Shown here: positions 1 to 34,758 of the stretch, one piece after another
Layout of the letters: each line of letters opens with the position of its first letter
How positions within the stretch are numbered: the stretch's first letter is position 1
Source: an uncultured Clostridia bacterium
GTDB lineage: Bacteria > Bacillota > Clostridia > Peptostreptococcales > Anaerovoracaceae
NCBI GenBank assembly: GCA_946006945.1
Contig: CAMFZN010000005.1
Coordinates: 1-34,758, forward strand
DNA length: 34,758 nucleotides
Direction of reading: 5' to 3'
The notes under the pieces: model-generated
Databases searched by the model: none
Told to the model about the DNA's origin: nothing
The model's input: the letters and a program-made list of their open reading frames with translations, nothing else
Translations under genes and position numbers: made by a program

Positions 1-53
1 GCTTAACCTTGTGGTCAATAACGTGTCTTGATGAGAGCTCGTCACGGATTTCC

Positions 54-533
54 TTAAGCGAGTTCTCTGATAAGCCCCCTGACAATTCCCATATGGGAAA
101 TATCAAGAACATAGTCGCTGCTTATGGTCTCAAGACTCTTTACAGCAAGAATTATAACTTCACAGATATCATAGGATCCGATATCTCCTATGCACTCAAT
201 TCCTGTCTGGTTAATCTCTCTGAAGGTCCTGTCTTCCCTGGATCTTCTGTATACATAATCATTGTAAGAGAATCTGTTTACCACACCAGGCTCATCCGAT
301 GAGTTCTTTGCTATTGAAAGAGTAACATCAGGCTTTAATGCCATCAGTCTTCCGAAAGAGTCAGTAAATGTCAGAATGGCATCCTGACCTATGAAATCCC
401 TGTTTCTTGCGTAAAGCTCGTATTCCTCAAACTTTCCTGATTTAAATCTGCTGTATCCATATCTGCTGTAAAGATCGAGCAGATCAAAAACAGCCCTTTC
501 ATCACTCTTTAATATCTTGTTGTAATCCTTCAT
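54..533 (-). CDS. hisZ: ATP phosphoribosyltransferase regulatory subunit (HisZ), N-terminal part; apparent frameshift near its 3' end, gene continues off the contig in another frame
   Basis: HisRS-like sequence (RSGYSRF.., FIGQDAILTFTDSFGRLMALKPDVTLSIAK, FREINQTGIECIG, LDISHMGIVRGL). ORF track extends to 584 but Met at 533 is the more HisZ-like start. Ends prematurely at 54 while an alternative frame stays open to base 1. Confidence 0.8.
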   Translation of the reverse strand: MKDYNKILKSDERAVFDLLDLYSRYGYSRFKSGKFEEYELYARNRDFIGQDAILTFTDSFGRLMALKPDVTLSIAKNSSDEPGVVNRFSYNDYVYRRSREDRTFREINQTGIECIGDIGSYDICEVIILAVKSLETISSDYVLDISHMGIVRGLIRELA

Positions 534-822
534 CTTCTCTTGTCTCCAGTCTTTCAAGAACCGTTCTGTATCCTCCGGGACCATATCTAAGACACTTGTT
601 TACTCTCCCGATGGTAGCCGAGCTTGCACCCGTAAGCTTTATTATGTCGTTGAATACCTTACCCTCTTTAAGAAGCCTCGCAACCTCCAGTCTGCTGGTA
701 AGGTCTCTAAGCTCATTAATCGTGCAGATGTCATCAAAGAACGCAACGCATTCATCTCTTGTCTTAAGAGATAGAACCGCATCATAGAAGTTATCCTTAT
801 GCTTCTGCTCCAAATGACTCAT
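502..822 (-). CDS. TrpR-like YerC/YecD family transcriptional regulator
   Basis: TrpR-type helix-turn-helix (INELRDLTSRLEVARLLKEGKVFNDIIKLTGASSATIGRVNKCLRYGPGGY); immediately upstream of hisZ. Confidence 0.9.
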   Translation of the reverse strand: MSHLEQKHKDNFYDAVLSLKTRDECVAFFDDICTINELRDLTSRLEVARLLKEGKVFNDIIKLTGASSATIGRVNKCLRYGPGGYRTVLERLETREDEGLQQDIKE

Positions 823-894
823 ATCATTTCCTCCGTTATTACAATAACCATTTCAATAATGGATTTAAGCTAAATATCACTTGTGTATGGTAGC

Positions 895-912
895 ACTTTA
901 GTGCGCTAAAGT
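895..912. promoter_or_regulatory. 18-bp palindrome, candidate TrpR-family (YerC/HisR-type) operator
   Basis: ACTTTAGTG|CGCTAAAGT, one mismatched pair, upstream of the yerC-hisZ unit. Confidence 0.55.
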
Positions 913-935
913 CAACAATGTTCTGTTGTTATTCA

Positions 936-979
936 CAAAAAATATATAAAATAAGCGCCGATAATTGTATATCAGCGCC
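936..979 (-). terminator. Rho-independent terminator of the CHAP-like gene
   Basis: Minus-strand stem GGCGCTGATA/TATCGGCGCT (two G-U pairs) followed by a T-rich tract. Confidence 0.65.
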
Positions 980-993
980 AAATTAATGTTTTA

Positions 994-1620
994 TTATTCT
1001 ATTATTCCATAACCCTTTATTACTGGATTATCAATTCTATATCTCTTGCGTCTGCATCTGTCGCTTGAATTGCCCTCAATCGTAAATACATAGTCTCCAA
1101 CAACACCTGTAACAATTCCTGTATGATCATACATTCTGTTCTCCTGCCAGCTGAAAAAGATTACATATCCACCCTTAGGCTTCTTACCACCTTCAAGCCA
1201 TCTGCCCTTGGACTTAAACCATTCCGCGCCTGTACCGCAGCCTACATATTCAATAAGCTTGCCATCCTCTATCATATCATTCTGCTCGGCGCACCAGGTT
1301 ACGAAGGCTGCACACCATGGGACTCTTGATGAGAATCCGGAATTAGACCAGAACTTTCTTCCGCCCTTGTTTTCAGCTGTTGCCTGAGACAGGGCTGTAT
1401 CAACGAAGCTGTTTCCTGATACATCAACAGAGTAAGTCGCGATATCAGACTGGTATCGTTTATTGCCAACAGAGCTTCCAACAATAGATGCAAGAACTAC
1501 CGTAAGTCCAATTATCAGAAGACATGACACAACAATAGACGACCTTCTTGCCCATCTCCTGCGTCTTTTCTTCTTACGTATTATTCTTCTTATCTCTTCA
1601 TCTGTATATTCTCTGTTCAT
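994..1620 (-). CDS. Membrane-anchored CHAP (NlpC/P60-like) domain protein, putative cell wall amidase/endopeptidase
   Basis: N-terminal basic stretch plus TM helix, then SRVPWCAAFVTWCAEQN...HTGIVTGVVGDYVFTIEGNSSD (CHAP Cys and His motifs). Confidence 0.8.
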   Translation of the reverse strand: MNREYTDEEIRRIIRKKKRRRRWARRSSIVVSCLLIIGLTVVLASIVGSSVGNKRYQSDIATYSVDVSGNSFVDTALSQATAENKGGRKFWSNSGFSSRVPWCAAFVTWCAEQNDMIEDGKLIEYVGCGTGAEWFKSKGRWLEGGKKPKGGYVIFFSWQENRMYDHTGIVTGVVGDYVFTIEGNSSDRCRRKRYRIDNPVIKGYGIIE

Positions 1621-1763
1621 GTATCCATTATACTATAATATTTATGAAAGTTGACAACAAAGTTCCAATATATATGCAGGAAATAAAGGCTGATACATCA
1701 TCTTGTGTATTACTCAGTATAACTGATATAATTTAATAAGCTAATCTGAAATGAGGAAATGAA

Positions 1764-2342
1764 ATGTCCAGAAGATTTAGAAACAATCTAATAATACTTC
1801 TACTGGTTGTCGTGACAGTATTTGTTTCAGTCAAGGTTTTCGCCTCGATGGTTGAATACTTCGCTGATAGAAGATACCAGAAGAACATTGAGAATGAAAG
1901 CTTTACCGAGGTTGATACATACAAGCTTTCTGTATACAGCGAGGAGAATGCCGTCGCTGCGCTTAAGGCTCTTAAGTCAGGAAGCAAGGATAAGCTTGAG
2001 AAGCTGTTTACAGATAAGACAGATGTAACTGAGCTTATGGAATACGCAGACTGGTCATCGATGGACGAAGAAAGGTCCAGAACTCTCGGCGGCGGAAGCT
2101 ACATGTATGAGCCTGACAGCAGCGGCAGAATGGATTTTGGTGAGACCTACTGGATAAGAATCGGCAAGAAGACCTATGTTATGTACATACAGACTGTCTG
2201 CTCAAGGTACGGCAAGGCTAATGACGGAATATCTGCAATAGCTGCAACCACCTGGGAGCACTATGATTCAATTCACTGGCTCTGGGAGTGGCAGACGGAT
2301 AAGAATGAGGTTCTCGCAGGCACGCCTTACTCCGATAAGTAA
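1764..2342 (+). CDS. Single-pass membrane protein of unknown function
   Basis: ORF with N-terminal TM segment, followed by a clear terminator. Confidence 0.65.
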   Translation: MSRRFRNNLIILLLVVVTVFVSVKVFASMVEYFADRRYQKNIENESFTEVDTYKLSVYSEENAVAALKALKSGSKDKLEKLFTDKTDVTELMEYADWSSMDEERSRTLGGGSYMYEPDSSGRMDFGETYWIRIGKKTYVMYIQTVCSRYGKANDGISAIAATTWEHYDSIHWLWEWQTDKNEVLAGTPYSDK

Positions 2343-2353
2343 TAATGATTTTT

Positions 2354-2403
2354 GCCCGGCACAGCAATCTCTCACTTCGAGAGATTGTCACTGCCGGTTT
2401 TTT
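2354..2403 (+). terminator. Rho-independent terminator
   Basis: CCGGCACAGCAATCTCTC-ACTTC-GAGAGATTGTCACTGCCGG followed by T6. Confidence 0.85.
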
Positions 2404-2551
2404 CATGTGCAAAAAAACGGGTGACAACAGCATTGCCACCCATTTCAAGAAGAATATGTCTAATAAGGATTTGGTCGTACTAATGTACTAAATATGTCAA
2501 TTTATTGGTTATTTTTACTTCTTTGGTTAATATTCTCGCAAATGTGTTTTA

Positions 2552-3940
2552 TTAATCCTCGTATGTCTTTCTTAGGATGTAGAATCCGTCCTCAAGTGCA
2601 TCGATGATTATGTTTCCTCTGTCATCTACAACAACATCCTCAGTTGAAGCAAGATGCGGTCCGGGGAATGGGAAGAATCTTGATGTTGGGTTAGGAGGAA
2701 TGAAGTAAGCCTTCTCCTTTATGTAATATGGATCCGATACATCATAGATTCTGAGTCCTGCATGGAAATAACAGTTATATACGACATCAGTTCTCTGCTC
2801 AAGCCATGGCTTTCCGTCCATAGGCTCGTGAAGATTATGTGGTCCGAAAGGTCCGATTCCTCCATTTAAGCCGTATGTGTTGAAGTTAGGTGCAGGGAAA
2901 TCCTCCGGTACCTCAGGGTATGGGAACTGTGCAATCATTACAGGATTGGCAGGATCGCTTACATCTACCATATGGATGTTATTCATCGCCTGCGGTCTGT
3001 TAAGAGTTCCCTCAGGGAAGAAGCCATATCTTTCTCCCTCATTTGTTACTACGCAGAGGTTTCTTCCCTTAAGTGGAAGTGCAGTGTGTGTTCTTGCACC
3101 TGCAAGATGGCTTGAGAATGCAGGCATAAACTTGAGATTGCCAAGTGCCTTCGGTCTCTTAGGATTCTCAACATCAACTATCATAAGACCGTCGCCGCAG
3201 TATCCCATATATGCCTTGCCGTCCATTACGAACGGAGGACCGTGAAGCCAGCCCTTGTCCATGAAGTTAGGATTATGAGGCTCCTGATGGTTGACAGTTC
3301 TTCCCGGAACACCGTCAACATACTGATGAGGAGCCCACCATCTTCCCTCCTCGTAAGGATTGGTTGGGTCTGAAATATTAATGATTCTGTAAATTAGTCC
3401 CTCGAACTCCTCAGCCTCACATGAAAGGTGCACATAATCTCCGCCGTTATACATGAATCTGTGAACACCCATTGAATGAGGAACTCCGCAGTCCCAGTAG
3501 CTTAGGAACTTAGGATTCAGAGGATCCTCTTTGAGGCTGTATATTCTAATTCCCTGCTCAGACTTCAAATCAGACAGCCTGTCTCCTACAAGCGCACCAG
3601 GACCTGCTCCGGATGTCATTGCAAGAATCATAAGATCATCTGCAATCTGAATCTTAGGAATTGAAGTTGTCGGCATCTCCTCAATATCGAACGGCACGAA
3701 CTTCTTTATGAATACAGGATTCCTTGGGTCGGTAACGTCACTGATCATGACACCGACACCGTTCGGACCTGCTGCAAAAGCAGCACCATAGAGAAGATAT
3801 CTTCCATCCTCAGTTCTGTAGAGAGCCATCTGGAACATTCCGCATGTTCCATCCATATCGCAGTGAGAAAGAACCTCAAGGTTCTTTATGTAACCATCGT
3901 TACCCTCACCCTTTGAGTAAAAATACTTACCCTCGCTCAT
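2552..3940 (-). CDS. LVIVD-repeat beta-propeller-like protein, no obvious signal peptide
   Basis: Repeated blade motifs (VMISDVTDPRNPVFIKKF, RIINISDPTNPYEEGRW, LMIVDVENPKRPKALGNL, IHMVDVSDPANPVMIAQF, LRIYDVSDPYYIKEKAYF). Start chosen at MSEGKYFY because the longer ORF overlaps the upstream gene. Confidence 0.75.
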   Translation of the reverse strand: MSEGKYFYSKGEGNDGYIKNLEVLSHCDMDGTCGMFQMALYRTEDGRYLLYGAAFAAGPNGVGVMISDVTDPRNPVFIKKFVPFDIEEMPTTSIPKIQIADDLMILAMTSGAGPGALVGDRLSDLKSEQGIRIYSLKEDPLNPKFLSYWDCGVPHSMGVHRFMYNGGDYVHLSCEAEEFEGLIYRIINISDPTNPYEEGRWWAPHQYVDGVPGRTVNHQEPHNPNFMDKGWLHGPPFVMDGKAYMGYCGDGLMIVDVENPKRPKALGNLKFMPAFSSHLAGARTHTALPLKGRNLCVVTNEGERYGFFPEGTLNRPQAMNNIHMVDVSDPANPVMIAQFPYPEVPEDFPAPNFNTYGLNGGIGPFGPHNLHEPMDGKPWLEQRTDVVYNCYFHAGLRIYDVSDPYYIKEKAYFIPPNPTSRFFPFPGPHLASTEDVVVDDRGNIIIDALEDGFYILRKTYED

Positions 3941-3968
3941 CTCTTTCTCCTTAATTAACTGTAATTTA

Positions 3969-4457
3969 TTATCGATTAATCGTGCGATGTATCTTGTCAA
4001 GCAGTGCTCCGACATAGAACACTCCAACCATCATTGATACTGCTATCTGAACAGTCATGCTCATCAGAGGAATCTCTGTCTCAAGGTTCATGGCAAGCAT
4101 TCCTATCGCCCAGCCGGCAAGCCACGACGGCATGAATATGTATCGTGCAAAAGTACAGGATATCACAACCGCCAGAAATCCCAGCACGAAGAGTACCGCA
4201 AAAAGCAGCACATCAGGATTTATCTCAAGTCCGCTTCTCATTATAAGTGTTGCCGCAAGAGCCCATACATCGCCAAGCAGATAACCCGCCGCTATCTTTC
4301 CTGCATCCTCGAACTTATTTCCGTTGCAGCCATAGATGCCTGCAGCAATAAGAGCTACCGGACCGAAGCTGTTTCCGATATACGGACTTGCTACAGCCCA
4401 GACAGGAGGCAGTAAGCCTACAAGCAGCGCGAGCGAAATAATCTCTTTCTTTGACAT
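3969..4457 (-). CDS. DUF1097-like multi-TM membrane protein
   Basis: Multiple hydrophobic segments; general resemblance to DUF1097 proteins. Confidence 0.6.
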   Translation of the reverse strand: MSKKEIISLALLVGLLPPVWAVASPYIGNSFGPVALIAAGIYGCNGNKFEDAGKIAAGYLLGDVWALAATLIMRSGLEINPDVLLFAVLFVLGFLAVVISCTFARYIFMPSWLAGWAIGMLAMNLETEIPLMSMTVQIAVSMMVGVFYVGALLDKIHRTINR

Positions 4458-4479
4458 TCTTTATGCACCGCTTATGAGA

Positions 4480-5331
4480 TTATCTCATTGTGATATATCC
4501 GCGGTAGTTGGTCAGGTTGTTAAATGGAGTGTAATCTCCTACAGCGCATGAGATTACGTTATGTCTTGGCTTAAGATATGGGAATGTATCAGTCATTGCC
4601 CACTCAGGCTTTCTGATTGACTTAACGTCCTCTACCATTACCTTTCTCCACTCTGACTCACATCCGAACCAAAGCTCAAGTGTCCAGTCCATTACACATC
4701 CGTTAATGTCCTTCTTAACCTGGCTTGCAAGAATTCTTGTGCACTCAGGCGCCTTCTCAAGAACAGGAATTACCTCTTCGAAGAGCCACTTCTCACCCTC
4801 TGCCTTGTCTACGCCCTCAGGGAAGCCGATTGACATGTTGAAACGATAGTTAGGACCATCCTCTATGGTTCTTCCCTTTCCCTTGATATCCTTCTCCCAC
4901 CACATAGGAAGGAATGCGAAGATAAAAGGATTTCCTTCTGCATCGTTAGTCTGACGAGCTGCATTTCCTGCATCTCCTTCAGTCTCAATCTGACCCTTGC
5001 CCAGAGCTGATGCAGGAAGGTTGCCCTGCCATACAAGAACATCAAGAGGGAATGTCTCCTGAAGAGCCTTGATTCCAAGTCTTGGATCAAGGTCGCTTAC
5101 AAGCCAGTGATGCTCTGTAAGCTGAAGTCTTGCATAGCCATAGCTTTCTCCTCCCTCAGGCATTCTGTATGATGGATAGAAAGCATACTTTGTTACATAA
5201 GGCTCAAACTGAGAAATACTCTCAGGAATATGAGTCTTATAAAGCCATCTCTGAAGGCTTGGTCTGTAATCCTCACATGCGCAGTCTACGTAGATAAGAC
5301 TTCTCATCGGCTCAAATTTGAAATCTGCCAT
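4480..5331 (-). CDS. Protein with two possible EthD-like (dimeric alpha/beta barrel) domains
   Basis: RWLYKTHIPESISQFEPYVTKY resembles the EthD helix motif; a second half (RFNMSIGFPEGVDKAEGEKWLFEEVIPVLEKAPECTRILASQ) appears to repeat the pattern. Confidence 0.5.
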   Translation of the reverse strand: MADFKFEPMRSLIYVDCACEDYRPSLQRWLYKTHIPESISQFEPYVTKYAFYPSYRMPEGGESYGYARLQLTEHHWLVSDLDPRLGIKALQETFPLDVLVWQGNLPASALGKGQIETEGDAGNAARQTNDAEGNPFIFAFLPMWWEKDIKGKGRTIEDGPNYRFNMSIGFPEGVDKAEGEKWLFEEVIPVLEKAPECTRILASQVKKDINGCVMDWTLELWFGCESEWRKVMVEDVKSIRKPEWAMTDTFPYLKPRHNVISCAVGDYTPFNNLTNYRGYITMR

Positions 5332-5436
5332 TTCTGAATACCTCTTTCATTAAATCAAATACAGTCTCATGCAGTAACTGCCATATACCGAACCTCGGCA
5401 TATGGCTGCTTCTGCTTTAGTATCGTTATGTATTAA

Positions 5437-6420
5437 TTAGTTGTTCTTTGATGGTGATGGGGTTGGCTCGATAACAGCTGTATAGTGAGCCTTTCTAGCC
5501 TGGAACTCAGGATCCTTGTGAAGGTTCATGAGTCTGCCCTCATTCTCAAAGATATCCTTGCCGTGAAGTGCCTTTCCGGAAAGAATATCGTGTGCATGAT
5601 GCTCACAAGCAGGATCGTACTCGAACTTTATTGCACCGTCAACTACCTTAAGCTCACCTCTGAGTCCGCAAAGCTCGCACTCTGCAGTAGTAGTGCCAGG
5701 GTGAATGTAGAACGCATTACCGTTGCAGTGTGGGCATGCACCAGGTGTTCCCTTCCAGTATGAAAGTGAATCATTCTCCTTATCGAAAATCATGAGATTT
5801 CTGTCGATCATGTCCTGTGCAGCCTCAACAAGGTTTCTTGCAATCTCCTTCATTCTCTCAACCTTGTCATCCTGCATGATAACATCCTTGCACCATGAGA
5901 AGTACTCGTTGTTAACAACCTTCCAGCCAGGGCTCATTGCGAGCATAGCGTGGTCAGTCTCTGTTCTTACAGCCCAGTCAGAACCGCCGATTCCAACAAA
6001 TGAAACAGCCTTCTGCTTGAAGTACTTGTGATCAAGAGGCTCCTTGCCCTGCTCCTGAAGCTTTGAGTTAAGGCCGAGAAGCATTCCTGTATCATGTCCA
6101 GGTCCCATTCTGTCACACATTGCGTGGAAGAGACCTGTAGCACCTGACTCAAAGATTGGGTCAACAAAGAGAACTCCGTCAGCATCTACCATCTTCTCAT
6201 AGAGAGCCTTAAAGTCATCCTTTCTTGTGCAGATCATGCCCTTACCCATTACAAGACCTCTTGAACATGCAACGCAGCCTGAGCACTGCTCAATATTCCA
6301 GTCAGCAACGTGGATGAACTCGATCTCAGCACCGAGATTTCTTGCCTCCTCGAGAGCGATGCGGCACATTGTGTCATTGTTTCCGTTCTTTGTTCCGGTT
6401 GAAATACCTAAGATTTTCAT
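5437..6420 (-). CDS. NADPH-dependent FMN reductase / iron-sulfur-flavoprotein-like flavodoxin-fold protein with C-terminal zinc-ribbon-like motif
   Basis: MKILGISTGTKNGNNDTMCRIALEEAR flavodoxin-like start; CSGCVACSRGLVMGKGMIC cluster; CPHCN...CELCG ribbon. Confidence 0.8.
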   Translation of the reverse strand: MKILGISTGTKNGNNDTMCRIALEEARNLGAEIEFIHVADWNIEQCSGCVACSRGLVMGKGMICTRKDDFKALYEKMVDADGVLFVDPIFESGATGLFHAMCDRMGPGHDTGMLLGLNSKLQEQGKEPLDHKYFKQKAVSFVGIGGSDWAVRTETDHAMLAMSPGWKVVNNEYFSWCKDVIMQDDKVERMKEIARNLVEAAQDMIDRNLMIFDKENDSLSYWKGTPGACPHCNGNAFYIHPGTTTAECELCGLRGELKVVDGAIKFEYDPACEHHAHDILSGKALHGKDIFENEGRLMNLHKDPEFQARKAHYTAVIEPTPSPSKNN

Positions 6421-6501
6421 ATCTTTCCTCCGATTATTAGATTTAGTTTACAACTGGTTTCGTTAATAATTCAATTACTATCGTGCAAAAGAATGTTTTG
6501 C

Positions 6502-6981
6502 CTAGAAGTGATTCTCTGCAGGTTCGTTGCAGATCTTTCTTGATAGACCGTCAGCTACAGGATTCCACAGCATTGCGATAACAAGTGTTGGAACATAGCA
6601 TGGAATGAAGCCTGCAACTACTGCAAACGCAAATGCCTGGAATGTTCCGTGTCCGAATACGAGTACTCCGAGACCTGTCATGATAAGGTCGAGGATTACT
6701 ACGAACACACCTGCGATAACAATGTTGATTAAAAGGCCGAACTTGAAAGTGCCCGGCTTAGCATGCTTTACAGCGAAGTCTACGCCCCACTTTCCTACAG
6801 GAAGGAAGTTAACGAAGAATGTTACAAGATATGCAATGCATGCCATTCTTACGAACATTGGACCGTTAAGGTTATTGCCAAGCTTCAGTGCGATTCCTGT
6901 AATCACAAGGCTGAGCGGAAGATCCATTATCAGTGCATATACAGCTGTGAGTTTCTTGCTTTTCATGAGAATTACCTCCAA
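6502..6981 (-). CDS. DUF2798-like membrane protein
   Basis: Four predicted hydrophobic helices in two similar halves (AVYALIMDLPLSLVITGI / FKFGLLINIVIAGVFVVILDLIMTGLG). Start may be the internal Met of MKSKKL. Confidence 0.55.
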   Translation of the reverse strand: MEVILMKSKKLTAVYALIMDLPLSLVITGIALKLGNNLNGPMFVRMACIAYLVTFFVNFLPVGKWGVDFAVKHAKPGTFKFGLLINIVIAGVFVVILDLIMTGLGVLVFGHGTFQAFAFAVVAGFIPCYVPTLVIAMLWNPVADGLSRKICNEPAENHF

Positions 6982-7017
6982 ATCTGAATTATTCTTTCTA
7001 TCTCTTATGCAAAATAT

Positions 7018-7066
7018 GAAAAAAGAAAATACTCTTTACACCCATAGTTTAGATATAAAGAGTATT
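7018..7066 (-). terminator. Candidate terminator hairpin of the lysR transcript (perfect 11-bp inverted repeat)
   Basis: AATACTCTTTA (7028-7038) / TAAAGAGTATT (7056-7066), then TTCTTTTTTC on the minus strand. Confidence 0.5.
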
Positions 7067-7094
7067 CTTGTACAATTCATTAAAAGCGATACAG

Positions 7095-7116
7095 TTTATA
7101 ACCATTTGGTTATAAA
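7095..7116. promoter_or_regulatory. Perfect inverted repeat, candidate LysR-type operator
   Basis: TTTATAACCA-TT-TGGTTATAAA, containing the ATAAC-N6-GTTAT style LysR dyad, upstream of the downstream operon and overlapping the lysR stop. Confidence 0.6.
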
Positions 7117-7997
7117 TCGCAGTTATACGCACTTTGTAGTATTTTTATCAAAGTTCTGATGGTGTCATCAGCTTTACTATTCATATATGCAATACATATC
7201 TCGTCCTCTGAATCGAGCTCAAGGCATGAAATCTGCGGTGCTCCCTTAGCCCAGCTCCATTCATCAGTTATCGCAACACCCATTCCGGCACGAACACAGG
7301 TAATCATTGACTCATGATTGCTTACGAATTCAAGCTTAGGAACGAATCTGTATTTGTTCATGTGACCGTATATGGATTCTCTTACAAGCTTCTCAACAAC
7401 ACCCCACGGAACAAAGAAGGTTTCGTTTCTGAAATCTAAAGGACTTAAATCCTCAATGCTTTCATATCTGCTGCCCTTCGGATACAGAATATTCTTACGG
7501 ATTGAACATACGTCAACAATGCTTATCTCCTGTATTCCTTCAACAGAGTTCTTCATTGTAAGGCAAAGATCAAGGCCTCCTGTAAGAATGAGTGTTGAAA
7601 GCTCCTTAACACCGCAGCAGTTGACCACAAGTCTCACACCGGGACAATTCATCCTGAATTCTTCGATGATTCCGGGAAGGTATTCATACAGATCCCAGCC
7701 CTCAAGAAAACCAATCCTTACAACCCTTTCATTGGAAGATGCAAGCTTTAGAGCCTCTGTATGTGTCTTCATGAAATCCGACTTGCAGTCTCTAAACAGA
7801 TTGTAATACAGCTTACCTGCCTCAGTAAGCTCTGTCTTCTTGTTATTTCTGACGAACAGCTTAACACCAAGCTCCTTCTCAAGAAGAGATATCTGCTTGG
7901 ATATGGCAGGCTGGGACACGAAAAGCTCCTCTGAGGTCTTAGTAAAGCTCAGATTCGTTGCAACCGCCATAAAATAATCTATCTGCAGACTGTTCAT
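7110..7997 (-). CDS. LysR family transcriptional regulator
   Basis: MNSLQIDYFMAVATNLSFTKTSEELFVSQPAISKQISLLEKELGVKLFVRNNKKTELTEAG: canonical LTTR HTH. Confidence 0.95.
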   Translation of the reverse strand: MNSLQIDYFMAVATNLSFTKTSEELFVSQPAISKQISLLEKELGVKLFVRNNKKTELTEAGKLYYNLFRDCKSDFMKTHTEALKLASSNERVVRIGFLEGWDLYEYLPGIIEEFRMNCPGVRLVVNCCGVKELSTLILTGGLDLCLTMKNSVEGIQEISIVDVCSIRKNILYPKGSRYESIEDLSPLDFRNETFFVPWGVVEKLVRESIYGHMNKYRFVPKLEFVSNHESMITCVRAGMGVAITDEWSWAKGAPQISCLELDSEDEICIAYMNSKADDTIRTLIKILQSAYNCDL

Positions 7998-8019
7998 AAG
8001 CGATCAATCTCCCTGTAGT

Positions 8020-8451
8020 CTAGAAATGCGAGTCGAGATAGCTCTGAAGAATTACAATGGCCGCCTGTCTGTCTATTATCTTCTTCCTGTCTTTCCTCGA
8101 TACGTTTGCCTCTATAAGAACATTCTCGGCAATCTTTGTTGTGAATCTCTCATCCTGCCAGTGAACCTTTACCTTCGAAAGCGGTCCGAGACTCTTAAGC
8201 TTGTTCTCAAGCATGGTCCTAAATTCTCTAACCTTCTCGGTCTGAACACTGTCGGTACCGTCAAGCGAAAGCGGAAGCCCTATCACAACAGCCTCACATT
8301 CATATTCTTTAATGTAATCTATTACCTTGCCTGCATCCTTTCTGATGCCTACGCGCTCAATGGTGGTAATTCCCTGCGCAGTAATACAAAGGGGGTCGCT
8401 TACAGCAACCCCTATTGTTTTATCACCTACATCAAGTCCAAGTATTCTCAT
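8020..8451 (-). CDS. ruvX: Putative pre-16S rRNA nuclease / Holliday junction resolvase RuvX (YqgF)
   Basis: MRILGLDVGDKTIGVAVSDP..., DERFTTKIAE motif; internal start chosen. Confidence 0.92.
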   Translation of the reverse strand: MRILGLDVGDKTIGVAVSDPLCITAQGITTIERVGIRKDAGKVIDYIKEYECEAVVIGLPLSLDGTDSVQTEKVREFRTMLENKLKSLGPLSKVKVHWQDERFTTKIAENVLIEANVSRKDRKKIIDRQAAIVILQSYLDSHF

Positions 8452-8452
8452 A

Positions 8453-8704
8453 TTACTTCTCAATACCAAGATAATTAATCAGAAGCTCCTCAAGAAGCTC
8501 ATCTCTATCGAGCTTGAGAACGAGATTTCTTGCGTTGTTATGACTTGTAATGTATGAAGGATCACCTGATGTCAGATATCCGACAATCTGATCGATTGCG
8601 TTATATCCTCTTTCAGTCAGTGCAGAATAGATAGCATTTAGTGCTTCCTTCTTATCAATCTGAGCATCCTTTAATCCGTCAAAAGTCAGTGTATTCTTAC
8701 TCAT
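8453..8704 (-). CDS. ireB: IreB family regulatory phosphoprotein (UPF0297)
   Basis: ALNAIYSALTERGYNAIDQIVGYLTSGDPSYITSHNNARNLV; conserved alaS-ireB-ruvX order. Confidence 0.92.
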   Translation of the reverse strand: MSKNTLTFDGLKDAQIDKKEALNAIYSALTERGYNAIDQIVGYLTSGDPSYITSHNNARNLVLKLDRDELLEELLINYLGIEK

Positions 8705-8753
8705 TATTCATATTCCTCCTCAAATTCTAAGAAATGAACAATTCCGTTTATGA

Positions 8754-11363
8754 TTATGCCAGAACCTCTGCAGCTCTTGCAAAGGCTTCGTCAAGCTTGC
8801 CCGGATCCTTAGCGCCGGCCTGTGCCATATTAGCCTTTCCGCCGCCGCCTCCGCCGCAAACAGAAGCTACTTCTTTGATAAGCTTTCCTGCATGGTATCC
8901 CTGACCTACAAGATCGTCACTTACAGATGCAATAAACATGAGCTTACCGTCATTAACTGCAGCAAATACCATTACTACCTTATCAATCTTTGACTTAACA
9001 GCATCACAGATATTTCTGAGCTGATCTGCATCAGTATTCTCAAATAATCTTGTAATAAGTCTGATATCTCCGATTGTCTTTGCAGATGCGATAATCTCAT
9101 CAAGTGAGCCGCTGATTTCATCCGACTTAAGTGACTTGATTGTATTCTCAAGCTCCTTGTTATCTGTAACAAGCTGATGTGCTCTTCTTGAGAGATCATT
9201 CTCATTTGTCTTAAGAACAGATGATACCTCTGCTATTACAGCATCCTTTGCCTCAGCATACTTTACAACATTGCTTCCTGTAACAGCCTCGATTCTTCTT
9301 ACGCCTGATGCAACACCATATTCGGAAGTAATCTTGATACATCCGATAAGGCCTGTGTTGGCAAGATGAGTTCCTCCACAGAACTCAACGCTGTAATCAC
9401 CCATTGTTACTACTCTTACAATGTCACCATACTTCTCACCAAAGATTGCCATTGCGCCAAGCTTCTTAGCATCTTCAATAGGCATCTCTTCCATTACGAT
9501 TGGAAGGAAGCTGTCAATCTTGCTGTTAACAATATCTTCAACCTTCTTAAGCTCCTCGGTAGTAACTGGCTGGAAGTGATTGAAGTCGAATCTGAGATAC
9601 TTGTCATCAACATATGATCCTGCCTGCATTACGTGATCTCCGAGAACATCCTGTAGAGCCTGCTGCAGAAGGTGTGTTGCAGAGTGACTTCTTGCAATTC
9701 TGTTTCTTCTGATCTGACAGATTGCAAGCTTTGCCTTGTCGCCAGCCTTTAGAGAAGAAAGCTTCTCTGAATCCTCAGCAGTTGCAATATGCAGATAGAT
9801 TCCATTCTCCTTCTCAACCTGCTCGATTCTTACAGTTTCTGAACCGAATTCAACACTGCCGCAGTCGTGAAGCTGTCCACCGCCTGTTGCGTAGAACGGA
9901 GTACGGTCAAAAATAACGAATTTTCTGTTCTTGTCATAGTCTCCGCAGAACAGAACCTCTGCCTCTGCGTCAGTTGAATCATATCCGAGGAACTCAGTCT
10001 GAGGAAGTGTGCTGTACTCAGATGCATCTCTCCATGCATCCTCATCAGTATTCCTCTGACCCTCACGAGCCATCTGCTTCTGAGCATCCATCTTCTCATT
10101 ATAGCCATCCATGTCGATGGTCATGCCGTTCTCTTCAAGAATCTCCTGCGTAACCTCAACAGGGAATCCGTATGTATCATAGAGCTTGAAGGCTCTTGCA
10201 CCATCGAGCTGTGAACCACCCTCAGCCTTAATCTCAGACATATAATCATCAAGGATAGACATTCCCTTGTCGAGAGTCTTTGCGAACTGCTCCTCCTCAA
10301 CTCTGATTATCTTCTGGATGTAATCCTTCTTCTCTACGATTTCAGGATATGCACCGCCTGATACCTCGATAACCCTGTTGGAAAGTTCTGTAAGGAAGTT
10401 CTCCTCGCTGATTCCAAGAAGTCTTCCGTGTCTTGCTGCTCTTCTGATAATTCTTCTGAGAATATAGCCTCTTCCCTCATTGCTTGGAAGAACTCCATCA
10501 CCAATCATGAATACCATTGAACGAAGGTGATCTGTGATGATTCTGATACTTATATCAACCTTAGTGTTGCCGGTCTGGTATGAAACTCCAGCCATATCAG
10601 TAATAGCCTCGAGAATATGTCTTACAGTATCTACATCATAGATTGAATCTACGCCCTGCATGATGCAGGCAAGTCTCTCAAGTCCCATTCCGGTATCGAT
10701 GTTCTTGTGCTCAAGATCTGAGTATGAACCGTCCTCTTCTCTTGAGAACTGAGTAAATACATGGTTCCAGAACTCCATGTATCTGTCACAGTCACATCCC
10801 GGCTTGCAGTCAGGACTTCCACAGCCATATTCAGGACCTCTGTCGTAGTAAATCTCTGAGCAAGGTCCACATGGTCCAAGTCCGATCTCCCAGAAGTTAT
10901 CGTCCTTGCCAAGTCTTACGATTCTGTCCTCCGGAAGGCCTATCTTCTTCCAGATTTCTACGGCCTGGTCATCGTCCTCATATACTGTTGCCCATATCTT
11001 CTCCTCAGGCATGTGAAGCCACTGTGTAATAAACTCCCATCCCCAATTAAGAGACTCCTCCTTGAAGTAATCTCCAAAGCTGAAGTTACCAAGCATCTCG
11101 AAGAATGTACCATGTCTTGCTGTCTTTCCGACATTCTCGATATCGTTTGTTCTGATACACTTCTGACATGTTGTCATCCTCTTTGATGGCGGTGTCTCAA
11201 GTCCTGCGAAATAAGGCTTTAATGGTGCCATTCCTGAGTTTATTATGAGAAGGCTCTTGTCATTGTTAGGAATAAGTGATGCACTTCCTCCTGCATAATG
11301 TCCCTTGCTGACAAAAAAATCCTTAAACATCTCACGTAATTCATTAAGACCGATCTTTTCCAT
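8754..11363 (-). CDS. alaS: Alanine--tRNA ligase
   Basis: 869 aa with AlaRS core, HSATHLL editing motif and C-terminal GGGGGGKANMAQAG. Confidence 0.98.
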   Translation of the reverse strand: MEKIGLNELREMFKDFFVSKGHYAGGSASLIPNNDKSLLIINSGMAPLKPYFAGLETPPSKRMTTCQKCIRTNDIENVGKTARHGTFFEMLGNFSFGDYFKEESLNWGWEFITQWLHMPEEKIWATVYEDDDQAVEIWKKIGLPEDRIVRLGKDDNFWEIGLGPCGPCSEIYYDRGPEYGCGSPDCKPGCDCDRYMEFWNHVFTQFSREEDGSYSDLEHKNIDTGMGLERLACIMQGVDSIYDVDTVRHILEAITDMAGVSYQTGNTKVDISIRIITDHLRSMVFMIGDGVLPSNEGRGYILRRIIRRAARHGRLLGISEENFLTELSNRVIEVSGGAYPEIVEKKDYIQKIIRVEEEQFAKTLDKGMSILDDYMSEIKAEGGSQLDGARAFKLYDTYGFPVEVTQEILEENGMTIDMDGYNEKMDAQKQMAREGQRNTDEDAWRDASEYSTLPQTEFLGYDSTDAEAEVLFCGDYDKNRKFVIFDRTPFYATGGGQLHDCGSVEFGSETVRIEQVEKENGIYLHIATAEDSEKLSSLKAGDKAKLAICQIRRNRIARSHSATHLLQQALQDVLGDHVMQAGSYVDDKYLRFDFNHFQPVTTEELKKVEDIVNSKIDSFLPIVMEEMPIEDAKKLGAMAIFGEKYGDIVRVVTMGDYSVEFCGGTHLANTGLIGCIKITSEYGVASGVRRIEAVTGSNVVKYAEAKDAVIAEVSSVLKTNENDLSRRAHQLVTDNKELENTIKSLKSDEISGSLDEIIASAKTIGDIRLITRLFENTDADQLRNICDAVKSKIDKVVMVFAAVNDGKLMFIASVSDDLVGQGYHAGKLIKEVASVCGGGGGGKANMAQAGAKDPGKLDEAFARAAEVLA

Positions 11364-11403
11364 TTGATATATACCCCTTTTATTTCTAAATTTGATTATC
11401 TTA

Positions 11404-11607
11404 TTAATTCTTATGTCCTGCCGGAGTTACGTTTCCATCCTCGTCGACAAAATCAATGTTATCAAGAGATCTCTTCAGATCCGCTCGAATCGCACTCAAA
11501 AATTCCATCCTAAGCTCAGCCTGCTCGGCTCGCTCTGCCTCAGTCAGACCAACTGATTTTGACTTGTGCGCAAGTTCATTTATTCTGTCAATTTTAGACT
11601 GTTCCAT
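11404..11607 (-). CDS. DUF896/UPF0291 (YnzC-like) small protein
   Basis: IDRINELAHKSKSVGLTEAERAEQAELRMEFLSAIRADLKRSLDNI. Confidence 0.88.
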   Translation of the reverse strand: MEQSKIDRINELAHKSKSVGLTEAERAEQAELRMEFLSAIRADLKRSLDNIDFVDEDGNVTPAGHKN

Positions 11608-11693
11608 ACTTCCTCCTATTATTGCAATATACCAAATTAGTATATCACAAATGCATAGATAATCAAAATAGAAGAAGGATATATCACCATCAT

Positions 11694-12257
11694 TTATTTC
11701 ATTTCATCCGTATTATTCTTCTGATTCATTATTACCTGGGCAGCAGAGATAAGCTTTCTCATCATCTCGCCATTGGATGGCTTATGATTAAACCCTGCAA
11801 ATATGTTATCTGAAGGACTGCAGAAAACACATTCTCTCTCCCAGGAGATATCAATCACATTCCTGATTGCACGCTCTACGCTTGTGCTCGTAACATTATA
11901 GAGTCTTGCCAGCTCAGGATAAATGTCCTTTGTGATCATAAAGTTATAGATACCGCTTTGCATAATCAGTTCACAGCCCTTCAGCATATACATGTGAGCC
12001 TTGTATTTCTTTGTGATACCCGCTTCAATAAGAAGCATTTCTAGAATTGACTTGAACCGGCACTCTTCTTCTTCAGATGATACATGACTATCAGTATCGG
12101 TAGAACTGCTTTTATCACTCTGATTGTTATCCAAATCAGCTATAGTTACAAAAGCATCGTATCTTTTAAGAAGAATTGACTCTTCAAGCAGCCCGATAAT
12201 TCTTTCAATTAGCTCCTTGTCTCTCAATTCAAGAGCTATCATTAGACCTTCTGTCAT
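11694..12257 (-). CDS. Spo0A C-terminal (effector) domain protein without a recognisable receiver domain
   Basis: GITKKYKAHMYMLKGCELIM...ITKDIYPELARLYNVTSTSVERAIRNVIDISWER...FAGFNHKPSNGEMM matches the Spo0A DNA-binding domain; N-terminus is Ser/Asp-rich. Confidence 0.8.
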   Translation of the reverse strand: MTEGLMIALELRDKELIERIIGLLEESILLKRYDAFVTIADLDNNQSDKSSSTDTDSHVSSEEEECRFKSILEMLLIEAGITKKYKAHMYMLKGCELIMQSGIYNFMITKDIYPELARLYNVTSTSVERAIRNVIDISWERECVFCSPSDNIFAGFNHKPSNGEMMRKLISAAQVIMNQKNNTDEMK

Positions 12258-12275
12258 GATGCACCACCAAGAATG

Positions 12276-12905
12276 CTATGTGGTTATCAGCGATTCCATT
12301 TTCTCATAAGTCTTGTCACCGATTCCACTTACATTCTTGATATCCTCCTTTCTTACGAATCTATTCTGGGTACGGTAATCAACAATTCTCTGTGCTATCG
12401 CCTCTCCTACACCCGGCAGCTCCATGAGCTTGTCCTTAGGTGCAGAATTGATGTTGATAAGACCATTGTCAGCATTTCCATTATCATCACCGGAGACTCC
12501 TGCACTCTCATTTTCAGTTTTTGCAGGTATTATTATCTTCTGTCCATCCGATACTGTTTCCGCCTGGTTTATCATATCCAAATCGGCATCATCCTGAAGT
12601 CCGCCTGCTTTCTCTATCAATTCATATAATCTTGTGCCCTCTTCGAGAATGTATATTCCCGGATTTATCACCTCTCCACTAATGTCAACGCAAATCTCTT
12701 TATTTACAGCCTCTGAGACTACAGAGCCGTTATCATCATCTGCAGAATCAATGATTACTCTGTCCTTTGAAGCGCTGCCGGCCTTAAGCACAACAGCAAT
12801 CACAACAATCAGCACTATCCCCGCAATCCTCATAACCTTCCTTCGATTAGAAGATAGATAATCCAGAACATCTGACAGTCTGTCTCTCAAATCAGAATCT
12901 TTCAT
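12276..12905 (-). CDS. comEA: ComEA family DNA-binding protein (SLBB + helix-hairpin-helix)
   Basis: TM anchor, ICVDISGEVINPGIYILEEGTRLYELIEKAGG, then INSAPKDKLMELPGVGEAIAQRIVDYR. Confidence 0.88.
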   Translation of the reverse strand: MKDSDLRDRLSDVLDYLSSNRRKVMRIAGIVLIVVIAVVLKAGSASKDRVIIDSADDDNGSVVSEAVNKEICVDISGEVINPGIYILEEGTRLYELIEKAGGLQDDADLDMINQAETVSDGQKIIIPAKTENESAGVSGDDNGNADNGLININSAPKDKLMELPGVGEAIAQRIVDYRTQNRFVRKEDIKNVSGIGDKTYEKMESLITT

Positions 12906-13063
12906 AAGAAATCCTTTCCGGAGCGTGGCAAGATTTCATTATTCCTCATATTAATATTATTAAAGAAATATATCAAAAGCCGGATTCGTGCAAAAAACTA
13001 CTGTTATTAACGCTATTCATCACGAATCACTGCAATTCAGTCACATTTTGCAAGTATTTATAC

Positions 13064-13100
13064 TAAAAAAAGATACCCTGAAGACAAAAAAGGGTATCTT
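13064..13100 (-). terminator. Rho-independent terminator-like hairpin upstream of comEA / downstream of obgE
   Basis: AGATACCCT...AGGGTATCT stem with flanking A/T tract. Confidence 0.6.
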
Positions 13101-13119
13101 TATGTATCATTTTAAATTC

Positions 13120-14403
13120 TTAATCCTCGTAATACTCGAACTCATAATCCTCGATTCTTACAGTATCACCTTCCTCGAGGCCCAGCTCAAGCATCTGATC
13201 CATTCCGCCCTTCTCAACGATGTATCTGTAAAGATATCTTACAGAACCCATGTCGTTGAAGTTGGTTGAATTAAATATCTTGCTAAGCTGCTTTCCCTCA
13301 AGAACAAATACTCCATCCTCGTCCTTATATGCAGTAACCGTTCTGTAATCAGGATCATAGTCATCCATCTCAAGGTCAAACAGTTCAACCTGAGTCTCCT
13401 CTTCCGGCTCATAGCTTTCTATCTGATGGAGAACCTCATTAAGAAGCTCCATTATTCCCTGTCTTCCTGCAGCACTGATCTGGAATACCTTACGGCCCTC
13501 CTTATCCATGAATTCCATAAATTCATTAAGCTTGTCCTCATCATATACCATATCCATCTTATTGGCAGCTATTATCTGAGGCTTCTTTGCAAGCTGAGGA
13601 TCATACTGAACAAGCTCTTCATTTATCTTAATGTAATCTTCAATAGGATCTCTTCCCTCAGAGCCGGACACATCGATAACATGAACAAGCACCTTTGTTC
13701 TCTCGATATGCTTAAGGAATCTGAAACCGAGGCCAAGGCCCTCGTGTGCACCCTCAATGATTCCGGCAATATCTGCCATGACAAAACTGGTATCATGAAT
13801 GTTTACAACACCAAGGTTAGGATCTATTGTAGTGAAATGATAGTTGGCAATCTTTGGCTTTGCACTTGTTGCAGCAGACAGGAGAGTTGATTTGCCAACA
13901 TTCGGAAAGCCAAGAAGGCCAACATCTGCAATAAGCTTAAGCTCAAGGATTACTGTACGTTCCTTGCCCGGAGTACCTGCCTCAGCAAAATTCGGTGCTC
14001 TTCTTACAGAGCTCTTGAAGTGGACATTGCCTCGTCCGCCGCGTCCACCCTTTGCTGCAACAAGCTCATCTCCGTCATGAATCATATCCTTCATTAGAAG
14101 GCCTGTCTCCTTGTCATATATCAGTGTGCCGACCGGGACCTTGATATACAGGTCCTCACCCTTCTTGCCGAAACGGTTCTTTTTCATTCCATCCTGTCCG
14201 TTCTCGGCTTCGTATTTTCTCTTATACTTAAAGTCCATGAGTGTACGAAGATTTCTGTCAGCGACAAAAATGATGCTGCCCCCATCTCCGCCATCACCTC
14301 CGTTTGGACCGCCTTCTGGTACAAACGGCTCTTTACGGAAAGTCACAGCTCCGTTACCGCCCTTACCGGACGCTATTGATATCTCTGCTTTATCTACGAA
14401 CAT
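13120..14403 (-). CDS. obgE: GTPase ObgE/CgtA
   Basis: Glycine-rich Obg fold (MFVDKAEISIASGKGGNGAVTFRKE), GFPNVGKSTLL G1 motif, NKMD, C-terminal OCT domain. Confidence 0.97.
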   Translation of the reverse strand: MFVDKAEISIASGKGGNGAVTFRKEPFVPEGGPNGGDGGDGGSIIFVADRNLRTLMDFKYKRKYEAENGQDGMKKNRFGKKGEDLYIKVPVGTLIYDKETGLLMKDMIHDGDELVAAKGGRGGRGNVHFKSSVRRAPNFAEAGTPGKERTVILELKLIADVGLLGFPNVGKSTLLSAATSAKPKIANYHFTTIDPNLGVVNIHDTSFVMADIAGIIEGAHEGLGLGFRFLKHIERTKVLVHVIDVSGSEGRDPIEDYIKINEELVQYDPQLAKKPQIIAANKMDMVYDEDKLNEFMEFMDKEGRKVFQISAAGRQGIMELLNEVLHQIESYEPEEETQVELFDLEMDDYDPDYRTVTAYKDEDGVFVLEGKQLSKIFNSTNFNDMGSVRYLYRYIVEKGGMDQMLELGLEEGDTVRIEDYEFEYYED

Positions 14404-14415
14404 TTCTCTATCCTC

Positions 14416-14446
14416 AAAAAAACAAGGAGCCCCTGTAAGGGCTCCT
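14416..14446 (-). terminator. Rho-independent terminator between rpmA and obgE
   Basis: GGAGCCC...GGGCTCC stem followed by T7 on the minus strand. Confidence 0.8.
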
Positions 14447-14452
14447 CAATAA

Positions 14453-14713
14453 CTATGCTTCCTTGCTGTAAACACTTACCTGTTTTCTCTTCTTGTCGTA
14501 TCTCTCGAACTTTACAGTTCCATCGATCTTAGCAAATAGAGTATCATCTCCACCGATACCTACGTTGTTACCTGGGTGGAACTTAGTACCTCTCTGTCTT
14601 ACAAGAATGCTTCCAGCGCTTACATACTCACCAGCACCAATCTTGAGTCCCAAACGTTTCGACTCGGAATCACGACCGTTCTTGGAACTACCTACTCCCT
14701 TTTTACTTGCCAT
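14453..14713 (-). CDS. rpmA: 50S ribosomal protein L27
   Basis: [61 protein letters not shown]. Confidence 0.98.
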
Positions 14714-14742
14714 CGAAAGTTACCTCCTTTAACTCTAATTTA

Positions 14743-15219
14743 CTACTTTGACTCGATTGCAGCGAGGATATCAGCCTTAGTTGCCTTGCTTGATACCTCT
14801 ACGCCCATCTTGTTTGCGATCTCAAGGAGCTCATCCTTCTTCATTGAGAGTGAAGGCTTAACATCCTCAGTCTGAGCCTCAGCTACTGGAGCCTTAGCAG
14901 CAGGTGCCTCAACACCCTGGCTAATCTCTGTGATCTTAACCATTGTATATGGCTGTCTGTGACCGTTCTTTCTTCTGTAGTCCTTCTTTGCCTTGTACTT
15001 GTAGATGATAACCTTGTCGTTCTTACCCTGCTCGAGAACCTCTGCTGATACAGCATATCCCTTTACAGCGTCTCCAACAAGAAGCTCATCTCCGCCAACA
15101 GCGAGAACCTCGTCGAAAACAACAGTTGAGCCAACCTCAACGTCAAGCTTCTCTACCTTGAATACATCGTCCTTCTGAACTCTGTACTGCTTTCCGCCTG
15201 TCTTAATAATTGCGTACAT
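14743..15219 (-). CDS. rplU: 50S ribosomal protein L21 with C-terminal extension
   Basis: [25 protein letters not shown]...[16 protein letters not shown]; then Ala-rich linker and [34 protein letters not shown]. Confidence 0.97.
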
Positions 15220-15312
15220 TTATAAGTTTCCTCCTCAAACCAGACTCGCCAGGCACCCGGGTGTGCTTAACTATTCTTAAGCAGCTTAAAAGACCTTGCC
15301 TGTGCGGCTAAC
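15220..15312 (-). ncRNA. L21 leader-like 5'UTR cis-regulatory RNA
   Basis: Minus strand CCGCACAGGCAAGGTC...GGTGCCTGGCGAGTCTGGTTTGAGGAGG directly upstream of rplU, resembling the Firmicutes L21 leader. Confidence 0.7.
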
Positions 15313-15318
15313 TGTTAG

Positions 15319-15347
15319 AATATAACATGGATTGCAACGAATGTCAA
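15319..15347 (-). promoter_or_regulatory. Sigma-A promoter of rplU-rpmA
   Basis: TTGACA - 17 nt - TATATT with extended -10 TG. Confidence 0.8.
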
Positions 15348-15442
15348 TCATTATTATCCAATTATTTGCTTATGAATCCATCATCTCGAAGATGTGAATA
15401 CCACAAGCACTCCGCAGCAGCATTTATGTGCTATGAAGGGAA

Positions 15443-16498
15443 TTACTCGATTACAACTCCATCCTCATCACATACAGGAGTATCGTCCTCAGGCTTCACA
15501 ACTATAGTATCTAAAACCTTCAGCCTAATCTCCTCAAGCATAGCACTGTTGTTCTCAAGGAAGTCCTTAACGTTCTCTCTTCCCTGTCCGATTCTCTCTC
15601 CATTATAGCTGTACCACGAACCTGCCTTATCAACAATCTTTAATTCAACAGCAGTATCGAGCACATCACCCGAAAGAGAAATTCCTGTTCCATACATGAT
15701 ATCGAATTCTGCCTTCTTGAAAGGAGGAGCAACCTTGTTCTTTACAACCTTAACTCTGGTTCTGTTGCCCAGCATCTCCTCTCCCTTCTTGATTGTCTCT
15801 ACTCTTCTTACGTCAAGCCTCATTGATGCATAGAACTTAAGTGCGCGTCCGCCGGTTGTTGTCTCCGGATTGCCGAACATAACACCAATCTTCTCTCTAA
15901 GCTGGTTAATGAAAATCACGCAAGTGTTGGACTTATTGACAGCTCCTGCGATCTTACGAAGAGCCTGTGACATCAGTCTGGCCTGTAATCCAACATGGGA
16001 ATCTCCCATCTCACCCTGAATCTCCGCTTTAGGGACAAGAGCCGCTACAGAGTCGATTACTATGATATCAAGAGCACCGCTTCGCGCGAGCAGCTCGCAG
16101 ATCTCAAGAGCCTGCTCTCCTGTATCAGGCTGTGATACCAGCAGTTCGTCTATATCAACTCCAAGATTTCTTGCATAAACCGGATCAAGAGCGTGCTCAG
16201 CATCAATGAAAGCAGCCTTTCCTCCGCATTTCTGAGCCTCTGCTATGCAGTGAAGTGTAAGAGTTGTCTTACCCGAAGACTCCGGTCCGAAAATCTCTAT
16301 GATTCTTCCCTTAGGAAGGCCTCCTACACCTGTTGCAAGATCAAGGCTTATTGATCCTGTTGAAATGGCTTCGATATTAGTTCTCGCACTATCATCGCCA
16401 AGCTTCATTATTGCGCCCTTACCAAACTGCTTCTGAATCTGATCGAGAGCAGCTGACAATGCTTTATCTCTATCTGTATTGTTTACAGTATTTGCCAT
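15443..16498 (-). CDS. recA: Recombinase RecA
   Basis: [55 protein letters not shown]; start set to [14 protein letters not shown]. Confidence 0.98.
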
Positions 16499-16520
16499 AT
16501 GAATTATCCTCCTAGAACAA

Positions 16521-16534
16521 AGAACATCTGTTCT
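16521..16534. promoter_or_regulatory. LexA/SOS box upstream of recA
   Basis: AGAACATCTGTTCT: perfect GAAC-N4-GTTC palindrome adjacent to a TATAAT. Confidence 0.8.
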
Positions 16535-16660
16535 TATATTATACTCTAAATCCGTTCCTGTCAACATTATACTTTGCGGATAATGCAATCTCAAACATCA
16601 GAGTCACCACAAAGGACGATAGAATCACTTTAATGTATCCCATTCATCCTCTGCTCTATG

Positions 16661-17911
16661 CTATCTGAACGTAACCTCTCCCTTTGATGCAAGCTCATAC
16701 ACAATCCTAAGCATTGTCATTTTGTAGAAATTTCTGTTTCTGAATCTGTCATTTCTCATGCCTCTCAGATGAATTGTGCCGGATATTTCACCATATGAGT
16801 ATCCAACGTATCCCTCACCCGGAGCATATCCTTCAGGGATATCCGGTCCGGCATATGCAGTTACCGATATTCCGATATCGCTTTCACAGACCCTTCTTGC
16901 TCCCTCTGCCATCTGAAGCGCAACCTCAGGGCTTACGACACCCTTGTCCTCAATAACAGACTTGTCCACTCCGGCAAGAGCTGTTTTTGATTCATCACTG
17001 TATGTAACAAGCGAGCCTCCAAGCACTGAAGATGCACCCGGCACATCGGCTAGATATGAAGAGAACATTCCTGCTGTTGCCGATTCGCACGATGCAACCT
17101 TAAGGCCTTTATCTGCAAGAAGCTTAACTACAACCTCATTCAGCTCCTCATCATCATAGCTATAAATATATCTGCCGACAATTTCATCAATTTTGGAGAG
17201 CATCTCTTCAACGGCTTCTTTTGCTTCCTCTGGAGTATCTCTTTGTGAAGCAACCCTGAGCGTGCATTCTCCTTCTTTTGCATATGTCGCAATGGTCGGG
17301 TCAGTCTGTTCATCAATAAGCGGAAGAAGAGCTGTCTCGAGATCGGATTCTCCGATTCCTATCGTTCTTACAACCTTGTAATACATGCTTTTGCTCGAAA
17401 GAGATTCAAGATACTGTCTTGCGCCATTTTCGAACAGCCATTTCATCTCGTGAGGAGGACCCGGGAAGCATATCGCTGTCTTTCCGTCTCTGGTCAGCAC
17501 AAAGCCGGGCGCAGTTCCAGTTCTGTTATAGAGAGGAATGCATCCCTTAGGAAGGTAAGCCTGCTTGATATTGTTCTCAGTCATGACTCTTCCTCTTGCA
17601 TCGAAGAATTCACGAAGCTCTGCCATAACCCTTTCATCGATCTCAAGCTCTGCTCCCATGTATTCTGATACAAGTTCTTTTGTGAGGTCATCCTGAGTAG
17701 GTCCAAGACCTCCTGTCAGAATGACGAGCTCACAGAGTGCAAAAGCACGTTCAAGCGTATCCCTAAGTCTGTCGGGATTATCACCTACAACATAGTGATA
17801 CATTACGTTAAAGCCCATCTGATTAAGCTTCATCGAAAGATAACTGGCATTGGTATTTACAGTCTGACCGAACAGAAGCTCGGTTCCTACAGCAATGATT
17901 GCGCTGTTCAT
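16661..17911 (-). CDS. cinA: CinA family competence/damage-inducible protein (nicotinamide-nucleotide amidase)
   Basis: MNSAIIAVGTELLFGQTVNTNASYLS, TGGLGPTQDDLT, C-terminal CESATAGMFSSYLADVPGASSVLGGSLVTYSD. Confidence 0.96.
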   Translation of the reverse strand: MNSAIIAVGTELLFGQTVNTNASYLSMKLNQMGFNVMYHYVVGDNPDRLRDTLERAFALCELVILTGGLGPTQDDLTKELVSEYMGAELEIDERVMAELREFFDARGRVMTENNIKQAYLPKGCIPLYNRTGTAPGFVLTRDGKTAICFPGPPHEMKWLFENGARQYLESLSSKSMYYKVVRTIGIGESDLETALLPLIDEQTDPTIATYAKEGECTLRVASQRDTPEEAKEAVEEMLSKIDEIVGRYIYSYDDEELNEVVVKLLADKGLKVASCESATAGMFSSYLADVPGASSVLGGSLVTYSDESKTALAGVDKSVIEDKGVVSPEVALQMAEGARRVCESDIGISVTAYAGPDIPEGYAPGEGYVGYSYGEISGTIHLRGMRNDRFRNRNFYKMTMLRIVYELASKGEVTFR

Positions 17912-17926
17912 TTCTATCTTGTCTCC

Positions 17927-18457
17927 TTATCTTCTGAATACATCTATGTTCTGAATTACATACTCAACTCCTGAGTATACGGTTAGAACCAGCGACAGAT
18001 AGAATAGTATCATTCCAGCCTTCAAAATTAAAGGAACTGAAGTTATTGCAAGTCCTGCAATTATCAGGATTACTGCAAACATCTGAAATACGGTCTTCAC
18101 CTTGCCGCTCATGCCGGCTGCAAGTACTGTTCCCTCAGATGCGGCAATTGTCCTCATGCCACTTACAACAAACTCTCTTGCAAGGATAATTATAAGCATC
18201 CATCCGCTGATTATCCTGTCATCAATAAACAGACATAACGCTGAATACACAAGAATCTTATCTGCAAGGGGATCCATTATTTTTCCGAAATTTGTTACAA
18301 GACCTCGTGCTCTTGCTATCTTGCCGTCAAGAAGATCAGTAAGTGATGCCAGACAGAATATCACAAGTGCAGCAATATACATTTTCATCATAAAACACGC
18401 TATGAAAAATGGTACAGCTACTATTCTTCCAAGTGTCAGCTTATTAGGCAGATTCAT
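17927..18457 (-). CDS. pgsA: CDP-diacylglycerol--glycerol-3-phosphate 3-phosphatidyltransferase
   Basis: MNLPNKLTLGRIVAVPFF..., D-G-x2-A-R-x8-G-x3-D-x3-D motif (DLLDGKIARARGLVTNFGKIMDPLADK). Confidence 0.95.
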   Translation of the reverse strand: MNLPNKLTLGRIVAVPFFIACFMMKMYIAALVIFCLASLTDLLDGKIARARGLVTNFGKIMDPLADKILVYSALCLFIDDRIISGWMLIIILAREFVVSGMRTIAASEGTVLAAGMSGKVKTVFQMFAVILIIAGLAITSVPLILKAGMILFYLSLVLTVYSGVEYVIQNIDVFRR

Positions 18458-18461
18458 TTGA

Positions 18462-19781
18462 CTATACCTCCTCTCCCTCGAGATCGTACTCGTAGGCATC
18501 CGTAATTCTTACTTCAGTAATATCTCCGCACTTATGCTCTCTTACAGGTCTGAAAACAACATCACAGTCTATTTCCGGAGCATCGTATCTTGTTCTTGCT
18601 ATTGCATATCCGTCATCCTGTATCTCATCGATAATGACCTCATACGTTCTTCCGATTTTGCGCTCGTTAAGCTCTTCGCTAACTCTCTGCTGGTGCTCCA
18701 TCACAGCATCTCTTCTGATTGATTTAGTCTCTTCATCGAGTTTGTTGTCCATAAGATATGACTCTGTTCCCTCCTCATCAGAGAAGGCAAATGCTCCAAG
18801 CCTGTCAATCTTCATCTCATCAACGAAGGAAACAAGCTTCTCGATATCCTCCTCGGTCTCTCCCGGAAAACCAACAAGAAGAGTTGTTCTGATGTGAATA
18901 TCAGGAATAGCTGCACGGAGCTTGTTTATCGTCTCTCGGATTGAAGCTTCAGTAGAGCATCTTCTCATCATCTCAAGAACTCTGTCAGAAACGTGCTGGA
19001 TTGGAATATCTATGTAATTGCATATTTTGGGCTGTCTTCTTATGGTATCAATAAGCTCGTCTGTGATGCCGTTATCGTACACATACATCAGTCTTATCCA
19101 TTCAATTCCGTCAATCTCGCACAGCTTGTCGAGAAGCTCCGGAAGCGCAAGTCTTCCATATAAATCAAAACCGTATCTTGACGTATCCTGCGCTATGAGA
19201 ATCAGTTCTCTGATGCCGGCAGAGGCAAGATCCTCAGCCTCTCTTACACAGTCCTCCATGGACTTGCTTCTGAACCTTCCCCTTATTGATGGAATCGCGC
19301 AAAAGGCGCAGGCATTATCACAGCCCTCAGCAATCTTAAGCCATCCCGTATGTGCGCGGGTTGGAAGAACTCTTGTACGGTACGACAGATTGTCAAGCGA
19401 GTCTCCGACAGAATCTCTTACACTGTAATCATCGGCAATCAGTGTATCGGCCATCTTGTCGTACTCGTTAACACCAAAGAAAATGTCAACCTCAGGCATC
19501 TCCTCAAGGAGCTCCTCGTGGTATCTCTCGGAAAGACATCCTGTAACTACAAGCTTTTTGGCCTGATCCTCGCCGCTGATTTCAGCCATCTCAAATATAT
19601 GAGCAATGGATTCTCTTTTGGCATCTTCAATAAAACCGCAGGTGTTGACAATTATGATGTCCGCTTCGTACGGATCATCCGCCATCACGCAGCCCTTCTC
19701 GAGAAGCGATGCTGCAAGCATCTGTGAATCGTACTCGTTCTTCTCGCATCCTAAAGTATCAATATAAAAGCTTTTGCTCAT
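18462..19781 (-). CDS. rimO: Ribosomal protein S12 methylthiotransferase RimO
   Basis: MSKSFYIDTLGCEKNEYDSQ, radical SAM CDNACAFCAIPSIRGRFRS, C-terminal TRAM. Confidence 0.96.
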   Translation of the reverse strand: MSKSFYIDTLGCEKNEYDSQMLAASLLEKGCVMADDPYEADIIIVNTCGFIEDAKRESIAHIFEMAEISGEDQAKKLVVTGCLSERYHEELLEEMPEVDIFFGVNEYDKMADTLIADDYSVRDSVGDSLDNLSYRTRVLPTRAHTGWLKIAEGCDNACAFCAIPSIRGRFRSKSMEDCVREAEDLASAGIRELILIAQDTSRYGFDLYGRLALPELLDKLCEIDGIEWIRLMYVYDNGITDELIDTIRRQPKICNYIDIPIQHVSDRVLEMMRRCSTEASIRETINKLRAAIPDIHIRTTLLVGFPGETEEDIEKLVSFVDEMKIDRLGAFAFSDEEGTESYLMDNKLDEETKSIRRDAVMEHQQRVSEELNERKIGRTYEVIIDEIQDDGYAIARTRYDAPEIDCDVVFRPVREHKCGDITEVRITDAYEYDLEGEEV

Positions 19782-19875
19782 CCTTATTCCCTTCTGAATT
19801 CGAATAATTATTTCTGAAAGCAGATCAGATTATCTAATCACACCATAATAATATATTGTTAACAATTGAATCATC

Positions 19876-22677
19876 CTACTCTAATGATTTGTTATCTGTT
19901 TCATCGTCTGATTCGTCCTCGGCTTCATCATAATCGGCAGTCTCCTGATGACCTCCATAATACTCTTCCTCTGTTACAAGAACCTGTCTAGGTCTTGAGC
20001 CATCAGATGGTCCTATGATTCCTTTTTCTTCGATCTCATCAATGATTCGTGCCGCTCTGTTATAACCGATTCTGAACCTTCTCTGAAGCATTGATACCGA
20101 CGCCTGCTTCGACTTCAGAATGAACTCAATTGCATCCTCTGTAAGCTCATCGCCATCAGAAGCCTGAGAGCCTCCCTTCTGCTCTGACTCAGAATTGATG
20201 TCATTCTCAAGTTCTTCGTTATAGTCAGGATCTCCCTGATTCTTAGCGAATTCAATGATATCCTGTGTCTCCTTGTCGGTAATGAAAGGGCCCTGAACTC
20301 TAAGAGGCTTGTTAGCTCCGACAGGATAAAACAGCATGTCTCCCTTACCGAGAAGCTTCTCTGCGCCCGACATGTCAAGTATTGTTCTTGAGTCAAACTG
20401 CGATGATACGCTGAAGGCAATTCTCGAAGGGATATTTGCCTTAATAACTCCTGTTACAATATCTACTGAAGGACGCTGCGTTGCAACAATAAGATGCATT
20501 CCTGCAGCCCTTGCCTTCTGTGCAAGCCTGCATATTGACTCCTCTACCTGAGATGGTGCCGCCATCATAAGATCGGCAAGCTCGTCGATAATGATTACTA
20601 TCTGAGGCTTGACCTCCATGTGGTTTTCTCTCGCATATCTGTTGTATGTCTCAAGATCCTTTACTCTTACCTTGGCGAATTCCTCGTATCTCTTGTTCAT
20701 CTCGCCTACAGCCCAGTTAAGCGCCCTTGCCGCCTTCTTTGGGTCTGTAACAACCGGAATCGACATGTGAGGAATTCCATTGTAATTGCCAAGCTCAACA
20801 ACTTTAGGATCAATCATTATGAACTTTACCTCGTATGGGTTGGCCTTATACAGAATGCTGGCAATTATCGTGTTGATGCATACGCTTTTGCCCGAACCGG
20901 TTGCACCTGCAATAAGCATGTGCGGCATCCCTTTGAGGTCTGCGACAATGTTTCTTCCGGAAATGTCCTTACCGACAACGAATGTCAGCTTAGACTCAGA
21001 AGCTCTGAACTCTTCCGAATCAATAAGTTCTCTAATCAGAACAGGCGCCGCCTTATCATTCTCTATCTCAATTCCAACTGCCGCCTTGCCCGGGATAGGA
21101 GCCTCCATACGTATGCTCTTGGCACGCATGTTAAGCGCTATGTCGTCTGCAAGAGCAGTAATCTTGCTGACCTTAACTCCTGTTGCAGGCTGAACCTCGT
21201 ATCTTGTAACGGATGCACCCTGTGTAACCTTTATTACAGTTGCATCAACACCGAAGTCTCTAAGCACCTGTTCAAGAGTTGCAGCCTTGACCCTAAGCTG
21301 ATTCTCGCTTAGCATTGACCCCTGAACCTTAGGCCTCTTAAGAAGAGAAATATCCGGAAGCCTGTAGAATTCATGGTGAGCCTGGCTGCTGTTAATGCTT
21401 GACTCAAGGTCTTTCTCGAGACTGTCATCTCCATCATCTGCTGCATCTTCCGCCTTCACCTTCGTCCTTCTTCTAGGCTTAGGTGACTCAGGCTCGTTAT
21501 CTACTGCCGTCTCAGATACTGAGGTCTCAATTACAGGCATGTTAACTGAAACTTCTTCCTTCTCCGGCACATTGTTTATATCTGAATTATCCGGAATAAC
21601 CTGACCCTTCTCAGAATGATTTGTTGAATGCGAAGCTGACGCGAAAGATGCAGGATTAACATCTGATTCGAATCTTACATTTGATCTTTCAGGCTCTACA
21701 TAATCACCAAGACCGAAGCCTGTTCTTGTCTTACCCGATGATTCTAAGCCGTAGCTGACTTTGCTGTTATCATCTGTCACATCAGGAAGACCTGTGTTCT
21801 TTACCGATGAGGCAGAATCTTCTCTGTCAAATGTTGCAGATGGCATAACAGAAGGAATAGCTGCTGAAGTCTTCCTATCGCTATCTGAGCCTCTGCCTGC
21901 CTGAGTAGACTGATTCCATGGAAGAATGCCTCCGAATAACCCTGTATCTGCTTTTGCTTTTGCTTCCGCTGAGGCTCCGCCCATTTCTGCTTCAGTCTCT
22001 GAGAGCTGCTCCAGAATAAGCTTTGCTTCCTTCTTCTCTTTGTATTTCTCATATGCTATCGACAGAGGATTATTGACAAGAAGAAGAATACATATCACAA
22101 GAATTGCGATGCACAGTATCATCATACCGCTCTTACCCAGGAGCTTGACAAGAAGAGATCCAATCTCCATTCCTACGGCTCCGCCCTTATCCCCGGAAAC
22201 ACCTGCAATATAGTATTTCTTTATGTCGTTAAACCCGAATGCAAGTTTGTTCTGTTCGATGAACCTGTATGAATTGATCAGACACATGTCAACAAAAAGC
22301 ACTACCGAGCATACGGCAGTTCTTGTACCTATGTGCTGAAGCTTTTTGAAAAACAGCAGAAGAGCATATGCAATAAAGTAGAATGGCAGAACATAAGCCA
22401 TTACAGCAAAAAGCCCCATGAACATATCATGGATGAAAGCTCCCATTGCACCCGTTGAATCAGTGATTATTGTAAAGAAAAGAAAACAGCCTACCGCAAA
22501 AATAGCCACCGACCAGATAGCATCATTAAGCCTGCTGCTGTTTTTTGATTTGTTCTGAATCTCCCTGACCTGCGCCTCCTTCGACTTGGCAACCGCAGGA
22601 ACATTCACCTCAGAACTTTTTTTGTTCTTGCTTCCCTTAGGTCTTCCGGGACCTCTCTTCTTCTGATTATCTGACAT
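19876..22677 (-). CDS. DNA translocase FtsK/SpoIIIE
   Basis: TM region, GATGSGKSVCINTIIASILYK Walker A, IVIIIDELADLMM, C-terminal gamma wHTH (SVSMLQRRFRIGYNRAARIIDEIEEKGIIGPSDGSRPRQVL). Confidence 0.97.
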   Translation of the reverse strand: MSDNQKKRGPGRPKGSKNKKSSEVNVPAVAKSKEAQVREIQNKSKNSSRLNDAIWSVAIFAVGCFLFFTIITDSTGAMGAFIHDMFMGLFAVMAYVLPFYFIAYALLLFFKKLQHIGTRTAVCSVVLFVDMCLINSYRFIEQNKLAFGFNDIKKYYIAGVSGDKGGAVGMEIGSLLVKLLGKSGMMILCIAILVICILLLVNNPLSIAYEKYKEKKEAKLILEQLSETEAEMGGASAEAKAKADTGLFGGILPWNQSTQAGRGSDSDRKTSAAIPSVMPSATFDREDSASSVKNTGLPDVTDDNSKVSYGLESSGKTRTGFGLGDYVEPERSNVRFESDVNPASFASASHSTNHSEKGQVIPDNSDINNVPEKEEVSVNMPVIETSVSETAVDNEPESPKPRRRTKVKAEDAADDGDDSLEKDLESSINSSQAHHEFYRLPDISLLKRPKVQGSMLSENQLRVKAATLEQVLRDFGVDATVIKVTQGASVTRYEVQPATGVKVSKITALADDIALNMRAKSIRMEAPIPGKAAVGIEIENDKAAPVLIRELIDSEEFRASESKLTFVVGKDISGRNIVADLKGMPHMLIAGATGSGKSVCINTIIASILYKANPYEVKFIMIDPKVVELGNYNGIPHMSIPVVTDPKKAARALNWAVGEMNKRYEEFAKVRVKDLETYNRYARENHMEVKPQIVIIIDELADLMMAAPSQVEESICRLAQKARAAGMHLIVATQRPSVDIVTGVIKANIPSRIAFSVSSQFDSRTILDMSGAEKLLGKGDMLFYPVGANKPLRVQGPFITDKETQDIIEFAKNQGDPDYNEELENDINSESEQKGGSQASDGDELTEDAIEFILKSKQASVSMLQRRFRIGYNRAARIIDEIEEKGIIGPSDGSRPRQVLVTEEEYYGGHQETADYDEAEDESDDETDNKSLE

Positions 22678-22696
22678 TTCTCACCTATCTTAATAA

Positions 22697-22718
22697 ATAG
22701 TATGTTTAATCATACTAT
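22697..22718. repeat. Perfect inverted repeat between the ftsK promoter region and start codon
   Basis: ATAGTATG-TTTAAT-CATACTAT. Confidence 0.5.
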
Positions 22719-22765
22719 TATACTATATTATGTGTTGCTAAGGCAAAAATAGAATGAAGTAATAT

Positions 22766-22877
22766 GCTGTTTTTGCGCTAGTTCAAGGCGCCAAGCTGCC
22801 GAGGAACGGAGCGTACCTGGATGTACGTGAGAACCGCAGGACAGCGCAGCGGGCGCTGAAATAGCGCAAAAGAGCAA
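22766..22877. repeat. ~110-bp imperfect palindromic intergenic element (REP/MITE-like)
   Basis: Outer arms TTTTGCGCTA (22771-22780)/TAGCGCAAAA (22862-22871), partly matching inner arms, and central CGTAC-CTGGAT-GTACG. Confidence 0.65.
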
Positions 22878-22881
22878 GCAG

Positions 22882-22915
22882 AAAAAAAAAGATGCAAGCA
22901 TAACGCTTACATCTT
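22882..22915 (-). terminator. Rho-independent terminator of rpmF
   Basis: Minus strand AAGATGTAAGC-GTTAT-GCTTGCATCTT followed by T9. Confidence 0.85.
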
Positions 22916-22928
22916 ACCTTCCCGATGA

Positions 22929-23105
22929 TTACTCACCAACTACGTCCTTACCCTTGTAGTAACCGCAGTTAGGACAAACTCTGTGTGGAAGCTTAGGCTC
23001 ATGGCACTGAGGACAAACCGAAGTTCCAGTTGCCACCTTCTTCATGTTAGCAGCCTTTCTGCCGCTTGTTCTCGCCTGTGAAGTTTTCCTCTTAGGTACT
23101 GCCAT
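22929..23105 (-). CDS. rpmF: 50S ribosomal protein L32 (zinc-binding form)
   Basis: Not in the ORF track (58 aa); minus-strand translation [58 protein letters not shown]. Confidence 0.96.
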
Positions 23106-23166
23106 CCGTCGACACCTCCTTATATAATAAATTTAGTAATTATTGTTTTCAGATTGACACCAAATT

Positions 23167-23194
23167 ATTATATCACTTAGTTATACAATGTCAA
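23167..23194 (-). promoter_or_regulatory. Sigma-A promoter of rpmF
   Basis: TTGACA - 16 nt - TATAAT. Confidence 0.75.
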
Positions 23195-23197
23195 GTG

Positions 23198-24394
23198 TTA
23201 TGAGTTAATTATTATTGGTTTTTTGACATAATCTGAATTCCTGTACAGATTACTGCCACATAGAAGATTATATATGTCAGAAGCCTTGGAATCAATGGCA
23301 AGAAGTCTCTTCCCTTCATCATTCAGAAGCTTTTGCTGCCTTGAAGGATTTGTTATTACGGGAATAGCGGATTTCCTGCTGATCTCAGACAGAAGCTCCC
23401 TGCCCCTGGCTGTAAACCCGAGAACCCTTATATATGAAGGATCAATAACAAGATTATCCCTCGTAATGCCAAGAACAAGCTGTGTAACGAGCCTTGAAAG
23501 CCTTGAGAATGTATATCTCTTGGATTTAGCCAAGGAAATAAGCTCATCAAGCGATTCGGCATTTAAGACTGCTTCTTTAAGCCTGGAGGAAAGTCCCTCT
23601 CCTCCCGATGGAGTGTTATCAATCTCACCTCTTCCTGCTTCGATTATCTTGTAGGCTGCAAGCCTGTAGAATTCTCTTTCGATAGCACCAAAAGCTTCTC
23701 CGCTGAGATTCTCTGCAACAGCGGATGGCATGTACTGTGATATCCCAAGATCCCCGTCAGCAACCATCTTCCTTATCCCAGAGGCACTCTGAAATCTGGA
23801 CTCAGAACAGAACTCCTGATTATAGCCGGCGCCAAGCCTCTTTACAGGATAAAAATCAAGCCCGGACAATTCACTTATGTATTCAATTGCAAGGATGTCA
23901 TTCGGCGATGAGATGATTCTAAGCTCATCATCAATACTGTCGCTAAATGCAAAAGTCTCCTTATATAACTCAGTCCTTGCGGCAGGATAGCTTAGACCGG
24001 GATGCTCCTTTACGAAGGAAGGTATTTCATCTCTGATAAGCCTTGTTCTTTGCGATACAGTCTTTAGAAGCTCCTTGTCAGCACATTCGCTGCCGAATGA
24101 CACCGCATCGCATCCTGCTTGAGCCAGAATTGAAACAGCAGAGCATGCGAATCTTCCTGCATCAGCAGAAGCAAAGGCCTGCGGAAGCTCAATAACCAGG
24201 TCTGCACCATGGCTAAGCGCCCATCCGGCTCTTGTCCATTTATCACATACTGCAGGGCCTCCTCTTTGTACGAAATTGCCGCTCATGCACACCACAACAG
24301 CATCAGCGCCTGATATTCGCCTTGCTTCTTCAATATGATATCTGTGACCATTATGGAATGGATTGTATTCCGCTGTAATGCCGATAGCCTTCAT
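23198..24394 (-). CDS. tmcAL: tRNA(Met) cytidine acetate ligase (TmcAL, YlbM family nucleotidyltransferase)
   Basis: MKAIGITAEYNPFHNGHRYHIEEAR...VVVCMSGNFVQRGGPAV. Confidence 0.92.
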   Translation of the reverse strand: MKAIGITAEYNPFHNGHRYHIEEARRISGADAVVVCMSGNFVQRGGPAVCDKWTRAGWALSHGADLVIELPQAFASADAGRFACSAVSILAQAGCDAVSFGSECADKELLKTVSQRTRLIRDEIPSFVKEHPGLSYPAARTELYKETFAFSDSIDDELRIISSPNDILAIEYISELSGLDFYPVKRLGAGYNQEFCSESRFQSASGIRKMVADGDLGISQYMPSAVAENLSGEAFGAIEREFYRLAAYKIIEAGRGEIDNTPSGGEGLSSRLKEAVLNAESLDELISLAKSKRYTFSRLSRLVTQLVLGITRDNLVIDPSYIRVLGFTARGRELLSEISRKSAIPVITNPSRQQKLLNDEGKRLLAIDSKASDIYNLLCGSNLYRNSDYVKKPIIINS

Positions 24395-24406
24395 GGATTA
24401 ACTCCT

Positions 24407-24439
24407 CAAAAACAAGACTGAATCAGAGATTCAGTCTTG
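24407..24439 (-). terminator. Rho-independent terminator downstream of the 24449..25006 gene
   Basis: Perfect 12-bp stem CAAGACTGAATC-AGA-GATTCAGTCTTG followed by T5 on the minus strand. Confidence 0.85.
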
Positions 24440-24448
24440 TGGATCATA

Positions 24449-25006
24449 TTATTTATCTTCAACGTTCGCATCGGACAGCTGAACTCTCTCAGCGAGATTC
24501 TTCATCTCGATCCTGTTGTTGTTTACCTTGCTGTTGATGTTGTTGATTACCTCTGCAAAGTAATCATTCATCGGCTGAATATATGAAGATGCAACACTGC
24601 TGATGTCTGTCTGCATATCATAGAGCATCTTATCTACATATTCGTATGCTCTAAGCTTCATGTATCTTGTGTGATTCTCAGCCTCTGCAAGGAGTGCAGC
24701 AGCTCTCTTCTCAGCCTCTCTCTTGATGATATCGTTCTCAATCATGTACTGAGCCTGTGCCTTGGCTGACTCAATGATTCTGTTGTACTCAGCCTTTGCC
24801 TCCTCTTCAATTCTGTCCTTCTCCTGGATGATCCACTGAGCGTCCTTGAAGTCCTTAGGAAGAGTCATCTTAATGTCATTGATAATCTGTGTCGCCTCAT
24901 CGATATCAACGATACCCTTCTCAACAAAAGGCATTCTTGAAGACCCTGTAATTACATCCTCAAGTTCATCAAGAAGTGATAGAATCTTAATATTGTCTTC
25001 GCGCAT
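24449..25006 (-). CDS. Coiled-coil protein of unknown function encoded next to coaD
   Basis: Long charged helical region (QWIIQEKDRIEEEAKAEYNRIIESAKAQAQYMIENDIIKREAEKRAAALLAEAENHTRYM). Confidence 0.75.
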   Translation of the reverse strand: MREDNIKILSLLDELEDVITGSSRMPFVEKGIVDIDEATQIINDIKMTLPKDFKDAQWIIQEKDRIEEEAKAEYNRIIESAKAQAQYMIENDIIKREAEKRAAALLAEAENHTRYMKLRAYEYVDKMLYDMQTDISSVASSYIQPMNDYFAEVINNINSKVNNNRIEMKNLAERVQLSDANVEDK

Positions 25007-25015
25007 AACAACCTC

Positions 25016-25510
25016 CTATTGTTTCTGTCTGCAGTATTTATTATCGATTGACTCTATCAGGAAATCCGGTACAAGTCCGCTGATATCGCCACCATATGAT
25101 GCAACCTCTTTAATTAAGGATGAACTAATGAACGAATACTCAGGTGCCGTCATAAGAAAAACAGTCTCAGTGCTTCCGATGAAGAGTCTGTCATTCATCT
25201 GCGCCATCTGAAGCTCATACTCGAAATCAGTTGTAGCTCTAAGGCCTCTAACAACTACATCAAATGAATTATCATTGACATAATCTGCAAGCAGACCACC
25301 GAACGTATCTACAACAACATTATCGAGATGCGATACCGCTCTTCTAATAAGCTCCATTCTCTCCTCGAGCGAAAACAAGCCGTTCTTGGATGGATTATTA
25401 ATCACTCCTACCGTAAGCTTGTCGTACATCCTTGATGCTCTTTCGATAATATTGAGATGCCCGTTAGTAATCGGATCAAAAGATCCGGCATACAATGCCT
25501 TTCGTTCCAT
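25016..25510 (-). CDS. coaD: Pantetheine-phosphate adenylyltransferase
   Basis: ALYAGSFDPITNGHLNIIERA ... VVRGLRATTDFEYELQMAQMN. Confidence 0.97.
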   Translation of the reverse strand: MERKALYAGSFDPITNGHLNIIERASRMYDKLTVGVINNPSKNGLFSLEERMELIRRAVSHLDNVVVDTFGGLLADYVNDNSFDVVVRGLRATTDFEYELQMAQMNDRLFIGSTETVFLMTAPEYSFISSSLIKEVASYGGDISGLVPDFLIESIDNKYCRQKQ

Positions 25511-25545
25511 ATATAATCCTTTCCTGATATTACATTCTATCAGAA

Positions 25546-26097
25546 TTATTCCTCTATTGCAATTTCATAGAGATATATGTCAACTCCGATGGTTCCATAT
25601 TTCTTCATTTTGATTCTTTTGAGATTACCATATGTCTCCTGAAGAGGATTCTCGTAGAGATGCTCTGCAACCACTATTGACCCATCATCAAGAACGCCAC
25701 ATTGCTCAAGCAGCTCGAAAGCCTCCTCATAATATCCTGCTTCATAAGGCGGATCCATAAGAACAACATCAGCAGTCTCATTAATACTCATTATGCACTT
25801 TCTGAAATCGCTGTTGCTTATTACCGCCTTATCACCTGCCTTGCAGTGATTGATATTGTTAACAAGAACCTTGTAGTTCTTTCTGTTACCTTCATTGAAA
25901 TAGCATTTTGCTGCACCCCTTGAAAGCGCCTCAAGTCCAAGCGATCCGGAACCGGCAAAAAGATCAACAAATACCGAGTCCTGAATCCATTCTCTTATCA
26001 TGCTGAACACAGCCTCCCTGACCTTCTCGGTTGTCGGCCTTATTCCCTCCGGCACCTCGAGCTTTCTGAATCTGTAATCTCCTGATGTAATCTTCAC
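25546..26097 (-). CDS. rsmD: 16S rRNA (guanine966-N2)-methyltransferase RsmD
   Basis: RPTTEKVREAVFSMI, VDLFAGSGSLGLEALSRGA, VLMDPPYEAGYY. Confidence 0.95.
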   Translation of the reverse strand: MKITSGDYRFRKLEVPEGIRPTTEKVREAVFSMIREWIQDSVFVDLFAGSGSLGLEALSRGAAKCYFNEGNRKNYKVLVNNINHCKAGDKAVISNSDFRKCIMSINETADVVLMDPPYEAGYYEEAFELLEQCGVLDDGSIVVAEHLYENPLQETYGNLKRIKMKKYGTIGVDIYLYEIAIEE

Positions 26098-26153
26098 CTT
26101 GATGTACTCCCTTCATTATGTATGATCATGATACCTCAACAAGTGCAAAAGCA

Positions 26154-28202
26154 TCATATTACATTACTGTTATCGTATGTCTTCAGACGGCCGCACTTCA
26201 TCTCAAGCTCCGAAAGCCTCTCAGCCGACGCTCTTGACACCATTGTTCTGGCGTCCTCGGAAGCAGCCTCAAGAATTGATGTGTATCTAAGAAGCTCTGC
26301 TATGCCTGAGCCCCCGTCTCCATGCTGCATGGTTCCCATAATATCGCCGGGACCTCTGAGCCTGTAATCCTCCTCGCTTAATACAAAGCCGTCATTATGC
26401 ATTGTCATAAGTCTGATTCTTTCCTTTGCAGTCTCACTGTCAGAATGATTGATAAGGTAACAGTACGACTGCACATCAGATCTGCCGACACGTCCCCTCA
26501 GCTGATGAAGCTGCGAAAGGCCGAATCTCTCAGCATTCTCGATGACAATTATCGTAGCCTCGGGAACATCCACTCCAACCTCAACTACAACCGTTGCCGC
26601 AAGGACCTGAATATCACCCTCGGCAAATCTTCTCATGACATTCTCTTTCTCATCTCTGTCCATTCTGCCATGAAGGATTCCGACATTATAATCACTGTAT
26701 CTTCTGCTAAGCCTTTCGTAAAGCCTTGTTGCAGATGCAAGCTCCTCATCATCCGAATCAATAGAAGGAGCAATTACATATGCCCTTCCGCCTTTATCAA
26801 GCTCTGCCTTTAGCGCGACATAGGCCCTTTCTTCTGAGTCCGCATTAACAGCTCTCGTAATGACAGGAAGCCTGCCCTTAGGTTTCTCTCGTATTATGCT
26901 GAAGTCCATGTCCCCATAGACAGTATTAGCTAGTGTTCTTGGAATCGGTGTAGCAGACATTACACATACATTAACAGATGAGCCCTTCAACGCTATGCTT
27001 TTCCTCTGCTTGACTCCGAATCTGTGCTGCTCGTCAGTAATAACAAGCCCAAGAGAAGCGAACTCAACATCATCCTGAATGAGAGCGTGAGTACCTATGA
27101 TACAGTCAAGCTCACCATCCTTAAGCCGCTTCAAAATATTTCTTCTCTCTGATGCAGTTACAGACGATGTAAGAAGAGCAACACTTACTCCGCACTCTCT
27201 GTAATCCTCTGTAAGCTTCGCCGCATGCTGCCTCGCAAGAACCTCGGTCGGCACCATGAACGCAGACTGATAGCCTGCACGCTTAGCCATTACAATAGCG
27301 GCCTCTGCCACTGCTGTTTTGCCCGAACCTACATCTCCCTGAACAAGCCTGTTCATCGGTCTGTCAGAGGAAAGATCCCTTCTGATATCCTCTATCGCAT
27401 CAATCTGGTCTTTAGTAAGCTCAAAGCCAAGGCCTCGTGCAAAATCATCATATCCAAGCTCGTCATATGCCCCAAGAGACGCCGACTCACCGTAATCCGC
27501 AAGCCGTCTTCTCGAGAGCTCGACTGAGAGCTGATGTATAAGGAGTGTCTCATATATCATCCGATACCTTGCAATCCTATATGCATCCCTGCTTGAAGGA
27601 TAATGAAGCCCTCTTTGCATCATCTCACGGCTGCATATCCTTCTCTCCTGAACAATATCAGAATCAATCCACTCAGGTATCGTCTCGGCTGACTCTATGG
27701 CGGTGTAAGTAAGCTTTGCAATCTCTTTCGATGTTATTCCCTTGCAGGCGTGGTATACCGGCATAAGCCCCCTAATATCCTGAGATGAACCCTTCGGATA
27801 AATCTCAGGATTGGTGAATCCGACGAAGCCGTTTCTTACTGTCGCCTTTCCGAAAATAACATAATCAGAACCAATGCTTAGCGACTTTGCCATAAAAGGC
27901 ATATTGAAGAATGAGGCATGCAGGAATCCGGCTTCATCCTTAAACCTGGCCTCCACAATTACTCTTCCGCCGCTTATCCTTCTCGACTGCTTGGAAAGAA
28001 GCTCTCCTTGAGCAAGGACGTCACGTCCTGACTGCACCTGGTCAGAGAGGATTGCCTGTCGCTTGTCCTTGTACTTATAAGGATAGAAGCATAGAAGGTC
28101 ACCTATTGACGCAATACCAAGCCTCGAAAGCGCATCTGCTTTAGCAGGACCAACACCCTTAAGTGATGTAACCGCTTCAGACTGTAACATTTTACTGCTC
28201 AT
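26154..28202 (-). CDS. recG: ATP-dependent DNA helicase RecG
   Basis: LVQGDVGSGKTAVAEAA, ITDEQHRFGVKQR, QLRGRVGRSDVQSYC. Confidence 0.97.
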   Translation of the reverse strand: MSSKMLQSEAVTSLKGVGPAKADALSRLGIASIGDLLCFYPYKYKDKRQAILSDQVQSGRDVLAQGELLSKQSRRISGGRVIVEARFKDEAGFLHASFFNMPFMAKSLSIGSDYVIFGKATVRNGFVGFTNPEIYPKGSSQDIRGLMPVYHACKGITSKEIAKLTYTAIESAETIPEWIDSDIVQERRICSREMMQRGLHYPSSRDAYRIARYRMIYETLLIHQLSVELSRRRLADYGESASLGAYDELGYDDFARGLGFELTKDQIDAIEDIRRDLSSDRPMNRLVQGDVGSGKTAVAEAAIVMAKRAGYQSAFMVPTEVLARQHAAKLTEDYRECGVSVALLTSSVTASERRNILKRLKDGELDCIIGTHALIQDDVEFASLGLVITDEQHRFGVKQRKSIALKGSSVNVCVMSATPIPRTLANTVYGDMDFSIIREKPKGRLPVITRAVNADSEERAYVALKAELDKGGRAYVIAPSIDSDDEELASATRLYERLSRRYSDYNVGILHGRMDRDEKENVMRRFAEGDIQVLAATVVVEVGVDVPEATIIVIENAERFGLSQLHQLRGRVGRSDVQSYCYLINHSDSETAKERIRLMTMHNDGFVLSEEDYRLRGPGDIMGTMQHGDGGSGIAELLRYTSILEAASEDARTMVSRASAERLSELEMKCGRLKTYDNSNVI

Positions 28203-28599
28203 TGCTTCTTGTCACCTCAATATCTCTTAAGACAAGCTGCTTAGACATTATTCCCTTGATGCATGCAGTAATCTCAGCCGGCTTCTCAGGCATAAGGAGC
28301 CCAAGATCATTCTCAATCCTGTCAAAAAGCTCATTGGCCGTATCGCTTATACTCTCACCGAAAAGACCCACATAGTAAATCCTGATTCGAAGCCTTCCGC
28401 CATCGTCCTCAAGACTTATGCAGTTAAGACTCCTGGGATCACCTCCAAGAAGTCCTTTCTTATATATTCTGCCCTTCTGATTGCATGGAATAAGTCTTCC
28501 CTTCATATCAGAAACGCACTTGAACACTATATCCTTAATTGCATCGTTGTTTACTGCAACGAGACCATATCTGCTTCTTGCTATCAGAGCCATAACCAA
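28192..28599 (-). CDS. Asp23/Gls24-like protein (divergent)
   Basis: Size, position between rpmB and recG, and GLVAVNNDAIKDIVFKCV/RLRIRIYYVGLFGESISDTANELFDRI resemble the Asp23 family. Confidence 0.55.
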   Translation of the reverse strand: MVMALIARSRYGLVAVNNDAIKDIVFKCVSDMKGRLIPCNQKGRIYKKGLLGGDPRSLNCISLEDDGGRLRIRIYYVGLFGESISDTANELFDRIENDLGLLMPEKPAEITACIKGIMSKQLVLRDIEVTRSNEQ

Positions 28600-28648
28600 C
28601 CTCCGATTTATCTTTATACCAGTATTATATCCTATCAGCGATTATTCG

Positions 28649-28686
28649 CAAAAAAGAAAAAAGTCTTAAGCACAATGCTTAAGACT
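28649..28686 (-). terminator. Rho-independent terminator of rpmB
   Basis: Perfect AGTCTTAAGCA-CAA-TGCTTAAGACT hairpin with T-rich tail on the minus strand. Confidence 0.85.
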
Positions 28687-28702
28687 GACTACGGTATATT
28701 CA

Positions 28703-28894
28703 CTAGATAGCACGGTTAACCTTGCCCGATCTCAGGCAGCTAGTGCACACTGAAGCCTTTCTAACTGTTCCGTTCTCGTTTACTCTTACAGTCTGAATGT
28801 TAGCATTCCACTTTCTTCTTGTGTGTCTGTTTGAGTGAGAAACAGCGTTTCCGGAAGTCTGACCCTTACCGCATACTTCGCATTTTCTGGACAT
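28703..28894 (-). CDS. rpmB: 50S ribosomal protein L28
   Basis: MSRKCEVCGKGQTSGNAVSHSNRHTRRKWNANIQTVRV...CTSCLRSGKV. Confidence 0.96.
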   Translation of the reverse strand: MSRKCEVCGKGQTSGNAVSHSNRHTRRKWNANIQTVRVNENGTVRKASVCTSCLRSGKVNRAI

Positions 28895-28948
28895 TTGCCG
28901 CACCTCCTTTAATTACTAAATTCTTAAATGCTATAAACACGCTCGAAT

Positions 28949-28977
28949 ATAATAACACATAGTAATCACACATGCAA
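28949..28977 (-). promoter_or_regulatory. Probable rpmB promoter
   Basis: TTGCAT - 17 nt - TATTAT. Confidence 0.5.
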
Positions 28978-29170
28978 GCAAAAGTTTGTGTATTCTATAT
29001 TTCAACTGTACAAATAAATCACGCTCTCCTTACCTGCTATTATGACGTATGTAATTCTTAATCGGTTCTAAATAAAAAGCACGGTTTATTATATATTTTA
29101 TATTAAACCCGATGAGAGTATAATTATTATGTATTTTTGTACACTTTATTGAAAGGTAGTAATAATAAAC

Positions 29171-30652
29171 ATGGACGATGTCAAAAATTCACAGGCAAGA
29201 TATTATTTCCGAAGACTCATGCTTGTATTCGGTATCATTGCTGCAATCACGATAATTACATTTATATATAAAGACACAAAGAAAGGTCTGTTCAACTCGG
29301 CTGACTTCAAGGATATCAAAGCTCAGATTGAGGCAGCCTGTGACTCATTTGAGACAAATGATGATATGGCCGAGTTCATTGCGAAATGGGCAGATAAGGA
29401 ATGTCTCAAGTACCACATAGATGACGCCGGAAACATAATTCTCAGAACCAAGGCTAAGAGCAGCAAATCTTCAGAGGATCCTGTAGTAGTGTGTGCAAGC
29501 TATAACAGCAAGACTGCGTCAAAGAATACTGACCTTCTGGCTTCCGCTCTTTATATAGCACGTTCCGAGATAAGATCAACTGAGTATACAGTTATTCTGT
29601 TCAACAACAAGAAGGGTGATTTCAGAGGTTATAAGAACATAAGCAAATCATACTTTACCAAAGACTCAGATGTCATCTATCTTGACTACGGCTCCAGCAC
29701 GTACGCTTCTCTTCAGAGCTTTAATGAGCTCAAAGCTTCTTATGTAATAAAGAAGAAAATGAAGCCTGTGACATGTGACACGCTTGTGCATCTTCATATT
29801 GCAGGTGTTGATACTGATGAGATTACATCAAGAATAAGCTCACAGCCGAATCCGATCACAGCATTTGGTACTGTTCTTGCCCAGCTTGAATCCAAATCAT
29901 CTCGTTATGAGCTTGCCAACATTAAGGTTGTCAACGAGGGTAACATGTTCCCTACTTCTCTTGATGCAGACATTCTGGTCAACTCATATTCGGTGGAATC
30001 GCTAACCGATTATCTGGATGACAGAATTGAATCCTTTGAAGACAAGTATAAGGGAGATTTCCCTAACATAGAATACACTTACGAGGTTATTGATGATGAG
30101 TCAAAGCTTCCTGCAGAGAGATATTCAGATGCAGTGTGCAAAACCATCAACAACATCATCTACACCTTCAATAACGGAACCTATCGTTTTGATGAAGAGG
30201 ATGAGATTCCGACAGGATATGAGAAGGACGAGGTATACGGAATAAACAGCCTTGAGCAGCTCAGAGAGAAAGATGATACCATTATTCTGGATATCTGCAC
30301 TCAGGCTCTTACTAATGCATATCTAAATAAGATTGAAGACGAGAACAAAACAATAGCCAGAATATCCAGTTGCAGCTATGTTCGCGGTGAGAAGGTTGAA
30401 AACTTCTATGAGACAGATACAGATTTCTACAACCTTCTTAATTTCACATATTTAAAGGTTAACGATGTTATCTCGAGGAATATGATAATCAAGCAGAAGA
30501 TTGACCATTACTTTACTCCATGCTCATACCTTCAGGACATTAATCCTAAGATGGATATTATCCATCTCAGCATGGATGAGGATTCGGTTAAGCTGATTAC
30601 CAACACAATACTCTGCTATATCGATTCTCTCGGTAATTTCCTTTCATTATGA
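29171..30652 (+). CDS. Membrane-anchored M20/PepD-like metallopeptidase homolog, probably catalytically inactive
   Basis: N-terminal TM helix; fold-level similarity to PepD/M20 (KYHIDDAGNIILRTKA, HIAGVDTDEITSRISSQPNPITAFGTVLAQL). Confidence 0.55.
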   Translation: MDDVKNSQARYYFRRLMLVFGIIAAITIITFIYKDTKKGLFNSADFKDIKAQIEAACDSFETNDDMAEFIAKWADKECLKYHIDDAGNIILRTKAKSSKSSEDPVVVCASYNSKTASKNTDLLASALYIARSEIRSTEYTVILFNNKKGDFRGYKNISKSYFTKDSDVIYLDYGSSTYASLQSFNELKASYVIKKKMKPVTCDTLVHLHIAGVDTDEITSRISSQPNPITAFGTVLAQLESKSSRYELANIKVVNEGNMFPTSLDADILVNSYSVESLTDYLDDRIESFEDKYKGDFPNIEYTYEVIDDESKLPAERYSDAVCKTINNIIYTFNNGTYRFDEEDEIPTGYEKDEVYGINSLEQLREKDDTIILDICTQALTNAYLNKIEDENKTIARISSCSYVRGEKVENFYETDTDFYNLLNFTYLKVNDVISRNMIIKQKIDHYFTPCSYLQDINPKMDIIHLSMDEDSVKLITNTILCYIDSLGNFLSL

Positions 30653-30687
30653 TAATGAAAGACGTAAAAGGAGGATTAACCACCATC

Positions 30688-31521
30688 ATGAATAAAAGTC
30701 TGCTTCTGGTCAACGATGTTACAGGCTACGGCAGAGTATCGTGCTTTGCAATGACTCCGATACTCGCAGCATACGGACTTCATCCATATCTTCTGCCTAC
30801 CGGGCTTGTATCAAACACTCTTGATTATGGTATGTCAGAAATTCTTGATACTACAGACTTCATGAGAGCTGCAGTATCCAAATGGAGGAAGCTTGGCTTC
30901 AGCTTCAATACAATCGCTACCGGATTTATTAATTCCGACGAGCAGGTCGATATCATACTCGATCTGATTGACAGCCAGGACAATCCTTTTGTTCTGGTCG
31001 ACCCTATTATGGCTGATTCAGGCGAGCTTTATGACAACATGTACCCGGGTGCGATTGAATGCAACCGCAAGCTTGCCTCAAGAGCTGACGTGATTATTCC
31101 TAACTTCACGGAGGCCGCGATGCTCGCGGGTCTTTACACTGACAGATTTTGCCTGAGTGATGAGGAGTATATCGAGCTTGCCGCAGAGGTATCAAAGCTG
31201 GGGTGCAAAAAGCTTGTTATTACAAGCTGCAGGTCCTGCGACGGCAGAATGTTTAATCTTGTTTATGACTGTCTTGCCGGAGACAAGTACGACTTTCTTT
31301 ATTATGATGAGATTGAGGACAGCTTCATTGGAACCGGAGATGTGTTCAGTGCCGTACTTATCTCAGAGCTTATGTGCGGAGCTTCCCTTCCTGCTGCAGT
31401 AGAAAGAGCCGGAGAGTTTGTAGCTGATGTAATAACTGCCAATCTTGGAAGAGAGGACCACTTTGATTTATATATCGAGGGCTGTGTTGCACGCTTATGT
31501 GAAAATAGGTTCACTTTATAA
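30688..31521 (+). CDS. Pyridoxamine/pyridoxal kinase family protein
   Basis: LLLVNDVTGYGRVSCFAMTPILAAYGLHPYLLPTGLVSNTL, VDPIMADSGELYDNM, DSFIGTGDVFSAVL; start after AAAGGAGG. Confidence 0.88.
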   Translation: MNKSLLLVNDVTGYGRVSCFAMTPILAAYGLHPYLLPTGLVSNTLDYGMSEILDTTDFMRAAVSKWRKLGFSFNTIATGFINSDEQVDIILDLIDSQDNPFVLVDPIMADSGELYDNMYPGAIECNRKLASRADVIIPNFTEAAMLAGLYTDRFCLSDEEYIELAAEVSKLGCKKLVITSCRSCDGRMFNLVYDCLAGDKYDFLYYDEIEDSFIGTGDVFSAVLISELMCGASLPAAVERAGEFVADVITANLGREDHFDLYIEGCVARLCENRFTL

Positions 31522-31580
31522 TGCATAGCTCATGTGTTATAGTATTAATGTTACATTTCATGTTATGTTAGGAGGTTTTT

Positions 31581-34500
31581 ATGAGATCCGACAGAGATAA
31601 CAGAACTAAGGGCGAAAAGGAAATCGACGATTTTCTTTCTCAGTTCGAAACTCCTGTTGAAGATATTTCGACGGATATCGACAGATATCTGAATAATTCC
31701 GGAGAGAGTGCTCATGTTGGAAGAGCTGATAGAAGGTCTGCAAGCCAGCCTTCTTCCTACGCTCAGACAAAGCATGTACAGAATGAAGCATACGCAGCGT
31801 CGCGTGAATCAAGCCCTCAGGAACCGGAAAAACCGGATAGAAAGAAAAGAAAGAATTCCGACAAGCCTAAATCAAAACGCAGAAACAGTTCTGCAGCATC
31901 TGATTCCAATGCAAGTCATCTCAAATACAGACTTTTCTATAAAGAGAATCCGGACTATGTCCCTGGCAAGGGCGAATATGTCATGGTTAATGGTAAGAAG
32001 AGAAAGAACAAGCCTTATAAGATAAGTATCAAGAAGCTCCTTCTCGACTGCGTTGCACTTGGAGCAGCAATGTGCATTCTGGCCTTTCTGTATGCTTTCA
32101 TCACTATCAGCTTCGCTCCGAAGATTAACGCCAATGATATATACGATGCAATCGAGAGAAGCTCTGTAATATATGATGATCAGGGCAAGGAGGTTGACAG
32201 CGTCTACTACAGCCAGGACCGAACGCTTATCAAGTATGATGACTGCCCGGAGGATCTGATTAACGCGTTTGTTGCACTTGAGGATAAGACCTTCTGGAAG
32301 CATCACGGTTTCAACTGGACAAGAATGGTTGGAGCTGTTGTAAGCTCACTTACCGGAGGCGGACGAATATCCGGTACAAGTACAATCACACAGCAGCTTT
32401 CACGAAATGTGTACCTTGCTGATGTTAAGAGTGAACGATCCATAAAGCGAAAGATACTTGAGATGTACTATGCCGCTCAGATCGAGAAATGTCTTTCTAA
32501 AGAAGAGATAATCGAGGCATATCTCAATACAATTTATCTCGGCTTCGGCTGCTATGGAGTTGATGCTGCAGCCCATGCATACTATTCAAAGGAAGTAAGT
32601 GAGCTTTCTCTCGTTGAGTGTGCATCGCTTGCTGCTCTTCCTCAGGCACCTGACACATATGCCCTTGTACAATATGTATCTGATGCCAACCTGAGTGAGG
32701 ATACAACTAACATTATTATTCGCGAGCCTGATACATATGTTGCAAATGATATAGCCAAAGGCAGAAGAGATACCTGTCTCAACCTCATGAAGGAACAGGG
32801 CTATATTACAGAAGATGAATATAATAAGGCATATAACAAGGATCTTATCGACTTTATTAAGCCGACAATTGATTCAGGTAATTCAAATTACGCTTATTTC
32901 CACGAGTATCTGATTGATCAGGTAGTATCTGACCTTATGGAAGAATACAATCTTTCATATGCAGAGGCTGAATCAATGGTTTACACCAAGGGTCTGAAGA
33001 TTTATTCTACAATTGACTCTGAGGCACAGAAGGCAGCGGTAAAGGAGTTCCAGAATCCTGCCAACTTCCCTTCTGTAATGAACATCAGATATGATGCTGA
33101 CAAGAACATCATCTCTTCTAACGGAAGCATTCTTCTCTATGATTACGATGATTTCTTCAACGATAACAACAGCTTTGTATTCAAGGATGATGAGGCACGA
33201 CTTAATTCTGACGGTTCTGTTACTGTAGTTAGAGGCAAGCGTCTTAACATCTACACTACACAGTATGACGGCACAACAGACTACAGTCTGGAGTTCAAGT
33301 CAACCTACGTATATGATGGAACACTTTACACATATTCAGGCGGATACATCAATATTCCTGCACAGTATAAGACACTTGACGGTGATGATAATCTAGTAAT
33401 TTCAGCAGACTACTTCAAGGATTATCCTGATGTGTGGAAGGTCAAGAAGGATAAGATAGTAATCACTGAGAACGGATATACTCTTACTCCTAAGACAATT
33501 CAGCCTCAGGCTGCAATGGCAATAGTTGGAGTTGGAACCGGTGAGGTTAAGGCCCTTGTTGGAGGAAGAAGCACCAAGGGACAGAGACTCTTCAACAGAG
33601 CGCTTAACCCTAGACAGCCTGGATCGTCAATTAAGCCGCTTGCAGTTTATGGAGCTGCTCTTCAGAAGAGCTTTGACCTTGCTGAGGCCGGTAAGGAATG
33701 GACATATACCGATTTCGGCTATGACAGGCAAGGAACAAAGGGATACGGAGATTACATCACAACTGCATCAACTGTCGCTGATGAAAGAATGGTTGTCAAC
33801 GGAGAGGTATGGCCTACCAACTCAGGAGGAGGATATTCCGGTTCAGTATCCTTCAGACAGGCTATTCAGAGATCTATCAATACCTGTGCAGTAAAGATAC
33901 AGCTGCAGGTAGGTGTTGATTATTCAATGGAGCTGCTTGAGAAATTCGGTCTTACAACACTGGTTACATCTGCTGATAACGCAACAGTTAACGATGAGAA
34001 TACAGCTGCTCTGGCTCTTGGAGGTATGACTAAGGGTGTTATTCCTCTTGAAATGGCACTTGCATATGCAACCTTCCCTGCCGGGGGAACAAGAAACAGC
34101 GCTGTAGCTTACACAAAGGTTGAGAATTCCAAGGGTGAAGTTATTCTTGAGTCCAAATCTGAAGAAACAAAGGTTCTCGATGAAGGCGTTGCATGGATTA
34201 TGACTGATGTACTTAAGTCAGTAGTAACAAATGGTCTTGGACGACCTGCTGCCCTTTCCGGAGCACAGGCCGGCGGTAAGACAGGTACTACAAGTGACAA
34301 GTATGATATCTGGTTTGACGGATTCACTCAGTCATATGCTGCAGCACTATGGATCGGAACAGACGTCAACCTTGAGCTTACATCCATGTCATCTACTACT
34401 GCAGCTCTCTGGGGCAAGATTATGAACCAGGTTTCAGCTGCTAAGGAAGGAACATACAGGGAGATGCCTGACAATGTAATCAGATACAGGGGTGAATACT

Positions 34501-34758
34501 TCACCAAGGGTACTGAGAAGGGCCTCTCCAAGTACAAGAGTTATAAAGACAACGATAAAGACAAAGACAAAGATAACCCATCTAAGGAAACTCCTGGCCT
34601 TCCTGACAACGGTAACACCGGCGGCGATTCCGGCGGCGGAAATACCGGAGGTAACACCGGCGGTGATTCCGGCGGCGGAAATACCGGAGGTAACACCGGC
34701 GGCGATTCCGGCGGCGGAAATACCGGAGGTAACACCGGCGGCGATTCCGGCGGCGGAA
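31581..34758 (+). CDS. Class A penicillin-binding protein (transglycosylase/transpeptidase), incomplete at the contig end
   Basis: GT51 motif (VALEDKTFWKHHGFNWTRM, TITQQLSRN); transpeptidase SSIK, SIN, KTGTT; Gly-rich C-terminus. Absent from ORF track because no stop lies in the window. Confidence 0.95.
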   Translation, partial: MRSDRDNRTKGEKEIDDFLSQFETPVEDISTDIDRYLNNSGESAHVGRADRRSASQPSSYAQTKHVQNEAYAASRESSPQEPEKPDRKKRKNSDKPKSKRRNSSAASDSNASHLKYRLFYKENPDYVPGKGEYVMVNGKKRKNKPYKISIKKLLLDCVALGAAMCILAFLYAFITISFAPKINANDIYDAIERSSVIYDDQGKEVDSVYYSQDRTLIKYDDCPEDLINAFVALEDKTFWKHHGFNWTRMVGAVVSSLTGGGRISGTSTITQQLSRNVYLADVKSERSIKRKILEMYYAAQIEKCLSKEEIIEAYLNTIYLGFGCYGVDAAAHAYYSKEVSELSLVECASLAALPQAPDTYALVQYVSDANLSEDTTNIIIREPDTYVANDIAKGRRDTCLNLMKEQGYITEDEYNKAYNKDLIDFIKPTIDSGNSNYAYFHEYLIDQVVSDLMEEYNLSYAEAESMVYTKGLKIYSTIDSEAQKAAVKEFQNPANFPSVMNIRYDADKNIISSNGSILLYDYDDFFNDNNSFVFKDDEARLNSDGSVTVVRGKRLNIYTTQYDGTTDYSLEFKSTYVYDGTLYTYSGGYINIPAQYKTLDGDDNLVISADYFKDYPDVWKVKKDKIVITENGYTLTPKTIQPQAAMAIVGVGTGEVKALVGGRSTKGQRLFNRALNPRQPGSSIKPLAVYGAALQKSFDLAEAGKEWTYTDFGYDRQGTKGYGDYITTASTVADERMVVNGEVWPTNSGGGYSGSVSFRQAIQRSINTCAVKIQLQVGVDYSMELLEKFGLTTLVTSADNATVNDENTAALALGGMTKGVIPLEMALAYATFPAGGTRNSAVAYTKVENSKGEVILESKSEETKVLDEGVAWIMTDVLKSVVTNGLGRPAALSGAQAGGKTGTTSDKYDIWFDGFTQSYAAALWIGTDVNLELTSMSSTTAALWGKIMNQVSAAKEGTYREMPDNVIRYRGEYFTKGTEKGLSKYKSYKDNDKDKDKDNPSKETPGLPDNGNTGGDSGGGNTGGNTGGDSGGGNTGGNTGGDSGGGNTGGNTGGDSGGG
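34611..34758 (+). repeat. 39-bp in-frame tandem repeat (13-aa unit GNTGGDSGGGNTG), about 3.8 copies, reaching the contig end
   Basis: GGTAACACCGGCGGCGATTCCGGCGGCGGAAATACCGGA at 34611, 34650, 34689 and a partial copy at 34728; one synonymous change (GGC to GGT) in copy 2. Confidence 0.95.

Follow-up and report, generated by a model that had tools for sequence, protein, structure and literature searches.

A probable LysR-regulated operon for flavonoid C-ring catabolism in an uncultured Clostridia bacterium, with an LVIVD beta-propeller as a candidate for cleaving the chalcone isomerase product

The window analyzed here, meaning the whole stretch of 34,758 nucleotides from an uncultured Clostridia bacterium (GenBank assembly GCA_946006945.1, contig CAMFZN010000005.1), contains six co-oriented genes between positions 2552 and 7997, and all six open reading frames were recovered on the minus strand in the order given by an earlier sequence-only reading (Table 1). 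They encode a LysR-family regulator, a small membrane protein, a flavone/flavonol reductase (FLR), a bacterial chalcone isomerase (CHI), a DUF1097 membrane protein, and an LVIVD-repeat beta-propeller. Two starts were corrected to their most likely positions, that of the small membrane protein to the ATG at 6966 and that of the LVIVD protein to the ATG at 3940.

Table 1. Genes and regulatory features of the cluster, with the evidence for each
Feature	Coordinates	Strand	Evidence or remark
LVIVD-repeat beta-propeller, 462 aa	2552..3940	-	CHI co-occurrence, AlphaFold model, Foldseek; proposed CHI-product hydrolase
DUF1097 membrane protein, 162 aa	3969..4457	-	PF06496 6.7e-17; candidate transport partner
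Bacterial CHI, 283 aa	4480..5331	-	PF18232 and phmmer to E. ramulus CHI
FLR (by sequence), 327 aa	5437..6420	-	phmmer to PDB 7d38/7d39/7d3a/7d3b and kept substrate residues
Small hydrophobic membrane protein, 154 aa	6502..6966	-	Homologues at same place; candidate uptake/efflux partner
Promoter-like TTGTAC-N18-TAAACT	7046..7075	-	Consensus match only
Putative LysR box ATAACCAAATGGTTAT, palindrome ATAAC-N6-GTTAT	7098..7113	-	Conserved; overlaps lysR end
LysR-family regulator, 295 aa	7110..7997	-	PF00126 2.5e-20, PF03466 5.6e-11

Two of the six proteins are close to enzymes of known function. The protein initially described as a Cys-rich flavodoxin-fold reductase does carry an FMN reductase domain (PF03358, 9.3e-19) but is named more exactly from its kinship with the Flavonifractor FLR: residues 1-320 align with residues 1-305 of 7d38 (phmmer E=3.6e-82; 138/305 identical, 45%), including a C-terminal extension past the flavodoxin domain. 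In the characterized homologue, which reduces both flavones and flavonols, mutation of G106, W149, H271, or I275 lowers activity (PMC7862272), and all four positions are kept in the window protein, as G106, W149, H286, and I290. As judged from its sequence, this protein is a flavone/flavonol reductase. Its neighbor had been taken for a tandem EthD-like protein, a label that gives way to Chalcone_N (PF18232; E 1.1e-43, 148 bits), as the Pfam search returned no EthD domain at E<=1. The assignment to CHI is further supported by a full-length, gap-free phmmer match to the E. ramulus enzyme (4d06/3zph; E=7e-161, 218/283 identical, 77%) and by retention of the catalytic base His33 (counted without Met) as H34, within the motif THIPES versus VHIPDS. 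In E. ramulus CHI, Asp36 is bonded via water to His33 and polarizes it; this residue is Glu in the window enzyme and in an 88% identical sister enzyme, a conservative change that retains the carboxylate. Bacterial CHI has a ferredoxin-like fold akin to that of EthD-type proteins, which speaks for the quinone/polyketide cluster of EthD type proposed earlier, but the Chalcone_N score, the unmatched EthD domain, and the identity to a proven CHI make that proposal barely credible.

Because CHI and FLR are close to biochemically and structurally characterized flavonoid enzymes, the substrate class is expected to be flavones and flavonols, and from these two identities it is therefore very probable that the cluster forms a LysR-regulated operon for breaking down the flavonoid C-ring anaerobically. 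The expectation of a LysR-controlled redox cluster acting on small aromatic molecules and kept as a neighborhood across relatives was thus borne out. Among the 32 LVIVD loci with at least 4 kb of sequence upstream of the LVIVD gene, LysR, FLR, and CHI lie nearby in 28, DUF1097 in 23, and the small membrane protein in 22, a recurrence far beyond chance. On the other hand, the view that the pathway was unrecognizable does not hold for CHI and FLR, for which characterized homologues exist, whereas none was found for the LVIVD, DUF1097, and small membrane proteins.

The regulator has both a helix-turn-helix and a substrate-binding domain above cut-off, in line with its first description, and its orthologue leads the cluster in most relatives. 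The palindrome ATAAC-N5..7-GTTAT occurs in 22 of 24 distinct intergenic regions between lysR and the membrane gene, versus 0.5% of background 190-bp windows, and in those regions where a -35-like element is recognized, the palindrome precedes it by 37-38 bp. Most relatives also show TTRTACA-N-TAAAMT at fixed spacing from the LysR box. The conservation of this upstream box suggests that LysR turns the operon on from it, with a flavonoid or one of its products as the likely signal.

The two small membrane proteins may aid the passage of substrate or product across the membrane. The DUF1097 assignment was upheld, and the gene also adjoins CHI in C. difficile and in a further genome (G179). The other protein, previously likened to DUF2798, matched no Pfam family: PF11391 stayed below cut-off, with a best E of 0.18 and matches in 2 of 10 homologues. 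Its homologues at the same position in relatives are 51-69% identical.

FLR and CHI are thus close relatives of known enzymes, and what is new is the link of LVIVD with CHI. A literature search found nothing connecting LVIVD with chalcone isomerase, and the publications returned on LVIVD proteins concern unrelated topics. The beta-propeller assignment was sustained (PF08309, 7.2e-9), and the AlphaFold model is an all-beta propeller (pLDDT 82, pTM 0.88) whose best PDB fold match is haloalkylphosphorus hydrolase, a propeller metallo-hydrolase (Foldseek E 7.4e-16, TM 0.60, 16% identity); a profile match to the same enzyme (E 1e-4) is best across the last 73 positions. H160, H233, H285, H368, and E434 are invariant, and LVIVD is probably a metal-binding propeller, as read from residue conservation and fold only. 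Two other identities were considered and set aside: a carotenoid-oxygenase-like four-His propeller did not appear within the 50 best fold matches, and a phloretin/DAPG hydrolase is at odds with the unmatched PF18089 and the all-beta model. Distant homologues in Proteobacteria (25-33% identical) sit mostly near sugar transport genes and not flavonoid genes, so the LVIVD scaffold is not flavonoid-specific. One of these proteobacterial homologues adjoins an autoinducer-2 kinase.

Across genomes, LVIVD follows CHI whether or not the two are linked. Of 397 Lachnospiraceae genomes, 14 have CHI, and exactly these 14 have an LVIVD orthologue, often on another contig; LVIVD was present in 8/8 of the Lachnospiraceae CHI genomes that had not been ascertained earlier, and CHI in 7/7 genomes with an unlinked LVIVD. 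Among 391 Clostridia genomes, LVIVD was confined to CHI genomes (three besides that of the window), and genomes with a CHI at 99% identity to that of E. ramulus carry it as well. Counting against the link, in a sample of the E. ramulus genus LVIVD went undetected in 4 of 16 CHI genomes, and one LVIVD genome was without CHI. Three CHI genomes without LVIVD each encode, in the FLR/CHI neighborhood, a protein of 206-225 aa with a weak DAPG-hydrolase match. In three relatives (G179, G219, and G044), genes for a keto-acid:ferredoxin oxidoreductase, phosphotransbutyrylase, and butyrate kinase stand beside FLR-CHI. It could be argued that the module merely reduces and isomerizes flavonoids for electron disposal or relief of toxicity, since these are the only steps that homology makes certain and self-protection by FLR has been suggested for pathogens such as C. 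difficile (PMC7862272); this is very unlikely, given how tightly LVIVD tracks CHI and that the acid-kinase genes adjoining in relatives point to further breakdown.

The distribution of phloretin hydrolase (Phy, PF18089) bears on what LVIVD does. A search of 25 CHI genomes of the same genus (that of the window and 24 sisters) recovered no Phy, the result for the window's genome being backed by recovery of the family elsewhere with the same search, and the profile also found none in the C. difficile-like G355, G179, or Baileyella. Phy and LVIVD do occur together in E. ramulus-type genomes, Lachnospiraceae, and Emergencia, so Phy could perform the cleavage in E. ramulus-type genomes. LVIVD might then be a non-hydrolytic helper of CHI (a binding protein, a chalcone/diketone tautomerase or racemase, or a scaffold), with Phy or an unlinked enzyme cleaving the C-C bond. 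Beta-propellers frequently bind rather than catalyze, and the fold matches of LVIVD below the first are mostly WD40 binding proteins; nevertheless, many LVIVD genomes, some of them at least 90% complete, are without Phy, and the invariant His/Glu set resembles a metal site, which leaves a helper role rather unlikely.

In the proposed route, CHI would open the C-ring, as expected from its close characterized homologue. With flavanonols, CHI would contract the C-ring and so yield an auronol (alphitonin, for example) that equilibrates with the open 1,2-diketone; CHI converts taxifolin to alphitonin with His33 as base (PMC9694015). LVIVD would then hydrolyze a C-C bond of this product to phloroglucinol and a 3-arylpyruvate, which indolepyruvate-type ferredoxin oxidoreductases may convert to an arylacetic acid, perhaps with a yield of ATP. 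Dihydroxyphenylpyruvate and phloroglucinol have been proposed as products of alphitonin cleavage (PMC11170127). C. decagia cleaves alphitonin, yet the abstract of the paper concerned lists no CHI for it, which counts against this route. Alternatively, the operon could serve flavones and not flavonols, FLR and CHI yielding naringenin chalcone and LVIVD hydrolyzing this directly to phloroglucinol and a cinnamic acid in place of Fcr-Phy. FLR accepts both substrate classes, CHI opens flavanones, and Phy is absent, but this version is quite improbable because the CHI equilibrium favors the closed ring for flavanones (PMC9694015), flavone/flavanone cleavage can proceed without CHI (PMC11868195), and the keto-acid oxidoreductase and kinase genes of relatives fit an arylpyruvate, as expected from flavonols.

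Taken as a whole, the account of an inducible flavonoid C-ring operon in which LVIVD hydrolyzes the CHI product is, in our judgment, slightly favored. The chance that LVIVD takes the CHI product (an auronol or diketone, e.g. alphitonin) as its direct substrate is about even, and LVIVD is a good candidate for the auronol-splitting step. It is possible, at somewhat short of even, that LVIVD founds a new class of enzymes, as a propeller C-C hydrolase that depends on metal, splits auronols (alphitonin, maesopsin) into phloroglucinol and an arylpyruvate, and supplies the missing step of anaerobic flavonol degradation in gut bacteria, with the small DAPG-hydrolase relative replacing it in some genomes. 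Several gut bacteria convert quercetin to 3,4-dihydroxyphenylacetate, and the enzyme cleaving alphitonin has been stated as unknown although cleavage is expected (ISME J 2025, PMC12203004); LVIVD, tracking CHI across families, offers a concrete and expressible candidate. If this is true, flavonoid breakdown would extend to bacteria without Phy, including many ruminant Anaerovoracaceae-type MAGs and a C. difficile plasmid, and forecasts of which microbes produce flavonoid-derived metabolites would improve.

Several known systems resemble parts of this cluster. E. ramulus CHI (PDB 4d06, 3zph, 8b7u) shares its length and the catalytic His33 with the window enzyme, at 77% identity, and differs at position 36; in the E. 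ramulus-type genome read, the closest LVIVD is on a different contig from the E. ramulus-type CHI-FLR pair, whereas the window holds one cluster with its regulator. The flr-chi pair of Flavonifractor plautii (A4U99_05915/05920, PMC7862272) consists of FLR and CHI homologues with consecutive locus tags, and its FLR active-site residues are kept here; unlike in the window, no LysR box, LVIVD, DUF1097, or small membrane protein is described for it there, apigenin was the sole substrate assayed with the candidate genes, and F. plautii also has Phy. The FLR-Fcr-Phy set of C. butyricum (PMC11868195) combines flavone reduction with C-ring breakdown, as in the window, but CHI was not found there, and reductive C-ring cleavage followed by Phy was proposed. 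For LVIVD itself, haloalkylphosphorus hydrolase from Sphingobium TCM1 (PDB 5hrm, 5ioj) is the best match by fold and by profile and is a propeller hydrolase; it acts on organophosphates, however, and is 16% identical to LVIVD. Phloretin/DAPG hydrolase, on the other hand, frees phloroglucinol by hydrolytic C-C cleavage, the same kind of reaction as that proposed here for LVIVD.

All six genes that the sequence-only reading had placed at 2552-7997 were found, on the minus strand of a 1.26-Mb draft genome (completeness 81%). Judged by its LVIVD-repeat beta-propeller (LVIVD), this genome is nearest, among named relatives, to Candidatus Crickella, Mogibacterium-type and related MAGs, many being ruminant-derived. 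Gene 4, previously taken to be EthD-like, gave no EthD match and instead matched Chalcone_N (PF18232) at 1.1e-43 in a profile search. It aligns with the crystallised E. ramulus chalcone isomerase (CHI) over its full length without gaps (E=7e-161; 218/283 residues identical) and keeps the catalytic His33 (Met not counted), the partner Asp36 being replaced by Glu (THIPES here versus VHIPDS), a conservative change shared with a sister CHI of 88% identity. Gene 3 matches PDB 7d38 over its whole length, C-terminal extension included (E=3.6e-82), and retains G106, W149, H271 and I275, each of which reduces flavone/flavonol reductase (FLR) activity when mutated (PMC7862272). In F. plautii, FLR was found among 14 chi/phy-associated genes, which were expressed and assayed with apigenin as the only substrate (PMC7862272). 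By homology, genes 3 and 4 are a predicted flavone reductase and a predicted bacterial CHI, and the putative LysR-controlled FLR-CHI flavonoid operon is the ordinary part of the locus, with homologues already characterised.

The gene cluster recurs in other genomes: LysR, FLR and CHI are neighbours of LVIVD at 28 of the 32 loci whose flanks were long enough, DUF1097 at 23 and the small membrane protein at 22. A C. difficile plasmid carries a divergent LysR gene, then LVIVD-FLR-75 aa-DUF1097 and a CHI of 283 aa; the plasmid record is 163 kb, with the full LysR-LVIVD-FLR-DUF1097-CHI set at 13861-19060 of locus L001. In Emergencia, a 433-aa protein resembling an MFS transporter by eye is encoded 5' of FLR-CHI-LVIVD, and neither the small membrane protein nor DUF1097 was found at that locus, which suggests a transport role for those two. 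The alaS and ruvX-like genes also precede the cluster in sister genomes (G005 and Baileyella), arguing for a chromosomal resident and against recent insertion. On the 3' side (window 54-822, minus strand), ORFs resemble by eye an ATP phosphoribosyltransferase regulatory subunit and a YerC/TrpR-type regulator.

Of 24 distinct regions between lysR and the membrane gene, 22 carry the palindrome ATAAC-N6-GTTAT, against 0.5% of background windows; it stands 37-38 bp upstream of a TTRTACA-N-TAAAMT promoter-like element where this is recognised, the usual sort of place for a LysR site. An 11-bp inverted repeat at window 7070-7020 (AATACTCTTTA...TAAAGAGTATT, followed by a T-rich run) encloses the -10-like element; several sister loci keep this layout with a different sequence, so the repeat may be a lysR terminator or a second operator.

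Features of the window and of compared loci (L numbers)
Feature	Position	Strand	Basis
CHI, gene 4	window 4480-5331	minus	Chalcone_N PF18232; E. ramulus CHI alignment
FLR, gene 3	window 5437-6420	minus	match to PDB 7d38
ATAAC-N6-GTTAT palindrome, putative LysR site	window 7113-7098	minus	conservation
206-225-aa protein near FLR/CHI	L086 7747-8367; L088 10302-10979; L089 6068-6688		weak DAPG-hydrolase match
FLR-CHI clusters with flanking 2-oxoacid/indolepyruvate ferredoxin oxidoreductase, phosphotransbutyrylase, butyrate kinase	L084 227-7651; L086 626-7678; L089 10770-15775		

LVIVD is a probable partner of CHI. Among 391 Clostridia genomes, 6 have CHI, and the 4 with LVIVD all belong to those 6; among 397 Lachnospiraceae genomes, CHI was present in 14 and LVIVD orthologues in those same 14, with one further LVIVD outlier (35% identical). 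The naive odds of such co-occurrence, kinship ignored, are ~1e-6 and <1e-15, and the Lachnospiraceae figure is 8/8 once genomes known from earlier searches are removed. The two genes are on separate contigs in many of these genomes, and CHI was found in 7/7 genomes first recovered through an unlinked LVIVD (in one, as a fragment only). In the E. ramulus genus sample, LVIVD was undetected in 4 CHI genomes and CHI was absent from 1 LVIVD genome; all three genomes that encode a CHI sharing 99% identity with that of E. ramulus also have LVIVD. Distant proteobacterial homologues (25-33%) lie mostly by sugar transport genes (L118 7968-10813; L115-L117), one of these homologues adjoining an autoinducer-2 kinase.

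In the known route, FLR converts flavonol to flavanonol and CHI converts flavanonol to auronol (PMC9694015 for CHI), and auronol cleavage is assigned to 'an unknown enzyme' (PMC12203004); a Catenibacillus study proposes phloroglucinol and 3,4-dihydroxyphenylpyruvate as products (PMC11170127). Phloretin hydrolase (PF18089), present in Lachnospiraceae and Emergencia, was found in none of the 25 same-genus CHI genomes, nor in the C. difficile-like G355, G179, G407, Baileyella or G044. In each of the three CHI genomes without LVIVD (G219, G281 and G044, the last read at its CHI locus only), the genes around FLR/CHI include one for a protein of 206-225 aa whose DAPG-hydrolase match is below threshold (E 0.0015). 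This protein was found in no LVIVD locus read and is a possible replacement enzyme; the match is C-terminal and includes an HxxxE motif. In G179, G219 and G044, the cluster adjoins genes for keto-acid or indolepyruvate:ferredoxin oxidoreductase, phosphotransbutyrylase and butyrate kinase, a toolset that would convert arylpyruvate to arylacetate with ATP, making an ATP-yielding flavonol pathway possible there. A sigma-54 regulator gene also flanks FLR-CHI in L084 (PrpR-type) and L086. The window's own genome has an indolepyruvate oxidoreductase above cut-off on a different contig, weak support because the enzyme is common.

Gene association, genome content and fold together make the CHI-tracking LVIVD propeller, the new part of the locus, the strongest candidate in this analysis for the missing auronol-cleaving hydrolase. 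Its AlphaFold2 model is all-beta (pLDDT 82, pTM 0.88). H160, H233, H285, H368, E22, E301 and E434 are invariant, including in a 33% identical rhizobial homologue; H160, H285, H368 and E434 fall at or next to strand starts in successive parts of the model, and we infer a putative metal site in the central channel. Haloalkylphosphorus hydrolase is a seven-bladed propeller with a binuclear metal site. This enzyme (5hrm) is the top PDB match of the LVIVD model by fold (E 7e-16, TM 0.60; next unrelated match 5e-9) and again the top match by sequence profile (E 1e-4).
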